This document shows, piece after piece, positions 1 through 64,000 of a stretch of 64,000 nt of DNA. The notes under the pieces were generated by a model, which worked only from the letters and a program-made list of their open reading frames with translations, had not been told where the DNA came from and did no database searches. Source of the stretch: Cyanosarcina radialis HA8281-LM2 (GTDB taxonomy: Bacteria > Cyanobacteriota > Cyanobacteriia > Cyanobacteriales > CCAP-1448); NCBI GenBank assembly GCA_019359615.1, contig JAHHHA010000013.1, positions 1 to 64,000 on the forward strand. Reading direction: 5' to 3'. How positions within the stretch are numbered: the stretch's first letter is position 1; each line of letters opens with the position of its first letter. The translations under genes and the position numbers were made by a program.

Positions 1-66
1 TTGTTTAAGTAAAGATCTTAGAGTATCTTCTGATTCAAAAATCGTTATTTTTGTTACTCTTGACAT
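1..66 (-). CDS. IS630-type transposase, N-terminal fragment (runs off window)
   Basis: Reading the minus strand from the ATG at 64-66 gives 22 residues, MSRVTKITIFESEDTLRSLL and then KQ, with no stop before the window edge. This resembles the start of the helix-turn-helix domain of cyanobacterial IS630-family transposases, which open with a VTKIEI-ESE-LK-LLK pattern. The AT-rich sequence at about 67-130 would be its upstream region and insertion-sequence end, but I cannot place the terminal inverted repeat. The assignment rests on 22 residues, so it is tentative. Confidence 0.5.
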   Translation of the reverse strand, partial: MSRVTKITIFESEDTLRSLLKQ

Positions 67-144
67 AGCTTTTTACTTATTAATTTATTATTATACTATA
101 TCTCCATTTACTTTTGATAAACGATATTAAATCCTGGGGAGACG

Positions 145-963
145 GTGAGAGCGCCCGAAATTGTCATCCCTGGTGCGGAGGTTGACGATCCCAATACGCC
201 GCTGATTGACGAGCGTGTGCCGCGCGTAGTTACGCCGTCTTATACTTTGCCTCTTGCTCCGCCAGTGCCGACACCTACTCCCACTCTGTCTCCAGAACCA
301 ACTCCTACCCCTGAGCCGACACCATTACCGAGTCCCTCGCCTACACTTCCTCCGCCGCCACCACCAATACCCAGCCCATCACCTACTCCTACCCCATTAC
401 CAAGTCCATCACCATCACCCACTCCTACTCCATCACCACTGTCTCTTACTCCTGGACAGAAGAAAGCTCTCGAAGAACACCGAGACTATAAACGATATGC
501 ACGTAATGCCATACAAGATCCAAAGAATAAGTGCATATCTGCTGTAGTTCCACGTATACCTAACTCACCCAATACAGACTGGTACAAGTACGCGACGCAA
601 GTGTCAGGCACACAATTTGATTACTTTGTAATGGATTATAACGGACTTGGATATATTTTTGATGGTCTTACTCCTGGCACTCGTGATTTGTGGGAAGCAA
701 AGCACGACTATGGAATTGTCTTATACCAAGGTTCAGATCGTAAGATTTTGCAACAAAAAAATGGAGCCATATTTAAAGTTGACAGTGCGCTAGCTATAGA
801 GGCGGAGATAGCTGCTAGATGTAGCTATGGGTTTACAGCAGCATTTTCAAAAAAAGGTGTGGCTGACTTTTTTAGAGCAAGATGGGCAGGAGTTGTTGAT
901 AATGTCGATCATCCATATAAGTTTGATATCAAACACATACCATATATAAAATCTCAACCATGA
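145..963 (+). CDS. Proline-rich protein with Tox-REase-5-like nuclease domain (possible polymorphic toxin C-terminus)
   Basis: This 272-residue ORF starts with GTG; an in-frame stop at 118-120 closes the frame upstream. Residues 1-40 are an acidic linker, and residues 41-103 are a Pro/Ser/Thr tract of SPSPTPTP units. The remainder is globular. It contains the pattern FDG...LWEAKHDYG, which looks like the D...ExK core of the restriction-endonuclease fold and resembles Tox-REase-5 of polymorphic toxins. Such domains normally end large secreted or phage-like proteins, and no N-terminal delivery domain or signal peptide is present here. It may be an orphan toxin tip cut from a larger gene, given the transposase fragment next door. 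The family assignment is from pattern only. Confidence 0.55.
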   Translation: MRAPEIVIPGAEVDDPNTPLIDERVPRVVTPSYTLPLAPPVPTPTPTLSPEPTPTPEPTPLPSPSPTLPPPPPPIPSPSPTPTPLPSPSPSPTPTPSPLSLTPGQKKALEEHRDYKRYARNAIQDPKNKCISAVVPRIPNSPNTDWYKYATQVSGTQFDYFVMDYNGLGYIFDGLTPGTRDLWEAKHDYGIVLYQGSDRKILQQKNGAIFKVDSALAIEAEIAARCSYGFTAAFSKKGVADFFRARWAGVVDNVDHPYKFDIKHIPYIKSQP

Positions 964-1091
964 GCAGATCTGGCACAGTAGAGTTTGACACCATACCTCG
1001 TATCCGCAGCCTTGTAGATAGAAGACCGAAAGAAACAGAACTACCTTTGCCTCAAGCCTTGCTAGCAGCAGCACAAACTCTAGCAGACTAG
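960..1091 (+). CDS. Small ORF (43 aa) translationally coupled to the toxin-like gene
   Basis: The ATG at 960-962 overlaps the stop of the preceding gene in an ATGA arrangement. The frame gives 43 residues, starting MSRSGTVEFDTIPRIRSLVD, with an alanine-rich end and a TAG at 1089-1091. The position is where an immunity gene for a nuclease toxin would lie, but 43 residues is much shorter than known immunity proteins and I recognise no family. It could be an immunity remnant, a small accessory peptide, or chance. Confidence 0.35.
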   Translation: MSRSGTVEFDTIPRIRSLVDRRPKETELPLPQALLAAAQTLAD

Positions 1092-1112
1092 AAATCAACA
1101 TTGGTAGTGGTT

Positions 1113-1607
1113 CTAATCATGAATCGTGCCATCAGGCATGACTGTTGCTGTCATGTTAACGTTCTCTAGCGTTATGCCATCTAGTGCAGCTTCTATCAAG
1201 TTGGCCTGGCTCAGATCTACATCAAACAGCAGAACTTCAGTTAAGTTGGCTCGACTGAGATTGGCTTCAATAAGTTGTGACTGAATCAGGCTGGCTCCTG
1301 TCAAGTTGGCTTCTGTTAAGTTGATTCGATCTAAACTTACCTCAAAAAGTTTTGCTTGGCTGAAATTAGCTCGGCTCAAATCTGCATCGCTTAAATCAAC
1401 CCTCTCTAGATCTGTTCGTTGTAGATCTGCTTGACTGAGGTTAACTCCATCTAAACTAGATCTGTGAATGGCTGCTTCTGTTAATATTGCTCCACTTAAA
1501 TCGGCTCCACTAAGAATAATTCCTTCTAAAATGGCTGCCTGTAAGTTGACTCCTCGAAAATCCCTTTCTCCTGCTTCGTATCTGTCCCACAATTCATCAA
1601 CATCCAT
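1113..1607 (-). CDS. Pentapeptide-repeat protein
   Basis: This 164-residue protein is almost entirely tandem A(D/N)Lxx pentapeptides between about residues 18 and 155 (for example LSGADLSGAIL, LSQADLQRTDL, LIEANLSRANL). These repeats fold into a right-handed quadrilateral beta helix. A short acidic N-terminus (MDVDELWDRYEAGERDF) is typical of small cyanobacterial pentapeptide proteins. There is no signal peptide, so it is probably cytoplasmic. Family members have diverse or unknown roles, and the sequence does not indicate one here. The ATG at 1605-1607 is the natural start. Confidence 0.85.
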   Translation of the reverse strand: MDVDELWDRYEAGERDFRGVNLQAAILEGIILSGADLSGAILTEAAIHRSSLDGVNLSQADLQRTDLERVDLSDADLSRANFSQAKLFEVSLDRINLTEANLTGASLIQSQLIEANLSRANLTEVLLFDVDLSQANLIEAALDGITLENVNMTATVMPDGTIHD

Positions 1608-1830
1608 TCCTTTACCTACTCAAAGCTTTAAATATTATTAATAGCGCATCCAGGTTAACTTTAGAGAACTTAAATTCCAAGAGATGTTCGATCGCCACTG
1701 GAATTTGACCACTTGTATTGATGCTGCCGACTGGGCGATCGACTAGAATTACCGTGCAGTTGCAGAAAAGAGCGATCGCCTCATCCTATTACTCGATCGG
1801 GGAATGGGATCGATCATTTACTTATTAGGA

Positions 1831-2778
1831 TTACGATCGAGATGAGGGAGAAAATCCGCCAACTTCAGCTAAGGTGTAGAGCGGCCGCCCTTTAACTTCT
1901 TCGTAAATTCGCCCGATGTACTCCCCTAAGATGCCAATACTGACAAGCTGCACTGCCCCTAGAAAGAAGATAGCGATCGCAATTGTGGCATATCCGGTTA
2001 AAGGCGATCGAATTTCGGAAAGTCGCCAATAAAGCACTAAAGCCGCCATTACCAAGGCCATGAATGCCGATAGCAACCCGACATAAGTAGAAATCCGCAG
2101 CGGCACTTTAGAAAAAGACACTAAACCATTGATGGCTAAAGCCAATGATTTGCGAAAAGTATATTTGACTTCGCCTGCAAATCGAGGATCGCGTTCAAAT
2201 GGAATCGATGTTTGGGCGAAACCCACCCAAGCCCGCAAACCTCGCAGATAGCGGTTGCGTTCTGGCATGGCATTGAGGATATCGACTACTTGCCGATCCA
2301 TCAAGCAAAAATCGCCCGTATCGGTGGGAATATCGATATCGGCTAGACGGTTGAGGATACGGTAAAACGCATAAGCCATAAAGCGTTTGAACCAACCTTC
2401 TTGGCGGCGTTGAGTTCGTTGGGCGTAGACTACTTGATAGCCTTGTCGCCACTTTTCGATCAAGTCTGGGATTAATTCTGGTGGATCTTGTAAGTCAGCA
2501 TCGAGGATAATTACAACTTGACCGCGAGCAAAGTTAAGCCCAGCAGTCACCGCAATTTGGTGTCCGAAGTTGCGAGCAAAACTCAGGTAGCAAATGCGCG
2601 GATCTTTTTCGTGGAGATCTCGCAAAATTGGCAAAGTGCGATCGCGGCTACCATCGTTAATCAAGATTAACTCTACCGGCCCGTCCAGCCGATCCATTAC
2701 CGCACTAACCCGGCGATAGAGTTCTGCCAGGGTTTTCTCCTCGTTGTATACCGGGACGATCGTAGAATATTTGGTCAT
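1831..2778 (-). CDS. Family 2 glycosyltransferase, GtrB/dolichyl-phosphate-mannose-synthase type
   Basis: This 315-residue enzyme has a GT2 domain at about residues 1-225: a nucleotide-sugar site ([13 protein letters not shown]), INDGSRDRT, and the metal-binding DADLQDPPE motif. Two membrane helices follow at about 235-260 and 270-295. The layout matches GtrB/ArnC/DPM1-type transferases, which load a sugar from a nucleotide donor onto undecaprenyl phosphate at the inner face of the plasma membrane. The YNEE..L and [20 protein letters not shown] end are characteristic. The sugar is unknown. The gene lies between two pentapeptide-repeat genes with no obvious pathway partner. Confidence 0.88.
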
Positions 2779-2817
2779 TCTTTAATGTTCGTTGCTGATT
2801 GTTTGTCGTTCATTAGG

Positions 2818-2867
2818 CATCTCCAACAATTCTTGTGAGGTAGGCATCCCGCCTGCCTTTGAGTCTA
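2818..2867. repeat. Dispersed repeat: CATCTCCAACAATTCTTGT..AGGTAGGCAT
   Basis: The sequence here recurs in inverse orientation at about 17961-18008 with only a few differences, including the CAACAATTCTTGT core and AGGTAGGCATCC. A related fragment (GATAGGCATCT...CACAAGAATTACTAT) lies near 32875-32910. It is an intergenic short repeat with no coding content. Confidence 0.6.
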
Positions 2868-2881
2868 ATTTCTGGAGAGGT

Positions 2882-4216
2882 CTATTGCTCGTCGTTCGTT
2901 GCTGCGCTGCTCTCTCTCTCTCCCTCTCTCCCTCTCTCCCCCTCTCCCTCTCTCCTCTCTTGCCTCTGAATTAATAACTTATTCGGAATACCTTCGCAAC
3001 CTCCAGGAATTGTCGCTCTCGTTCCCTCTCCTCCCCAAGCACAGCAGTAGTACCGCTGCTCTTCGGACAGATCTTGAACGGCAGTAAAGTCGGCATTTTC
3101 CACCACTGCCCCAGTATAAGCACCAGTACGATAATTTGGGCATTCAGTGCGGCTGCGAGGGCTGGCAGTTTCGGCAGCACCATAGAAAAAACGAGTGGCT
3201 TTGAGTTCGGCTCCTGCTAGGTTAGCTTCGTACAAGACGCTGCGAGACAAGTTAGCTTTGACTAAATCGCAACCGCTCAAGTTGGCTCTGACGAGATTGG
3301 CTTCGCTCAAATCCGTCCAGCGTAAATCGTTACCAGCTAAATCTGCTCCTGCTAGCATCACTCCCAAATCGATCACTCGCACGCCATACAGCCGATCTTC
3401 GGCATAACCGCCGTCGCCGTTCAAAATCGGACGACCCAAACGGCGATCGCGCTTTAATGGAGTTAGCAACCTCGACTGAGATAAAAACCGCAATACTTTG
3501 GCTTTCCCTCCAGCATCAATGCTGCTGAGCAAAGCGGCGGTACGTCCTTCGGCAAATGCCTGCTCTTGGGGCCAATCTTCCAAAAAACCTTGATCGTCTA
3601 ACGCTAAATCGGAAATGCCTTGGAAGTAGGAATCGATCGTCTGCTGTTGGGTAATGACGTTCTGTTGGGTAGTGAGGCGGTTTTGCTCGATCGTGAGATC
3701 TCTAGAGATGACGTACTGTTGCCAAGCAATGTAGACGGCCAAAACAGCGATAAAGATTTGCCCTACGGCTCCCGTCCACTCGGCTAAACTACCAACTGCA
3801 TCCCATTCAACTTGCTTGGCGGCATTTCCCAACCATCGGTAAACTCCCAGAAATTGGCCCAAAGCAACCGTGGCAGCTAAGATCGCCAAAATCGATACCA
3901 GTTGCGATCGCTGATCTTCTGACAGCACCGTCATTAATTCTCGCCGCACGGCTCCGAAAACAATCGGCACCGACACCAACAAAGCGACAGTGCCGCCAGA
4001 GATGCCCATCCACCAGTTATCGATTGCTAACCCAACAAACATGACCGCGATCGCTACCATGGTAATCAGATAGGGTGAAGGATTGGAGCGATTTGGCCTG
4101 GCGAGCGTCGCGTTCGCTTGTACGATCTGGTTCGATCGCGCTCCATTGCTACTAAAATTTGCCGGAGCGCTTGGCGGTAAGCTAGGTTGAGAATTATTAT
4201 TTGGTTCCGTTGTCAT
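2882..4216 (-). CDS. Membrane pentapeptide-repeat protein with repeat-derived C-terminal tail
   Basis: This 444-residue protein has an Asn/Ser-rich N-terminus (about 1-45), hydrophobic helices near residues 48-66, 70-88 and 104-125, another near 150-166, and a coiled region around 170-200. Pentapeptide repeats follow at about 285-345 (DLAGNDLRWTDLSEANLVRANL). The N-terminal helices anchor the repeat domain to a membrane. The last roughly 28 residues are an Arg/Glu/Gly run (ERREGEGERGREGERES). They are encoded by the CTCTCCCTCT low-complexity repeat at 2905-2960, so the frame has run through an intergenic repeat before reaching a stop. Function is unknown. Confidence 0.82.
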   Translation of the reverse strand: MTTEPNNNSQPSLPPSAPANFSSNGARSNQIVQANATLARPNRSNPSPYLITMVAIAVMFVGLAIDNWWMGISGGTVALLVSVPIVFGAVRRELMTVLSEDQRSQLVSILAILAATVALGQFLGVYRWLGNAAKQVEWDAVGSLAEWTGAVGQIFIAVLAVYIAWQQYVISRDLTIEQNRLTTQQNVITQQQTIDSYFQGISDLALDDQGFLEDWPQEQAFAEGRTAALLSSIDAGGKAKVLRFLSQSRLLTPLKRDRRLGRPILNGDGGYAEDRLYGVRVIDLGVMLAGADLAGNDLRWTDLSEANLVRANLSGCDLVKANLSRSVLYEANLAGAELKATRFFYGAAETASPRSRTECPNYRTGAYTGAVVENADFTAVQDLSEEQRYYCCAWGGEGTRATIPGGCEGIPNKLLIQRQERREGEGERGREGERESSAATNDEQ

Positions 4217-5233
4217 CTGTATTGTATGCAGGACATTTGAGAGCGATCGATCTCTCGTTCCTACCTAGAAGATTTTAGCTAACTGAGGCTCTCAGCAGGA
4301 ACCCAGAGAAATAAGACATAGCAAGAAGAATACAGGAGTTCAGGAGTATGCGCCGAGCGCAGGCTGCGCCAACAGGAGTTCAGAACGTTAGTTGTTAATT
4401 GTCAGTTGTTAATGTTCTCATCTCCTCGCCCTCTCGCGCTCTCGCGCTCTCGCCCTCTGCTCCCCATCTCCCCATCTCCCCCTCACCCACTCTATTTTTC
4501 ATTTTACATTTCTTAACAAAGGCAATTAGATTTATATCCAAGAGCTTACTTTTTACAACTTTTTATTACTGTCAAATTTGAGCTATTAGTTTAACCTCGT
4601 GTCAGGGGGTAAACAGCTACTCACTTTAAACCATTGAATTTTCAGTGGTTTCAATAACTATGCTTATGTCTGAGAACAAACAAATTTTACCGCCTATCTG
4701 GTACGCAAAAATTCGCGCCCAAATAGCAAGATTTCTTTTAAAAAGAATGTTGCTGGCCAGTAGCTTCCTAGAACGAAAGTTCGCGATATAGCGTTTCTCG
4801 GTGAGACGCAATCCACGTTGGCCCTTTCTCCTACAAGGAGAAATGCTTCTCCCCTTTCCCTCTTAGGGAAGGGCAGGGGGGTTAAGTCTCTTGGAGTATT
4901 TTGCCAAAGCCAGAAATGCTACATAAATCTTCAACCCCGATCGAGAGTTTTTTCAAAAATAGCAACGCTTTTAGCTTAGTAGCAATTTATCTACCGCCGT
5001 ATTGGTTGAATGAAATTGATATTTATCCCGATCTATCAGATACTTGCGGGCAACTCAAAGAGCAGATCTTTAATCTCTCTGAGTTACTTATTACACTCAT
5101 CCGAAAAATGAGTTTTCCCTCTTGTAGTAGAACTATTCAACCCTAGCTTTCGATCGAGTTCGTAGGGAAACTCATTAAGTCTTCTCTGTCTCCTTGACCT
5201 CAATTTCCACCAAACTATTTAGGAGAAAAAACC
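4217..5233. other. Long intergenic region with repeats, no convincing gene
   Basis: This 1-kb gap precedes the M4 peptidase gene. It holds a REP-like fragment near 4350-4375 (GCGCCGAGCGCAGGCTGCGCC), the CCCCATCT-type array at about 4465-4492, and a pair of inverted GGAGAA/TTCTCC and CCCTCTTAGGGAAGGG hairpins near 4825-4885. Two short frames (minus 4626-4811, and plus from a TTG at 4901 or an ATG at 4917 to 5146) lack a clear family or ribosome binding site. I see no tRNA or other structured RNA. Confidence 0.6.
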
Positions 5234-6301
5234 ATGCATACTTGTCACCATTGCCAGCGCAATCCCTTGCATTGCTTTCTACCACCTCACGTTTTAGATC
5301 GTTTGCTCAATGCTGACGATCCAGAAATTCGCCGAGCAGCCATAGCAGCTATCAAGCAATCGGCAGCGGCTCGAAGTTTGCGAAATGCCTTGTCTCGAAT
5401 GCCAGCGATGGCAGCCACAGCATCGCCAGCGGGCAAAAAGAACCGTCTGGTGTATGACATGAAAAACATTGACTTGCAGCAACTTTTACCTGGAACTCTA
5501 ATGCGTTCTGAAGGGCAGGAACCCGTAGGCGATGAAGCGGTCAACGAGGCCTACGATTACTCTGGGATTGTCTACGACTTCTACCTGGAGAAATTAAACC
5601 GCAATTCCTTAGACGATCGCGGTATGAGTTTGATTTCCAGCGTTCACTTCGGCACCAGATATAACAACGCTTTCTGGAATGGCGAACAGATGACCTATGG
5701 AGATGGAGACGGCCAGATCTTCATCAGATTTACTAAAGGCTTGGATGTAGTCGGTCACGAACTCAGCCACGGTGTTGTCTCTCATACCAGCAACCTAGAA
5801 TATTTTGAGGAACCAGGGGCATTGAACGAACACTTTGCCGATGCTTTGGGTGAATCGATCCAGCAATGGCATCTCAAGCAAGATGTCACGCAATCTAGCT
5901 GGACTGTAGGCGAGGCAATTATGGGGTCTGGAGTGAACGCCAAGGGTCTGCGAACTTTTAAAGCTGAAAAAGCTTACGAAAACGATTCGCTCCTCGGCAC
6001 CGATCCGCAACCCAAGCACCTGAAGGATAAATACGTTGGGTTTGAAGATAATGGCGGCGTACACATCAACTCAGGAATTCCCAATTATGCCTTTTACCTG
6101 ACGGCGATGGAAATAGGCGGCTATGTTTGGGATAAAACTGCCAAGATATGGTATCAAACGCTGAAAAATCTCAATACTAGGAGCAATTTTCAAGAATGCG
6201 CTTCCATGACCTATCAAGTTGCTGGCTCGATGTTTGGTAGTGGCAGTATCGAACAACAGGCAGTAAAAACTGGATGGGATGCCGTGGGTCTTTCTGTTTG
6301 A
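5234..6301 (+). CDS. Protealysin-like M4 (thermolysin family) zinc metallopeptidase
   Basis: This 355-residue protein has a short protealysin-type propeptide (MHTCHHCQRNPLHCFLPPHV and following, about 1-60) instead of the long FTP propeptide. The catalytic domain has VVGHELSHGVVSH (zinc ligands and catalytic Glu, about 172-184), NEHFADALGES (third zinc ligand, about 195-205) and HINSGIPNYAFY with the transition-state His near 277. There is no signal peptide, as in protealysin, so it is made as a cytosolic precursor and may act inside the cell or leave by an unknown route. AGGAG lies just upstream of the ATG. The next gene encodes a protein with the matching emfourin inhibitor fold. Confidence 0.9.
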   Translation: MHTCHHCQRNPLHCFLPPHVLDRLLNADDPEIRRAAIAAIKQSAAARSLRNALSRMPAMAATASPAGKKNRLVYDMKNIDLQQLLPGTLMRSEGQEPVGDEAVNEAYDYSGIVYDFYLEKLNRNSLDDRGMSLISSVHFGTRYNNAFWNGEQMTYGDGDGQIFIRFTKGLDVVGHELSHGVVSHTSNLEYFEEPGALNEHFADALGESIQQWHLKQDVTQSSWTVGEAIMGSGVNAKGLRTFKAEKAYENDSLLGTDPQPKHLKDKYVGFEDNGGVHINSGIPNYAFYLTAMEIGGYVWDKTAKIWYQTLKNLNTRSNFQECASMTYQVAGSMFGSGSIEQQAVKTGWDAVGLSV

Positions 6302-6521
6302 GCCTAATTTTTGGCATTTCCGATGGCTTGGTATTTCTAAAATCCTCCATCGGAAGTGACCAAAGAGGAGAGGAGGAGAGGGGGAGATGGGGAGCAGAGG
6401 AGGAAATTAACTCCTGACTCCTGACTTCTTATACAGACGCGAGATCTCGCGTCTCTACCTCCTGAACTTCTGTACAGACGTAGCATGCTACGTCTCTACT
6501 TCTGAACTTCTGAATTGATTT
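6302..6521. repeat. Composite short-repeat block between peptidase and inhibitor genes
   Basis: The gap contains a purine array (GAGGAGAGGGGGAGATGGGG near 6366-6390), CTCCTGACTTCT strings, and two related hairpins, ACAGACGCGAGATCTCGCGTCT (about 6433-6454) and ACAGACGTAGCATGCTACGTCT (about 6473-6494). The second hairpin looks like a duplicated copy of the first with a different core. It ends in CTTCTGAACTTCTGAA repeats directly before the next start codon. Confidence 0.65.
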
Positions 6522-7007
6522 ATGCCTACTTTCTGGAAAAAACTGGCTGTTACCATAAGTGCGATCGCGATCGTAGCTTTATTGCTTTTTCTCTCTCCTC
6601 TAAGAGACTCGGTTTTGAGTTTGGGAGGATATTTATCTCCTCAGTCGCCGCAACCGATTAACCTAAATAGTGGTTATCTTCTGACAAGCGAGGTTTACCA
6701 CCCAATGAAAGTTAGGTTCCGTCAATCGGGAGGATTTGCAGGTTTGAGAAGGGGTTGCGATCTAGATATGGAAACTCTACCTGCTGATGAAGCTGCTAAA
6801 TTGCGGTCTTTGGTAGAACAAAGCGGCGTGCTGTCGGCCAGCAGCAGCCAGAATTCCAAAGGGCGCGATCTCTTGAACTACGAGATTACCGTCGAAACCC
6901 TCGATGGCGCTCGCCAGGTAACATTCGACGATGGCAGCAAACCTGTAGGGGTCGAGCCGCTGCTGGAGTATCTCCAAGGTCAGGCTCAACCGATTCCTTT
7001 AAGGTGA
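6522..7007 (+). CDS. Membrane-tethered emfourin-type inhibitor of M4 peptidase
   Basis: This 161-residue protein has a hydrophobic helix at about 10-26 (signal anchor) and a linker. From residue 62 it has a domain opening MKVRFRQSGGFAGLRRGCDL and continuing through LPADEAAKLRSLVEQSGVL, NYEITVETLDG and a C-terminal amphipathic helix. This matches emfourin (M4in), the protealysin inhibitor encoded next to protealysin-like genes. The pairing with the upstream peptidase strongly supports the call. Residue 62 is a Met (ATG at 6705), where ordinary soluble emfourins would begin, so either an anchored or a soluble product may be made. The stop overlaps the start of the next gene. Confidence 0.8.
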   Translation: MPTFWKKLAVTISAIAIVALLLFLSPLRDSVLSLGGYLSPQSPQPINLNSGYLLTSEVYHPMKVRFRQSGGFAGLRRGCDLDMETLPADEAAKLRSLVEQSGVLSASSSQNSKGRDLLNYEITVETLDGARQVTFDDGSKPVGVEPLLEYLQGQAQPIPLR

Positions 7008-7906
7008 TCGAAATCGATCGCACCCAAAGATCGGATGCGATCGTCTCTAGTATTAATCGGATTATGGAACAACAACAACAGAACTTAAAAGAACCTAGAG
7101 GGAAACGGATTGAGGGGGTCATTTTTGGTGCTGCCTTTGCGATCGCTGCTGTTTATTTCCTCGTCACTTTCTCTGGTTTTGGTTATGCTCTCTGGACATC
7201 ACCAGAGACAGCAGGCATTTCTTCCGGCTGGAAGCTGGCGCTAATAGTGACTCACTTGTTGCCTTTTGCCATCATTCCGGTAACGATGCGGGTGTTTTTC
7301 CAGCGAGAAGACTATCTAATTTCTCAGGGGATGCACTCTCCATTTGCCATTCAATTGGGCTTGGCTTTCTTAATGGTCGCCCTTTCATCTGAGTTTGGCT
7401 GGCACATTCAACAAGAGTGGTTTTATCACGACGATTTTACCACTTTGAACTTCATGTTTTATGCCTTTCTAATCTCAGCATTTGCTTTATGGGCTGATGG
7501 TTTTGCTCGCAATAAGTATATCGATTTCTTATTTACTGCCAGTTTAATTGCCATCTCAATCTTTTATCCTTTAGGAGCCAAGTTTGATAATCCGCAATTC
7601 AAGATTCCCATCTTTATTGCTCTGATTATAGTATTCAGTTTTTTGACCTATAGAGCCTACAAAGTTTTACGGGACTGGCGAATTATCTTCTTTCCCATTT
7701 TCTCAGTTGGGGTCAATTTATTTTTTGTTTTCCTGTTAGATCGACACGAAAGCAGTCCAATTCTTAATCCTCTTTTTCACGTTCTCCATGACTTGGTAGG
7801 AACGGAGACAGGAATTTTGATTTTCACTTATCTGGTGTATATCAATCCATTTCGTAAGCTAGATCTCCCGTTTCGACAGGATAAGCCTGCTCGAACAGAC
7901 ATTTAA
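7004..7906 (+). CDS. Multipass membrane protein of unknown function, coupled to emfourin gene
   Basis: This frame of 300 residues begins with GTG overlapping the emfourin stop (GTGA), which suggests translational coupling; an ATG at 7064 is an alternative start (MEQQQQNLKEPRGKR). After a charged N-terminus there are about seven or eight hydrophobic helices between residues 38 and 285, with a Gln-rich patch at 23-27. I recognise no family. Its place after the peptidase and inhibitor genes could mean a shared function, but this is inference. A terminator hairpin follows at once. Confidence 0.72.
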   Translation: MIEIDRTQRSDAIVSSINRIMEQQQQNLKEPRGKRIEGVIFGAAFAIAAVYFLVTFSGFGYALWTSPETAGISSGWKLALIVTHLLPFAIIPVTMRVFFQREDYLISQGMHSPFAIQLGLAFLMVALSSEFGWHIQQEWFYHDDFTTLNFMFYAFLISAFALWADGFARNKYIDFLFTASLIAISIFYPLGAKFDNPQFKIPIFIALIIVFSFLTYRAYKVLRDWRIIFFPIFSVGVNLFFVFLLDRHESSPILNPLFHVLHDLVGTETGILIFTYLVYINPFRKLDLPFRQDKPARTDI

Positions 7907-7919
7907 TGTCTGGTTTTTT
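7896..7919 (+). terminator. Rho-independent terminator
   Basis: CAGACAT, a TTA loop and ATGTCTG form a perfect 7-bp stem followed by G and six T residues. The hairpin overlaps the stop codon of the membrane-protein gene (TAA at 7904-7906) and ends the peptidase/emfourin transcription unit. Confidence 0.8.
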
Positions 7920-7957
7920 CTATTTGATTTAACACTTACTGAAGGAGAATATTTCAG

Positions 7958-8941
7958 ATGGATGCTCAATTTAAATTCAAACCCATCCACTTTTCTTGGG
8001 TCGCCATTCATCCCCAACCTAAAGGAGTGATATCGTTCATTGGCGGTGCTTTTTTTGGCACTTTCCCGACTATTTTTTATCGCTATCTTCTGAAACAAAT
8101 ATTTGAGGAAGGTTATACGATTATTGCTTTGCCTTATAGATTTACTTTTCGCCATTGGTCGGTAGCCATTAGCTTAACTAAAGACCAGTATCAGTTGCGG
8201 CAAGAAATTCGAGCAGAAGCGAAGCGATTGGGTTACGAATATAAAATTTATGAAGAAGAGCCAACTTCAGAAAAACCCAATTACTTTTGGATCGGTCATA
8301 GCTTGGGCTGTAAATATATTGCCCTTTTGGAAATTTTAACTGCTTTAGAAGAGCGATCGATCCAAGAAGTCTTAGGTGGTTGTGTCGGTTCAGAACAATT
8401 CCAAAATATTGAAACCAAATTGCAAGGAACCGATATCAAAGATGTTTCCCTCAAAAATCAACCGACGGTATTAATTGCCCCGGCTATTACGGGTATTGAA
8501 GGCGCTATTCCTATGCGGAGTTTGGCAGAATTGATAAAAAGCCTGGGAATTGATGCTAAACCAACAGTCGAACAAACTCACTGTTTAATGGTAAAAAGTC
8601 AGCTATTTAATTTACTAGCTGCGATCGCCTTCAGTAAAGATAAAATTGCTGCGCCAACAATAGCTTGGATGAAGGAGAATTTGCCAGATCGATCGATTAA
8701 ATTTTCCGAACTGCCAGGTCGCCAACACCTAGCTCCACTCGGAATCCGTTTTGGAGATAGCCAGTTAGCCGCAGATGTCATCAAATTAATTAAATTTGAA
8801 ACCGTAAAACTCCAAAGCTTATTAGCACTTAAAATGGGAGTCACCGATATTCAAAAACTGGTAGTTGAAAGGGATAAGCCTGAAGTCGCAAGCCAAGATT
8901 CAGAGCCAGAACTCGAACCACCAGAAATCGCTTTAAATTAA
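7958..8941 (+). CDS. DUF1350 family protein (alpha/beta-hydrolase-like)
   Basis: This 327-residue protein matches the cyanobacterial and plastid DUF1350 family: WVAIHPQPKGVISFIGGAFFG near the start, YTIIALPYRFTFRHW, and WIGHSLGCKYIALLE (about 107-121). The last is a GxSxG nucleophile elbow (GHSLG), so an alpha/beta-hydrolase fold is likely. The substrate is unknown. GAAGGAG lies a suitable distance before the ATG. The C-terminal 20 residues are Glu/Pro-rich. It lies 33 bp before the SLATT-like gene and may form a two-gene unit with it. Confidence 0.85.
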   Translation: MDAQFKFKPIHFSWVAIHPQPKGVISFIGGAFFGTFPTIFYRYLLKQIFEEGYTIIALPYRFTFRHWSVAISLTKDQYQLRQEIRAEAKRLGYEYKIYEEEPTSEKPNYFWIGHSLGCKYIALLEILTALEERSIQEVLGGCVGSEQFQNIETKLQGTDIKDVSLKNQPTVLIAPAITGIEGAIPMRSLAELIKSLGIDAKPTVEQTHCLMVKSQLFNLLAAIAFSKDKIAAPTIAWMKENLPDRSIKFSELPGRQHLAPLGIRFGDSQLAADVIKLIKFETVKLQSLLALKMGVTDIQKLVVERDKPEVASQDSEPELEPPEIALN

Positions 8942-8974
8942 ATTGTTTGTATTTAATAAATGGAGTAAATTAAA

Positions 8975-9418
8975 ATGTCTAGCAGCTATAACCCCATACC
9001 CCACAGTACAACCGAGCAGTACAGTCTCTTGCAACAACAAATTCAAGATAGCCTGCAAAAAGCCCAAGCCCACAGAAATAAACTGAAAAAACTCGATCGC
9101 AGGTACAGCATTACTAATATCGTTCTGGGTGCTTTAGCCACCTTTATTGCCGGACAATCGGCTGTGGCTGGAAGTCCGTTAGTTGGTAACTGGAGAATCA
9201 CCGCCACCCTTGCTTCTCTTTTGACGCTAGGAGCAACAGTGATTAGTGGAGTTCACAAACAAGTTGTTTCTGCCGACGGGCTATCTGAATCGAGCGAATG
9301 CGTTGCCAAACTTAAGGCTCTTAAAATCGAACTAGCTGTACCTACTTATGAATTAGATGGGATTAGCGAAGAATACCAGAGATTGCTTTCAGAATTCTCT
9401 AAAGTTGACTTCTATTAA
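8975..9418 (+). CDS. SLATT-like two-helix membrane protein
   Basis: This 147-residue protein has an N-terminal coiled-coil segment (about 18-45, QQQIQDSLQKAQAHRNKLKK), two membrane helices (about 48-68 and 73-95), and a cytoplasmic C-terminal helix pair. This arrangement is that of SLATT domains and related two-helix cyanobacterial proteins. Some SLATT proteins are membrane-perforating effectors of nucleotide-signalling defence systems, but no nucleotide cyclase or SLOG gene is adjacent here. A housekeeping membrane role is equally possible. The start has a GGAG element (TGGAGTAAATTAAAATG). Confidence 0.65.
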   Translation: MSSSYNPIPHSTTEQYSLLQQQIQDSLQKAQAHRNKLKKLDRRYSITNIVLGALATFIAGQSAVAGSPLVGNWRITATLASLLTLGATVISGVHKQVVSADGLSESSECVAKLKALKIELAVPTYELDGISEEYQRLLSEFSKVDFY

Positions 9419-9510
9419 ACGCAGGATTTACTAAAAATCAGGGAGTTTAAAACCGACGATTGGAGTTGGATTGTTGTTGAAGTGAGCCATAAATCCCAGC
9501 TTCAACAACT

Positions 9511-9544
9511 TACTCCTGACTTCTGACTTCTGACTTCTGACTTC
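9511..9544. repeat. Short tandem TTCTGAC repeat
   Basis: Four near-identical copies of a 7-bp unit (ACTTCTG) lie directly against the 3' end of hemB. They belong to the CTTCTGAA/CTTCTGAC family found in many gaps of this window. Confidence 0.6.
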
Positions 9545-9545
9545 G

Positions 9546-10529
9546 TTACCCATCTAACCAACGAGCGGCATCTTTAGCATGGTAGGTCAGAATCAAATCG
9601 GCCCCAGCCCGTTTAAAACCAGTCAAGGTTTCCATTACTACCCTTTCTTCATCGATCCAATCGTTGAGAGCGGCAGCTTTAACCATGGAATATTCGCCAG
9701 AGACGTTATAGGCTGCGACTGGCAAATTGCTAGCCTCCTTAATCCGCCAAATGATATCCATGTAAGCTAAAGCTGGCTTCACCATCAGCATATCCGCCCC
9801 TTCTGCCACGTCGAGTTCGATCTCTTTGAGGGCTTCGCGGGCGTTGCCTGGGTCCATTTGATAAGTGCGCCTATCGCCAAATTGAGGTGTAGATTCAGCC
9901 GCATCTCGAAAAGGCCCGTAGTAAGCCGAAGCATACTTAGCGGCATAAGACAGAATCGGCGTATCCTGAAACCCCGCTTCATCCAAGGCTACTCGAATCG
10001 ACTGTACGAACCCATCCATCATGCCCGAAGGAGCGATAATATCTGCCCCAGCCTTGGCTTGAGATACAGCCGTTTTCTTCAATAATTCCAAAGTCGGATC
10101 GTTCAACACCCGTCCGGTTAAATCGCCGACTTCCAAATAGCCGCAATGGCCGTGAGGGGTATACTCGCACAGGCAAGTATCGGCAATGACGATTAGATCT
10201 GGTACGGCTTCTTTAACAGCAGTCGCAGCTTTTTGGACAATGCCGCAATCGTGCCAAGCACCCGTAGCATCTGCGTCTTTATCGGCTGGGATGCCGAACA
10301 AAATAATTGCCGGAATGCCCAAGTCATAAACCTCTTTAGCTTCTTCCACGATCTTGTCTACCGATAGCTGATAGACTCCTGGCATCGATTTGACTTCTTT
10401 AGCGATCGCTTCTCCAGGTACGGCAAACAAGGGATAGATCAAGTCGTTTTTGCTCAAGACGGTTTCGCGAACCATCCGGCGCAGTTGGGGATGAGTGCGG
10501 AGGCGACGGGGGCGATGTGTGGGGAACAT
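9546..10529 (-). CDS. hemB: Porphobilinogen synthase (delta-aminolevulinic acid dehydratase)
   Basis: This 327-residue enzyme condenses two 5-aminolevulinate molecules to porphobilinogen in tetrapyrrole (heme and chlorophyll) synthesis in the cytosol. Visible motifs are the zinc-binding Cys triad [14 protein letters not shown], the first active-site lysine region ([12 protein letters not shown]) and the Schiff-base lysine in [12 protein letters not shown]. The triad indicates a zinc-dependent enzyme. I start at the ATG at 10527-10529 ([11 protein letters not shown]), which matches family N-termini; the frame is open further to a TTG at 10553. It appears monocistronic. Confidence 0.96.
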
Positions 10530-10620
10530 GACGTTTATTATCGAATTTTGCAAAACAGATCGATAAAGATAATTTTAGAAGCAATTGGGCATCACCAAGT
10601 GTCCCTCTTCCTTGGTGTCC

Positions 10621-10710
10621 TTTGTGCCTACCCTGCCTTCCCTCTCCTCGCAGGAGAGGGGTCGGGGGTGAGGTCAAACCAGGTTTTGCTAAGCGGACTT
10701 CCTATCGCAC
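10621..10710. repeat. Hairpin repeat family CTCTCC..GGAGAGGGG + TTTTGCTAAGCGGA
   Basis: The stretch has inverted CCCTCTCCTCGCAGGAGAGGGG, then GGGGGTGAGGTCAAACCAGG and TTTTGCTAAGCGGACTTCCT. A near copy lies at 17890-17970 and shorter copies at about 19586-19625 and 22972-23006. These are intergenic elements near gene ends and could act as terminators. Confidence 0.7.
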
Positions 10711-10805
10711 GGGCAAATTCTTAACTCTGGAATTTTTTTTGAATAAAATGTCGGTTCTATACTGGTTGGGGCAAAATTAAAACGTAGGTCAAAAGTGGAG
10801 TAGCT

Positions 10806-11381
10806 ATGTCTGGGAGCAAAAAGCACAATCTCCAATGGATCAAACAAACCCTAGAACTAGCAGAAGACCACAACTGGTCATCAAAGCCAGGAACTCGGAT
10901 CTTCGTTGCGGGTAGGGGAGCATTGCGCTTTGACGTACCCGCAGATTGGCATTTGGAACCGCAAGAAAAGTCGTTCCGGTTTGTAGATAAAAAACCACCC
11001 GACGATAACTGTTGTTTAGAAGCTTCCTTTAACTTACTTCCTCCTGGCGACTGGGCAGAGTTTCCTTTAGTGCCGATGGTGAAGAAGTTAGCGCGAGAAG
11101 ACGAACGCAAACCTATAGAAGTGGGAAAAGTAGTTCAACTTCAGCGCCAAACCGCCCGCATCGTCTGGATAGAAATTAAGTTCATCGATCCGCAAGAAAA
11201 CCGCGAAGCCTATTCCCGCATTTGCGTGGGACTCGGTTCTGGCGTTCAAAGCCTGATTACGTTTGAATTCTGGCCCGAAGATAGAGAAAAGGCGATCGCT
11301 GTCTGGGATACGGTGATGGAATCGCTAGTCCTCGGTTTATTTATCCGCGATCCTCGCACCGGATTTGCTTTACCTGATTAG
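10806..11381 (+). CDS. Conserved cyanobacterial protein of unknown function
   Basis: This 191-residue soluble protein has no signal peptide or membrane helix. It starts MSGSKKHNLQWIKQTLELAE and contains an alternating beta-type core (GALRFDVPADWHLEP, SFRFVDKKPPDDNCCLEASF, RIVWIEIKFID, SLITFEFWPED). It ends with an amphipathic helix (AIAVWDTVMESLVLGLFI). The pattern recalls a beta-sheet and helix fold of the PsbP/Mog1 kind, but I cannot confirm that. It stands alone between the hemB and ribosomal-protein regions, transcribed away from hemB. Confidence 0.75.
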   Translation: MSGSKKHNLQWIKQTLELAEDHNWSSKPGTRIFVAGRGALRFDVPADWHLEPQEKSFRFVDKKPPDDNCCLEASFNLLPPGDWAEFPLVPMVKKLAREDERKPIEVGKVVQLQRQTARIVWIEIKFIDPQENREAYSRICVGLGSGVQSLITFEFWPEDREKAIAVWDTVMESLVLGLFIRDPRTGFALPD

Positions 11382-11404
11382 CTTGACGCACAAACGACGC
11401 ACGT

Positions 11405-11428
11405 AGGGGCGCAAAGCATTGCGCCCCT
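11405..11428. repeat. Palindromic repeat AGGGGCGCAA..TTGCGCCCCT
   Basis: The inverted repeat AGGGGCGCAA-AGCA-TTGCGCCCCT follows the preceding gene. Copies or half copies occur near 19023-19048, 29871-29894 and 48940-48961. It can form a strong hairpin and may terminate transcription. Confidence 0.7.
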
Positions 11429-11459
11429 CAGATCGAATCCGGTCGATCGACCATAATTA

Positions 11460-11525
11460 ACGTAGAAACCCCACATTTCTGGGGTGTTGGGTTTCACTCC
11501 GTTCAACCCAACCTACAATTTCTGG
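11460..11525. repeat. Intergenic repeat GTTGGGTTTCACTCCGT..CAACCCAACCTAC
   Basis: A first hairpin (AACCCCACATTTCTGGGGTG) is followed by GTTGGGTTTCACTCCGTTCA ending CAACCCAAC. A second copy at about 19470-19545 carries an extra GGAAGGCTACGCC segment inside. Both copies lie between genes. Confidence 0.65.
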
Positions 11526-11575
11526 GAAAGGGGTTTAGGCTTGTCTGACCGTTCCCCCTCTTCTGGCCGTAGCGA

Positions 11576-11842
11576 TTAAGCTTCGGCTGCGGCTGGGTAA
11601 ACGCTGACTTTCTGGCGCTCTCTACCTCTTCTTTCAAAAGTCACAACACCATCAACCAGAGCAAATAGCGTATAGTCTTTGCCTAAACCGACATTGTTGC
11701 CGGGATGAAACTTAGTACCTCGCTGACGGACTAGAATGTTGCCAGCTTTAACGACCTGACCGCCATAACGCTTCACGCCCAAGCGCTGGGCATTTGAGTC
11801 GCGGCCGTTCCGAGTGCTACCCGTACCTTTCTTATGAGCCAT
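11576..11842 (-). CDS. rpmA: 50S ribosomal protein L27
   Basis: This 88-residue protein begins [20 protein letters not shown] and continues [20 protein letters not shown], the L27 signature. L27 binds 23S rRNA near the peptidyl-transferase centre and contacts the tRNA 3' ends. The N-terminus lacks the cleavable Firmicute-type extension. It lies 28 bp after rplU in the usual rplU-rpmA operon. The C-terminus (VYPAAAEA) is normal. Confidence 0.98.
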
Positions 11843-11870
11843 AATTTCCTCTAGAGTTCTTCGCTATTTT

Positions 11871-12314
11871 CTATTTTGATTTCGATTTTGATTTTGGTGC
11901 AACGGTTTCTTCTTCTGGTGCTGGAGAAGTGTCAGTCTCAGGTTCTTCGGCTGAAGAAGCGGCAGTTGCAGTTTCCGCACTAGAAGCGATCGCTGTTCCT
12001 TTAAGACTAATAGAGTCGATCGCCAATCGGGTGATTTCTTGGCGGTGTCCCCGTTTTTTCCGGGTTTTCTTTTTCGGCCGCATTTTGTAGACGATGACTT
12101 TGCGACCGCGAAAATGCCGCAAAACTGTGCCTTCAACCGTCCCTCCCTCGACTAAAGGTTGACCGATATGCACCTCGCCATCGTGGGCTATTAGTAAAAC
12201 CTTATCGATCGTAACTTGACTTTCTGCTTCAACGTGCAGCAGTTCGATATCGTAAAAGCGACCTGGCTCGACTCGCAGTTGCTTACCGCCAGTTTCAATG
12301 ATTGCGTAACTCAT
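11871..12314 (-). CDS. rplU: 50S ribosomal protein L21 with acidic/Ser/Lys C-terminal extension
   Basis: This 147-residue protein has the L21 core at residues 1-105 ([51 protein letters not shown]). L21 binds 23S rRNA in the large subunit. Beyond the core, about 40 residues of low complexity (Ala/Ser/Glu/Thr, ending KSKSKSK) extend it, longer than the roughly 103 residues of E. coli L21; such tails occur in some cyanobacteria. It is first in the rplU-rpmA operon. Confidence 0.97.
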
Positions 12315-12609
12315 GTAAATGTCCTTGAAGTTGTGCCGTACAGGTAGCTGACTATCTTTCAGCTTTGGGAATGTCCTTACCCGATCCGAGCCAGATTAGA
12401 CAGACAATCTATCATTGTCTTCGATCGCAAAGTAAGTTGTCAATATCTTCGATCTAAAGATGATTTTTTAGGAGCGAACGATCGTGTCAGCAAACAAACA
12501 CAAAACCAGTCTGAAGACGTAGGCAAGCAATAAGATTTTAGCTACAATCGGAGTTCTATGGGATTAAAACCCAAAAAAGTAGAGCTTCAGCTAACAAATT
12601 AACTTGCTA

Positions 12610-13101
12610 ATGAGCCAAATGGATAGCCGTCAAATTCGGTTTTGCGACCGCCAATCGGCAGTTGACCTCGATCGACTTCAATCGCTGTTTCAAGCAGGCG
12701 CATTCTGGGCGCAAAATCGGCGAGTTGAGGATCTAGCAGTGGCTATAGCCAATAGCGATCCGGTAATTAGCGTTTGGGATCGCGAGCGCCTCATCGGGTT
12801 TGCTAGAGCGACTTCTGACGGCATCTATCGCGCTACTATTTGGGACGTGGTAATTCATCCCGACTATCGCGGCGCTGGACTGGGCAGCAAATTAGTAGAA
12901 ACCGTGCTGAGTCACCCCAAAATGAATCGGGTAGAGCGCGTCTACCTAATGACTAGCCACCAACAGCGGTTTTACGAACAAATCGGCTTTCAGTCCAACT
13001 CCAGTACGACGATGGTGCTATACAATCAACCGATCGAACCATTGTTGTCCCCAGTTCTAGAATCTCAACAACCGCTAGCAGATCGATCCGAGGCGATATA
13101 G
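12610..13101 (+). CDS. GNAT-family N-acetyltransferase, chloroplast NSI/GNAT2-like
   Basis: This 163-residue protein carries the acetyl-CoA-binding motif DYRGAGLGSKLVE (about 92-104) and the GNAT C-terminal FYEQIGF. The stretch RATSDGIYRATIWDVVIHPDYRG resembles plastid GNAT enzymes (NSI/GNAT2 group), which acetylate lysine residues or protein N-termini and affect photosynthetic state transitions in plants. The cyanobacterial substrate is not evident. I use the ATG at 12610; the frame also opens with a TTG two codons earlier. The C-terminal 30 residues are low complexity. Confidence 0.85.
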   Translation: MSQMDSRQIRFCDRQSAVDLDRLQSLFQAGAFWAQNRRVEDLAVAIANSDPVISVWDRERLIGFARATSDGIYRATIWDVVIHPDYRGAGLGSKLVETVLSHPKMNRVERVYLMTSHQQRFYEQIGFQSNSSTTMVLYNQPIEPLLSPVLESQQPLADRSEAI

Positions 13102-13222
13102 CGATCGCCTAGCAAGTTCGAGCAGCCGCTCTCTCATTTCAAATTTGGCAACCAGAGATAGTCGATTCGTATTAGCTTGTTAGATTTGGGAGTAGTCCTA
13201 CAAGCTAGATCGTTTTCAGCCT

Positions 13223-13738
13223 ATGAATCGGCCGTTTCTACTATCAGTAATTTTGACTTTAGGGTTGCTTTTCCCAAGTTATGCCAGAGAAACTCAGGAA
13301 ACAATTACCGTCGATCGAACAATCCCGCTAAACTGCATCTCTTTAACGAATGAGTTTGGAGTTAGAGTTATCTTACCCAAAGAAATTGTTAGCAGGCTTG
13401 CCCGCAAAGAGCCTCAAGTTTTAGATATGTCTGAGGTGGAAATAGGGATATATGGCGATCGGGCGATCGAGTTATTGAAATCGTTACATAGCGCCAAGGA
13501 CGAATTCGGCTGTCAGAAAGGAACTTTGACTCGCGGAGAAACTCTGTATCTGGTTGCCAGATCGATCAAATCTGGAATGGCTACCATCTTGTCTCCCAAA
13601 TCTACTAAACCCGAACCCAAAGTCATCTACAGTCAAACTCACTGCGGTAGGAGACATCCCGTAGGTTTTATTAACATTAATACTCCCGCAGGCCAGCCAG
13701 TCGTTCTGATGCTGCTGGCGTGTATGAGTAGGGGTTGA
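13223..13738 (+). CDS. Secreted/periplasmic protein of unknown function
   Basis: This 171-residue protein has a clear signal peptide (MNRPFLLSVILTLGLLFPSYARE, cleavage probably after SYA). The mature part has four Cys (CIS, CQKG, CGRR, CMSRG), which could form two disulfides, and no recognisable domain. It is probably periplasmic. It stands alone between the GNAT and HU genes, and I can suggest no function. Confidence 0.68.
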   Translation: MNRPFLLSVILTLGLLFPSYARETQETITVDRTIPLNCISLTNEFGVRVILPKEIVSRLARKEPQVLDMSEVEIGIYGDRAIELLKSLHSAKDEFGCQKGTLTRGETLYLVARSIKSGMATILSPKSTKPEPKVIYSQTHCGRRHPVGFININTPAGQPVVLMLLACMSRG

Positions 13739-13774
13739 CCGATAATTTGCTATAAAACCTTTTACGCTTTCTTC

Positions 13775-13895
13775 TCTTCCTGGGATTTCACATCGATTTC
13801 AGGCAAAATTGCGTTGGCGTAGCGACGGACGCGGTCGCCCCGCCGGAAGGGCGACGGAACTGCGTCCTCCTGTGCGTAGCACGTATCGCGATTGT
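13775..13895. repeat. REP-like repeat cluster with GCGTAGCACGTATCGC
   Basis: This contains GTTGGCGTAGCGACGGACGC, the GTCGCCC..GGGCGAC inverted pair around CCGCCGGAA, and TGTGCGTAGCACGTATCGC. The last unit reappears at about 61991-62010 inside the transketolase 3' end and, with one extra base, at about 35655-35671 inside the cheA-like gene. Confidence 0.6.
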
Positions 13896-13906
13896 ACTCT
13901 GGACGT

Positions 13907-14197
13907 TTAGGTTTTAGAAGTAGACGACCAGCCGAATGCCTTGCGCAATCGTTGGGAGGGATTAAATTTGAATACCCAACTTTGCGGCTCAACTCTGACG
14001 TAAAAAGTACCAAAGTTGCGGAGGGAAACACTTTCTCCCTGTTGGAGCGATTCATAAATTTCTTCGAGCGTAGCATCAGCGACTGCTTCCACCATGGCAG
14101 TTTCTCGATCGACTCGTCGGGATACGCGGCGGATGAGTTCCTTCTTGTCAATCGACATCTTTGGAGTGATTCGATGTCTCACTAGTTGAGTTTTCAT
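13907..14197 (-). CDS. HU-family DNA-binding protein
   Basis: This 96-residue protein shows HU/IHF features: the N-terminal helical body (MSIDKKELIRRVSRRVDRET), SVSLRNFGTFYVRVEPQSWV, and a C-terminal FNPSQRLRKAFGWSSTSK that replaces the usual long DNA-binding arm. This divergent short-arm subgroup is common in cyanobacteria. It probably bends or coats DNA. A second start at residue 14 (ATG at 14156-14158) gives the canonical HU N-terminus; I give the longer frame. Confidence 0.88.
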   Translation of the reverse strand: MKTQLVRHRITPKMSIDKKELIRRVSRRVDRETAMVEAVADATLEEIYESLQQGESVSLRNFGTFYVRVEPQSWVFKFNPSQRLRKAFGWSSTSKT

Positions 14198-14328
14198 TGG
14201 CGGGGTATTTTGCTATTTGAATATCTTCGATCGTCCTTCAATGCCAAGAACAGATAATTATAATTATTAGCTCGATCGCCGATCGAGTTCTACCGACAAT
14301 TATTTTACCTTTTGGGGGTTAGGACGAT

Positions 14329-15054
14329 ATGCAGGAGCAACCTCTAGTCAAAGCCATGGGGCTGGGCGAGTCATTGATTCTCTTCGGAATTCCCACTCTG
14401 TTGCTCTATACTGCTACCCATATTGGCGTACCAACTCTCACCAGAACAACCGGATTACCTGCGATCGTCTCTTGGTTTGTTTGTGGAGGAACTTTGGTGT
14501 TTCTGCCACTGTTTGTCGCTGCTTTAGCGTTCTATCGAATGGAAGGCAACCCCTGGAAACTTCCTGTCATGCTCGATCGATTTCGTCTCAATTCCCCATC
14601 TTGGCAGACGCTAGGCTGGACTGGTTTGGGGATAATCGCTATAGGCGTTTTAACTTATGCCATTATCGCGATCGGCCGAGCGATCGATCCTAACTTTTCA
14701 CCTCAGCCTGCATTCATGTCTGTAAAGGCTTTGACAGCTAGCGATCGCTGGATCTTAGCTGCTTGGCTGCCAATGTTCTTTTTCAACATTTTTGGAGAAG
14801 GATTGTTTTGGCGAGGTTACATTTTCCCCCGGCAAGAATTGGCCTTCGGAAAGTATACTTGGTTGGTTCACGGCTGTTGCTGGTGGATGTTTCATATTCC
14901 GTTTGGAGTAGCATTGCTAGTAACGCTCGTTCCGATTATCTTCATCACCTCGTCGATCGTCCAGAAAACTAAAAATACCTGGCCGGACATTATCATTCAT
15001 ACGATCGTTAATGGTTCTGGCTTTCTGCTGGTCGTGTTGGGCGCGATCGAGTAA
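14329..15054 (+). CDS. CPBP-family intramembrane protease-like protein with altered EExxxR motif
   Basis: This 241-residue protein has about seven membrane helices and the CPBP (CAAX protease and bacteriocin-processing, Abi) signature order: GEGLFWRGYIFPRQE (about 159-173), WWMFH (FxxxH-like) and HTIVN (HxxxN). In active members the first motif reads EExxxR. Here the second Glu is Gly (E-G-L-F-W-R), so catalysis may be lost or altered while the fold remains. Members process prenylated proteins or bacteriocins, or act as chaperones. It lies 69 bp before the M61 peptidase start. Confidence 0.82.
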   Translation: MQEQPLVKAMGLGESLILFGIPTLLLYTATHIGVPTLTRTTGLPAIVSWFVCGGTLVFLPLFVAALAFYRMEGNPWKLPVMLDRFRLNSPSWQTLGWTGLGIIAIGVLTYAIIAIGRAIDPNFSPQPAFMSVKALTASDRWILAAWLPMFFFNIFGEGLFWRGYIFPRQELAFGKYTWLVHGCCWWMFHIPFGVALLVTLVPIIFITSSIVQKTKNTWPDIIIHTIVNGSGFLLVVLGAIE

Positions 15055-15123
15055 ATTACGGTTAGAGGCTTGCCGAAGGCTACCATCAACACCAACATAG
15101 AGATAGGAGCTAAAAAGGTAAAA

Positions 15124-17004
15124 ATGACTGAAGCCACAGCTACTCTCTCTAGTAAGCCCACCAGCACTACACCCTCAATTAACTACCAAGTAGCAATGCC
15201 TCAACCAGAGTCGCATCTATTTGAGGTGACGTTGCAAGTAAAACAATGGCAAGCACCTATTCTCGATTTAAAAATGCCCGTATGGACTCCAGGTTCTTAT
15301 CTGGTGCGAGAATATGCCAGACATTTGCAAAATTTCTCAGCTAGCGATGGTAAAGGGCATCCTCTAAGTAAGCAAAAAGTAAGCAAAAACCACTGGCAGG
15401 TACAAACTAACGGCGTTAGCGAAGTAGTGGTGAAATACCAAATATTTGCTAACGAACTCTCGGTACGCACAAACCATCTAGATGCAACTCACGGCTATTT
15501 TAATCCTGCGGCTTTGTGCTTCTACATTCCCGGATTTGAACGAGCTCCGATTCAGATCTCGATCGCTCCCCCTAGATCTGATTGGCGCGTCGCTACTCCC
15601 CTAGAGAGAGATGAAGAGAGGGGGAGAGGGGGAAGCAGGGGAGAAAATTATAACTCCGTTGGCGCAGCCTGTCCGCAGGACATACTCCGAATTCCGAATT
15701 CCGAACTCATAAAACACTCAACACTTCACACTTTTATAGCTCCTGATTTCGACACTTTAGTCGATAGTCCGTTTGAGATCGGTTGCCATCAGTTGTATGA
15801 ATTTGAAGTGCTGGGCAAACCCCATCAACTAGCTATTTGGGGAGAAGGTAATGCCGACCCCGAACGAATCATCAGTGACATCAAGAAAATTATTCCTGTA
15901 GAAGCCCAAATCTTTGGCGGGTTGCCATACGATCGCTATCTGTTTATCCTCCATTTGACCTCCAGCGGCTTTGGTGGTTTGGAACACAAAGATGCTTGTT
16001 CGTTAATTTACTCGCAGTTTGGTTTTCGCGATCGAGAGAAGTACAACCGTTTTATGCAGTTGGTAGCGCATGAATTCTTTCATTTATGGAATATCAAGCG
16101 CCTTCGCCCTCAAGCTTTGGAAACTTTTGACTACGAAAAAGAGAACTACACTACTTCTCTGTGGTTTAGCGAAGGCACGACTAGCTACTACGACTTAACC
16201 ATTCCTTTAAGGGCGGGTATCTACGATTCTCAGACTTTCTTAGACAAGTTGGGGAAAGAAATTACTCGCTTGCAAACCACGCCGGGACGGTTCGTACAAC
16301 CAGCGAGCGAGTCAAGCTTCGATGCTTGGATTAAACTCTATCGACCAGATGCCAACAGCAGTAATTCTCAACTTTCTTATTACTTAAAAGGAGAATTGAT
16401 TTCGTTGTTGCTAGATTTGTTAATTCGATCGCGCCACGACAACCAACGTTCTTTCGACAACGTGATGCAGCAAATGTGGCAGCAGTTCGGACGAGAAGAA
16501 ATCGGCTTTACTCCAGCACAGCTTCAAGCGGTCATTGAATCGGTAGCCGAAATGGATTTAAGTGACTTCTTTCACCGCTATATAGACAGCACTGAAGAGT
16601 TACCTTTCAACGAATATCTAGAGCCATTTGGTTTGCAGGTAGAAGGCATTACGGAAGACGAACCTACTCCTTACCTTGGCATTACCACTAAAAGCGAGCA
16701 TGGACGCGACTTAATTAAATCTGTCGCCGCTGGCTCTCCCGCTCAAAGAGCAGGTATAGATGCTGGCGATGAGTTACTAGCCATCAATGGCATTAAAGTC
16801 ACGTCAGAGCAGTTGTCCGACAGGCTCAAAGATTATCGAGGTGGCGATACTGTCGATTTCACGGTTTTTCATCAAGATCGGCTTTGTAGCTACCCAGTTA
16901 CTCTAGACCTACCGCGTCCTAGCCGCTACCAAGTGGTGGCAGTCAAAAACCCTTCCGATGCCCAGAAACATAACTTGGCTGGGTGGCTGGGTAACGAGAA
17001 ATAG
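15124..17004 (+). CDS. M61 family metallopeptidase with PDZ domain, interrupted in frame by intergenic repeats
   Basis: This 626-residue protein has an N-terminal beta domain, a gluzincin active site VAHEFFHLWNIKRLRP with the downstream Glu in WFSEGTTSYYD, and a C-terminal PDZ domain (about 520-600). M61 glycyl aminopeptidases hydrolyse N-terminal Gly or Ala peptides. I start at ATG 15124 (MTEATATLSS); the frame is open from a TTG at 15070. Residues about 159-204 (LERDEERGRGGSRGENYNSV to KHSTLHTF) are not family sequence. They translate a string of the window's intergenic repeats, between APPRSDWRVATP and IAPDFDTLVDSP. There is no signal peptide, so it is probably cytosolic. Confidence 0.9.
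   Translation: MTEATATLSSKPTSTTPSINYQVAMPQPESHLFEVTLQVKQWQAPILDLKMPVWTPGSYLVREYARHLQNFSASDGKGHPLSKQKVSKNHWQVQTNGVSEVVVKYQIFANELSVRTNHLDATHGYFNPAALCFYIPGFERAPIQISIAPPRSDWRVATPLERDEERGRGGSRGENYNSVGAACPQDILRIPNSELIKHSTLHTFIAPDFDTLVDSPFEIGCHQLYEFEVLGKPHQLAIWGEGNADPERIISDIKKIIPVEAQIFGGLPYDRYLFILHLTSSGFGGLEHKDACSLIYSQFGFRDREKYNRFMQLVAHEFFHLWNIKRLRPQALETFDYEKENYTTSLWFSEGTTSYYDLTIPLRAGIYDSQTFLDKLGKEITRLQTTPGRFVQPASESSFDAWIKLYRPDANSSNSQLSYYLKGELISLLLDLLIRSRHDNQRSFDNVMQQMWQQFGREEIGFTPAQLQAVIESVAEMDLSDFFHRYIDSTEELPFNEYLEPFGLQVEGITEDEPTPYLGITTKSEHGRDLIKSVAAGSPAQRAGIDAGDELLAINGIKVTSEQLSDRLKDYRGGDTVDFTVFHQDRLCSYPVTLDLPRPSRYQVVAVKNPSDAQKHNLAGWLGNEK
15601..15735 (+). repeat. In-frame composite repeat inside the M61 peptidase gene
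   Basis: The segment joins four repeat types seen elsewhere in gaps: a GAGAGGGGGAGAGGGGGAAG array, the REP-like GTTGGCGCAGCCTGTCCGCA, a GAATTCCGAATTCCGAACTC string, and ACACTCAACACTTCACACTT. It stays open in the gene's frame and adds about 45 residues. Confidence 0.75.
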
Positions 17005-17288
17005 AGAAGGCAGAGGGTGCTTGGTTCGAGCGGCAAGTGCTTTCCTAGTTACATTGGGGCGATCGCTTTTCGGCTAAATGTAAAGTTTTGTTAAGGATTG
17101 TCGATAAATCTTGCGATCGCCTCATAAAGAAATTGATAATTCAAACTGGTGGCAGCTTTGGTAGGGAGCTAGTTCGCCGATCGGATAGTAGTTTTGGCAA
17201 TTTATATACTGGCTTAAAATTTAAAGTAGATTGTCTAAACTGAGAAAAAATTCATTTAACTTCTTCGCAACACCAGGAGTAATAGTCA
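17005..17288. other. Intergenic region upstream of the MFGFIKK protein gene
   Basis: This 284-bp gap has a HIP1-type GGCGATCGC near 17059, AT-rich sequence from about 17085 to 17260, and CAGGAG just ahead of the next ATG. I see no RNA gene or repeat array in it. Confidence 0.5.
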
Positions 17289-17795
17289 ATGTTCGGTTTT
17301 ATAAAGAAACTGTTTGGGGGAATCTCTGGGTTATTAGGCGGTATTGTCGGCTTGGTTACTGGGCTATTCGGCTCCAAAAAAGGCTCCAAGAAAAAAGGAG
17401 GATTTTTCATGGAGTTAGAGGAAGGGGAAAAAGATAAGTCAGAGAACGGCAGCCAACCAGCTTTAGCAGCTAAAGCCGACGAAGCTAAGGCAGCACTATC
17501 TCAGGCTACCCAAGAAGCCAAAACCGCGCTATCTAAGGCTACGAAAGAAGTCAAAGCTGCGCCAGCTAAGAGTGCTAAACAAGCTAAAGCAGCACTATCT
17601 AAGAATGCTAAAGCTGAATCGCCCAAGCCAGAACCAGTGCCAGTTGCTCCGGCTCCTAGCAAACCTCAGCCCCAAGCTGCCACTACCTTTGCTCCTAATT
17701 ACTTAATTGCACCTTCTACGGGCAGCAGTCGTCGTCGTCCCGGTCCGAGTTTGAAGGAGTTTCAAACTATGGCGCGTCAGCTAAAATCATCGTAA
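17289..17795 (+). CDS. Lys/Ala-rich protein with N-terminal amphipathic helix, unknown function
   Basis: This 168-residue protein starts with a Gly/Phe/Leu-rich amphipathic or membrane-seeking helix (MFGFIKKLFGGISGLLGGIV, to about 28), followed by a basic patch (KKGSKKKGG). Then come alanine/lysine helical repeats (KADEAKAALSQATQEAKTAL; KATKEVKAAPAKSAKQAKAA), a Pro/Ala linker and a short conserved-looking tail (RRRPGPSLKEFQTMARQLKS). The repeats recall histone H1 or apolipoprotein-like helices. CAGGAG precedes the ATG. It may bind a membrane surface or nucleic acid; neither is shown. A strong terminator follows. Confidence 0.78.
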   Translation: MFGFIKKLFGGISGLLGGIVGLVTGLFGSKKGSKKKGGFFMELEEGEKDKSENGSQPALAAKADEAKAALSQATQEAKTALSKATKEVKAAPAKSAKQAKAALSKNAKAESPKPEPVPVAPAPSKPQPQAATTFAPNYLIAPSTGSSRRRPGPSLKEFQTMARQLKSS

Positions 17796-17818
17796 TTGTT
17801 GCTCTCTAAATTTCGAGT

Positions 17819-17858
17819 AACAAAAAGCTCAGAGATCGATCTCTCTGAGCTTTTTGTT
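17819..17858. terminator. Strong bidirectional rho-independent terminator
   Basis: AACAAAAAGCTCAGAGA pairs perfectly with TCTCTGAGCTTTTTGTT (17-bp stem) around the loop TCGATC. The A-run on one side and T-run on the other let it terminate from both directions, serving the gene ending at 17795. Confidence 0.92.
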
Positions 17859-17879
17859 AAGACCTCATACCATCCATTG

Positions 17880-18010
17880 CTACCCTCACCCCGCCTGCGG
17901 CTCCCCTCTCCCGTGGGAGAGGGGTTGGGGGTGAGGGTAAACCAGCTTTTGCTAAGCGGATTTCGTATCGAAAGCAGGATGCCTACCTGACAAGAATTGT
18001 TGGAGATGTC
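17880..18010. repeat. Composite intergenic repeat (GGAGAGGGGTTGGGGGTGAGG + TTTTGCTAAGCGGA + CAAGAATTGTTGGAGATG)
   Basis: CCCCTCTCCCGTGGGAGAGGGG is a perfect inverted repeat, followed by TTGGGGGTGAGGG and TTTTGCTAAGCGGATTTCGT as at 10640-10705. The right part is the reverse of the repeat at 2818-2867. Two repeat families therefore abut here. Confidence 0.7.
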
Positions 18011-18456
18011 TATTGAGATTGGCAATAACTTTTAATTCCAGTAGCCAATCTATTTTCTTGCTCGCGAAAGCTAGCCTGCTGCCAGTTTTTTAGGGCGCTC
18101 ATCGCTGCTATGCGGTCTTTTTGGCGAGCAGCTACCCCAAAAGCGCGGATAGTTTTACCGATCTCGCGATACATTTTGATAAAACTACCTTGATATTCTT
18201 TGAGCTTAACATCGCTAACTTCGATCGCTGACATCGATTGGGCTGCCTTGTCCATGGTTTCAGCCCCTTTGAGGATAGTTTCAGGAGTGACTTTCTTGCC
18301 TCTAGGAACGATCGTTTCTGTCTGTTTGACGGTTTGAGTAGCGATTTTGACGATCTTGCTACACTGCGAAACTTTGCTCTCGCTACAACCCACAGTTAAA
18401 AACAAGATGGCAGCCATGCTGGGTATAACGATCGCATACCGTCGAATAGAATCCAT
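18010..18456 (-). CDS. Putative lipoprotein of unknown function
   Basis: This 148-residue protein has a signal peptide ending in a lipobox (AAILFLTVGCSES, Cys about 24), so it is probably lipidated and anchored to the outside of the plasma membrane or to the outer membrane. The mature part is helical, with conserved-looking CSKIVKIATQTVKQTE and SMSAIEVSDVKLKEYQGSF segments and a C-terminal Cys. Proteins of this type are annotated as hypothetical in cyanobacteria. The larB gene follows on the same strand after a gap. Confidence 0.75.
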   Translation of the reverse strand: MDSIRRYAIVIPSMAAILFLTVGCSESKVSQCSKIVKIATQTVKQTETIVPRGKKVTPETILKGAETMDKAAQSMSAIEVSDVKLKEYQGSFIKMYREIGKTIRAFGVAARQKDRIAAMSALKNWQQASFREQENRLATGIKSYCQSQ

Positions 18457-18528
18457 TAACGCTCTCCTAGTAACTGCCAGATAGATTATTATCGCTCGGC
18501 TCGAAGCTATTTGTCTTGAGACAAAACG

Positions 18529-19416
18529 CTAAATCTTCGATCTATTTCGCACTTTGTTAGCCGTTCTGAGAATTTGCCCCGCTAAAATAGCTGCTCCAAA
18601 TCCATTATCGATATTGACGACTCCCACGCCAGCGGCACAAGAATTGAGCATGGTTAACAACGGAGCCAAACCACCAAAACTAGCCCCGTAGCCGACGCTA
18701 GTGGGAACGGCTATAGTCGGACAATCTGCCAGTCCGGCCACGACGCTAGGCAAAGCGCCCTCCATCCCAGCCACGACGATTAAAACATCAGATTCGCTCA
18801 AAAGTTGGCGGTGACTGAGCAACCGATGGATGCCAGCTACGCCAACATCCCAAAGACGTTGCACTTGAAAGCCGCAGAGTTCAGCCGTGACAGCGGCTTC
18901 TTCTGCTACTGGCAAATCGGCCGTGCCAGCCGAGATAATGCCAATAGTTCCAGGTTGGGGAGATGGGAGAGAGGGGGTGAGGGGATGAGGGGGTGAGGGG
19001 GCGATTGTCTCTGACTTCTGTACGGGCGCAATGCTTTGCGCCCCTACTTCTGAACTTCTGAACTCCTGAACTTCTGAACTCCTGATTAGGGCACAAATTC
19101 TAGCCATGGGGTAATAGTGGAGGCTGGGAATTTGGACTTGCAGTTGGGCATAAACTTCAGGGGTAATTCTAGTTGCCATTACTACCGGGTGGCGATCGCG
19201 CATTGCCTGCATAATTTGAAGTATCTGGTCGGGAGTTTTATCAGCCCCCCAAATTACCTCTGGAAAGCCAGTTCTCAGCGAGCGGTGATGGTCGATGCGG
19301 GCAAAATCGCCAACTGGTTCAAAGTCGAAATGCTTGAGTTTCTCTAAAGCGGTTTCAGGGCTGACTTCACCTGCTGCCACTGCTTCGAGCAAAAATTGTA
19401 AGCCTTCTTGGGTCAT
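18529..19416 (-). CDS. larB: LarB, nickel-pincer cofactor synthesis carboxylase/hydrolase, with repeat-derived insert
   Basis: This 295-residue protein matches LarB (PurE/AIR-carboxylase-like): FDFEPVGDFARIDHHRSLRTGFPEVIWG near the N-terminus, GIISAGTADLPVAEEAAVTAE, VAGMEGALPSVVAGL, and VPTSVGYGASFGGLAPLLTMLNS. LarB carboxylates and hydrolyses nicotinic acid adenine dinucleotide in the first step of nickel-pincer nucleotide synthesis. Residues about 109-154 (IRSSEVQEFRSSEVGAQ to LPSPQPG) are not LarB sequence. They translate the intergenic repeats at 18955-19090, inserted before the GIISAGT core. larC and larE are not in the window. Confidence 0.9.
   Translation of the reverse strand: MTQEGLQFLLEAVAAGEVSPETALEKLKHFDFEPVGDFARIDHHRSLRTGFPEVIWGADKTPDQILQIMQAMRDRHPVVMATRITPEVYAQLQVQIPSLHYYPMARICALIRSSEVQEFRSSEVGAQSIAPVQKSETIAPSPPHPLTPSLPSPQPGTIGIISAGTADLPVAEEAAVTAELCGFQVQRLWDVGVAGIHRLLSHRQLLSESDVLIVVAGMEGALPSVVAGLADCPTIAVPTSVGYGASFGGLAPLLTMLNSCAAGVGVVNIDNGFGAAILAGQILRTANKVRNRSKI
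18955..19092 (-). repeat. In-frame composite repeat inside larB
   Basis: On the plus strand this reads GGGGAGATGGGAGAGAGGGG, GTGAGGGGATGAGGGGGTGA, a GGGCGCAATGCTTTGCGCCC palindrome, then four CTTCTGAACTCCTGAA units. All are intergenic families of this genome. In the gene's frame (minus strand) they are free of stops. Confidence 0.78.
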
Positions 19417-19469
19417 TGGTTAGTAAATGTAAGAGAACTCTTTTATCAAATCCGATCGATCGACCATAA

Positions 19470-19625
19470 CTAAACCCAACACTCGTGGTGTGTTGGGTTT
19501 CACTCCGTACCCTGCGGGAAGGCTACGCCTACAACCCAACTACAATCGATCTTACTTATGGGTGTTTAACCGGATTCGATATTGCTCCCCTCTCCCATAT
19601 GGGAGAGGGGTTGGGGGTGAGGGCA
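19470..19625. repeat. Intergenic repeat cluster between larB and the peptide-binding lipoprotein gene
   Basis: The cluster holds AACCCAACACTCGTGGTGTGTTGGGTT (hairpin), TTTCACTCCGTACCCTGCGG, GGAAGGCTACGCCTACAACC and CTCTCCCATATGGGAGAGGGG (perfect hairpin). They match copies at 11460-11525 and 10640-10680. Confidence 0.65.
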
Positions 19626-19636
19626 AGCTTGGAGAA

Positions 19637-21418
19637 CTAATTAGCTTTCAACTCGTAACGATTCCAGAACGCCCCATTGATGGGAGAATATTTAATCCCA
19701 GTAATGCGATCGCGTACTGCTGTAATCGCAAAGGGATTGACCAGATAGATTACGGGTAAATTCTCTTGGGTAATCTGTTGAGTTCTAGCATAGAGGGCTT
19801 TGCGCTTGGTTTCGTCAAACTCCTGTGCGGCTTGGATATAGAGCTTACCGATTTCTGCTTCCCAGGGATAGACCACTCGTCCTTGGATGGGTGGTTGTCC
19901 CGCTTGAGGTTTTTGGTTAAAGCTGTGCAATCCACCATCAGGAGACCAGACATTAGCGCCATTATTTGGTTCGACACCACCAGTCAAACCCAACACATAA
20001 CATTCCCATTCTAGAGAGTTAGAAAGCTTATCTACTAGCACGCCGAAATCAATCAGATTCGGATTTACTTTCATGCCGATTTTGCCCAAATCTTGTTGGA
20101 TCTGAGCTACCATGGATTCACGCTGTTTGTTTCCTGCGTTAGTCATCAAACTAAACTCTACGCGGTTGCCATCTTCATCTAGTAACTCATTTTGCTCGTT
20201 GTATTTGAATCCAGCTTCTTGCAGTAATTGCTTAGCTTTTTCGACATTGTAATCGTAGACTTTTAGCCCTTCTTCCGGCGAAAGATAATAGGGACTTTGA
20301 ACGGTAATCGGTGAATTTTGGGGTTGGCCTAATTCCCGAAAAACCTCGTTCACCATACGCGGCCGATCGATCGCATAAGCCACCGCTTGTCTGAATTTGA
20401 CGTTAGTAAACCAGCGAGATTTGATCGGATCGACTAATGGTTTACCATTTCTGCTGCCTTGGTTGAGGTTGAAGGAAATAAAGTTTGTACCAGGGCCGGG
20501 TTCTCTGCCATAGATGGTATATTTACCTTGTGCTTTTTCGCGATTGACCACCTCAAACTGATCGCCTGGAACCGGAATAGCATCCAATTTGCCAGCCCGA
20601 AATCTTAATAAAGAGGTGTCGGTATTTTCCACGACTTCCCAAACGGTGCGCTCGATATAGGGCTGTTGATTGCCTTGAGCGTCTTTACGCCAATAGTTGG
20701 GATTGCGTCGAAAGATATAACGTTCGTTGGGCGTGTAGCTTTCTAATTTGTACTGGCCGGCAACAACGAGCTTAGCTGGGGGAGTATCTACCCCCCAAGT
20801 GGTCAGAAACTTAGGTTTGCCATCTTTACCTTTGGTGGTTATTGTTTTTTTCAAAATATGGGCTGGGAGAATCGGCGCTCCTGTAGAACGCAGGAATGGG
20901 GCAAAACGTTCTGGAGTAGTAAATTCTACTCGGCGAGCGTCAAGCTTGCGGACGGTGGGCAATTTGCGGCTTTGCCCGATTCTGAGAACGTCTCTAGTAT
21001 CAGTAGGAATGTCTTCGTTGAGGTAAATGTCGTTGTAGGTAAAGACCACATCATCTACTGTCAGGGGTTGACCGTCAGACCACTTCAGCCCTGGCCGGAG
21101 AGTAAAAGTAATTTTGAGTTTGTCGTCAGAAATTTTCCACGATTCCGCCAACTCAGGCTCAATTTCGCCTTTGCCGTTCTCAGTAATTAATCCAGCCGCA
21201 GTCAAGATATCGATATTTGGAGATTCTTGACCGAGAGCGGAATTGAAGGTTTTCAAATCACTGAGAATGCTGGTGACAATTTGCGATCCCGATAATTGCG
21301 ATCCTGGTGTGTTTGAGGTTCCTGGTGGTTGAGTGAGGTTGCAGCTATGAAGGGCGATCGCGATCGTTAAACCCAGAGCGACCGCTGGTAACTGCCACCA
21401 TTTTGAGAAAAATTTCAT
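19637..21418 (-). CDS. Family 5 ABC transporter substrate-binding lipoprotein (peptide/nickel type)
   Basis: This 593-residue protein has a signal peptide with lipobox (TIAIALHSCNLTQ, Cys about 26) and the SBP family 5 layout: ESPNIDILTAAGLITENGKG, LAESWKISDDKLKITFTLRPGLKWSDGQPLTVDDVVFTYN, and AVAYAIDRPRMVNEVF. These bind oligopeptides, nickel or other solutes in the periplasm for ABC import. No permease or ATPase gene is adjacent, so partners are elsewhere. The protein is full length for the family. Confidence 0.93.
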   Translation of the reverse strand: MKFFSKWWQLPAVALGLTIAIALHSCNLTQPPGTSNTPGSQLSGSQIVTSILSDLKTFNSALGQESPNIDILTAAGLITENGKGEIEPELAESWKISDDKLKITFTLRPGLKWSDGQPLTVDDVVFTYNDIYLNEDIPTDTRDVLRIGQSRKLPTVRKLDARRVEFTTPERFAPFLRSTGAPILPAHILKKTITTKGKDGKPKFLTTWGVDTPPAKLVVAGQYKLESYTPNERYIFRRNPNYWRKDAQGNQQPYIERTVWEVVENTDTSLLRFRAGKLDAIPVPGDQFEVVNREKAQGKYTIYGREPGPGTNFISFNLNQGSRNGKPLVDPIKSRWFTNVKFRQAVAYAIDRPRMVNEVFRELGQPQNSPITVQSPYYLSPEEGLKVYDYNVEKAKQLLQEAGFKYNEQNELLDEDGNRVEFSLMTNAGNKQRESMVAQIQQDLGKIGMKVNPNLIDFGVLVDKLSNSLEWECYVLGLTGGVEPNNGANVWSPDGGLHSFNQKPQAGQPPIQGRVVYPWEAEIGKLYIQAAQEFDETKRKALYARTQQITQENLPVIYLVNPFAITAVRDRITGIKYSPINGAFWNRYELKAN

Positions 21419-21491
21419 TCGATCGATTTCTCTATTTCATTGATGTTATACAAACTAGATTAGCTTAGCGCGATACGTGCTGGCGAACGCG

Positions 21492-21719
21492 CTAAAGAGA
21501 ACGAGTTGGCGATCGCAGATCGATATCGTTTTGAGAACGACAAATCTGCTCTCTAAGTTTTTCCTCCCACAGCGGATCGTCTGGACTTAAAGTTAATGAA
21601 GCTGGGCGACGGCTCAATTCTCGGTAGCAGATACGAGCTTGAGGAGTCCCTTTTAATATCCACACAATTTCAACTAATTGCTGATTTGTAAGTTCTAATA
21701 AGTCAACAGAATTAGTCAT
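21492..21719 (-). CDS. Small protein (75 aa) following a Uma2 gene
   Basis: The 75 residues run MTNSVDLLELTNQQLVEIVW through RELSRRPASLTLSPDDPLWE, with no hydrophobic segment and no domain I recognise. The ATG lies 5 bp after the stop of the Uma2-family gene upstream, so the two are probably co-transcribed. Similar small charged proteins are often seen beside Uma2 genes in cyanobacteria, but no role is known to me. Confidence 0.68.
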   Translation of the reverse strand: MTNSVDLLELTNQQLVEIVWILKGTPQARICYRELSRRPASLTLSPDDPLWEEKLREQICRSQNDIDLRSPTRSL

Positions 21720-21724
21720 GATTG

Positions 21725-22345
21725 TTATCTGCCTGCGCTAAAAACTTTTTCAGCCGTTAAATTGAGATTTGGGAAGGTTGAGGATGAGATTATATCCATA
21801 CCGCGATATTGTTTGGGCTTTTTGTAGACAGGTCTAGTGTCATCTAGCTCGTATACAGACAAAGTAGGCTGTTTGGGATAGCCGATGTAGTCTTTACCAC
21901 CTAATCCTAAGTAATCGATCGCCCAATATTCTGGGATGCCCATCTCAGCATAGTCTTCTACCTTACGAGCGTAGTCATTCTGCCAATTGGTACTAACGAC
22001 CTCGATCGCCAACTTCACAGAACTTCCTAAAGTAACGATCGGCTCTTTTTCCCAGAAAGGTTCCTTGTAGAGTTCCTCTTCGTCGAGAACGATGACATCG
22101 GGACGGAATGCCACGCCTAACGCCAGCGGCTTCAGCAGACATCGAGTTGGAGTAAACCACGACAGATCGGATCGATCGATTTCGACATTAAGTTTTCGCA
22201 GGATAAAGGCTGCGACCTGCTCGTGAAGTCCAGTAGGTTCCAAATCGATTAATTCTCCATCAATGAGTTCATAACGAGCGTCATTGCCATACTGGGCGAG
22301 AAATTTCTCAAATGTCAAAGATTCGATCGAGATGGCAACATTCAT
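21725..22345 (-). CDS. Uma2 family (DUF820) PD-(D/E)XK nuclease-like protein
   Basis: This 206-residue protein has the Uma2/DUF820 layout: TFEKFLAQYGNDARYELIDGELIDLEPTG, FRPDVIVLDEEEL (catalytic-type Asp) and VKLAIEVVSTNWQNDYARKVEDYAEMGIPEYWAIDYLG (E-x-V-S, then K). The fold is that of restriction endonucleases. The family is greatly expanded in cyanobacteria and its biological role is unsettled. It heads a two-gene unit with the 75-aa gene. Confidence 0.93.
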   Translation of the reverse strand: MNVAISIESLTFEKFLAQYGNDARYELIDGELIDLEPTGLHEQVAAFILRKLNVEIDRSDLSWFTPTRCLLKPLALGVAFRPDVIVLDEEELYKEPFWEKEPIVTLGSSVKLAIEVVSTNWQNDYARKVEDYAEMGIPEYWAIDYLGLGGKDYIGYPKQPTLSVYELDDTRPVYKKPKQYRGMDIISSSTFPNLNLTAEKVFSAGR

Positions 22346-22577
22346 GGGGATTATCTGGCTCGGTGAATGGCAGATCGCCTCTATCTACGTTCTAGATTAA
22401 CGCAATCCTTGCTGGCGCATACGCTGAGCGATCGCTTTGGCAGCGGCCAACAGCACCGACGATCGGCTTGAGGGTAAACCCGATAAAAAAAGGGTAAAAC
22501 CCGCTCTAATTATAGGCTACAGCCCAATGTTGCATGAGCGATAATAGAGATAGTTGAAAGCAAAACGCTTAGATTAC

Positions 22578-22964
22578 ATGAAAATTCAGTCATCGGTACT
22601 AATACATCTGGGCTTTGGGAAATACGTGCGCTCCGACCAAGTTACATCAGTGATTCCGATCGAGGAAGGGCGGGGACCGGGCAGGAGGACTTATATATAT
22701 CTTCAGGGACAAGCAGATCCGATCGTCGCTTCTAGGGCTGAAGATTCGATCGTCCGGGATTTGGTGCAAGAGCCGCGCGAAATTACCCAATCTCGCCAGC
22801 AGCAGGAGATTATGCAGGATTTACTCCTAGATCTGACCAATATTAACTCCACCGTGCGCCGGATCGTTCGAGATGAGGGCGGACTCGACCTCGAACGTTT
22901 AGAACGGCGGATTCGAGAAGTATTGGAAGAATCTGCTGTCTTGGTGGCTAGGGAACTCAATTAA
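22578..22964 (+). CDS. RemA-like (DUF370) protein with extra C-terminal helical domain
   Basis: Residues 1-75 of this 128-residue protein (MKIQSSVLIHLGFGKYVRSD, VTSVIPIEEGRGPGRRTYIY, ASRAEDSIVRDLV) follow the RemA/DUF370 pattern: an N-terminal IGFG strand, an Arg-rich middle and a hydrophobic end. RemA of Bacillus is a ring-forming DNA-binding activator of matrix genes. Here a charged helical extension (about 78-128) is added. I start at ATG 22578; the frame extends to a TTG at 22554. DNA binding is inferred from the family. Confidence 0.75.
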   Translation: MKIQSSVLIHLGFGKYVRSDQVTSVIPIEEGRGPGRRTYIYLQGQADPIVASRAEDSIVRDLVQEPREITQSRQQQEIMQDLLLDLTNINSTVRRIVRDEGGLDLERLERRIREVLEESAVLVARELN

Positions 22965-23068
22965 TCGACCTCACCCCCAGCCCCTCTCCTCGCAGGAGAG
23001 GGGGGTAAGAGGCTTTGATTCTTTAGCTGCGACTTCGATCGCCCAGCAAAATTACTTAAAGATATCAG

Positions 23069-24160
23069 ATGGTATCCAACACCATGGCAGACAAGCCGAT
23101 CGAGCTACAGCCCAATATCGGTTCTTCTCGTTTGTGGATGCCCGATCGCGTCCTGTTTACCCCTGCTGCCCTCCAAGAGCCTTGGGGACAGCAAATCCTA
23201 GCACGGTTACAGTCGTTTAACTTGCCGATCGAAGAATTATCTCGAAATCGCCTCACAGATCTGCGGGGCGAGAGCGATCGCGATACGTATGTTAAAAGCA
23301 AGCGTACCCTAGCTGTTGTCACCGCACCCCCTTCGGCCTTCAAACTCAGCCCGATTCCACCTTCAGCCGACTGGCAGTTTCACCTGGCTGAAGGCTGTCC
23401 GGCCCACTGTCAATACTGTTATTTGGCAGGTAGCTTGTCGGGGCCGCCTGTAATTCGAGTCTTTGCTAACTTACCGCAGATTTTGGCCAACCTAGCCAAT
23501 TACGAGCAACCGGGTCAAGCCAAGACCTTTGAGGTGAGTTGCTACACCGATCCTTTGGGCATCGAGCATCTTACTGGTAGTTTGGCTGAGTGCATTCGCT
23601 ACTTCGGAAACCGCCAGGATGCTTATTTGCGTTGGGTTTCTAAGTTTGATGCCGTAGATGCACTGCTCGACTTGCCCCACAACGGTCGTACCCGCTGCCG
23701 CGTCAGCGTCAATGCAGACCTTGTGGCCAGACGCTTTGAGGGGGGCACGGCTTCTGTGGCGGCGCGACTTCAGGCATTAAGACGGCTAGCACTGCCGCGA
23801 TCGCAAAATGGTGGCGGTTATCCAATCGGCTTGGTCGTCGCTCCGATTATGCTAATCGAAGATTGGGAGCAGCATTACCAGCAGCTATTCGACGAAATTA
23901 GCGCCGCGATCGATTTCGACTGCGATCTGACCTTCGAGCTAATTTCGCACCGCTTCACGCCCGGATCGAAAGCAGTATTGCAGACCTGGTATCCTCAAAG
24001 CCAGCTAGATATGGACGAGGAGAAGCGCAGCATCAAGCGTAACAAGTTCGGCGGTACGAAGTACGTCTACGACTCGGACGCGATGAAGAGGGTGCGCCAC
24101 TTTTTCGAGCGACAGATCCAAGAGCGTTTTCCTCAGGCTCGTCTGCTCTACTGGACTTAA
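23069..24160 (+). CDS. Spore-photoproduct-lyase family radical SAM protein
   Basis: This 363-residue protein has the radical-SAM cysteine motif CPAHCQYCYL (C-x3-C-x2-C, about 110-119), as in spore photoproduct lyase, preceded by FHLAEG. VSCYTDPLGIEHLTGSL and WVSKFDAVDAL match SPL-type TIM-barrel strands, and CDLTFELISHRFTPGSK is also SPL-like. SPL repairs the thymine dimer of UV-irradiated spores. Cyanobacteria do not sporulate, so the substrate here is uncertain but DNA photodamage is plausible. ATGs at 23069 and 23084 are both possible starts. Confidence 0.88.
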   Translation: MVSNTMADKPIELQPNIGSSRLWMPDRVLFTPAALQEPWGQQILARLQSFNLPIEELSRNRLTDLRGESDRDTYVKSKRTLAVVTAPPSAFKLSPIPPSADWQFHLAEGCPAHCQYCYLAGSLSGPPVIRVFANLPQILANLANYEQPGQAKTFEVSCYTDPLGIEHLTGSLAECIRYFGNRQDAYLRWVSKFDAVDALLDLPHNGRTRCRVSVNADLVARRFEGGTASVAARLQALRRLALPRSQNGGGYPIGLVVAPIMLIEDWEQHYQQLFDEISAAIDFDCDLTFELISHRFTPGSKAVLQTWYPQSQLDMDEEKRSIKRNKFGGTKYVYDSDAMKRVRHFFERQIQERFPQARLLYWT

Positions 24161-24232
24161 ACCAAATGTAATTTACGATTAGGGGCAAACTTCCGCACAA
24201 TATTTCTAATAGAATGCTCTATCTACTTAGAA

Positions 24233-24865
24233 CTAGGGTAGATCGATAGGAACGTACATTGAGTAAGATTTCGGAAAACCTGCCACATACTCTGTATAGA
24301 CCTGAGCATCAGGAAACAAAGACTTAAGATAGCTCAGACTTAGCACTCGTGTCTCAGCCATCTGCTGCGATTTAAATTTTAATCCCCGCCGCTGCCACTC
24401 AAGAATCCATGCTTGCTTCAGTTTCGACGGGTAAAACCACCAGAACGGCAAATCGCAGTGCGCTTCAATAGGAAACCAAATTGATGGTGTTTGAATCCAG
24501 TAACTTGGGGCTAGTCGTTGCACTGTCTTGGCAAATACCTCCTGTTTTTCTGGGGAACCAATATGTTCGATGACACTATTGCTAAATACTACATCAAATG
24601 AGTTATCCGGCAAGCCTTGAAGTTCGCAGGCATCTGCTTCTATAAATTGATATTTACCTTGCCAAATTTTCTCTGTTTTTTCCAGGATTCCTGGTAGATT
24701 TAATAATACGAGATCGAGATCGAGATCGATCGTCTCCCAGATCTGGGGCAATCCTCCTAAATCAATAATTCTAGTGCCATTTTGAAGATGCATCCGCTTG
24801 AGGAATTCTTGCATACGTCTCTGTCGCCAGAGGGATTGCATCCGATGCTTAATTTTTTTAATCAT
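24233..24865 (-). CDS. Class I SAM-dependent methyltransferase
   Basis: This 210-residue protein carries a modified motif I (GTRIIDLGGLPQIWETIDLD), an acidic-loop DACELQGLPDNSFDVVFSNSVIEHIG characteristic of the Methyltransf_11 group, and a C-terminal part without homology that I recognise. The substrate is unknown. The N-terminus is basic and aromatic (MIKKIKHRMQSLWRQRR). It is a single gene, and AT-rich sequence surrounds it. Confidence 0.82.
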   Translation of the reverse strand: MIKKIKHRMQSLWRQRRMQEFLKRMHLQNGTRIIDLGGLPQIWETIDLDLDLVLLNLPGILEKTEKIWQGKYQFIEADACELQGLPDNSFDVVFSNSVIEHIGSPEKQEVFAKTVQRLAPSYWIQTPSIWFPIEAHCDLPFWWFYPSKLKQAWILEWQRRGLKFKSQQMAETRVLSLSYLKSLFPDAQVYTEYVAGFPKSYSMYVPIDLP

Positions 24866-25065
24866 GAGTTGTATCTGGCTAAATTTTTCTCATCATAAAA
24901 CTCAAAGATAACAGTAAATTTTTAGATAGTTCAACGAATACTAAGTTTTTGTAAAACGACCTATTTTATTATTAATAATCGATTTCAAGTTATTCGATCG
25001 TTCATTGCTAGTAGTCAGTTGTTAATTTTCTCCTCTGCGCTCTCTCTCCTTCTCTCCCTCACCCC
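24866..25065. other. AT-rich gap ending in a CTCTCTCC repeat
   Basis: The first 130 bp are AT-rich. The last 50 bp (about 25025-25065) are a pyrimidine array (TCTCTCTCCTTCTCTCCCTC) that also supplies the stop region of the aldo/keto reductase on the minus strand. No gene is visible. Confidence 0.5.
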
Positions 25066-26196
25066 TCACCCCCATAAACGACGGCCGGGTTTACCGTTGA
25101 GACGTTGGTGAGCATCTTGCAAAAGTTTGGGGATGTCTAACTGTTGCGGACAGCGAGGCAAACAGTCACCGCAAGAGGTACAGCGATCGCCCTTAACTCC
25201 AGGAAACCAGTGACCCGCATTTTCAAACATCTGATAGCGATATTTACCATAATCGTTCATGTCGCAGGCAACAGCCAAATTACGCAAGCGCAAAACTTCT
25301 GGAATCTGAATATTTTCGGGGCAAGGCAAACAATCATAACATTGACTGCACCAGTCAGTTGAGAGAGCATTTCTCGCGTGCGATCGCAAGCTTTCTAATA
25401 CCTCAACTTCCTTTGGTGTCAGCGGGTAATCTTTGTCGGCTACTTGTAAGGGCACTATCAGTTCCTCTGGATTAGCCGGACCGACGCTTAAAGTGGTAAT
25501 TCGAGGATCGCTTAACAGAAATCGGTAGTTTAACTCTAACGGCGAAAATGGCTCGCACAAATCTTCTAAAGTTGGGGGTGGCGCGTAGAGTTTGCCGCCT
25601 TTATCAGCGGGTGAGATGATAAAAATGCCCATATCTTTTTGATGGGCTAACTTAATAGCTGGGGCGTGGCGTTGAAAGAAATAGTAGTAGTGCAGGTTGA
25701 CAAATTCAAATAAATCCGTCTCGATCGCCGCCAAAATTAACTCTAGCGAACCATGGGTAGAAAAACCGACGTGTCGCACTCGTCCTCGATCGATCGCTTC
25801 CCTTACCGCTGCCATACAACCATCAGGCGATCGCACCCATTCTAGGTGTTCCCAAGTGTTAATGCCGTGAATCGCCAGACAGTCTACATAATCTAGGTTC
25901 AAGCGTTGCAGAGATTCGTCGATCCACTGACGCATAGTATCGGCATCAGATCCGGGCGGTAGCTTGGTAGTAAGGTACAACTGCTCTCTAGATTTGGACA
26001 ATCCACTTTGGAGGGCAGCACCAATATATCGTTCGCTATCACCGTAACCCCTAGCCGTTTCTAAATGATTGATGCCCGCAGCTACAGCCGCCTCGATCGT
26101 CTGCCTCGCCTCTGCCACCGAAGCCAAATAGCGCATCGTTCCCAGAGAAAATACTGAGAACGACAGATTAGTTTTACCAAAACGACGATAATGCAA
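25066..26196 (-). CDS. Aldo/keto reductase with C-terminal 4Fe-4S ferredoxin-like domain
   Basis: This 376-residue protein has an AKR domain (1-270: HYRRFGKTNLSFSVFSLGTM, catalytic Tyr in ETARGYGDSERYIG, Lys in LYLTTKLPPG, His in YVDCLAIHGI). A C-terminal 4Fe-4S segment follows with CSQCYDCLPCPENIQIP and CTSCGDCLPRCPQQLDIP. Such fusions are widespread in cyanobacteria and are predicted NAD(P)H-dependent oxidoreductases that may take electrons from the clusters. The start is a TTG, chosen because the N-terminus matches the family (M-x-YRRFG). Confidence 0.93.
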   Translation of the reverse strand: MHYRRFGKTNLSFSVFSLGTMRYLASVAEARQTIEAAVAAGINHLETARGYGDSERYIGAALQSGLSKSREQLYLTTKLPPGSDADTMRQWIDESLQRLNLDYVDCLAIHGINTWEHLEWVRSPDGCMAAVREAIDRGRVRHVGFSTHGSLELILAAIETDLFEFVNLHYYYFFQRHAPAIKLAHQKDMGIFIISPADKGGKLYAPPPTLEDLCEPFSPLELNYRFLLSDPRITTLSVGPANPEELIVPLQVADKDYPLTPKEVEVLESLRSHARNALSTDWCSQCYDCLPCPENIQIPEVLRLRNLAVACDMNDYGKYRYQMFENAGHWFPGVKGDRCTSCGDCLPRCPQQLDIPKLLQDAHQRLNGKPGRRLWG

Positions 26197-26252
26197 GTTT
26201 TTGTAGTGTGGAGTGTTAAGTGTTGAGTGTTGAGTGTTGAGTTAAGAAGGCT

Positions 26253-26323
26253 TCCCCATCTCCCCATCTCCCCATCTCCCCATCTCCCCATCTCTCCATC
26301 TCCCCATCTCCCCCTCTCCCCAT
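26253..26323. repeat. CCCCATCT 8-bp tandem array
   Basis: Five exact CCCCATCT units are followed by a variant unit (CTCCATCT) and two more, then CCCCTCTCCCCATC. The array fills the gap between the aldo/keto reductase start and the bifunctional-nuclease gene stop. Confidence 0.85.
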
Positions 26324-26832
26324 CAACTCGTGCTTTCACCGGGACTAAAACCGCCCCGCTGGATTAAATCTTCCGGTCGCAGTTTGGAAACGAATTCGCG
26401 GAAAGCTTGGCGTTCTTCTTCGTCAGCTTCCCTATCGACTGGAATCGAGGCATCGGCGACTACTTCTTCCATCACCCAGATCGGGCTGTTGGTACGCAAG
26501 GCAATGGCGATCGCATCGCTCGGTCTAGCGTCGATTTCTTTCTTCACCTCGCCTTTACGAACTATTAAGATGGCATAGAAGGTACTATCTTGCAGCGAGT
26601 GAATAATTACCCGCTCTACGCTCATTTCCCAAGCATCTAGAAGATTTACCATCAGATCGTGGGTCAGAGGGCGAGGAGGTGCTTGTTTCTCCAGGGCACT
26701 GATAATTGCCTTAGCCTGATCTTGGGCGATATAAATCGGCAGGGCGCGTCGTTCGGTCGAATCTTTGAGCAGCACTATCGGGCTGCGCGTCATAGCATCT
26801 AATGCAATTCCAGCAATTCTCATCTCAATCAT
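26323..26832 (-). CDS. Bifunctional nuclease domain (BFN/DUF151) protein
   Basis: This 169-residue protein has the DUF151/BFN pattern: MIEMRIAGIALDAMTRSPIVLLKD, RALPIYIAQDQAKAIISALE, and VDARPSDAIAIALRTNSPIWVMEEV. Members include plant BFN proteins with RNase/DNase activity and many conserved bacterial proteins of unknown role. I start at ATG 26832, which matches family N-termini. The open frame extends to a TTG at 26922, adding a Cys-rich stretch of doubtful reality. The stop codon abuts the CCCCATCT array. Confidence 0.92.
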   Translation of the reverse strand: MIEMRIAGIALDAMTRSPIVLLKDSTERRALPIYIAQDQAKAIISALEKQAPPRPLTHDLMVNLLDAWEMSVERVIIHSLQDSTFYAILIVRKGEVKKEIDARPSDAIAIALRTNSPIWVMEEVVADASIPVDREADEEERQAFREFVSKLRPEDLIQRGGFSPGESTS

Positions 26833-27150
26833 CAGCTTGCCCTCTAGAATCAAGTCGGCATCGGGGTTAGGAACGCAGAAACATAAACTAACACTGTGAC
26901 CCTGACAGTCGCAATTACTCAATTTAAGTATTTTTACAACCAGTCGTACAAACTAAGTTAAATTAGATCGATAGCGCTGTATCTCTTAGTATGCCGCACT
27001 TTGAGGACTATTGAACAGGTGGTGGCAAATCAAGAGCGATCGAGGGGGGGATGGGGGGATGGGGAGAAAATTAACTACTGACAATTGACAACTGACTCCT
27101 AAACTCCTGAACTTCTGAACTTCTGAACTTCTGAATTCCTAAAAAAAGCT
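26833..27150. repeat. Intergenic gap with G-rich and CTTCTGAA repeats
   Basis: About 200 bp upstream of the bifunctional-nuclease start are followed by GGGGGGATGGGGGGATGGGG (about 27045-27065), then TTAACTACTGACAATTGACA and CTGAACTTCTGAACTTCTGA strings that end 10 bp before the ribE start. No gene is visible. Confidence 0.6.
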
Positions 27151-27852
27151 ATGTTTACTGGATTAATTCAAGCACTAGGAACTATTCAGCCGCGCGGCGA
27201 AGATCGATTTCAGGTTTCCTGTCTGCCAGATGCAAATACTGCCCTGTTAGCAGATTTAGCGATTGGCGATAGCGTAGCGGTGGATGGAGTTTGTTTGACA
27301 GTAGAGCAAATTTTATCCCAAGGTTTTATCGCCACGGCTTCTCCCGAAACTTTGCATCGCACTACTTTAGGGCAGAGACAGTATGCCAGTGCTTATCTCA
27401 ACTTAGAAGCAGCTTTGCGAGTTGGTAGCAAGTTAGGAGGGCATTTCGTTATGGGGCACGTAGACGGAATCGGTTGCCTGGAATCGGTAGTATCTACAGA
27501 GCGGGCTTGGGAGATGTACTTTACTGCGACCCGTTCCCACTTATCTCAGTGGCAGTCTCAGATCGCCCCTTATATCGTTCCTAAAGGGAGTATTGCCGTT
27601 AATGGAGTGAGTTTAACCGTAGCAGATTGCGATCGCCAGGGTAGTTGGTTTAAGGTCGCGGTCATTCCTCATACTTACGAGCAAACCAACCTGCGCTACC
27701 TACAAGCCGACTCTTGGGTCAATTTGGAAGCCGATATTTTGGGTAAATATGTCGAGAAGTTTCTAGGATACGGCACTCCAGATCCCAAAACTGCGATCGC
27801 TCCTTTAGATGAAATTACCCCCGACTTCCTAGCCGAACATGGTTATTTTTAA
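27151..27852 (+). CDS. ribE: Riboflavin synthase, alpha chain
   Basis: This 233-residue enzyme has two lumazine-binding repeats: MFTGLIQALGTI and VDGVCLTV at the N-terminal repeat, GGHFVMGHVDGIG and VNGVSLTVAD at the C-terminal one. It dismutates two 6,7-dimethyl-8-ribityllumazine molecules to riboflavin. The length is slightly above the 210-220 residues usual. No FMN riboswitch is visible upstream; the gene begins directly after CTTCTGAA repeats. It stands alone and its operon is probably scattered. Confidence 0.96.
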   Translation: MFTGLIQALGTIQPRGEDRFQVSCLPDANTALLADLAIGDSVAVDGVCLTVEQILSQGFIATASPETLHRTTLGQRQYASAYLNLEAALRVGSKLGGHFVMGHVDGIGCLESVVSTERAWEMYFTATRSHLSQWQSQIAPYIVPKGSIAVNGVSLTVADCDRQGSWFKVAVIPHTYEQTNLRYLQADSWVNLEADILGKYVEKFLGYGTPDPKTAIAPLDEITPDFLAEHGYF

Positions 27853-27871
27853 GGGCATAGGTTATTTATTC

Positions 27872-27902
27872 TCCCCATCTCCCCATCTCCCCATCTCCCT
27901 CA
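27872..27902. repeat. CCCCATCT array between ribE and birA
   Basis: Three to four units of TCCCCATC lie between the convergent ends of ribE and birA. Confidence 0.75.
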
Positions 27903-28580
27903 TCCCTGATTGCCGATCTGCTTGGATAAAAGCTGCAAGTAAGAAGGCAAGATCGTTTCCATTCCCGATACCGAACAGCTTTGATAGCCAGATAATAGTC
28001 CTTCTAGGGCAATTCCAGCCAACATTTCTAAAGAGGTAATCGATCGAGTTGACTGAGTTTCTAAAAAAGATTCTAAATTGATACCGATTTCGGGAACGGG
28101 ATTAGTCCAGTTAATGCCAACGCCAACTACTGCTGACGATATTTGCTCGTGTTGAACGCGGGCCTCTGTAAGAATACCGCCGAGTTTTCGCCCAGATAGC
28201 ATCAAGTCGTTGGGCCTTTTGATAAAAACTGGAATATCGCGAGCGCGTAAGGCAGTGGCGATGCCCCAAGCACTGCACAAAGTCAGTTGGGCGCTTTCTG
28301 AAGCTAGTAAGTTGGGAACTAAAGCTAAAGAGAGATAAAGCCCTCCTAGTGGAGATTCCCATTGTTTTCCCCATTGACCTTTTCCGGCCGTCTGCTGGAG
28401 GGCAATGACTACCGTTCCTGGAACCGCACCTCGATCGATTAAGTCCCAGAGAGTTTGGTTAGTTGAGGGTAGTGTATCAAATATATGAAATTCCAGATCT
28501 AGAGGCGCATAGTTATACCCTCCGATCGAAGATTTTATTAATTGGGGATCTAATACCACCTTAGTTAAGCTGTCGTACAT
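27900..28580 (-). CDS. birA: Biotin--[acetyl-CoA-carboxylase] ligase
   Basis: This 226-residue enzyme forms biotinyl-5'-AMP and transfers biotin to the carrier lysine of acetyl-CoA carboxylase. The BPL catalytic core is present: DTLPSTNQTLWDLI, the adenylate loop QQTAGKGQWGKQWESPLGGLYLS, and FIKRPNDLMLSGRKLGGILTEARV with GVGINWTNP. No N-terminal helix-turn-helix is present, so it is the non-regulatory (group I) form. Confidence 0.95.
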   Translation of the reverse strand: MYDSLTKVVLDPQLIKSSIGGYNYAPLDLEFHIFDTLPSTNQTLWDLIDRGAVPGTVVIALQQTAGKGQWGKQWESPLGGLYLSLALVPNLLASESAQLTLCSAWGIATALRARDIPVFIKRPNDLMLSGRKLGGILTEARVQHEQISSAVVGVGINWTNPVPEIGINLESFLETQSTRSITSLEMLAGIALEGLLSGYQSCSVSGMETILPSYLQLLSKQIGNQG

Positions 28581-28978
28581 TTCAAAAACAGGATTTAGGA
28601 ATTTTCTGGGTTGTTGCTCTCAGTGCTGTCTACAGAAGTATCGCTATTCTCAAGTCCATAAATTTGGAAAATGAGAAATCGAATAAGACTTCAAAAAATT
28701 CTCGATCTCGTGCCATATCTTCTCCTGCTTTGAAATATATCTTGGTGGTATTGTTTTTAGCACTATAATCTATCTCAGGTTTGCTCGATGGCGATCTAGC
28801 GATTTAAGTAACCTAGCAAAAAGATTGCTAAACTTGCTCTAGAATTGCAAGCAATTCTTGGAGAACCACCATTTGACCTAAATCAAAGCTAACTAGGGCT
28901 TTTAGCTACTCATTATGTCTGCCCACTTATCTTTGGGCTAAAAATCTTCCAAATTTTTTAACTAGAAGACGATTTACA
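28581..28978. other. AT-rich gap holding a decayed DUF4282-like start
   Basis: This 398-bp gap holds the short minus-strand ORF described separately (28630-28716). The rest (about 28720-28978) is AT-rich with no repeat array, and the final 60 bp lead into a TTG-started gene. Confidence 0.5.
28630..28716 (-). pseudogene. Truncated DUF4282-like N-terminus
   Basis: The ATG at 28714-28716 is preceded by a strong AGGAGAAGAT ribosome binding site. It opens MARDREFFEVLFDFSFSKFM and then DLRIAILL before a TAG. The pattern FFxxLFDFSFxxF is the start of DUF4282 membrane proteins. The following two transmembrane helices are missing in all frames downstream, so the gene is truncated. It could alternatively be a genuine 28-residue small peptide. 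Confidence 0.45.
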
Positions 28979-29797
28979 TTGCAGTCCTTGAATCAGATTC
29001 CTAACTCACTCATTCCTAACCCTACGTGGCACTGGCACGCTTGGAAAGATTTGCCCTATCTGACTTGCTCTCTGCTGGAACCCTGGCCGCACGGCTTCTT
29101 TACTCAACTGTTTTGGCCGAGAATGCCCTCAGAACTCATCGAGGTACTGGAGCCAGCAGCCCAGGTTTATCGAGTCAAACAGGTACACGGTAATACGATA
29201 CTCACCCCCTCAGAAATAGCAGCCACCGCCGGACAGGAGGAGGATTTACCCTTAGCTGACGGTTCGTTAACCGATCGAGGAAATCAGTCTGTATGGGCTT
29301 GCAGTGCCGATTGTACCCCGGCCTTAATTGCCGACGATCGCACCGGACAAGTGGCCGCAGTCCACGCTGGTTGGCGCGGGACGGCTACCAAAATTTTGCC
29401 AGTAGCGATCGCGCGTTTACTTGCCAGCGGCAGCCAGATCGAGCATTTGCGGGTGGCATTAGGTCCGGCGATCGCTGGAGAGGTTTACCAGGTATCGTTG
29501 CAGGTAGCGGCAGAAGTAGGAGCTACGATTTTGCCTTCAGAGGTAGCCGCTTCTCCTGAAGATATCGTGGCGGCTTTAGCACAGTTACCCGATCCGCCCA
29601 TCTTGCCAGATCCTCATCCAGGACGAGTGCGTTTGGACGTGCGCCGAGTCAATGCCATTCAGCTTCAGCAGTTGGGAATAAGTGCCGATCGAATTGCGAT
29701 CGCTCCTCACTGCACCTATCAAGAACCAGAACGTTTCTTCTCCTATCGCCGAGATAAACTCAAAAAAGTTCAGTGGTCGGGAATTGTTAGTAGATAA
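28979..29797 (+). CDS. pgeF: PgeF/YfiH family purine nucleoside phosphorylase-like (multicopper-type) protein
   Basis: This 272-residue protein has the YfiH signature: YRVKQVHGNTIL, WACSADCTPALIADDRTGQVAAVHAGWRGTATKIL, and IAPHCTYQEPERFFSYRRDK. The H-C-H metal site is preserved. Family members are reported as peptidoglycan-editing factor PgeF and as adenosine/purine phosphorylase with oxidase side activity, so the main role is debated. The start is a TTG with weak SD-like AGAAG, and no ATG lies near the correct N-terminus. Confidence 0.9.
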   Translation: MQSLNQIPNSLIPNPTWHWHAWKDLPYLTCSLLEPWPHGFFTQLFWPRMPSELIEVLEPAAQVYRVKQVHGNTILTPSEIAATAGQEEDLPLADGSLTDRGNQSVWACSADCTPALIADDRTGQVAAVHAGWRGTATKILPVAIARLLASGSQIEHLRVALGPAIAGEVYQVSLQVAAEVGATILPSEVAASPEDIVAALAQLPDPPILPDPHPGRVRLDVRRVNAIQLQQLGISADRIAIAPHCTYQEPERFFSYRRDKLKKVQWSGIVSR

Positions 29798-30236
29798 AGA
29801 AGTTGAAAATTTGTAATTTTTGATACAATTTCGCTCGATTTGTTGGCGAATTGTAGATATTGGATCTGATAGGGGCGCAAAGCTTTGCGCCCCTACTAAT
29901 GGTATATCCATCCCTTGTTTGCCTAAGCCGAGTGCATTTAGGGCTAAGTTGTCTGCGTTTGCTCTATTGCAGCCTAATTTTATTAATCGCTAATAAATAA
30001 AATATTGGAGATCGTTAATGGTTATAAAGTGGGAATAATGAATAGCATACTCAACTTAGCCGCTCAAAAATTCTATCTTCCAAGAGTATAATTTGCAGGA
30101 CATCGATCGTTACTGGTTAACACAAGGCAGCGCTACTTCAGTTCTTTCGAGAGTAAACAGTACCTTCGAGTAAATTAGCAACAAAGAATCAAATTTATAA
30201 ATTTAACATACATCTAAATTTATTTTTTCTTATATT
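29798..30236. other. Gap upstream of the chemosensory operon with palindromic repeat
   Basis: This 439-bp gap contains the perfect palindrome AGGGGCGCAAAGCTTTGCGCCCCT at 29871-29894, a strong terminator-like hairpin for the gene upstream. From about 29980 it is AT-rich and probably carries the operon promoter. I cannot name a specific -10 box or operator. Confidence 0.6.
29871..29894. terminator. Perfect 24-nt palindrome AGGGGCGCAAAG..CTTTGCGCCCCT
   Basis: AGGGGCGCAAAG is directly joined to its reverse complement CTTTGCGCCCCT. It belongs to the same repeat family as 11405-11428 and 19023-19048. It is likely to act as a hairpin between the pgeF gene and the next operon. Confidence 0.6.
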
Positions 30237-31493
30237 ATGAACGAAGTTACTTTTTTCGCAAGTCAAGATTCAACAAATTTCCATCCTTTGAGATTATTAG
30301 AAACTTGCTCTAATTCTGTAGATCGAGGGTGTTTACAAGTCTCTGATAATTCAGTGGACTGGCGAATATACCTCGATCGAGGACAGTTAATCTATGCTAC
30401 TCATTCCCTAGATCCCTTTGAACGATTAGACCGCCATCTGCGGCGCATGAGCCATGAAATTACTCATTTGACTCCTGCGGTTCGCAACCAAGCCCGCCTA
30501 AACTTTGAGAATGAGTCTCAGAGTAATACTATGTCGCCACCAGATTATCAGGCGATCGCGTGGTTAGTCGAACAGCAATATCTCAAACCGGAAGAAGGTG
30601 CTAAGTTAATTAAACACTTAAGTCAAGAAGTTTTTGAATCATATTTATTATTGCAAAACGGTCGCGATGAAGTTATTAATAGCACCGATGAATTGCCGAT
30701 TTTTTGTCGCTTCGATCTTCAAGAAGTTGGTCGAGAGATTCAGAAGCAAATAGAGTCATGGCAAGCTTTAGCGCCTACAGTTTCGTCGCCCGATCAGCGT
30801 CCTTACTTCTTCAGTCAAAGTCAGACCGAGCAAAAACTTTCACCAGAACAGCAGCAGAGGCTCACTAAGCTTTTGAGAGGGTTTAGCTTTCGACAAATAG
30901 CAGTCTTAACCAATCAAAACGAGTTGAAAATAGTTCGCTCTCTTTATCCGTTAATTAAAGACAAAACAGTGATTTTAAGAGAGCCTCAATCGCCGTTCGA
31001 TCGCTTACCTAAAATTCCTCCACTTGAGGGAGCGATCGACTCAGTTCCTAGAACGAGCATTCCCCCGTCAGAGCCGGGAAGTGCTAGCGATACTTTCAGT
31101 AACATTCCGATCCGATCGGGTTTTCAGAATCCATACAAAATCGTTTGCGTTGATGACAGCCCGACAATTTTGAAAGAGATCGATCGCTTTTTAGGAGAAC
31201 ACAATCTAACAGTTCATGCGATTAACGATTCGGGCAAAGCTTTGATGGAAATCATTCGGATTAAGCCCGATATGGTTTTGATGGATGTCGGTATGCCAAC
31301 CATAGATGGCTACAAACTCTGTCGCCTTTTAAGAAACCATTCTTTGTTTAAAACCACGCCAATCGTGATGGTAACAGGAAATACAGGATTGATAGATCGA
31401 GCCAAAGCTAGAATGGCAGGAGCGACAGACTATTTAACTAAGCCTTTTACCCAATCAGAATTGGTCAAAATTGTCTTTAGATATTTAACCTGA
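30237..31493 (+). CDS. PatA/PixG-type response regulator (PATAN-REC)
   Basis: This 418-residue protein has an N-terminal PATAN domain (DUF4388; about 1-100, with LEVSDNS-like CLQVSDNSVDWRIYLDRGQL) and a linker with a LRGFSFRQIAVLT segment. A C-terminal CheY receiver domain (about 295-418) has the acid pair CVDDS, phosphoacceptor Asp in VLMDVGMP, Thr in VMVTG and Lys in TKPF. In cyanobacterial chemosensory operons this protein comes first (PatA, PixG, HmpA) and takes phosphate from the CheA-type kinase to steer type IV pili or other outputs. Start at ATG 30237. Confidence 0.92.
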   Translation: MNEVTFFASQDSTNFHPLRLLETCSNSVDRGCLQVSDNSVDWRIYLDRGQLIYATHSLDPFERLDRHLRRMSHEITHLTPAVRNQARLNFENESQSNTMSPPDYQAIAWLVEQQYLKPEEGAKLIKHLSQEVFESYLLLQNGRDEVINSTDELPIFCRFDLQEVGREIQKQIESWQALAPTVSSPDQRPYFFSQSQTEQKLSPEQQQRLTKLLRGFSFRQIAVLTNQNELKIVRSLYPLIKDKTVILREPQSPFDRLPKIPPLEGAIDSVPRTSIPPSEPGSASDTFSNIPIRSGFQNPYKIVCVDDSPTILKEIDRFLGEHNLTVHAINDSGKALMEIIRIKPDMVLMDVGMPTIDGYKLCRLLRNHSLFKTTPIVMVTGNTGLIDRAKARMAGATDYLTKPFTQSELVKIVFRYLT

Positions 31494-31770
31494 AGATAAG
31501 CTATTAAACGTCTAGAGGGTATAGAGCATAGGGCATAGGGAAGAGTTACCAATGCCCTTTGTTCGCTCGGCTGAGCTTGCGGAAGGATTGCACCCCTACC
31601 GAGATGTAATGTGGGAAAACTTTTCCCTGTTCAGTTTTCAATTGCCGCTCTGTGTTTATACGGATACGGGCAAACGATTTTATTTGAGCCTCTGAAGTTT
31701 CACGGATGCAGTCAAATAGACAAAATCATTAATATCTAAATTGTATTTGATGTGATTGAGGACAAACAAA
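31494..31770. repeat. Spacer with REP-like fragment between PATAN-REC and CheY genes
   Basis: A TTCGCTCGGCTGAGCTTGCG fragment with GGAAGG lies at about 31562-31590, a REP-type half element also seen near 39990-40020. AT-rich sequence follows. The gap may carry an internal promoter. Confidence 0.5.
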
Positions 31771-32130
31771 ATGTCTACGGTTTTAGTGGTAGAAGATACG
31801 ATGTCTGAAATGGAGCTAATCTGCAACTATTTGCGCGAGAGCGGTTATACCGTAATTAGTACCTCAGACGCTAAAGATGCTTTAGCCAAAGCCGAACAGC
31901 AAAAGCCCGATTTAGTAGTTACAGATCTAGTGATGCCTGGAATGAGCGGTTTGGAATTGTGCCGCAGCTTGAAGAAAAATCCTGCTACCCAAAAGTTGCC
32001 TGTAGTGGTTTGCACTTCTAAAAATCAGGATCTCGATCGGATGTGGGCGATGAAGCAAGGTGCTAACGGTTACGTCACCAAGCCCTTTACTAAAGAAGAA
32101 TTAGTTCGCGCTGTTAGAGCCGTAGCGTAG
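31771..32130 (+). CDS. CheY-type single-domain response regulator (PilH/PixH/HmpB-like)
   Basis: This 119-residue single receiver domain has VLVVEDTMSE acids, phosphoacceptor Asp in LVVTDLVMPGMSGLE, Thr in VVCTSKNQD and Lys in VTKPFTKEEL. The start is ATG 31771; a TTG frame begins 15 bp earlier. It is second in the chemosensory operon, where PixH or HmpB sits, and probably acts as the fast phosphate acceptor or sink for the hybrid kinase. Confidence 0.94.
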   Translation: MSTVLVVEDTMSEMELICNYLRESGYTVISTSDAKDALAKAEQQKPDLVVTDLVMPGMSGLELCRSLKKNPATQKLPVVVCTSKNQDLDRMWAMKQGANGYVTKPFTKEELVRAVRAVA

Positions 32131-32284
32131 CATTTTAAGGCCAGCAAGGGGACAAGGAAGAGGGAGAGAGGGGGATGGGGAGATGGGGAGATGGGGAGAT
32201 GGGGAGCAATTAACAACTGACTACTGACTCTTGAACTCCGAATTCCGAACTCCGAATTCCGAACTCCTAAATAAATAATTAACC
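32131..32284. repeat. GATGGGGA array and GAATTCCGAACTCC strings before cheW
   Basis: GGGGATGGGGAGATGGGGAG continues for about four units of 8 bp (32170-32206), then ACTGACTACTGACTCTTGAA and GAACTCCGAATTCCGAACTC repeats reach 32268. The gap separates two genes of one operon and does not break the order. Confidence 0.8.
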
Positions 32285-32773
32285 ATGAACAATCAACTAC
32301 TAAATCGATCGCTTAATAATGTTGGCGAAGCATATTTAAAGCTACAGCTTGACGCTCAAACTGAAGCAGCTTTGCCCATGGAGTTTGCCAGAGAAGCCTC
32401 GATTGTTCCTGCTAGTCGCCTTACTTATATGCCCAATATGCCACCGTGCGTATTGGGGTTGCTCAACCAACGCAGCCGCGTCTTTTGGGTGGTGGATCTG
32501 CCGCAATTATTGGGGTTGAGCGCCATTGCCGCCGAAGCGCAGCGATACAGCATTGTCATTATTGAAGCAAACAACGTTTCTCTGGGATTAGTCGTCAAGG
32601 AAGTTAAGGGAGTAACGCGGTTTGCCAAGGATATTATTCAGTCTCCTATCGGTACGGTTTCTCCCGAACTAACGCCTTATCTTCAAGGTTGCATTCCTCA
32701 AAACAGAGAGGCATTGTTGATTTTAGATCCAGAAGCGATCGCTAATACATCGGTGTTGCACGGCGATCGTTAA
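32285..32773 (+). CDS. CheW-like adaptor (PixI/HmpC-like)
   Basis: This 162-residue single CheW domain has VPASRLTYMPNMPPCVLGLLNQRSRVFWVVDL, RYSIVIIEANNVSLGLVVKEVKGV and LTPYLQGCIPQNREALLILDPEAI. CheW couples the CheA-type kinase to the methyl-accepting receptor at the membrane. It is third in the operon. The second CheW-like gene (38721) is its paralogue. Confidence 0.93.
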   Translation: MNNQLLNRSLNNVGEAYLKLQLDAQTEAALPMEFAREASIVPASRLTYMPNMPPCVLGLLNQRSRVFWVVDLPQLLGLSAIAAEAQRYSIVIIEANNVSLGLVVKEVKGVTRFAKDIIQSPIGTVSPELTPYLQGCIPQNREALLILDPEAIANTSVLHGDR

Positions 32774-32972
32774 TTTGTATGGGTGGGTTTTGCCAGCCCC
32801 ACATCCGCTAACCGTTAAATATCAAATCAAACCCGTTCAGCCATACTAAAAGCATTCAGCATTCATTGGATGTGGGATAGGCATCTTTCCTCTCCCACAA
32901 GAATTACTATTAGCCATCATAGTCTTCATTCAATCATTAAAATCATAGTCGATAATTTAGGTACTTAAACTT

Positions 32973-35177
32973 ATGAATAACCTCAACGATTCCCCCGATT
33001 CAGTTAGTAACTCAACCGCTCCCAGCGAACTTCAAGCAACCAAAGCTAACTTTTTTAACAAATTAGGGATTAGAACCAAAACTACCATCTTAGCTGTCGC
33101 CCTCGGTACTTTACCCATTTTGGGAATTGGAGCAACTACTTATTACTTTGCCGACCAGTCGCTTACCAACCAAATTACTGGGGCAGAAGAAGCCCGTTCG
33201 GTAGGGATGGCAGACAAGCTGAACCGCTTCATGGGCGAGCGATATGGCGATATTCAGGTAATGGCTAAACTGCCGATTTTGAGCAATCCCAAGGTGCGGG
33301 CAGCCACGACGGCTGAAGAAAAAGTAGCGGTGTTAAATAGCTCTAAAGATATCTATAGAGTTTATGACAGTATTGCCGTGTTCGATCTCAAGGGAAATCC
33401 GCTCCTCCAATCTCAAGGAAAAGTAGTTGGGAATCACGCCGATCGCGATTATTTCCAACAGGCACTCAAAACTGGTAAACCAGTAATCAGTCAGCCCAAG
33501 GTTTCTAAATCCACTAAAGAAGTGGCGATTTACGTTGCCGCCCCAATCAAAGACACAGTAACTGGAGAAACGATCGCGATCGTTCGCGCTCGGATGCCGA
33601 TCGAAGCCGCCGAAGAAGTCATCAAAAACTTCAGTGCTAACGGCGAACAATACCACGTAGTCGATGCTTCTGGTGAGATCTTCCTGGCTTTAAACAAAGA
33701 TTTAGTAGGCGAAAAGGCAGAGGCAGAGTATGCGAGTTTTGCTCGACTCAAAAGCCAAGGAAAAGCAGTGCCAACGGTTGGATTCAACAACATTGAGAAG
33801 ACCGAGCAATTAATCGCTTATGCTCCCTTTGGCAAACTAGAAGGGCTGCCAGAGTTAAACTGGGATGCCATCATTAGCGTCGATACAGATATCGCTTTCG
33901 CCCCTCAAAAACAACTGCTATTCACCCTGCTAATTGGAACTGGCATCGCCGCCATCCTCGTCGGTGCGATCGCAGCTTACGCAGCCAACCGCGCTACTCG
34001 CCCGATTCTGCTATCTACAGATGCGGTGAAGAAATTAGGGCAAGGGGAATTCGACACCCGCATCGTCATCGAGGGAGAAGACGAACTCGCTCAACTCGGT
34101 GCTAACATCAACCAGATGGCAGGACAAATTCAAACCCTGTTGGCAGAACAGCAAGAAGCTGCCGAACAAGAAAAGCGACGCAACCAAGAACTACAGCAAG
34201 AATTGATCGCCCTGCTATCGGACGTACAAGGAGCCTCTGAAGGTGACTTGACGGTGCGGGCAGAAGTGAGCGCCGGGGAAATCGGAATCGTGGCTGACTT
34301 CTTCAACAGTATCGTGGAAAACCTGCGAGACATCGTTACTCAAGTGAAACAGGCTGCTAGCCAGGTAAACAGTTCCATCGGTGAAAACGAAGGTGCGATT
34401 AGCGAACTAGCAGATGAAGCGATCGAACAGGCTAGCCAAATTACTCAAACCCTGAATTCAGTTGAAGAGATGACGCGATCGATCCAACAGGTAGCCGGAA
34501 ACGCCCAAACTGCGGCTGAAGTGGCTCGTACTGCTTCTAACACAGCCCAAGTCGGCGGAACCGCCATGGATCGCACGGTGGAAAGCATCTTGCAGTTGCG
34601 GGAAACAGTTGCCGAAACCGCCAAAAAGGTGAAGCGGTTGGGTGAAGCTTCCCAACAGATTTCTAAAGTAATTTCGTTGATTAACGAAATCGCTCTGAAA
34701 ACTAACCTGTTAGCCGTCAACGCCAGTATTGAAGCGGCACGAGCCGGGGAAGAAGGACGAGGCTTTGCGGTGGTTGCCGAAGAAGTAGGACAACTTGCTG
34801 CCCAGTCTGCCTCTGCTACCAAAGAAATCGAACGGATCGTGGAAACCATTCAACTAGAAACTAGCGAAGTGGTAGAAGCGATGGAACTAGGTACTACTCA
34901 GGTGGTAGCTGGAACTCGATTGGTAGAAGAAACCAAGCAAAGTCTTGCTCAGATCGTGGACGTGTCTCGCCAGATCGACCAATTAGTGGCATCGATTTCG
35001 ACTGCTACAGATTCTCAGGCTCAGACTTCTAAATCGGTAACAGAGCTAATGGAACAAATTGCCATGGCTTCGGAACGCGCTTCCAATTCCTCTCGCCAGG
35101 TTTCTAGCGCCCTGCAAGATACAGTAGGCATCGCGCAGCAATTGCAAGATTCTGTGGGTACCTTCAAGGTAGCTTAA
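32973..35177 (+). CDS. Methyl-accepting chemotaxis protein with periplasmic Cache sensor
   Basis: This 734-residue protein has TM helix 1 at about 38-61 and a large extracytoplasmic double-Cache domain (about 62-320; [40 protein letters not shown]). TM helix 2 is at 321-346, with HAMP domains at 347-395 and about 400-455, and a signalling coiled coil to the C-terminus with the hairpin [20 protein letters not shown] and [20 protein letters not shown]. The extracellular Cache places it apart from PixJ (GAF photosensor); it suits a PilJ/HmpD-type receptor sensing a small ligand. It is fourth in the operon. Confidence 0.96.
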
Positions 35178-35531
35178 CCGCGTCAAAAGTTTTAGGGGCG
35201 CAAGGCCTTCATGCGCGTCAACTTAACGGTCAAAATCACGAGCCGCCAGGGGTTCAAAACCCCTGTCTCACAGCTAAAGTCCTCTAAAGAGGACTGGCCG
35301 ATCGATCTCTGGGTAATTTCGTTCCTTAGTCCATTTCAATGGACTTGCGCTATTAGCCAGGGGTTTTGAACCCCTGGCGGAGATGGCTAAAATTCATGGT
35401 CTAGCAGCGGCTTTAGCTCTAAATTGACACCAATGCAACACATTGCGCTCCTAACACCACCTACGGTCATCTGTGACATCCTTTTTTCAAATTCATATAA
35501 CTTTCTAAACTTCTAAACTCCTAAACTTCTT
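35178..35531. repeat. Intergenic repeat element with AGGGGTTCAAAACCCCT ends and CTAAAGTCCTCTAAAGAGGACT core
   Basis: This 354-bp gap sits within the chemosensory operon. It contains hairpins at 35246-35265 (CCAGGGGTTCAAAACCCCTG), 35278-35295 (AGTCCTCTAAAGAGGACT), about 35318-35346 (AGTCCATTTCAATGGACT) and 35356-35378 (GCCAGGGGTTTTGAACCCCTGGC). A related copy without the right half lies at about 43040-43120. CTTCTAAACTCC strings end the gap before the CheA start. It resembles a small non-autonomous mobile element. Confidence 0.7.
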
Positions 35532-38500
35532 ATGGCACACGATACCGAACAGGAAGTAAAACTTTATTTTTTAGTAGAAGCTCAAGAATACCTCGACAAG
35601 CTTGAATCGGGGTTAATCGGGCTAGGAACTGGCAAAAGCGTTGGCGCTAGCCTGTGCGTTAGCACGTATCGCCAGGAAATGGACGCTCTGTTGCGTTCTG
35701 CCCACTCCATCAAAGGCGGCGCGGCGATGATGGGCTTCGATACCCTTGCTCGCTTAGGTCATCCCCTAGAAGATTTCTTTAAAATTCTCAAACTGGGTAA
35801 AAACCCAGAAGCGGTAAACGAGGAAGTAGAACAACTGTTGCTTTCAGCAGTCGATCGCTTGCGTCAAATAGCTACTCTCAACCGTCAAGGTAAAGATGTC
35901 GATGAAGCTTGGCTGGCAGCGAACGCTCATCCGATCTTCGAGAGACTGCGCCAGCGGTTGGGCGATTGGGAACCAGCAGATGACACCGTTCTCCTCTCAG
36001 AAGAAGCTGGGGAAGATATGGTAGTTTTACTGTTCGAGACGGAAGTAGAAGCTTGCATCCAGCGTTTGGAATCTGTTTTAGCTAACCCCGCCCGCCCTTG
36101 TTTGCGCGAAGAGTTTGAGATTGCGGCTCAAGAGTTGGGCGGCTTAGGAGAAATGCTCGAACTCACGGCATTTAGCAGCCTTTGCCAATCGGTAATCGAG
36201 CAATTAGGAGCTTATCCCGATCGAGAAGAAGCGATCGCGCGTTTAGCCGTTCAAGAGTGGCGGCGATCGCAAGCAATGGTCTATATCGGCCAAACAGCAG
36301 CACTTCCCAGCCAACTCAATCTGGTTAATTTGGCTCCTACAGAGACGGTCCAGCAGGCTATCCCACAAGACTATGGAAATGAGTCTGCTGGCTTAGATTT
36401 AGATTCTTTTGAAGTGCCATTAACTTCAGAAGAAGATTTTTCGATGCCGTTAGAAAGTTTCGAGCCTATTGGCTTAGAGCCAGAATCTCTCAATTTAAGC
36501 GCCGAAGAAGATCTCTCAGTACCACTAGACAGTTTCGAGACTGCCGATTTCGAGCTAGAAGCTCTCGATCCACACTTAACCACAGCAGATTTCGCCCAAG
36601 AAGCCCAGGAACTGTTCTCTTCTTTAGAAATTACTGCTCCCTCGCCCTCTTCGCCCTCCTCGCCCTCCTCGCCCTCCTCGCCCTCTCCCGTCAAAGAAAC
36701 CGCTGAAAACACGATTCGCGTCCCCGTGCGCCAACTCGATCGCCTTAACGATCTATTTGGAGAATTGACGATCGAACGCAACGGTTTAGATTTATACCTC
36801 AAACGCTTGGGCAACTTAATGGGGCTTTTGGGTCAAAGGGTGCAAGTGCTAGAAAAATCGAACTTCCACTTGCGAAGTGCCTACGATCGCGTGGCAACTG
36901 GAGTGCCAACTGCTCCCCTGGTGCCGCAATTAGCCTTAGTCGGAAACTTACTGAGCGATCGCCAAGATTTCGATGTCTTGGAAATGGATCGCTATAACGA
37001 CTTGCACCTAGTATCTCAGGAAATCATGGATACAGTCGTGCAGATTCAGGAAGTCACCACCGACTTGAAACTCGAATTGGAAGATACCGAACGTTTTGCC
37101 CGCGACATCAACCGCACCTCCAAACTGATGCAAAATAGCATCACTCAACTGCAAATGCGTCCGGTGGCCGATTTGCTGGGACGCTTTCCCAGGGCGTTAA
37201 GAGAGATGGAGTTGAAGTACGGCAAACAAGTAGAACTCAAAATCAGAGGCGGTTCTACCCTAATCGATCGCAGCATCTTGGAAGCTTTGAACGAACCCTT
37301 GCTGCACCTATTCCGCAACTGTTTCGATCACGGTATTGAAGAGCGAGCCACTCGCCAAGCCACTGGCAAACCAGCTACCGGAACCATTGAAATTAGTGCT
37401 GCCTATCGCGGCAACCAAACGGTAATCGTCATCAAAGATGATGGCGGCGGCATCAATCTCGACAAGATTCGCGCCAAAGCTTTGCAAATGGGCTTAAACG
37501 AAGCAGATTTGGCAGTAGCTACCAAACAAGATTTGCTCGATCTAATTTTTGAACCCGGTTTCAGCACCGCCGATCGAGTTACCGATCTTTCCGGGCGCGG
37601 GGTGGGAATGGATGTCGTGCGCACCAATCTGCGAGAAATTCGCGGCGATATTCGCGTCGATACCCAACCGGGCAAAGGCACTACCTTTACGATTTCTGTT
37701 CCCTTTACCCTATCGGTGGTGCGCGTGTTGTTAGTCGAAAGCGGCGGTTTGATGCTGGCTTTCCCCAACAGCGCCGTCGAAGAAATGCTTCGCCTAGATC
37801 CAGAAATGATTCTCTCGGCTGCTGGCAAAGAAGTCCTCAACTGGGAAGGATTTATGGTGCCGCTGATTCGCTTGCAGCAGTGCTTGCAATTCAACCGTTT
37901 TCGTCCCCAATTAGAGACAGAAATCATCCCCGCGATCGACGAACCGACGCTATTGATGGTGTCTCAAGGAGACGATCTAATCGGGATTCAAGTCGATCGC
38001 TACTGGGGAGAACAAGAAGTCACCATCAGGCAAGTAGAAGGCAACCTACCCATGCCCGCTGGCTTTAGCGGCTGTACGATTTTAGGCGACGGTCGAGTCG
38101 TACCCTTAGTGGATGCGATCGCTTTGTTGGAATGGATCGATCGCGATCGTCCCCAAGCCCTCAGTCAGTCAATTCGGGAAAAACTCGATACCGATTCCCC
38201 AGGACAACTACCATCTACACCTGTAGCCGCCCAGCAGAAAAATCGGATTTTGGTAGTCGATGACTCGATTAACGTCCGTCGCTTCTTAGCCTTAACCCTA
38301 GAAAAAGCTGGCTATCGAGTCGAACAGGCCAAAGACGGGCAAGAGGCGTTAGAAAAATTGCAAGCAGGATTATCGCCGCAGGCAGTAATTAGCGATATTG
38401 AAATGCCCCGCCTTGACGGTTATGGCTTCTTAGCCCAAGTAAAATCCAATCCTGCCTGCCAGCACATTCCCATCCTCATGCTCACCTCTCGCAGCGGCGA

Positions 38501-38600
38501 CAAACACCGCCAGCTAGCGATGAATCTAGGTGCTACCGCCTACTTCTCCAAACCATTCAAAGAGCAGGAATTACTCAAAACCCTGCAACAACTGGTTTAG
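35532..38600 (+). CDS. CheA-type hybrid histidine kinase with C-terminal receiver (PixL/HmpE-like)
   Basis: This 1022-residue protein has an HPt domain (1-125) with phosphorylatable His in LLRSAHSIKGGAAMM (about residue 58), and a second HPt-like segment (about 165-260) without the His. A Ser/Pro linker (about 373-392) leads to the kinase dimer and ATPase part (N box LLHLFRNCFDHGIE, G1 KDDGGGI, G2 DLSGRGVGMDVV), a CheW-like domain (about 726-870) and a receiver (about 905-1022; Asp in ISDIEMP, Lys in SKPFKEQE). Residues 32-47 (GKSVGASLCVSTYR) are an insertion from a REP-like repeat in the HPt helix linker. It phosphorylates the PATAN-REC and CheY partners. Confidence 0.95.
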   Translation: MAHDTEQEVKLYFLVEAQEYLDKLESGLIGLGTGKSVGASLCVSTYRQEMDALLRSAHSIKGGAAMMGFDTLARLGHPLEDFFKILKLGKNPEAVNEEVEQLLLSAVDRLRQIATLNRQGKDVDEAWLAANAHPIFERLRQRLGDWEPADDTVLLSEEAGEDMVVLLFETEVEACIQRLESVLANPARPCLREEFEIAAQELGGLGEMLELTAFSSLCQSVIEQLGAYPDREEAIARLAVQEWRRSQAMVYIGQTAALPSQLNLVNLAPTETVQQAIPQDYGNESAGLDLDSFEVPLTSEEDFSMPLESFEPIGLEPESLNLSAEEDLSVPLDSFETADFELEALDPHLTTADFAQEAQELFSSLEITAPSPSSPSSPSSPSSPSPVKETAENTIRVPVRQLDRLNDLFGELTIERNGLDLYLKRLGNLMGLLGQRVQVLEKSNFHLRSAYDRVATGVPTAPLVPQLALVGNLLSDRQDFDVLEMDRYNDLHLVSQEIMDTVVQIQEVTTDLKLELEDTERFARDINRTSKLMQNSITQLQMRPVADLLGRFPRALREMELKYGKQVELKIRGGSTLIDRSILEALNEPLLHLFRNCFDHGIEERATRQATGKPATGTIEISAAYRGNQTVIVIKDDGGGINLDKIRAKALQMGLNEADLAVATKQDLLDLIFEPGFSTADRVTDLSGRGVGMDVVRTNLREIRGDIRVDTQPGKGTTFTISVPFTLSVVRVLLVESGGLMLAFPNSAVEEMLRLDPEMILSAAGKEVLNWEGFMVPLIRLQQCLQFNRFRPQLETEIIPAIDEPTLLMVSQGDDLIGIQVDRYWGEQEVTIRQVEGNLPMPAGFSGCTILGDGRVVPLVDAIALLEWIDRDRPQALSQSIREKLDTDSPGQLPSTPVAAQQKNRILVVDDSINVRRFLALTLEKAGYRVEQAKDGQEALEKLQAGLSPQAVISDIEMPRLDGYGFLAQVKSNPACQHIPILMLTSRSGDKHRQLAMNLGATAYFSKPFKEQELLKTLQQLV

Positions 38601-38609
38601 AAGTTCAGA

Positions 38610-38715
38610 AGCTTTGGAAGTGTTAAGTGTTGAGTGTTGAGTGTGAAGTTAAGAAGGTTTCCGTCTCGCTCTCCCTCTCTCCCCATCTCCCCATCTCCCC
38701 CTCCCCCGATCTCCC
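38610..38715. repeat. GTGTTGAGTGTT and CCCCATCT repeats before second cheW
   Basis: AGTGTTAAGTGTTGAGTGTT units are followed by TCTCCCTCTCTCCCCATCTC and CCCCATCTCCCCCTCCCCCG. The 8-bp array ends a few bases before the ATG at 38721, so it occupies the ribosome-binding region. Confidence 0.75.
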
Positions 38716-38720
38716 TAACT

Positions 38721-39221
38721 ATGGCTATCCACTCTCCTCTCCGATATCGACGTTTAAACGCCGATCGAACCGAAGCAACTCATCAACTGATCGCCTTTCG
38801 CCTGCGCCAGGAATGGTTTGCTTTACCGATCGATGACGTGCAAAAAGTAGTCCAAATGGGTAAAATTTATGGCGATCCCCAAGGAACGGGTGTCAGCCTG
38901 ACTGAGTATCAAGACCGAGAATTATTGGTAATCGATGTCAGCCAGCGAATTTTTGCCGAGGCACCCTCGGCCAATACCAATCTAGGCGAAGCTACTCAAG
39001 TACGTTTCCTAGCGATCGTCCAAGGCGATACAGGCGATTTAGTCGGGCTACCGATCGACTCGCCCCCAGCGATCCACCGCGTACCTGAGTCCGCTTTTAG
39101 TCCTTTGCCCTCAAGTTACGTAGCTCAGGGTAATATTCAATGCATCAGTTCGACGATGGTGCGACTTGACAATCGCCAACCGCTATTTTTACTCGATCGA
39201 AATTCGCTGCTGCAAACTTAG
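38721..39221 (+). CDS. CheW-like adaptor, second copy
   Basis: This 166-residue CheW domain has HQLIAFRLRQEWFALPIDDVQKVVQM, DRELLVIDVSQRIF, FLAIVQGDTGDLVGLPIDSP and RQPLFLLDRNSLL. I start at ATG 38721 (MAIHSPLRYRRLN); the frame stays open upstream through the CCCCATCT array (to 38634), which would prepend Ser/Pro-rich residues (SLPISPSPPPPISL). It closes the CheA part of the operon and may link a second receptor type. Confidence 0.88.
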   Translation: MAIHSPLRYRRLNADRTEATHQLIAFRLRQEWFALPIDDVQKVVQMGKIYGDPQGTGVSLTEYQDRELLVIDVSQRIFAEAPSANTNLGEATQVRFLAIVQGDTGDLVGLPIDSPPAIHRVPESAFSPLPSSYVAQGNIQCISSTMVRLDNRQPLFLLDRNSLLQT

Positions 39222-39309
39222 AAAAAACCTGGTAATTGAAACCATTGGTCTTTTGCCTTCTCACTTCCTTAATAGGTACAATTGTATTACTTATTAGGCT
39301 GGAATCGTT

Positions 39310-39822
39310 ATGGTCAAATATACCCTCAAGGAAGATCCTGAAGCTGCGATCGAAGTTCCAGGAAAAGACTCTGCCAAGGCTCGCACCAAAGCCATGGAGA
39401 AATTAATGGAGTTGATGGACGACGGACAACTAAAAACTACTCTGGATGGAGGATTTGGCCCTGATGATTTTATCGAAGTAGAAGAACATCCCGACACCGA
39501 ACCTTCACCAGAAGAGAATGAAGTAGTTCGGGCAGTACAAATCTTGAACCGTCTGGCATCCTTGAAACTGAAAATGCAACAGACACAGCAAGATGCTGGA
39601 GAAATTCGAGCGATCGTAGATTTGCTGTTTACCGATACCCTCATTTCCGAAGAAGACGTGTTGCGATTAAAAGAGGGCTTTAAAGTTCTCAATAAATTCG
39701 CTCAGGCGAACATTCAATATCGCGAAGCTCGATCGCAAGCCGAGTCTGCCAGAGAGGTTCTCAATCGAGCATTGCAACCAGAATCGACTTCTTTGCCTTC
39801 AGCAAACGGCTCTCAGAGCTAG
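39310..39822 (+). CDS. Conserved protein of unknown function at the end of the chemosensory operon
   Basis: This 170-residue protein begins MVKYTLKEDPEAAIEVPGKD, then has an acidic stretch (DDFIEVEEHPDTEPSPEENE) and two predicted amphipathic helices (VVRAVQILNRLASLKLKMQQ and ILRLKEGF-type VLRLKEGFKVLNKFAQANIQ). It ends in a Ser-rich tail. It is 88 bp downstream of the second cheW on the same strand, so it may belong to the chemosensory unit. I recognise no family. Confidence 0.72.
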   Translation: MVKYTLKEDPEAAIEVPGKDSAKARTKAMEKLMELMDDGQLKTTLDGGFGPDDFIEVEEHPDTEPSPEENEVVRAVQILNRLASLKLKMQQTQQDAGEIRAIVDLLFTDTLISEEDVLRLKEGFKVLNKFAQANIQYREARSQAESAREVLNRALQPESTSLPSANGSQS

Positions 39823-40114
39823 AGAGCCTATTGCTGAAGGCCGATGACCGGATTCGATCTTACGCCTCCTTATCGAATCGAATCGGCTTGCTGGTAGCTG
39901 CACTATCTAGCGCATTGCGGCGGAAATCCACCTACCATGACAAATCGCAGATGCGCTGATGGCATGAGGTTTTTGACTTTTGACTGGACGCTGAGCTTGC
40001 AATGCCCTGAGCGGGAACTGAGCAGTTCGACAGGCTCACTGTTTCACCTGTCGAAGTTTGCCGAAGGGTCGAAGCGTTGACTTTTGACTTCCGCGCAGCG
40101 GTACTAGCAATCTG
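39823..40114. repeat. REP-like element region GAGCTTGC..GACAGGCTCACTG..CCTGTCGAAGTTTGCCGAAGG
   Basis: A hairpin-rich element from about 39985 to 40080 contains CTGAGCTTGCAATGCCCTGA, GCAGTTCGACAGGCTCACTG, and CACCTGTCGAAGTTTGCCGA. GACAGG and CCTGTC are paired. Flanking CTTTTGACTTTTGACT strings match other gaps. No gene is visible. Confidence 0.6.
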
Positions 40115-42871
40115 CTACAAACCATGAAATTTCTTTAGGGCTTGAAACTCTACGCCAGAACTAGAAAGAAGCTCTCCTACGACTTCGGGGGTCAAAATTC
40201 CTGCGGTCTGGATAATATAAGCAATACAGCCCGTCCACCCCGTCTGGTGATTAGCTCCAATCCCAGCCCCATTGTCCCCGTGGAAATATTCGTAAAACAG
40301 GATTAAATCTCGCCAATGCGGATCGGCCTGGAATTTTTGGGCAGCGCCATAGACCGGACGCTCGCCTCGATCGTCGCTCAAGAAAATGCGGCTCAAGCGT
40401 TCTCCCAGTTCCCGCGACACTTCAAACAAGTTCATGTATCTCCCCGATCCCGTAGGGCATTCCACCTTAAACTCATCGCCATAGTAGGCATAGAGCCTCC
40501 GAAGTGCGCCCACAAACAGCACATTAACGGGCATCCACACCGGACCGCGCCAGTTGGAGTTGCCGCCAAACATACCCGTGTTGGAATCTCCAGGGAGGTA
40601 GTCAACCCGGAACTCTCGACCTTCGTGGTGAAAAATGAAGGGATGTTCTTGGTGATAGCGAGAGAGGGAGCGAATCCCATAAGGACTGAAGAACTCGTTT
40701 TCATCCAGCATTCGAGCCAAGACGCGACGCAGCTTTGACTCGTTAAACACCGACAGCATATACCGCCCGCCCGCTCCCGGTCGATCTGGTAGGTGCATAT
40801 TGCCCGTCAATTCTGGATGGCGGCTTAAAAACCCGGTGGCGTGTTGGCGGAACTTGGGTAGCTTGGCGAAATCGTCGGCATCAAAAATCCCTACTGCTGC
40901 CAGCGGTAGCAGTCCCACGAGCGAGCGCACCTTTAAACGCATGGCATTGCCATCGGGAAACCGCAAAACATCGTAGAAGAATCCGTCTTCTTCATCCCAC
41001 ATTTCGTCCTGGGATTCTCCCATCCGATCCATGGCTCCGGCGATCCACATCGTATGCTCGAAGAACTTAATGACGTACTCTTCGTAGAGCGGGTCGTGGG
41101 TTGCCAGTTCGGTGGCAATGCGCAACATTTGCTGGCTGAAGAAAATCATCCAAGCAGTGCCGTCGGCTTGCTCTAAATAACCTCCTGTCGGCAGGGGCGA
41201 ACTGCGATCGAACACCCCAATGTTATCGAGTCCTAAAAAGCCCCCTTCAAAGACGTTGCTGCCGTTGCGATCTTTGCGATTCACCCACCAGGTGAAGTTG
41301 ATTAGCAATTTGGAAAAGGCATACTTGAGAAAGTTCACATCCCCTTTGCCATCATTTCGAGCCTTATCTATCAAATAAATCTGGATCGTGGCATAGGCAT
41401 GAACGGGGGGATTGACATCGCTAAAGTTCCACTCGTAGGCTGGGATTTGCCCGTTAGGGTGGAGATAGACGTTCCGCAGCATTAAATCTAACTGGGTTTT
41501 AGCAAAATCAGAATCGACGATCGCCAAGGGCAACATATGAAAGGCTAAATCCCAGGCGGCAAACCAGGGATACTCCCATTTGTCGGGCATGGAGATAATG
41601 TCATCGCTGTGCATATGGAACCATTCGCCATTGCGAACTCGATTTCGATGTTCCGACCAAGGATTGACGTTATGTTCTTTCAGCCACTTATCCACGTCGT
41701 AATAAAAATACTGCTTCGTCCACAGCATCCCAGCTAAAGCCTGTCGCATGACGCGGGTGCGATCGCGATCGGCTTTGACCGCTGGAGGGGTAATCGCCTC
41801 ATAGAAGGCATCAGCTTCTTGCAAGCGGGTTTGCAACAGCGGCTCGAACCCAGCAAAGGGATCGCCCATGTCTTCTGGTGTATTGCGACTCAAGCGCAGG
41901 CGAATTACCTGCGTCGCTCCGGCTCCTACTGTAATTTGATAGTGCGGGGAAGCCTTCGTTCCCTGCTGTAAGGGATCGATCGCATCCTTTTGCCCTTTGA
42001 CGAGGTAATTATTGATGCCATCTTTCACGTAAGGGCTGGGATTGGGGATAGCGAAGAGTCGGGCATTATTGGTTTCGTTGTCTGTAAATAACAGGGGCAC
42101 TCTACCCTCGCAGTAAAGATAGTAATCGGCCAATAACTCCTGAAACTGCGGATCGGTGTGATGGGCGTGGATAATGCTATGGCTGCCGCGATCGATCTTT
42201 TGCAGCCTTGGTTTGCTACCGCCCCCCACCCAAGACCAGGTATTGCGGAACCAAAGCGTCGGCAAGATGTGCAGGGTTGCTGCTTCCGGGCCGCGATTAG
42301 CGATGCTAATTTGAATCAGAATGTCTTCGGCTTCGGCTTTGGCATATTCGACGAAAACATCGAAATAGCGATCGCCTTCAAACACCCCCGTATCTAGCAG
42401 TTCGTATTCCAATTCGTCCCGACTGCGACCCCGATTAGTTTTGACTAAATCTTCATAGGGATAAGCTAACTGGGGATATTTGTAGAGATACTTCATGTAC
42501 GAGTGGGTAGGCGTACTGTCGAGATAGAAGTAATACTCTTTTACGTCTTCCCCGTGGTTGCCTTCGCTGTTCGTCAGTCCGAACAATCGCTCTTTGAGGA
42601 TCGGATCGTTGCCATTCCACAGCGCTAGGGCAAAACAGAGAATTTGGCGCTCGTCGGAAATGCCCCCCAGTCCATCTTCGCCCCAACGGTAGGCCCGCGA
42701 TCGCGCTTGGTCGTGAGAAAAATAATCCCAAGCATTGCCGTCATCGCTGTAGTCTTCTCGCACGGTGCCCCATTGCCGTTCGCTCAGGTAGGGTCCCCAC
42801 TTTTTCCAAGGAATCTGGCCATCGCTTCTTGAAGCCTGGGCTTGCAGCAGTCGGTTTTGTTCGGCTGTCAT
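40115..42871 (-). CDS. Large GH63-like glycoside hydrolase (MGH1-type glucosidase)
   Basis: This 918-residue soluble protein shows the GH63/MGH1-like (alpha/alpha)6-barrel pattern: WGPYLSERQWGTVREDYSDDGNAWDYF near the start, WFAAWDLAFHMLPLAIVD, GQIPAYEWNFSDVNPPVHAYA, GGFLGLDNIGVFDRSSPLPTG, and GGNSNWRGPVWMPVNVLF with DEMWDEEDGFFYDVL. These carry acidic residues typical of inverting glucosidases. Similar proteins occur in many cyanobacteria, perhaps acting on a glucan or a compatible solute such as glucosylglycerate. I start at ATG 42871; the frame opens with a TTG at 42931. No signal peptide is seen. Confidence 0.92.
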   Translation of the reverse strand: MTAEQNRLLQAQASRSDGQIPWKKWGPYLSERQWGTVREDYSDDGNAWDYFSHDQARSRAYRWGEDGLGGISDERQILCFALALWNGNDPILKERLFGLTNSEGNHGEDVKEYYFYLDSTPTHSYMKYLYKYPQLAYPYEDLVKTNRGRSRDELEYELLDTGVFEGDRYFDVFVEYAKAEAEDILIQISIANRGPEAATLHILPTLWFRNTWSWVGGGSKPRLQKIDRGSHSIIHAHHTDPQFQELLADYYLYCEGRVPLLFTDNETNNARLFAIPNPSPYVKDGINNYLVKGQKDAIDPLQQGTKASPHYQITVGAGATQVIRLRLSRNTPEDMGDPFAGFEPLLQTRLQEADAFYEAITPPAVKADRDRTRVMRQALAGMLWTKQYFYYDVDKWLKEHNVNPWSEHRNRVRNGEWFHMHSDDIISMPDKWEYPWFAAWDLAFHMLPLAIVDSDFAKTQLDLMLRNVYLHPNGQIPAYEWNFSDVNPPVHAYATIQIYLIDKARNDGKGDVNFLKYAFSKLLINFTWWVNRKDRNGSNVFEGGFLGLDNIGVFDRSSPLPTGGYLEQADGTAWMIFFSQQMLRIATELATHDPLYEEYVIKFFEHTMWIAGAMDRMGESQDEMWDEEDGFFYDVLRFPDGNAMRLKVRSLVGLLPLAAVGIFDADDFAKLPKFRQHATGFLSRHPELTGNMHLPDRPGAGGRYMLSVFNESKLRRVLARMLDENEFFSPYGIRSLSRYHQEHPFIFHHEGREFRVDYLPGDSNTGMFGGNSNWRGPVWMPVNVLFVGALRRLYAYYGDEFKVECPTGSGRYMNLFEVSRELGERLSRIFLSDDRGERPVYGAAQKFQADPHWRDLILFYEYFHGDNGAGIGANHQTGWTGCIAYIIQTAGILTPEVVGELLSSSGVEFQALKKFHGL

Positions 42872-43287
42872 ATTGAGTTGCTCAGAATATGGATTTAGGC
42901 GATCGCCTTTATATAGAAATGTTGATGGCAAATTAGAATAGCGAAGTTCTTCTTTAGAAAAGCTTCGCTATTCTATCGATATTGCTCTAAGCAAATCCCC
43001 ACAAATTAAAATCTAGGGCAGGCTCCGATGCCATTAATGTCAAGTTAACGGTTAAAACCTTCATCCGTCAGGGGTTGAAAACCCCACACCGAGTAGCTAA
43101 AGTCCTCTAATGAAGGTTAAGAATTAAATTCGGTAATTGTGAGGCAGACATCTTGTGGGACAGCCCAGAGGGCTATCCCACAAGAATTACCCAATTATTT
43201 TTTTAACTTCCATAATCGGTAGATTAGGTCTGGAAAATAGGGCATAAAATCACTAACTTTTCTCGATGCCCCATGCCCCATGCCCTA
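42872..43287. repeat. Gap with copy of the CTAAAGTCCTCTAA element
   Basis: Positions about 43040-43120 (CAAGTTAACGGTTAAAACCT, CAGGGGTTGAAAACCCCACA, AGCTAAAGTCCTCTAATGAA) match the left half of the element at 35220-35295. After it is TGGGACAGCCCAGAGGGCTATCCCACAAGAATT (about 43157-43190), a hairpin related to the 2818 family end. The first 100 bp have short AAGCTTCGCTATTCT copies. No gene is visible. Confidence 0.65.
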
Positions 43288-45390
43288 CTATGGTTCTAGC
43301 AGCGTCTCCACTTGGCCGTCTTTATAAAGTACCACTCGAATTTTGGCATTACCTTCCCCTTGCAAAGGAGAAACTAATTGTTCGCTACCCGGTTTGGGCA
43401 TTCCAGTACGTCCGATATAGTTGCCAGCCGCTGAGGTTAAAGGAATAATCCGTTCGACCGAGCCATTGTTATTAATTACCAAGGTGTATTCCAGCTTAGA
43501 TTGAGGCAGATCTGTAGGCGGTTTCCATCGCTCTTGGAAATAATTTCGGGCTTCCGTCACTTGAGGAATGCGATCGAACAATCTCTCTTGAGATGAAGGG
43601 TTATACGCCGTGTCTCCACTGCCAGAGTTGGGCGAGGGTAAAGAAAAACCACCTGCACTTGGGGGAGCTAATTGTGCTGCTCCATCTGATGAGGTTTTAG
43701 GCACTTCTAGAGAAGTAGCTGAAGGAGCAGTAGGGCTGGGAATAGTTTGAGGTAAAGGAGTAACGGGGCTTATCGCTCCGAGGTTAGGCGATGGTGCTGT
43801 TGCTCGATTGTTATCCTGCTCGTTAATTGCTGGCAAATTTAAAGGCGGAGCAGATGGAGTTAATAACGATTCCGGAGCCGCTGCGGTTGTCAGAGGTTCC
43901 GTTGGAGTGGGAGTTTGCGCAGCAGGCTTGTTATTTCTGGCTGTCTGGGAAGGCTTGTTATTTCTAGCTGTCTGGCGCTGGCGAGCGGAATTACGAGATC
44001 TTTGCGGCTGTTCCCCGCTGCTACCTGGGCTGGTGATGGGGAAAGAACTACTAGGCGCAAAGATCGAATCTGGCGTGTAAACGTCAGGAGCTAAAGCTAC
44101 ATTCGGTAGCGTATTGCGCGGTTGAGAATTGGGATTGGAGCGAGTTTTTCCAGTAGTTGAGGGCCGCCGATTTCTCGATTGCTGGGGTGAGGTGCGAGAA
44201 CCCGATGAGATCGATCGTCTGGGATCTATAGCCAGGGTGCGATCGCCAGGTGAGGAGGGAATTTGGAACGATCCTCCTGGAGAAAATAGTTCCGATTGAC
44301 CTCCCGGTGCTGGGTTAAACCTGCTTCCTGGCACATTAGCTCCTGGAGTCGTTCTTCTCAGATTGGGGGGTAGTTGAGAAACTACACCCGGATTGGTTGG
44401 GAAAGCAGATGTCCCCCCTGGAGCAGTCGGGAAAGCAGTTGGTCCGCCTGGATTAGTCGGGAAAGTCGAAGTTGCACCTGGAGCGGTAGGAAATGAAGTA
44501 CCTGTCCCTGGAATCGGCCCTGATGACGCTACTCCTCCGGGAATCACTGGTACTAGCGGGTTGCTTCCTGGTGGTACGGGAGCGGTTGGATCGGAGGCAG
44601 TTTCGGGCAAAGGATTATCTGCCAGCGGTGCTGGCGATGTCGCCGTAGAATCTGACTCTGGAGCCTGGGCCGTCGATTGAGAACTATTTGAGGAGTTCAC
44701 CAGTTTCATCATCGGTTGGATTTGGGTGGCTAATCCCACAGCCAGCAGAACTCCCGCTGCGGTAGCATAACCCCACAGAGGGATTTTGGCGAATTTTGAA
44801 GTGCGATCGCCACTCAGAGGGGGCAGCGCCACCATTTCCGTCGAGTATTCTTCTAAAGCTTGAGAGAGATCGAATAATTGCAAGGCGGTGAGGTTCACCG
44901 CTGGCCCCGATTCTCTGGTTTGCAGCGAGCCTAAAACTAGCTTGTGACTCACTAAACCTGCTGGTTCCAAATATGGGCTTAACTGCTGCGGTTGGAGGAG
45001 AGGAGATAAAGATGGTACTGGTGCGTTTGGTTCTTCCTCGTTGGCCTCTGCTGGGCGATTAGCCTTACCATTAACCAGCTTGGCTGCTGGTGGCGTATCG
45101 ACTATTCGATCGGATTTGCCCGCGATTAAATTTGTGGCTGGCGGTTGTTCTAAAAAATTTTGGATGTAAGTTTCAACAGCTTCGTTCAAGCTTTCTAGTT
45201 GAGAGCGATCGCCCCAAACGGTTACTTGGCGATCGTCTGGCTGCCTGGGGTCGTCAAAACTGAGTTTAAAGTTTAAATCTTGAAGTGCAGTTCGTCCCGC
45301 CCACCGAGACAGCATCGATTCTTTCCCTTTAATTTCTAGGGTACAAGTGGGAGGGGTGTATTTTCGCAAAACTGATTTAGATAAAGCCAT
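43288..45390 (-). CDS. DUF4335 family membrane protein with Pro/Gly/Ser-rich repeats
   Basis: This 700-residue protein begins MALSKSVLRKYTPPTCTLEI and has DDPRQPDDRQVTVWGDRSQLESL, the cyanobacterial DUF4335 domain (1-200). One membrane helix follows at about 204-222 (LWGYATAAGVLLAVGLATQ). A long disordered part contains FPTAPGGTSAFPTNPG-type repeats (about 280-340) and Ser/Asn/Arg-rich sequence. A C-terminal domain (about 610-700; YTLVINNNGSVERIIPLTSA, KIRVVLYKDGQVETLLEP) may bind an envelope partner. DUF3038 is upstream on the same strand, the usual pair. Function is unknown. Confidence 0.88.
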   Translation of the reverse strand: MALSKSVLRKYTPPTCTLEIKGKESMLSRWAGRTALQDLNFKLSFDDPRQPDDRQVTVWGDRSQLESLNEAVETYIQNFLEQPPATNLIAGKSDRIVDTPPAAKLVNGKANRPAEANEEEPNAPVPSLSPLLQPQQLSPYLEPAGLVSHKLVLGSLQTRESGPAVNLTALQLFDLSQALEEYSTEMVALPPLSGDRTSKFAKIPLWGYATAAGVLLAVGLATQIQPMMKLVNSSNSSQSTAQAPESDSTATSPAPLADNPLPETASDPTAPVPPGSNPLVPVIPGGVASSGPIPGTGTSFPTAPGATSTFPTNPGGPTAFPTAPGGTSAFPTNPGVVSQLPPNLRRTTPGANVPGSRFNPAPGGQSELFSPGGSFQIPSSPGDRTLAIDPRRSISSGSRTSPQQSRNRRPSTTGKTRSNPNSQPRNTLPNVALAPDVYTPDSIFAPSSSFPITSPGSSGEQPQRSRNSARQRQTARNNKPSQTARNNKPAAQTPTPTEPLTTAAAPESLLTPSAPPLNLPAINEQDNNRATAPSPNLGAISPVTPLPQTIPSPTAPSATSLEVPKTSSDGAAQLAPPSAGGFSLPSPNSGSGDTAYNPSSQERLFDRIPQVTEARNYFQERWKPPTDLPQSKLEYTLVINNNGSVERIIPLTSAAGNYIGRTGMPKPGSEQLVSPLQGEGNAKIRVVLYKDGQVETLLEP

Positions 45391-45572
45391 AATTCGTCAA
45401 ATCCAATTTGCAATTTTCAATTCACAATTCGCAGTTAGTACCCCACTCCTCAAGGCGAGGGCATAAATATAGATGCTCAGTATTTCTTGGTTTTCCATAA
45501 CTGAAGTTAGTTGCTCTGTACTTGAATTAATTGCGAATTCCGAATTGCCAATTGGCAATTGTTAGGGTCATT

Positions 45573-46157
45573 TTACGAGCGATGCAACAGGGCTAACCAG
45601 AGACGGCGATGACCGTTAGGACTGCTATAAAACAGCAGATCGATCGCCAATTTAAGAGCTAATTGGGTGAGAACGTCGGGCGATATATTGTCTCCATCTT
45701 CCATGCGTTCCTGGTAAGTGTTGTTGAAAGCATCCAGATAGTCTCCTAGTAAAGCTGCTTGGTGTGGTTCGCGGTTTTGTTCTGCCATTTGTTCTAGCAG
45801 CGCCACTGCCCGCCGAATTAACTCTTGATGCTGCTTCGCTAGGTGACAAATTATCAACACTAGTGCCCGCGCTTCTTCTACATCCAGTTTTTTTCGTCCT
45901 CCCTGACTCTTGCGCTTAGGATTTGATTGGCGCAACCGCCACAGATCGACCCGATCTTTGACCAGCGCTTCGAGGTTCAACTCGCTTGCAGCTTGGAGTA
46001 TGGCTTCAGAACCAATACCAGCCAGTGCTTCCAGTGCCATCAAAACTAAATCTAGTTGAGTCTTGATATTGTCTAACTGGACGGGCTGAGGCTGGGAAGC
46101 AAGGAGTAGATCCTCCCACTGGGGGGTTGTCGGGGGCATCTTCACGGTGGAGGACAT
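45573..46157 (-). CDS. DUF3038 family protein
   Basis: This 194-residue soluble, all-helical protein matches DUF3038: QLDLVLMALEALAGIGSEAILQAASELNL, VDLWRLRQSNPKRKSQGGRKKLDVEEARALVLIICHLA, and QLALKLAIDLLFYSSPNGHRRLWLALLHRS. It precedes the DUF4335 gene on the same strand, an arrangement repeated in many cyanobacteria, so the two probably act together. No catalytic motif is evident. Confidence 0.93.
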   Translation of the reverse strand: MSSTVKMPPTTPQWEDLLLASQPQPVQLDNIKTQLDLVLMALEALAGIGSEAILQAASELNLEALVKDRVDLWRLRQSNPKRKSQGGRKKLDVEEARALVLIICHLAKQHQELIRRAVALLEQMAEQNREPHQAALLGDYLDAFNNTYQERMEDGDNISPDVLTQLALKLAIDLLFYSSPNGHRRLWLALLHRS

Positions 46158-46247
46158 AATTTCACGATAGAGGACAAGATTGCTAATAACTTTACCGTTA
46201 CAAGTCTTGAAACCAGATTACCCGGTTGAGTTAAGTTTTCTTGCGCT

Positions 46248-48809
46248 TTATTGAGTATAAGCAATAGTAACACCACTGCCACCATCCGATCGGTCAGCTA
46301 GCCGAAAATTTTTAATTTGGGGGTGTTTTTGTAATAATTCGTGAACTCCCTCGCGCAATCGCCCCGTACCTTTGCCGTGAATAATCCACAGCACTCCGGC
46401 ATCAGTCGATCGATTGATGGCGCTTTCTATCTTACTCTCGGCATCTGCTACCCGCATCCCCCGAATGTCGATCGTATTTTGCGAAGTTTGAATGGCAGGA
46501 GGGGAGGGGGTGATGGGGGGATGGGGGGATGGGGGGATGGGGCGAGCTTTTACTTCTCTCTCGTTCGGCACGGCTTTCTCGCCCTGAAGAGATTCGACAT
46601 CGGCCAGGGATACGGTCATTTTCATCAAGCCAAAGCGCACGGTTAATTCTCCGTCGTCGTTGGCGGCACTCAGGACTTCTGCGGTTTGTCCGAGTTTGGG
46701 AATTCTTACTCGCGCACCTACTTCTGGTTGGAATCCTTTTTTGGGCTGAGGTGGAGGTGTTACGGGCAGGCGGCGCTGGCCGATCTCGTTTAAGGCATCA
46801 GTAGCTTTTTGGGCATCTTGCGCCGTCATCGGTCCTTGCTGCAACTGGCGAATTACTTTGGCGATTTCGCTTTTAGCTCGAGCGATCGCTTCCATTACTG
46901 CCTGTTCCTGACGCTGTTTGAGTTCTCGCTCTCTAGCTTTTAAATCTGATGCTTGCCGCTCGACTTCTTCATGCAATTTTTCTGCCTGTTGGAGCAATTG
47001 GGCAGCTTCTCGCGCCTTGGTTTCCTGTTCGCGGCGCTGAGACTCTAAGCCAGAAATTACTTGGTTAATATCTTCGGCAGTCCCGCCGATTAAAGTTTGG
47101 GCAGTATCGACGACTGCCGATTTGAGTCCCAAGCGCCTAGCGACGCTCAAAGCGTTAGAACGCCCTGGAATGCCCCAGAGGATGCGGTAAGTGGGAGCAA
47201 GGCTAACATCGTCAAATTCTACGGCTGCATTTTCAAAGCGATCGTCTTCGTATTTGAGTGCCTTCAGTTCGCCGTAGTGAGTGGTAGCTACGGTAAGTCG
47301 GGCGCTATCTGCGAGGTGTTTTAATAGAGCGATCGCCAGGGCGCTGCCTTCGGCCGGATCGGTTCCCGCCCCTACTTCGTCGAGCAATATTAGGGAAGAT
47401 GGGGAGATGGGGAGATGGGGAGATGGGGAGATGGGGGGAGAATTTTGCTCTTCTGAATCCTCAACTTCACTTGCGGGCGTTGGCGCAGCCTGTGCCTTGC
47501 ACTTAGCATTTGGTGAAAAAGTTTCAAGTTCAACCGATATGTTATCGCCCAAATGCTTCGCCCCTACAATTTCGATCGCCTCGATAATTCGACTAATGCG
47601 GCGAATGTGACCGGAAAATGTCGATAGGTTTTGTTGCAGCGATTGTTCGTCGCCAATATCGGCTAATACCAGATCGAACCACGGCAATTCTACAGGCTCT
47701 CGCGCGGGAACGAATAAACCGACTTTGGCCATCAGGGTTGCTAAACCCAAGGTTTTGAGCGTTACTGTTTTGCCGCCAGTATTGGGGCCTGTAATCGTTA
47801 CTACCCGAATTTGGGGCGAAATTAACAAATTGACAGGTACTACTGCCGCGCCTTGTTCGTGAATTTGTTGCCACACTAACAGCGGATGGCGCAGTTGCCT
47901 GAGAGTAATTCTTTCGTTTTCTTGGGGGTCGATAAATCTGGGGGGATTGGCTTCTAACCACAAGCTGTAGCGTGCTCTGGCGGTTGCCAGATCTAAAGTA
48001 GTCGCTACTGCCAACAGTTGCTCTAAATCTGGCTTCACTTCTGCTACTCGATCGCTGAGGGCCTGGCGGATGGCTTCAGCTTCGATCTGTTCTTGGCGCT
48101 GGTATTGCCGCAGTTGATTCCCTAGAGAGGAGATGGCATAAGGCTCGACATACAGAGTTGCCCCGCTGCTAGAGGTATCGTGGACGATTCCAGGAATCGC
48201 GTCTTTGCGATCGGCTTTGATCGGAATGACGAAGCGATCGCCTCTTTGAGTAATGAGGGGTTGTTGGATGGCGCTAGATTGACGTTGCAAAATGCTTTGC
48301 AATGCTTGCTGTATTCTGTTTCGCACGTCTTTAAGCTGACTGCGAATCCCAGATAGTTTCGGACTAGCTCGATCTGCAACTTCACCGCTATCGTCGATCG
48401 AGTGGTGAATTTCTTGCTCTAGTTCGGGGTAAGTTCTGACGGTAGCGATTAAATCTAACAGCACTGGGCGATCGCTATGTTCGTCTATGGTGCGATTCAG
48501 CCGTCTCATGCCTGCTAGAGTGGTAGCGATCGCCAATAATTCTACTCCCGATAAGATGCCTTGAAGGACCGCCCTCTCTAAAGAGTCGCCGATATCTTCA
48601 ATGCCGTCAAACGATAAACCGCTCCTGAGAGAACTTTCTAGCTGGTAAACTGCTTGAGTTTGTTCTAGTAGTTCCACGCTTTCAGCTTGAGTGGTAGGAA
48701 TTGGCAGATGACGAGCAGCGATCGCGCCTAGTTTCGTGGCAGCAAAGGTAGCTAAATGCTGGCACAGGCGCGACCATTCTAATAGTTCTAGGGTTTCCGA
48801 TTGAATCAA
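46248..48809 (-). CDS. mutS2: MutS2 endonuclease/ATPase with two repeat-derived inserts
   Basis: This 853-residue protein has the MutS-type clamp and ATPase with Walker A TGPNTGGKTVTLKTLG (about 340) and Walker B LILLDEVGAGTDPAEGSAL (about 471), a coiled-coil region (about 560-640), a KOW-like segment, and a C-terminal Smr nuclease domain (about 775-853; IDIRGMRVADAES, IIHGKGTGRLREGV). MutS2 suppresses recombination and rescues collided ribosomes. Residues about 408-470 (LETFSPNAKCKAQAA to PISPSS) and about 752-772 (PIPPSPHPPITPSP) are translated intergenic repeats. The first lies between Walker A and B. The TTG start fits the family N-terminus. Confidence 0.94.
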   Translation of the reverse strand: MIQSETLELLEWSRLCQHLATFAATKLGAIAARHLPIPTTQAESVELLEQTQAVYQLESSLRSGLSFDGIEDIGDSLERAVLQGILSGVELLAIATTLAGMRRLNRTIDEHSDRPVLLDLIATVRTYPELEQEIHHSIDDSGEVADRASPKLSGIRSQLKDVRNRIQQALQSILQRQSSAIQQPLITQRGDRFVIPIKADRKDAIPGIVHDTSSSGATLYVEPYAISSLGNQLRQYQRQEQIEAEAIRQALSDRVAEVKPDLEQLLAVATTLDLATARARYSLWLEANPPRFIDPQENERITLRQLRHPLLVWQQIHEQGAAVVPVNLLISPQIRVVTITGPNTGGKTVTLKTLGLATLMAKVGLFVPAREPVELPWFDLVLADIGDEQSLQQNLSTFSGHIRRISRIIEAIEIVGAKHLGDNISVELETFSPNAKCKAQAAPTPASEVEDSEEQNSPPISPSPHLPISPSSLILLDEVGAGTDPAEGSALAIALLKHLADSARLTVATTHYGELKALKYEDDRFENAAVEFDDVSLAPTYRILWGIPGRSNALSVARRLGLKSAVVDTAQTLIGGTAEDINQVISGLESQRREQETKAREAAQLLQQAEKLHEEVERQASDLKARERELKQRQEQAVMEAIARAKSEIAKVIRQLQQGPMTAQDAQKATDALNEIGQRRLPVTPPPQPKKGFQPEVGARVRIPKLGQTAEVLSAANDDGELTVRFGLMKMTVSLADVESLQGEKAVPNEREVKARPIPPSPHPPITPSPPAIQTSQNTIDIRGMRVADAESKIESAINRSTDAGVLWIIHGKGTGRLREGVHELLQKHPQIKNFRLADRSDGGSGVTIAYTQ
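46498..46545 (-). repeat. In-frame GATGGGGG array in mutS2 before the Smr domain
   Basis: GGAGGGGAGGGGGTGATGGG followed by three GGGGGATG units encodes the Pro/Ser/Ile linker (about residues 752-772) on the minus strand. Confidence 0.75.
47396..47578 (-). repeat. In-frame composite repeat in mutS2 between Walker A and B
   Basis: AGATGGGGAGATGGGGAGAT units (about five, 47396-47440) are followed by CTTCTGAATCCTCAACTTCA and the REP-like GGCGTTGGCGCAGCCTGTGC. It is stop-free in the gene's frame and separates RRISRIIEAI from LILLDEVGAG. Confidence 0.78.
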
Positions 48810-48839
48810 GGTTCAAACTTTATATGCGGCATCTATGCC

Positions 48840-48984
48840 CATTCTGACATTATTGCTATTTGTTCAGTTGTCACCAACATATCTTGGGTAGGGGACGGGG
48901 CGTATGAAGTCCGCCGTGCGACGACGGACACAGCCCCTTCGCAATGCATTGCGCCCCTACAGGGAATTTATCCGTAGGACGTAT
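48840..48984. repeat. Gap with REP-like element between mutS2 and cinA
   Basis: TAGGGGACGGGGCGTATGAA, GTCCGCCGTGCGACGACGGAC (hairpin) and CAATGCATTGCGCCCCTAC (half of the GGGGCGCAA palindrome family) lie at about 48890-48961. Confidence 0.6.
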
Positions 48985-50235
48985 TTAGCCAATTAGCAAT
49001 TTTCGTCGCAAGCGATCGAGGGCGTGACAAGCTGAGAAATGCCGAATGAGCGATCGCTCTTGACTGGAACCCATCTGAAACTTAAAGCTTTCCACTGTAC
49101 CGTCGGGATGAGCTAAACCAATGTAAATCAAACCCACAGGTTTAGTATCCGTGCCCCCTCCAGGACCAGCTATTCCGGTGATACTCAAGCCCCAAGAGGA
49201 ACCCAACAGCTTTTGCACGCCAGCAGCCATTTGTTGGGCGACGATATCGCTGACGGCACCATTTTGATCTAAATCTGCTGGATTCACTCCCAGAACGTCA
49301 GTTTTGACCCGATTGTCGTAAGAAATTACGCCGCCGAGAAAGTAGTCGGAACTGCCAGCTATATTCGTCACCATTTGCCCCAATCCTCCCCCAGTACAAG
49401 ATTCGGCGACGCTGAGGGTTTGTTTGGCCTCCAGCAACAGTTGACCGACGACCGAGGATAGATTGTCATTGTCAGCACCGTAACAGTCTAAACCGCCAAT
49501 TTGCCGTAGCTGTTGTTCTACTGGTTCGATCTGTGCGATCGCTTCCTCTTGCGAACTGGCGCGGGCGGAAATTCGCAGTCTCACCTCACCTTCGCCCGCA
49601 TAGGGGGCAACCGTAGGGTTGGTCAAATCGAAGAAGGAGCCAACTTTTTCTGCTAGAGCCGATTCTGGAATTCCCCAGAACCTTAGCATCCGACTGTAGA
49701 TGGTGGCTTGACCCCAACCTTGACTTTTGAGGTAGGGAACGGCGGTTTCTTGCCACATCCGATACATTTCTCTGGGTACGCCGGGAAAAGTGAGAATAGT
49801 CAATCCCGGACGAGGTTGCCAAATTATTCCTGGTGCAGTTCCAGTGGGATTGGGCAAGATATCAGCCTCTTTGGGCAGCAATGCTTGTTTGCGATTGCTA
49901 GGAGTCATTTTTCGCCCCCGCTGGGCGTATTTTTGGGCGATGTCTTCTATAACTTCTGCTTTTTCTATCAGGGGAACCCCAAAAAAATCAGCAATGGTTT
50001 CGGTAGTCAGATCGTCGGGTGTCGGTCCCAAGCCGCCAGTGAAGATCAGGATTTGAGAGCGATCGCTAGCAATTTTCAATACCTGTTTCAACCGTTCTGG
50101 ATTATCTCCTACTACCGTTTGATAGTAGTGAGGGATACCCAAACTAGCTAGCTGCTGGGCTAAGTATCGAGCATTGCTATTAAGAATGTCACCTAAAAGT
50201 AACTCGGTACCAACACAAATAATTTCTGCACTCAT
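48985..50235 (-). CDS. cinA: CinA family protein (competence/damage-inducible; NMN deamidase)
   Basis: This 416-residue full-length CinA has an N-terminal MoaB/COG1058-type domain (MSAEIICVGTELLLGDILNS, FTGGLGPTPDDLTTE) and a C-terminal nicotinamide-mononucleotide deamidase domain (SVAESCTGGGLGQMVTNIAGSSDYFLGGVISY, GIAGPGGGTDTKPVGLIYIG). It acts in pyridine nucleotide salvage and is linked to competence and DNA damage in some bacteria. It directly flanks the HEPN/DUF262 module. Confidence 0.96.
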   Translation of the reverse strand: MSAEIICVGTELLLGDILNSNARYLAQQLASLGIPHYYQTVVGDNPERLKQVLKIASDRSQILIFTGGLGPTPDDLTTETIADFFGVPLIEKAEVIEDIAQKYAQRGRKMTPSNRKQALLPKEADILPNPTGTAPGIIWQPRPGLTILTFPGVPREMYRMWQETAVPYLKSQGWGQATIYSRMLRFWGIPESALAEKVGSFFDLTNPTVAPYAGEGEVRLRISARASSQEEAIAQIEPVEQQLRQIGGLDCYGADNDNLSSVVGQLLLEAKQTLSVAESCTGGGLGQMVTNIAGSSDYFLGGVISYDNRVKTDVLGVNPADLDQNGAVSDIVAQQMAAGVQKLLGSSWGLSITGIAGPGGGTDTKPVGLIYIGLAHPDGTVESFKFQMGSSQERSLIRHFSACHALDRLRRKLLIG

Positions 50236-50290
50236 TGCTAACTAATATAATTTAGGTAAAATCTAACAGTTCGTCTATTTTATCTGTCTT

Positions 50291-51337
50291 TTATTCAACT
50301 GCGTAAACATTTAAACCTTTTCTCACATCAATGTCAAACTTTAAGCCAATCTCAGTTTCAAAAGTTATATTTTCCCGCTGTTTATGAATACCATTAATTT
50401 GCAAGCTTTGGATTTTTGCCATTTGGCAATAGCAATATGATTCACTAACCAGCCAGAGGTTATCTCCTTCTGCTAATGTAATTTCCTTAACTTTTGCAAT
50501 CGCTGCTCTTGGCTGTTTGAACCACTCTGTAATTTTTCCAATTTGCTTTACTTGCCCTACTTGCTCTTTTTTTAGAATTATCTGACAACTTACTAATTCA
50601 ACTAAAGCTTGGCACAAAGCTTCAATAAAATCGCATAAATCCAGCAACTCTTGAGTTCCTAATATCTCATCCACCAAGCCGTGTGCTGCCTCATTGCGAT
50701 AATCGACTAGTTGTTTTAGTTCTCCTTCAGCCGTATTTTGGCTTCCTCGAACTTCTTCTACAAATTCCTTGATACTTCTGTGATTAACAATCGACTTCCA
50801 AGCATTTTCAATACCTGCATCTGCCAACAACTTTTCCAGCATTTCCTTACGTAAATTTTGCTCGTGCAATAAGAAAGCTTCAGGTAGTAGCTCGTACTGT
50901 TTAGTACCACTAACACCAGAAACTAAGCCTTGAACTACTTTCTCGATCGAAAGATGCTGAAACCTATTTTTATTTAAATCCAGCAGTAAGCGTCCTATAC
51001 CCTCTCGATGGGTATTTTGAATTTTGTCTGCTAGATCTGAATATTCTGAAACTATTTCTGGTAAAAGTCTTAGCCATTCTGAAATTAGCTGTTCGACAAA
51101 GTGCTCGTAAATGGCATACAACCTTGTAACGGCAGCAGAGCGATCGTAGACTTGCCATTCTCTTTCACTGGGAATTCTCTCCTCGAACAAAGCGATAACA
51201 TCGTTATTTTGTTCCAATCTTTCCTTTTCTAGATCGCTCTTTCCTAAGAGTATACTTCTGAGTCGGTCGTTAATACTGATTATTGCGCGGACGGCGTTAA
51301 TGTTTGTACTTACAGTCTTTAAAAGGTTAGCAAACAT
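50291..51337 (-). CDS. HEPN-domain nuclease, MAE_28990/MAE_18760-type (RiboL-PSP-HEPN)
   Basis: This 348-residue protein has a helical HEPN core. RNEAAH (about residue 213-218, in LVDYRNEAAHGLVDEIL) is the R-x4-H nuclease motif, and AVTRLYAIYEHFVEQLISEWL is an earlier HEPN-type helix. This matches the MAE_28990/MAE_18760 family of HEPN nucleases. Such nucleases cleave RNA and are usual toxins or effectors. The C-terminal 80 residues are a small beta domain (ITEWFKQPRAAIAKVKEITL). The start is 6 bp after the DUF262 stop, so the two are surely co-expressed. Base composition is more AT-rich than neighbours. Confidence 0.85.
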   Translation of the reverse strand: MFANLLKTVSTNINAVRAIISINDRLRSILLGKSDLEKERLEQNNDVIALFEERIPSEREWQVYDRSAAVTRLYAIYEHFVEQLISEWLRLLPEIVSEYSDLADKIQNTHREGIGRLLLDLNKNRFQHLSIEKVVQGLVSGVSGTKQYELLPEAFLLHEQNLRKEMLEKLLADAGIENAWKSIVNHRSIKEFVEEVRGSQNTAEGELKQLVDYRNEAAHGLVDEILGTQELLDLCDFIEALCQALVELVSCQIILKKEQVGQVKQIGKITEWFKQPRAAIAKVKEITLAEGDNLWLVSESYCYCQMAKIQSLQINGIHKQRENITFETEIGLKFDIDVRKGLNVYAVE

Positions 51338-51343
51338 CCCAAG

Positions 51344-52522
51344 TTATTCTCCAATAACCTGAGAAAGCATTTCGTCAAATATTCGGATTCTATCTTGAAT
51401 CTCAGCTTTACTTTTTCCACCTCCTGTCAACAGACGCGCTTCTGGTGTCTCAAAAAGTCTCTGTGTCTCTTGAATAACTCTAGATTTTTTAGCAAGCAAT
51501 ATTTCTGCTTTATCTAAATGCCTGCTAAATCCAACCATAACAGCATCATAATATGCTTTATAGGAGTCTTCTTTCCAAGTTCTAGATTTGGGATCGAACG
51601 GTTTAAATAAATGCTCTGCATAAATTTGAAAAGCCAAATCGATGGCTTGCAAAAATATTTTTTCCAACAAATCAATATCTCGATCGGGAAATTTTACACT
51701 TTTCATCATATAAAGATCGAGAAATCCCTCCATCCCTCTAGTAAAATGCTCGACATTCCTAAGAGCGAAGAAACGCAGAACTAATTCTGCATCTTCCATC
51801 TTTTTATAAAGATTGTTTGTCAGAAGTTCTTCACTATTGTCATCTGTAGGAATTCCCCAAGCATTGGCGAATATTGGGTAACGTGCTAATTTGAGTAAGA
51901 GTAGATTAAACTTACCATAATACAAACAGTTTCTCACTTCCTGACGACTCAAATCTACTCCTCCAGTATTCAAACGCTCGAATGTCTCCTGTCTGAGAAA
52001 TAGAGCTTCTTCGTCATTGGAGTCCGAGGTTGATTCGGCAACAATTACTATAGATGATATTGAGCGACGATCGATTCCTGCTCTAATATTTAAAGGTAGA
52101 TCTGCATATTTACGTCCGTTTAGTTCCGGCCAAATTTTAAGCCCTGTTAGTTTTAACTTATTCTCGTAAAAATCCTGAATAGCGGTAATTCTTTGTTGAC
52201 CATCCATTACTTCATAATAATTATATTTTCTTTCAAACAAAATGATAGGTGGGACAGGAATATTTATCAGGAATGACTCAATCAGACGCGACTGCATTTT
52301 GGCATCCCAACGCGATCGCCTCTGGTAAAACGGCCGCAAATCCATATATTTTTGTGTTTTTAGAGATTGGGCAAAACTGGGAAGCCTTTCGCGATTAATT
52401 TCAGTCAGTATTCTTTTCTCTCTTGATTCGTATTTGTCGTTAATCTCATCATCAGACATTCGAGCGCGAGATTTGTAGGGAGACTTTTCCCACATCTTTT
52501 CTTCAATTGGTGCAAGTAGCAT
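51344..52522 (-). CDS. DUF262 (GmrS/ParB-like NTPase-nuclease) protein
   Basis: This 392-residue protein has the DUF262 N-terminal domain: LRPFYQRRSRWDAKMQSRLIESFLINIPVPPIILFE and the signature YYEVMDGQQRITAIQDFYENKL (DGQQR, about 120). FERLNTGGVDLSRQEVRNCLYYGKFN completes the domain. DUF262 is found in GmrSD, SspE and related anti-phage enzymes where the DGQQR motif senses or hydrolyses nucleotides. The DUF1524 HNH nuclease part of GmrSD is absent; the HEPN nuclease gene next door may replace it. I start at ATG 52522, preceded by GAGGAT; the frame opens with a GTG at 52549. AT-rich relative to flanking genes. Confidence 0.88.
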   Translation of the reverse strand: MLLAPIEEKMWEKSPYKSRARMSDDEINDKYESREKRILTEINRERLPSFAQSLKTQKYMDLRPFYQRRSRWDAKMQSRLIESFLINIPVPPIILFERKYNYYEVMDGQQRITAIQDFYENKLKLTGLKIWPELNGRKYADLPLNIRAGIDRRSISSIVIVAESTSDSNDEEALFLRQETFERLNTGGVDLSRQEVRNCLYYGKFNLLLLKLARYPIFANAWGIPTDDNSEELLTNNLYKKMEDAELVLRFFALRNVEHFTRGMEGFLDLYMMKSVKFPDRDIDLLEKIFLQAIDLAFQIYAEHLFKPFDPKSRTWKEDSYKAYYDAVMVGFSRHLDKAEILLAKKSRVIQETQRLFETPEARLLTGGGKSKAEIQDRIRIFDEMLSQVIGE

Positions 52523-52599
52523 TTTATATATCCTCGATCGGCAAACCACTTGTGAATAATTGTAGCGTTTCGAGCGTAAACTCAGTTTTTGGCATAGAT

Positions 52600-53739
<1,140 letters not shown>

Positions 53740-53864
53740 CTATATTCTTAGACCGCTCCATATGATACCAAATCAGGTTTTAAAGCTGTTTTTTCCTGAG
53801 TCCGCGCAGGCGGACTTTGGTTGTATAGCTGCGAATTCATTCGCCGGGCGAATTATTGGAAATC

Positions 53865-54412
53865 ATGAGCATCAATAAAAAATATAATTACGTTGGCTCG
53901 GAAGAAATCAGATTATCAGCGAGCGATTTTCCCATAGGTACTAAGATTTGTTCGATCGCCGACTTACAAAAATGGATCGATAATAACTGCGATCGCCAAA
54001 CAATAGCTGCTCGTTTAGTAGTTGCCACTTTTGTTATCGATTTAAATGGAAATTTACGTTTAGCAGACCGTCATTCCGAGCATATCGCCTGTGCCGGAGG
54101 AGAAGCGGTACTATCTGCTGGTGAAATATTTATTAGTTGGGATAATACTGGTTTTTAAGTCTGCGATATCACCAATCAGTCTACAGGGTATTGTCCTGAA
54201 ATAGACTCTTGGCCAGAAGTGTTGAAATAGCACTAAAAAAAATCGCGCTCGCCTGTCCTTCTCAATTTACAGTTGAATTTACTTTTCGGCGTTGTTGTTA
54301 TTGTTCCCAAATCAATATCATTAAAAATGATGTATTTATGTGTTCGGTATGTAAGACAAGACGATCGATATCTCTAACGATCGCCCTCAACCATAGAACC
54401 CCAGAGGATTAA
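53865..54412 (+). pseudogene. Broken gene: conserved zinc-ribbon protein split by a stop and a frameshift
   Basis: Frame 1 from ATG 53865 runs 97 residues (SEEIRLSASDFPIGTKICSI; FVIDLNGNLRLADRHSEH) to a TAA at 54156-54158. The same frame continues TNQSTGYCPEIDSWPEVLK before another stop. In frame 3 from about 54215 the protein resumes EIALKKIALACPSQFTVEFT and FRRCCYCSQINIIKNDVFMC with a CxxC...CxxC zinc ribbon. Together these form one roughly 160-residue protein known from other bacteria as a conserved hypothetical. So one nonsense mutation and one frameshift near 54215-54230 have broken it, and the C-terminus after SVCKTRR is also divergent. Confidence 0.7.
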
Positions 54413-54416
54413 ACCC

Positions 54417-54665
54417 ATGCAATTATCCATTCCTGAATCGATCGCTCGATCCATTCGTCTACCCGAAAACTGCATCGAAGCAGAGCTACTGAAAGAACTA
54501 GCCCTAGCCCTCTACGTTCGAGAACTATTATCTTTTGGCAAAGCCTGCGAGCTAGCCAACCTCGATAGTCGCCAATTCAGCCAGCTTTTAGGCGAGCGTA
54601 ATATCCTGCGGCACTATTCAGAAACCGAACTGGCAGAAGATCTCGATTATGGCCGTCATCAGTAA
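54417..54665 (+). CDS. UPF0175 family antitoxin
   Basis: This 82-residue protein begins MQLSIPESIARSIRLPENCI and has LLKELALALYVRELLSFGKACELANLDSRQFSQLLGERNI, a UPF0175 helix-turn-helix pattern. UPF0175 proteins are the antitoxin partners of DUF3368 PIN-like toxins. The DUF3368 gene begins 17 bp before this gene's stop, so the two are coupled. It lies just after the decayed gene above. Confidence 0.9.
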   Translation: MQLSIPESIARSIRLPENCIEAELLKELALALYVRELLSFGKACELANLDSRQFSQLLGERNILRHYSETELAEDLDYGRHQ

Positions 54666-55143
54666 TACTTCGCCCCTGCTCAACCTAGCAATTATCGAGT
54701 ACCTGTTTCTGTTACCCCAGCAGTTCGGACAAATCTATATTCCTGTAGCCGTCCTGACAGAATTAAAGATAAATGAAAACCTACCCGGTTCCACTGCCCT
54801 ACGAACTGCGATCGATGAAGGTTGGCTAGTCGCCCAAACCGTGCAAAATTCAGCCCTAGTCAACCTATTGCGGCAAGACCTTCACCAAGGGGAATCAGAA
54901 GCTATTGTCCTCGCTGTAGAACTCTCTGCTGACAAGATCTTGCTTGATGAAAAAGAAGCTCGACAAGCTGCCAGAGCATTAGGTCTTAGGATCGTAGGGG
55001 TTTTGGGCATCTTGCTCAGAGGTTGGCATGAAGGTGCTGTACCCTCTATGAAAGCTGCAACCGATCGCTTACAGCAAGAAGCTAATTTTCGGATTGCGCC
55101 CGCTTTACTGACCCAAATCTTGCAAGAAAGTGAAGAACTATGA
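54649..55143 (+). CDS. DUF3368 PIN-domain-like toxin
   Basis: This 164-residue protein has a PIN fold: an N-terminal acidic site (MAVISNTSPLLNLAIIEYLF), QDLHQGESEAIVLAVELSADKILLDEKEARQAARALG (acidic residues at E, D and E) and GVLGILLRGWHEGAVPSM. DUF3368 proteins are Mg-dependent RNase toxins paired with UPF0175 antitoxins. It overlaps its antitoxin gene by 17 bp. The first Asp of PIN is replaced by Asn in SNTSP, as is usual in DUF3368. Confidence 0.9.
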   Translation: MAVISNTSPLLNLAIIEYLFLLPQQFGQIYIPVAVLTELKINENLPGSTALRTAIDEGWLVAQTVQNSALVNLLRQDLHQGESEAIVLAVELSADKILLDEKEARQAARALGLRIVGVLGILLRGWHEGAVPSMKAATDRLQQEANFRIAPALLTQILQESEEL

Positions 55144-55224
55144 GGAAAAACGAGCGACTCCTCTCTCTTCAACATTGCGCGTACCTTTGTCAAAAAAGAG
55201 ATAAAACTTTGAGTAATCTCTTAC

Positions 55225-55674
55225 CTAAAAACAGAAATCATCGTTGTCGAGTTGCACGTCTAACTGAGCCGATAGGACTTGGGTAACTACAGCTTCTAAA
55301 GCATCAGCATTAAAATTGCGAATACTTGGCTCTTGTAAAGGGTTGGATAGAGAAATTAAACGCAGTTGACGGTTATCCTGGATCAGGTCGAAGTAGGTTT
55401 CTCGATCGTCCCCAGGAGTCAATTGGAGATAATCAAAGCTGTCAACATTAAGATAAATTGCGTGGTTAGCAATCATCGTAGACTGATGCGAGTCAGTGAA
55501 GACTTCTAGGATGCAACCTTCCCCTTCGCACTGCAACTTGCCATCTAAACTGTGAATGTAGCGAACCCGACCTAAATCTATCAGCAAGCGCTGCATATCC
55601 TGCTTGTTGACGATGATGCCAGAGTCGATGATACAAGGTGCTGGGAGTTGGGATGGGGATCGATCGTAACTCAT
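55225..55674 (-). CDS. Conserved cyanobacterial protein of unknown function, preceded by a Zur/Fur-like palindrome
   Basis: This 149-residue soluble protein has DSGIIVNKQDMQRLLIDLGRVRYIHSLDGKLQCEGEGCILEVFT and IYLNVDSFDYLQLTPGDDRETYFDLIQDNRQLRLI, and ends DVQLDNDDFCF. I recognise it only as a conserved hypothetical. The upstream palindrome (55714-55728) suggests metal regulation of this gene, of the divergent cobS, or of both. Confidence 0.75.
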   Translation of the reverse strand: MSYDRSPSQLPAPCIIDSGIIVNKQDMQRLLIDLGRVRYIHSLDGKLQCEGEGCILEVFTDSHQSTMIANHAIYLNVDSFDYLQLTPGDDRETYFDLIQDNRQLRLISLSNPLQEPSIRNFNADALEAVVTQVLSAQLDVQLDNDDFCF

Positions 55675-55713
55675 GGAAAAATAACCCCTTGATTTAAACT
55701 AATCTAATCTTGT

Positions 55714-55728
55714 TGATAACGATTATCA
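55714..55728. promoter_or_regulatory. Zur/Fur-type palindromic operator candidate
   Basis: TGATAACGATTATCA is a 7-1-7 palindrome with one mismatched pair. It is close to the TGATAATnATTATCA core of cyanobacterial Zur (and Fur-family) boxes. It lies about 40 bp upstream of the unknown minus-strand gene and about 105-125 bp before cobS, so it could regulate either. Confidence 0.5.
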
Positions 55729-55832
55729 ATATTAGGGAGCAATCCCTAGCCAACCAGAAGCAACAACCGCAGTTGATGTAATTTTAGATACGAGTCAATC
55801 TTAACTCAACATTTCTCTATTGTTCCTATAGT

Positions 55833-56639
55833 TTGCGAAATAATTTATCTACTGTGAAATCGATCGATCGAATTTTAGGGTTACGCATCAAACAGCTTTA
55901 CCGCTCTCTGTTGGCGGCGGTGCTATTCTACACCTGCTTGCCGATTCCAGCTAGCTGGAAGTTAGAGTTTGAGGGCGTGGCTCGCTGGGCGACAGGAATG
56001 GGGTTGCTAATTGGCGGATTGTTGGGTTTGGCCGATCTCGGACTGGAACGAATAGGGATGCCAGTTCTGACTCGATCGGCTCTAATAGTTGTAGCTTGGA
56101 TCGCCCTCACTGGAGGCTTACACTTAGACGGAGCCATGGATACCGCCGACGGACTGGCAGTTCAAGATAAGCAACGTCGGTTGCAGGTGATGACAGATAG
56201 CGTTACTGGGGCTTTTGGAGCGATCGCCGCCTGCTGTTTGTTACTCTTGAAAACCTCCGCCCTCACCGACATTCATCATTACCGTTGGTTGGCGTTGATG
56301 GCTGCTGCTGGCTGGGGCAGATGGGGGCAGGTAGTAGCGATCGCGTGCTACCCATATCTCAAACCCACGGGCAAAGGTGCCATGCACAAGCAAGGCATTC
56401 GGATGCCTCTAGACATTATCCTGGGATTGTTATTGCTCTTGGGTGTAGGTGGGTTACAGGTAATCTACCAGCCTCAGTCATGGCCCGTGGTAGTCGTCAT
56501 TTGTTTGGGAGGATGGGCGATCGCTTTATCAGTCGGCGCTTGGTTTCACAGGCAATTAGGCGGTCACACGGGCGATACCTACGGCGCGATTGTCGAGTGG
56601 ACAGAGGCTCTTTTGCTCTGCTTATTTGTTTTAATTTGA
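55833..56639 (+). CDS. cobS: Adenosylcobinamide-GDP ribazoletransferase (cobalamin synthase)
   Basis: This 268-residue membrane enzyme joins alpha-ribazole to adenosylcobinamide-GDP in the last steps of B12 (here pseudocobalamin) synthesis. Motifs: [54 protein letters not shown] (metal-site acids), [16 protein letters not shown], and [23 protein letters not shown]. About seven membrane helices. The start is a TTG at 55833 or a GTG at 55854; neither has a strong ribosome binding site. No cobalamin riboswitch is visible upstream. Confidence 0.95.
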
Positions 56640-56686
56640 GAAGTTGAAGAAGTGTTGAGTTAAAAAATCTTCGCCCTCTTCTCTCT

Positions 56687-56750
56687 CCCCATCTCCCCAT
56701 CTCCCCATCTCCCCATCTCCCCATCTCCCCATCTCCCCATCTCCCCATCT
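56687..56750. repeat. Eight exact CCCCATCT units
   Basis: This is the cleanest 8-bp array in the window: eight exact CCCCATCT copies fill the gap between the convergent cobS and PPC genes. It is flanked by CTCTCTC runs. Confidence 0.95.
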
Positions 56751-56757
56751 CCCTCTC

Positions 56758-57213
56758 TCACTTAGTCGTTCGCAGCTTGCTTAATTTGAGCTTAAAGGCT
56801 CCGCTACCAGTTTCTCCAAAGGCGCGGACGCGAACGATGTAAGTACCTGTTTCCTTAATCCTGGCAAACAGTAAAGAATTGTTGCTGCCATCGGGACCAT
56901 CATCGTTTTGGCCGATAGTCGCCCCGTCGGCTGACATCAGCGTTACCATGCTGTCAAAGTTATCTGAGGTCAGATCGATCGCTACTTGATCTCCGGCGTT
57001 TAGCTGCACTACATAATCGCGGGCAAAACCACCATCGCCTGTAGGAATGTCTTTTTCGGTGAGGTTATCGGCGACTTCTTTATCGGTTGTCAGAGTAATA
57101 GGGGTATAAACGCTTTGCTTCTGCGCTCTAACTGGCACAGAACTTAGGACTAGAGTTAATAAGGTGGTAACAGCTAGCAAGCTGCGGCTAAGTCTAACGG
57201 TAAAACGATCCAT
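56758..57213 (-). CDS. Secreted PPC-domain protein
   Basis: This 151-residue protein has a signal peptide (MDRFTVRLSRSLLAVTTLLT, cleavage near VRAQ) and a single bacterial pre-peptidase C-terminal (PPC) domain (about 48-150; ARDYVVQLNAGDQVAIDLTSDNFDSMVTLMSADGATIGQNDDGPDGSNNSLL, GTYIVRVRAFGETGSGAFKLKL). PPC domains often bind carbohydrate or trim secreted proteases. No protease domain is attached. It is predicted to be extracytoplasmic. Confidence 0.85.
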   Translation of the reverse strand: MDRFTVRLSRSLLAVTTLLTLVLSSVPVRAQKQSVYTPITLTTDKEVADNLTEKDIPTGDGGFARDYVVQLNAGDQVAIDLTSDNFDSMVTLMSADGATIGQNDDGPDGSNNSLLFARIKETGTYIVRVRAFGETGSGAFKLKLSKLRTTK

Positions 57214-57322
57214 AAAGAATATTGAGATTGAAGTGATTGACGATCGAGAAGTTCAGGAGTCTTTGGATTCCGAACATCTTTTATTATCTATTTTCTCCTC
57301 TAGATCGTGAAAGTGTAAGGGG

Positions 57323-58390
57323 TCAAAGATACTTTTGCAGAATTTCTACGGTCGATCGTCCGGTTTTTGCCCAGCTAAACTGGCTGGCGCGTTGGAGTCC
57401 GAGCGCACTCAAGCTCGATCGCAACTTTTCATCTTCAGCTACGGCTTGCATCGCTGCTGCCATTTCCTCCACGTTGTAGGGATCGATTAATATCGCCGCA
57501 TCCCCGGCTACTTCTGGTATAGAAGAGAGATTAGAAGTAATAACCGGAGTACCGCACGCCATGGCTTCTAAAACTGGCAGTCCAAAACCTTCCCACAAAG
57601 TTGGGAAAACTAAGGCTAACGCTCGATTTAGCAAGATCGGTAGTCGATCGTAGGGCACGTAATCGAGGAATTTGACGCGATCGCTCACACCCAATTCTTT
57701 AGCTTGTACTTGTAATTTCGGCGTATAGCGTCGATCGTAAGAGCCTCCCAGCCAAAGTTCGCAGTCACCCTTGGTGATTTTCGCGAAAGCCTCGATCGAT
57801 CGGTGTAAGTTTTTATAAGGGTCGTGACGGCCGAGATAAAGAAAGTAAGAAGGCTGAGGAGAAGTGCGATCGAGCAGACGAAAATGGCTGGCATCATAAG
57901 CTAGGGGAATCGGAGCAATTTTAGCGATCGGAATATTGAAGAATTCTCGCAAATCTCTAGCCGTAGCTTCGGAGTCGCACAGGATATGTTGCGATCGAGC
58001 CAAGACTTGGGGAAGATAATACCGACAATACCAAGTCAAGGGAGAACCGGGCTTGGGAAAACGTAAAGGGATGAGATCGTGAACGGTGACAATAAAACGA
58101 CATTGAGAAGCGATCGGTGCTTCCGGTATGGGAGAAAAAAGTAAGGAAGCTTTAAGCTCTTGGTAGATCTTCGGCAGTTGAAACCGAGTCCACCTCAAGC
58201 GCCGCAGGTGTCCCCGCCAACCTTGTTCTGAAGTTTGATTTGCAGGAACGGGGTAACAAGCATACGAATCGATCTGCTGAGAAACTAATAACGTCGGTGC
58301 CAGGGTAGATAAATGAGGCAGTAAATTGACAGCATAGATACTCGTTCCTGTCGGACGCTGCATGAGAAAGGCCAGATTAATTGTCAGCAT
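57323..58390 (-). CDS. Family 4 glycosyltransferase
   Basis: This 355-residue GT4 (GT-B fold) has FILYLGRHDPYKNLHRSIEAFAKI-type donor-site strand (SYFLYLGRHDPYKNLHR), KFLDYVPYDRLPILLNRALALVFPTLWEGFGLPVLEAMACGTPVITSNLSSIPEVAGDAAILIDP with the E-x7-E motif. It transfers a sugar from a nucleotide donor, probably to a surface polysaccharide. It is divergent to the next GT4 (48 bp between starts), and both are part of the polysaccharide cluster. Confidence 0.93.
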   Translation of the reverse strand: MLTINLAFLMQRPTGTSIYAVNLLPHLSTLAPTLLVSQQIDSYACYPVPANQTSEQGWRGHLRRLRWTRFQLPKIYQELKASLLFSPIPEAPIASQCRFIVTVHDLIPLRFPKPGSPLTWYCRYYLPQVLARSQHILCDSEATARDLREFFNIPIAKIAPIPLAYDASHFRLLDRTSPQPSYFLYLGRHDPYKNLHRSIEAFAKITKGDCELWLGGSYDRRYTPKLQVQAKELGVSDRVKFLDYVPYDRLPILLNRALALVFPTLWEGFGLPVLEAMACGTPVITSNLSSIPEVAGDAAILIDPYNVEEMAAAMQAVAEDEKLRSSLSALGLQRASQFSWAKTGRSTVEILQKYL

Positions 58391-58437
58391 TTAGGGATAG
58401 AAGGAAACAGGATCTACTTTGAACTGGGAATTTAAAA

Positions 58438-59562
58438 GTGAAGATAGCAATTGATGTCACTGGTTACAGTCCATCTAGAAAAGATGGCATTAATAGATAT
58501 AGTTTTGAGATTTTGCAAGAATTCTTAAAAAGACCTTTAGAAGACTTAGTTGTCTATACTTCGACCTCAGAAATTACTCCAACTCCCGATCGACGAATCC
58601 AGGCGATCGCTAATTCGATGCTAAGTGCCAACAATTTCAAAGGCAATCTTTCGCGATTTATCTGGCATCAATTACCATTATCGGTAAATTTAAAAAGAGA
58701 AAACGCCTCTATTTTATATTCTACCGTTCCTGAAGGAATGCTATTTCCCGTTTGTCCTCAGATTATTACTGTCTACGATGTGTTGCCAATTTTATTTCCA
58801 GAGGTTTACCCCAGACTGAGATATTATTTTCAACGAATATTACCGATTTTAATCCAGCGATCGACTGCGATCGTCACTATCTCGGAATCTACTAAGCAAG
58901 ATATTCAAAAATATTACAATGTTGGCGACAAACCTATCTATATTGCTAATCCTAGCTATCGAAAAGATATTTTTAGTCTGCAATTAGATACAACAGTTAA
59001 CCAATTTAAAAATACATATAACTTAGATAGATTTATTTTATCTGTAGGAGAAACCAGACCTTATAAAAATACCAGAAAACTGATTCAAGCTTTTGCTCGA
59101 CTCAATATAGATGCGCTTAAATTAGTAGTTGTGGGAAAGATCGGTAAAATAGATCCGACTTTAATCGATTTGCCCAAAGAACTAAAGATTGCCGATCGAG
59201 TAATCTTTGCTGGAGAAGTTGATGATGAGGAACTAGCAGTTTTGTATCGCAGAGCCAAAGCATTTGTTTTTCCTTCTCTTTATGAAGGCTTTGGTATACC
59301 TCCTCTAGAAGCGATGGCTTGCGGTTGTCCGGTAGTAGTCTCTAAAGTTGCCTCTCTGCCAGAAGTGTGCGGCGATGCTGCTTATTATGTCAATCCCCAC
59401 GATATCGACGATATCTGTGCGGGAATCGATCGCGTTATTAACGATCTAAGTTTACGGCAAAAGTTAGTCGATCGAGGATTGGAGAGAGTCAAGAAATTCG
59501 ATTACGCCAAAACAGTCGATCGCCTCTTAGAAATCATCTATTCAATTCAGCCGGATAGATAA
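58438..59562 (+). CDS. Family 4 glycosyltransferase
   Basis: This 374-residue GT4 has [85 protein letters not shown]. It is paralogous to the divergent gene at 57323. The GTG start at 58438 matches the family N-terminus ([28 protein letters not shown]). Its 3' end overlaps the convergent capsule-protein gene by 29 bp. Confidence 0.93.
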
Positions 59563-61228
59563 ACTCATCTCCGGTTAAAATTCCATTACAGATCGTATCT
59601 AATCCCGAACTTTTACCGGGCATTAAATCTGCTAAATTAAAGGTTTTTAGTTTGTATTCTGAAAGGTTTTTAGCTGCTGTGGTGAATTCTAAAGGAATCA
59701 TCCGCCGAAAGAAGAAATGATAGGCATATTGCCTGGCCCGTTGCGTTGTTTCTGGATCGAGACGATGCGGTAAAGGCAGGCGATCGCAAAGTTGAAAATA
59801 CTCTTCGACTGACTTAGCATCTAAGGTTAAACCTTTATTGCGAATCCAAGCTTCGCCAGCGACAATGACGGGAATGCCCATGCTAGTTAATTCTACTCCC
59901 ATTTTAGTACCGTAAATCAGTGCCGTATTGCATTGCAGCATTACAGCATAGGTACTTACTTGGCTTTCTGGAGGAATAATAAAAACATTAGATGGCAGCT
60001 TGGGAATGGCCTGGCGAATTTCTTCAACGATGGGTTGGCGCGATCGCAATGTCCCTCTAATTTCTGCTGGATGCACTCGAATTAATAGCTGCAAGTCGGG
60101 GCGTTTTTCAAAGTAGTAAATGGTTTGCAATACCCATTCGAGCATATTAGGAAAAGCATTGGCGGGGTAATGCAGTTGGGCATCCCACATTACATTTGTC
60201 AGCAAGCCAATACAGGGTTTAGTAAAATCTACGCCAATTTCTTGGGCGATCGCTTTGAGGTCGAATTGGGGGCTTTCGTGAAACCAAATCCAATCTTGAG
60301 TTCCTTGCCAGCGGCTTTTTAAATAAGCCATCAATTCTTCTTCCATCTCGGAATTCCAAGGCATATTTTCCCAATTACTCGTAGGTTCTGAGATCAGTTG
60401 GTGATGGTAAGTGTCGTGGTGGGTAAAAATAAAGCACTGCTTGCGATAGGCTGGGTTCCAGTTAACTACTCGCACTCCAGCAGCACGCGCTACTTCACCA
60501 ATTACCCCTTGAGGAACGTAGATCCCATGATTGAACGCGGCGCGATCGAATTTATGGGTTTGCAACAATCGACGAGTCGCTAAAGCAGTCAGCAAGGCTG
60601 CTTTGAAGTAACGGCGCAGAATCGGTTCGCCATTGGGTTCGGCTGCTAAGGAAGCGCGGGCAAAAAAGCGCAAAGCGCCTGCTAAAGCGTGTTCCCCCAC
60701 GGCTAAACTATCGAGTGTATAATTCTCGATCTCAGATACTGAGAGAGTATTGCCGATGGTTTCTGCTTGCTGGTAGTCGTTGTCTGTCAACCATTCGCTG
60801 TAACGATGGATAGTTAATCCTAATGGTTGCAGGACGCTTTGGGCAAAGGGAAAGCAAGATCGACAAAGATCTTTTTTCGGCCCGTTGTTGGCAAAAATGC
60901 GATCGTCGGGATAAAAGGTAGCATCGCACCACGAACAGGCAGGGAGTATGCCGTCGCATAGTAAGATATGGACTTCAGCACCTCTCAAAGTGAGAGCGAC
61001 TGCCAGCAAACTCTCAACCGAGATGGAATGAATGTCGCCGCCAATGCTAGTAGCAATCAGGATTTTAGAACCATTTTTGGCTTTTTCTAGCGCCGCTGCC
61101 CACAGAGTCGGGTTAGTTTGGACGATCCGATCCCAGTTGGGGCGATCGCGTTTTAGCCTTTGGCGACGTTGATAAAGCTTGACTTGACTGTAGAATAACT
61201 TTTGTTGTTTGAGCCATTTCTTAATCAT
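59534..61228 (-). CDS. Capsule-type polysaccharide biosynthesis protein of unknown function
   Basis: This 564-residue soluble protein has a GT-B-like layout: SKILIATSIGGDIHSISVESLLAVALTLRGAEVHILLCDGILPACS with a Cys cluster (CDGILPACSWCDATFYPDD, then LCRSCFPF, about 92-125). A C-terminal part resembles capsule-export/KpsS-like proteins (LLIRVHPAEIRGTLRSRQPIVEEIRQ, VSTYAVMLQCNTALIYGTKMGVELTSMGIPVIVAGEAW). It probably acts in export or glycosylation of a surface polymer. The start overlaps the HAD gene stop by 8 bp, so the two are co-translated. Confidence 0.8.
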   Translation of the reverse strand: MIKKWLKQQKLFYSQVKLYQRRQRLKRDRPNWDRIVQTNPTLWAAALEKAKNGSKILIATSIGGDIHSISVESLLAVALTLRGAEVHILLCDGILPACSWCDATFYPDDRIFANNGPKKDLCRSCFPFAQSVLQPLGLTIHRYSEWLTDNDYQQAETIGNTLSVSEIENYTLDSLAVGEHALAGALRFFARASLAAEPNGEPILRRYFKAALLTALATRRLLQTHKFDRAAFNHGIYVPQGVIGEVARAAGVRVVNWNPAYRKQCFIFTHHDTYHHQLISEPTSNWENMPWNSEMEEELMAYLKSRWQGTQDWIWFHESPQFDLKAIAQEIGVDFTKPCIGLLTNVMWDAQLHYPANAFPNMLEWVLQTIYYFEKRPDLQLLIRVHPAEIRGTLRSRQPIVEEIRQAIPKLPSNVFIIPPESQVSTYAVMLQCNTALIYGTKMGVELTSMGIPVIVAGEAWIRNKGLTLDAKSVEEYFQLCDRLPLPHRLDPETTQRARQYAYHFFFRRMIPLEFTTAAKNLSEYKLKTFNLADLMPGKSSGLDTICNGILTGDEFIYPAELNR

Positions 61229-61940
61229 ACAAATCTCGATCGCTCTCTACCTTTGTCCCTGAAGCGATTTCTAATCCAATTTTTTCCATAAATACTGTTG
61301 GTTCTGGCAAACAAGATAAAGTCCACCAAGGCTGATGTGCTTTTAGTGCTTCTACAGAGTAACTACCAGAGGCAACGGCCACAACGCGAGCGCCAATTGC
61401 TTGACCGCAGCGAATATCGTGAGGGGTATCGCCAATGACGTAAATTTTTTCGATCGCTCCTTTGAGTTCTCGTGCCAAGGCTAGGGCTTGCTGGGCAATC
61501 GCAGTGCGGTCTTCAGCCCGATCGGAGAAAGCACCATGGGTAAAATAATTATCTAATCCGTAGTATGCCAGCTTCGCTTTGGCTCCAGCCTCGATATTTC
61601 CCGTCAATAACATAGAAACAGTATCGGTTCGCTCTTGCAGGCGATCGAGAATCTCTCGCACTCCCGGTAAAACGCAGCCTTGTCGGCGAGGCAAACTGGC
61701 GGGTAAGTATTCTCCATACAATTGCAACAAGCGATCGATCTTTTCTGGCTCTGGACTGATGCCTGCAAGTTGCAAAATGTCGGCCGCAATTTGGCGATCG
61801 GTCATTCCTGCTGTGTTTAAATTAGCTAAATCTATTTGGGTGCCAATTACTTCATTGACTGCCTCTTCTAAAGCGAATATCCCCGCTCGTCCGGTGGTTA
61901 ATAGAGTGCCATCAATATCCCAAAATAAAACGGTAGTCAT
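61221..61940 (-). CDS. HAD-superfamily phosphatase (phosphoglycolate-phosphatase-like)
   Basis: This 239-residue enzyme has HAD motif I (LFWDIDGTLLTTGRAG), motif II (MLLTGNIEAGAKAKL, Thr) and motif III/IV (AIEKIYVIGDTPHDIRCGQAIGARVVAVASG). Phosphatases of this subgroup remove phosphate from 2-phosphoglycolate or sugar phosphates. Here the gene precedes the capsule-type gene with overlap and follows the transketolase, so a sugar phosphate substrate in polysaccharide precursor supply is more likely. Confidence 0.9.
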   Translation of the reverse strand: MTTVLFWDIDGTLLTTGRAGIFALEEAVNEVIGTQIDLANLNTAGMTDRQIAADILQLAGISPEPEKIDRLLQLYGEYLPASLPRRQGCVLPGVREILDRLQERTDTVSMLLTGNIEAGAKAKLAYYGLDNYFTHGAFSDRAEDRTAIAQQALALARELKGAIEKIYVIGDTPHDIRCGQAIGARVVAVASGSYSVEALKAHQPWWTLSCLPEPTVFMEKIGLEIASGTKVESDRDLYD

Positions 61941-61961
61941 TTGGATTTTGGATTTTGGATT

Positions 61962-63890
61962 TTAGATTTTGGATTGGCGTTCGCGTAGCGTGTGCGTAGC
62001 ACGTATCGCTTGGGCGATATCTGCGGCTAAACTTTCAGCATCTAGACGATGAGCCTTGAGAACTTCGTCGTTTTGACCGCATTGGGGAATTTCTCGCACG
62101 CCAAATTGTTTGACTTGGATTTTATCGGACAAACCGAGTGCGGCTAAACCACTGGCGATTCTATCTCCTTGCCCGCCCGTAACGTAGTGGTTATCTAAAG
62201 TAAATACTATCTGGTATCCCTGCACCGTTTGTTTGAGCCAATCTAAATCCACATAATTCAACCAAGGTAGGTTCACTACCTTTAAAGTCAAGTTGGATTT
62301 TTCATTTAGCAGCCCTGCTGCGTAGTAGGCTTGAGGCAACAGCACTGGACCGTAGCCAAAGATAATCGCATCCTCACCTTCAGTTAAAGCAATGCCTCGA
62401 CCCCATTCCAACTGGTAGTCTGTCGGTAATTGATAGGGAATTTCACAGGGAATTGAAACCAGCCTCAAATAGCTGCTTTGCGAAGTGCGATCGACGCAAT
62501 AATCTACAGCTAAAGCCACTTCTGCCGGACAGCTAGGTTCGAGCATTTGCAAGCCTGGGACGGCGGCTAAAGCCGAAATATCCCGCACCGATTGGTGAGA
62601 ATGTCCGGGGCCTCCAGGTAACAATCCTGCCAGAGAACCGACGTAAATAATCTTGGTTTTTTCGGTGGCATTGTTGTAAATTTGTTCGTTCGGCCGAGTA
62701 GAAAGAAAGCAAGCAAAAGAATGAACCACTGGCAGCAAACCACTTAACGCCATGCCCCCGGCTTGGCTGACCATATCTTGTTCGGCAATGCCACACTCAA
62801 AAAATCGCTCGGGAAACTTTTCTTCAAAGGGAATCAAGCCGCAATCTAGCACTAAGTCAGCGTCGAGAACCACTAATTGAGGATGTTTGCAAGCTCGTTC
62901 TAGCAACGCTTGGGAATAAGCTGGAATTAATCGTTGCGGTTCGGCGATCGCCTGACGTTCTGGTACAGGTAAACTTTCTAAAGTTAAAGGTTTTGCCCCG
63001 ACTTGCTGTAAAAGTTCGTTGCCAGCGGCGATGAGTTCGGACAAGCCTTTGACATAAGCTTCATCGTCAGGTGCGCCGCTATGGAAGCGATACAGCCGTT
63101 GGTCGGGTGTCATCGCCGTATGCTCCATAAAAGAGACACCCTTGCCCTTAATCGTGTCAGCAATGACAATTTTAGGGCGATCGCGCACGGTTTTTAATTT
63201 TGTCATCACCTCCGCTAAAGCTTTAAAATCGTGTCCGTCGCAACGGGCAACGTACCAACCAAAAGCGGCAAATTTGCGTTCTAAATCTCCTAAATCGCTG
63301 ACTTTTTCCACCCAAGTATCGGATTGAATTTTATTGTGGTCAACGATCGCAGTAATTTCGTGCAGGCGATCGTTAGCCGCCGATTGCAGGGATTCCCAAA
63401 ATTGCCCTTCTTGTAATTCTCCATCCCCCGTCAGCACGTAAATCTGGCTCTCTTTTCCCAACAGGCGATTGGCTTTAACCATCCCTTTAGCTTTAGAAAT
63501 ACCCATTCCCAAAGAGCCAGTATTGGCCGCAATATAAGGAATCGATACATCTGGATGTCCTGGAAGTCCGTTTAAGCGTCTGAGAGCGTGGAGGCGATCG
63601 CTCTCTAACAATCCTAAACCGATTAAGACGGCATACAAACCAGGTATATCGTGCCCCTTAGAGGAATAGTAAATATCTTGGGGGCGGCGCAGTTCGTTTA
63701 AAAATAGCCAAGAGACAATATCCAAACTGCTGAAACTGCTGCCGATATGCCCCGATCCTGCCCGTTTAATCGCATACAAAGTATTGATGCGACAGCAAGT
63801 AGCAAAAATAGCAGTCCGAACTTCAGGGTTAATCTGTAAATTTTGCAGGCGATCGAATTCTGACTGGGGTACGAACTGTAAATCTATCAT
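61962..63890 (-). CDS. Transketolase (fused N- and C-terminal parts) in polysaccharide cluster
   Basis: This 642-residue thiamine-diphosphate enzyme has AIKRAGSGHIGSSFSSLDIV, the ThDP motif GDGELQEGQFWES...VDHNKIQSD, TIKGKGVSFME, and C-terminal ERFFECGIAEQDMVSQAGGMALSGLLPVVHSFACFLSTRPNEQIYNNATE and GPGHSHQSVRDISAL. It resembles the non-Calvin-cycle transketolases often found split in two genes; here the halves are fused. It probably makes a ketose or heptose precursor for the nearby surface polymer. The last residues (AIRATHTLRERQSKI) are encoded by a REP-like repeat (61965-62010). Confidence 0.9.
   Translation of the reverse strand: MIDLQFVPQSEFDRLQNLQINPEVRTAIFATCCRINTLYAIKRAGSGHIGSSFSSLDIVSWLFLNELRRPQDIYYSSKGHDIPGLYAVLIGLGLLESDRLHALRRLNGLPGHPDVSIPYIAANTGSLGMGISKAKGMVKANRLLGKESQIYVLTGDGELQEGQFWESLQSAANDRLHEITAIVDHNKIQSDTWVEKVSDLGDLERKFAAFGWYVARCDGHDFKALAEVMTKLKTVRDRPKIVIADTIKGKGVSFMEHTAMTPDQRLYRFHSGAPDDEAYVKGLSELIAAGNELLQQVGAKPLTLESLPVPERQAIAEPQRLIPAYSQALLERACKHPQLVVLDADLVLDCGLIPFEEKFPERFFECGIAEQDMVSQAGGMALSGLLPVVHSFACFLSTRPNEQIYNNATEKTKIIYVGSLAGLLPGGPGHSHQSVRDISALAAVPGLQMLEPSCPAEVALAVDYCVDRTSQSSYLRLVSIPCEIPYQLPTDYQLEWGRGIALTEGEDAIIFGYGPVLLPQAYYAAGLLNEKSNLTLKVVNLPWLNYVDLDWLKQTVQGYQIVFTLDNHYVTGGQGDRIASGLAALGLSDKIQVKQFGVREIPQCGQNDEVLKAHRLDAESLAADIAQAIRATHTLRERQSKI
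61965..62012 (-). repeat. REP-like repeat forming the transketolase C-terminus
   Basis: TTGGCGTTCGCGTAGCGTGT and GTGCGTAGCACGTATCGC on the plus strand encode the final residues of the transketolase. The unit matches the repeat at 13870-13890. Immediately beyond, GGATTTTGGATTTT units lie between this gene and the HAD gene. Confidence 0.7.
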
Positions 63891-64000
63891 TACTAAGAAG
63901 TTTAGGAGGTAGGTAAAAATTAGCGATACACAATTTCAATGTTTGTTAGCTTATAAAGGCTAAATAGAGTTAATAAACCATCAATTGCATCTGTCCCTTC
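63891..64000. other. Sequence upstream of the transketolase gene
   Basis: This is AT-rich sequence with a TAAACTTCTTAGTAA-type ribosome-binding context (CTTAGTAATG on the minus strand). No ORF or repeat is visible before the window edge. Confidence 0.4.

Follow-up and report, generated by a model that had tools for sequence, protein, structure and literature searches.

Rickettsia palindromic elements (RPEs) lie in frame within unrelated protein genes, and their presence is predicted to be compatible with protein fold and function (excerpts of PMC10969869). In cyanobacteria, the STRR heptamers GGGGA(C/T)T of Nostoc are 68% intergenic in PCC 7120 with a notable intragenic fraction, and lpxB is named in a legend among the repeat-associated genes (excerpts of PMC4692102). 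Amino-acid repeats of mammals and birds pile up in unstructured segments (excerpts of PMC2718493). Bacillus subtilis MutS2 is a ribosome-splitting ATPase whose Walker A and Walker B mutants cannot split disomes (excerpts of PMC10897456). The mutS2 gene analysed here comes from a window of 64,000 nucleotides of Cyanosarcina radialis HA8281-LM2, which is the whole stretch of DNA that was analysed. Its product has the same domain set as B. subtilis MutS2, but at the position of the window protein's insert the solved MutS2 structures (B. subtilis, T. maritima and T. thermophilus) are insert-free.

As with RPEs, a small palindromic repeat, dispersed in the genome, sits in frame in a conserved protein-coding gene. 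Unlike RPEs, the main load consists of simple octamer and heptamer arrays whose units differ between genomes, and a single orthologous loop has been the target time and again among cyanobacteria. By analogy, the MutS2 insert appears to work as RPEs do, a likeness of mode and not an assignment to that family. The tandem array resembles cyanobacterial STRRs in having G/C-rich, head-to-tail short units that occur genome-wide, but its unit is an octamer (TCCCCATC) and not a heptamer as in Nostoc; it works like an STRR and stands outside the heptamer family. Unlike the vertebrate amino-acid repeats, those of the window are dispersed and have unit lengths indivisible by three. Repeats in genes are already known; in the open-licence PMC literature searched, we found no description of a MutS2 insert of this kind or of the phylum-wide reuse of one ATPase loop. 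A text search found no "MutS" in the main text of PMC4692102, and the excerpts of PMC5101192 and PMC12292046 hold nothing on a MutS2 insert. We consider it very probable that the insert derives from repeats of the host genome that came to occupy, in frame, a MutS2 loop tolerant of extra length, and that it is translated.

The mutS2 gene and the anatomy of its insert

The gene (46248..48809, minus strand) is a single open frame that starts with TTG and runs for 853 codons; a frameshift, which the earlier note had allowed for, was rejected because this frame is uninterrupted. The product matches the NCBIfam equivalog HMM mutS2 (TIGR01069) over residues 4-851 with 889 bits against a cut-off of 400, which identifies it as MutS2, and Pfam recognises MutS_V, MSSS (MutS2 and Smr-associated SH3; residues 697-738, 46596..46721, minus strand) and Smr (residues 780-850, 46260..46472, minus strand). 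The MutS_V match falls into two stretches that flank the insert. An alignment of 59 proteins places the Walker A segment TGPNTGGKTVT at residues 340-350 (47760..47792), the STFSGHI motif at residues 396-402 (47604..47624) and the Walker B segment LILLDEVGAGTDP at residues 473-485 (47355..47393), all on the minus strand. Columns 340-348 (Walker A) and 396-399 (STFS) are invariant in all 59 MutS2 proteins, that of the window included, as are Walker B columns 475-485 except V479. The earlier note had described a MutS2 in which repeats make up an insert between the Walker A and B motifs, with the catalytic motifs present on both sides, a description that the profile match, the split MutS_V domain and the motifs TGPNTGGKT, STFSGH and LILLDEVGAGTDP uphold. 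The sole other MutS_V match in this genome, on contig 29, is MutS1 (761 bits, cut-off 641.7).

The insert follows the helix next to the STFS motif and precedes the Walker B strand. A length of about 63 residues had been claimed for it, which holds roughly for the whole segment between ...RIIEAI and LILLDE (about 60 residues); the part that is extra relative to the aligned family comprises 54 residues, between core residues 415 and 470 (residues 416-469, 47403..47564, minus strand). Read from the 5′ side of the gene, on the minus strand, it consists of a palindromic element (GTAGGGGC..AAGCATTTGG..CCAAATGCT; 47505..47569), a second small dispersed repeat joined to the right arm of the element (AAGTGCAAGGCACAGGCTGCGCCAACGCCC-like; 47475..47513), a spacer that by eye resembles the ACTTCTGA-type repeats of this genome (family D4; 47437..47474) and an octamer array of 5.5 copies at 97% (coding-strand unit CCCCATCT, translated PISPSPHLPISPS; 47393..47436). 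The palindromic element, which the earlier note had called a REP-like piece, has at least 10 other long copies in the genome (63-100 bases, 79-88% identity), a lower bound because only 40 of the 116 candidates were scored; one of these 10 falls in a long, peptide synthetase-like ORF, inside an AMP-binding domain. The AAGTGCAAGGCACAGGCTGCGCCAACGCCC-like part alone matched at 14 separate places, over 23-46 bases each. A second insert ahead of Smr, also proposed earlier, proved real: an array of GGGGATGG (46501..46542, minus strand) occupies the linker before Smr at about residues 757-770, which is the second-ranking insertion site of the family.

The repeat origin of the insert exceeds chance. 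A two-unit octamer pattern gave 18 overlapping matches in the window compared with none in 100 shuffles, and the three-unit pattern of TCCCCATC gave 633 overlapping matches in the genome (both strands) compared with none for the pattern read backwards, in agreement with the earlier claim that the insert is made of repeats. For three units, three-unit exact overlapping matches were counted in seven genomes, with both strands summed and the array of MutS2 itself included. The unit TCCCCATC of the window MutS2 insert, with its 633 matches at home, had 0-3 in each of the other six genomes; GGAGCAGA, from the MutS2 insert of G032, had 95 there and 0-19 in the other six, and CCCAATC, from that of G012, had 203 there and 0-18 in the other six. 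In each of these three source genomes, the unit found in its own MutS2 was by far the commonest of the three tested. The window insert also has a G4 motif on the template (plus) strand (47401-47428), and such motifs, on either strand, occur in 19 of 43 long inserts vs 5 of 43 for the remainder of the same genes; heptamers related to the octamer form G4 in vitro (excerpts of PMC4692102).

Recurrence of the insertion site across cyanobacterial MutS2

MutS2 loci were collected from 56 of 60 genomes (G011, G027, G030 and G048 gave fragments or no clear MutS2 match and were excluded) and from 70 named loci, with one genome sampled per species. After removal of L002 and L003 (the gene that L004 also represents), L103 (Chloroflexota), three identical proteins and seven short frames, 116 full-length MutS2 were aligned, which are distinct proteins though not certainly distinct species and include one labelled as a Tatlockia MAG (L059). 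Loop lengths refer to 114 of them, as L018 and L046 lack exact anchors, although L046 does have a long insert. Among 22 insertion places between well-filled columns, the site between the STFS helix and Walker B holds 54.6% of all internally inserted residues, and 54% when the window protein is left out (115 proteins); the linker before Smr holds 16.3% and a loop near residue 296 holds 11.1%. This third insertion-prone place (residues 295-300, window positions 47910-47927) has 58 residues in G055, and the MutS2 matches of G002 and G033 have gaps of about 36 and 33 codons near it.

The loop between the STFS helix and Walker B is five residues long in 21 of the 114 proteins and at least 20 residues long in 43, reaching 86. 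Tandem arrays (TRF score 30 or more) are present in 30 of these 43 long inserts and make up 36% of insert bases vs 1.5% of the rest of those genes; the 13 long inserts without an array by this threshold may be decayed repeats or have another origin. On a FastTree tree of the core columns of the 114 proteins, with direction unpolarised, the state of having at least 20 residues changed at least 19 times and that of having at least 10 residues at least 15 times. Inheritance of the insert as one conserved block was rejected, since the sequences look unrelated between lineages, and some sister proteins do share an insert. The earlier note had seemed to imply a singular event and had considered that it might be found, conserved, in all relatives; neither describes the family, in which loop length varies, different lineages have unrelated inserts and the 21 proteins with a five-residue loop do without. 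On these alignments, the loop between the STFS helix and Walker B is a recurrent target of repeats. Outside the cyanobacteria, the comparison covers the three solved MutS2 and one Chloroflexota locus, which has 24 residues from STFS to LDE. Insert length was weakly related to genome size (Spearman 0.26, p 0.06, 51 loci); inserts of at least 20 aa occur at 3 of 21 loci from genomes below 5 Mb vs 14 of 30 above (Fisher p 0.019, not corrected for kinship).

The paralogue MutS1, labelled by its profile score in the window genome and elsewhere as the far stronger MutS_V match, served as a control. Its MutS_V match spans exactly 564 nt in 43 of 45 genomes, and the two exceptions are incomplete (two overlapping pieces in G011, and a match lying on two contigs in G022). 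A comparable insert in MutS1 was rejected, given that there is no net length change over MutS_V in these 43 genomes. Among the 43 genomes in which MutS2 is matched, 13 have its MutS_V match interrupted by the insert and so divided into two pieces. One ATPase loop, invaded many times by the repeats of each genome, and a length-constant paralogue to set beside it amount to a countable natural experiment on the tolerance of protein loops for foreign sequence.

Selection, predicted structure and competing explanations

Selection on the inserts is relaxed. In 12 non-overlapping pairs of sister proteins, each protein with a long insert (494 insert codons), pooled pN/pS was 0.61 for the inserts compared with 0.104 for the rest of MutS2, so that the inserts evolve roughly sixfold more loosely, a rough figure because some insert pairs look non-homologous. 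A value below 1 means that some constraint remains, or noise from non-homologous alignment. Insert length differs in 8 of the 12 pairs, and the fraction of hydrophobic residues is 0.17 in the inserts, vs a comparison value of 0.30, and is lower in 41 of the 43 long inserts.

These data bear on whether the extended loop has a selected function, for instance as a flexible tether or a regulatory contact, for which the repeats would be raw material. Such a function would fit the recurrence of the site with its 19 or more state changes, the insert pN/pS below 1 and the persistence in sisters of long inserts that have no array (86 aa each in L065 and L076; 77 and 81 aa in L072 and L073). It is nevertheless unlikely, given that the 21 proteins with five residues manage without, that close relatives differ in both sequence and length (L075 and L040 are 96% identical in the core and have inserts of 22 and 46 aa) and that the same repeat stands at insertion-prone sites of unrelated enzymes, as described below.

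In the AlphaFold2 prediction of the window MutS2, block means of pLDDT over residues 421-470 are 49, 32, 36, 37 and 54, with values below 50 at residues 425-442 and 444-464, flanked by a helix (394-424) and a strand (472-476). Values below 50 also occur at 390-393, 531-552 and 577-582, some in or near the ATPase part, so low confidence alone is no distinguishing mark of the insert. The Hormoscilla MutS2 L058, with a five-residue loop, is predicted to have the corresponding helix at 391-411 and strand at 417-420; the helix of the window protein is about 13 residues longer, with falling confidence. The best fold matches of the window protein are MutS2 structures. The insert is predicted to be disordered beside intact ATPase motifs, which fits the extruded loop imagined in the earlier note: a low-confidence segment leads from the helix to the Walker B strand, which the insert-free relative joins with five residues.

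Under the preferred reading, that of translated host repeats in a tolerant loop, octamer and heptamer arrays and small palindromic elements are spread through these genomes, and copies in genes would persist only where the frame is kept, no stop codon arises and the loop tolerates length. The MutS2 loop between the STFS helix and the Walker B strand is very probably one such place, entered repeatedly and then refilled and resized fast, with the insert extruding as a disordered segment beside an intact-looking ATPase; some arrays could stem from slippage within the gene. We infer that insert-bearing MutS2 is made and active and that the loop is exposed, and the manner in which the repeats move is likewise deduced. 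On these terms, the locus indicates how repeats may lodge within apparently intact enzymes.

A unit length of 8, which is not divisible by 3, could also act as a slipped-strand switch, in which MutS2 is silenced by the frameshift that one octamer more or fewer brings. Units of 7 or 8 bases make up many of the arrays in other inserts, and we computed that loss of one unit in the window gene would end the frame after 498 residues and gain of one after 475, with Walker B out of frame in both cases. We regard such a switch as very unlikely, since no off-allele from array slippage was seen among the loci examined, with one genome per species, and the short frames have other features. A transposase ORF splits the one gene to which both L012 and L130 correspond; the frame of L095 fails within Walker A; L033, L087 and L090 reach a contig end or come within a few bases of it; and L102 breaks at Walker B, next to unrelated upstream DNA on a low-coverage MAG contig, which points to a chimera or rearrangement and not to slippage. 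The broader proposal that 7- and 8-base arrays make MutS2 a slipped-strand contingency gene in many cyanobacteria we hold to be just as remote; if true, the repeat load of a genome would toggle an enzyme that restrains recombination or rescues ribosomes.

Several of these broken loci have features of their own. In L130 (G047:C6:4653792-4657942), the interrupting ORF, 464 aa long and with a DDE transposase domain (PF01609), follows about codon 547 of the MutS2 frame. The Walker A break of L095 (Nostoc sp. XA010) reads ITGQILAVKL, where a sequencing error is possible. L102, on a Leptolyngbya sp. RL_3_1 MAG contig, encodes MutS2 only from Walker B onward, from about base 210, so that in this chimeric contig or rearrangement the breakpoint falls at the same MutS2 loop.

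That the insert is absent from the protein (as an intron, an intein or by ribosomal bypass), or that the gene is dead, is scarcely credible. In favour of these readings, the insert does separate the two parts of a catalytic domain, and folding of its first 97 bases is slightly stronger than that of shuffled sequences (z -1.92; matched by 4 of 200). Against them, Rfam gave no match at E up to 1 within 47000-48000, on which ground an RNA element or intron was rejected, and Pfam, up to E 0.001, showed no intein domain in the window MutS2, so that neither a splicing domain nor an RNA family was found. Moreover, all 43 long inserts are in frame (in a set built from open frames) and the rest of the MutS2 family is strongly conserved.

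Repeat arrays in other proteins

From the first contigs listed, and not at random, 39 octamer arrays were sampled. Twelve of them fall within frames that reach 300 aa or more, ten at internal positions. The ten proteins are a penicillin-binding protein 1C, three histidine kinases, UvrC, an LpxB-like protein, an M16 peptidase, LigA, a dihydroorotase and an apolipoprotein N-acyltransferase. LigA, UvrC, dihydroorotase and the LpxB-like protein were picked as probable single-copy enzymes, and orthologue sets were formed from the best-matching loci, at most 30 each of the 38-39 genomes with a match (30 LigA, 29 UvrC, 30 dihydroorotase and 30 LpxB-like proteins, with that of the window genome included). 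For all four, the array of the window genome falls at the first-ranking insertion site of the orthologues from the other genomes among these best-matching loci; counting MutS2, the array is at the top insertion site in five of five proteins, the four others having been chosen. Inserts of at least 10 residues occur there in 3 of 29 other LigA and 6 of 28 other UvrC proteins, and inserts of at least 8 residues in 8 of 29 other dihydroorotases and 5 of 29 other LpxB-like proteins, again among the best-matching loci. Because these orthologue inserts are few and mostly short, the coincidence of sites in the four proteins is weaker evidence than that from MutS2. Together, the data suggest that cyanobacterial short tandem repeats are translated parts of housekeeping enzymes (MutS2, UvrC, LigA and dihydroorotase), which matters for gene calling and structure prediction and bears on the persistence within genes of repeats whose unit length is indivisible by three.

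In G002 and G033, LigA and UvrC have other repetitive peptides at the array site, which are PPLTPPCQGG-like in LigA and of the type PPLTKGG or PLEKGG with QELSQS in UvrC (L221, L234, L252 and L255). The MutS2 insert of Zarconia navalis (L046) contains the repeat peptide PPLTPPERGTR, and judging from their sequences the peptides of L046 MutS2 and of LigA and UvrC in G002 and G033 suggest another translated repeat family.

Elsewhere in the window, an ORF with an AIRC domain (18532-19419, minus strand) has an array-derived Pro/Ser stretch directly ahead of the domain, and a nonamer array of CCTCGCCCT (36640-36685, plus strand), within the ORF 35517-38597, gives the linker of a CheA-like hybrid kinase its Pro/Ser stretch. 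In the gene for a DUF4335 protein (43288-45390, minus strand), tandem repeats of 27 and 30 bases lie away from the named domain.
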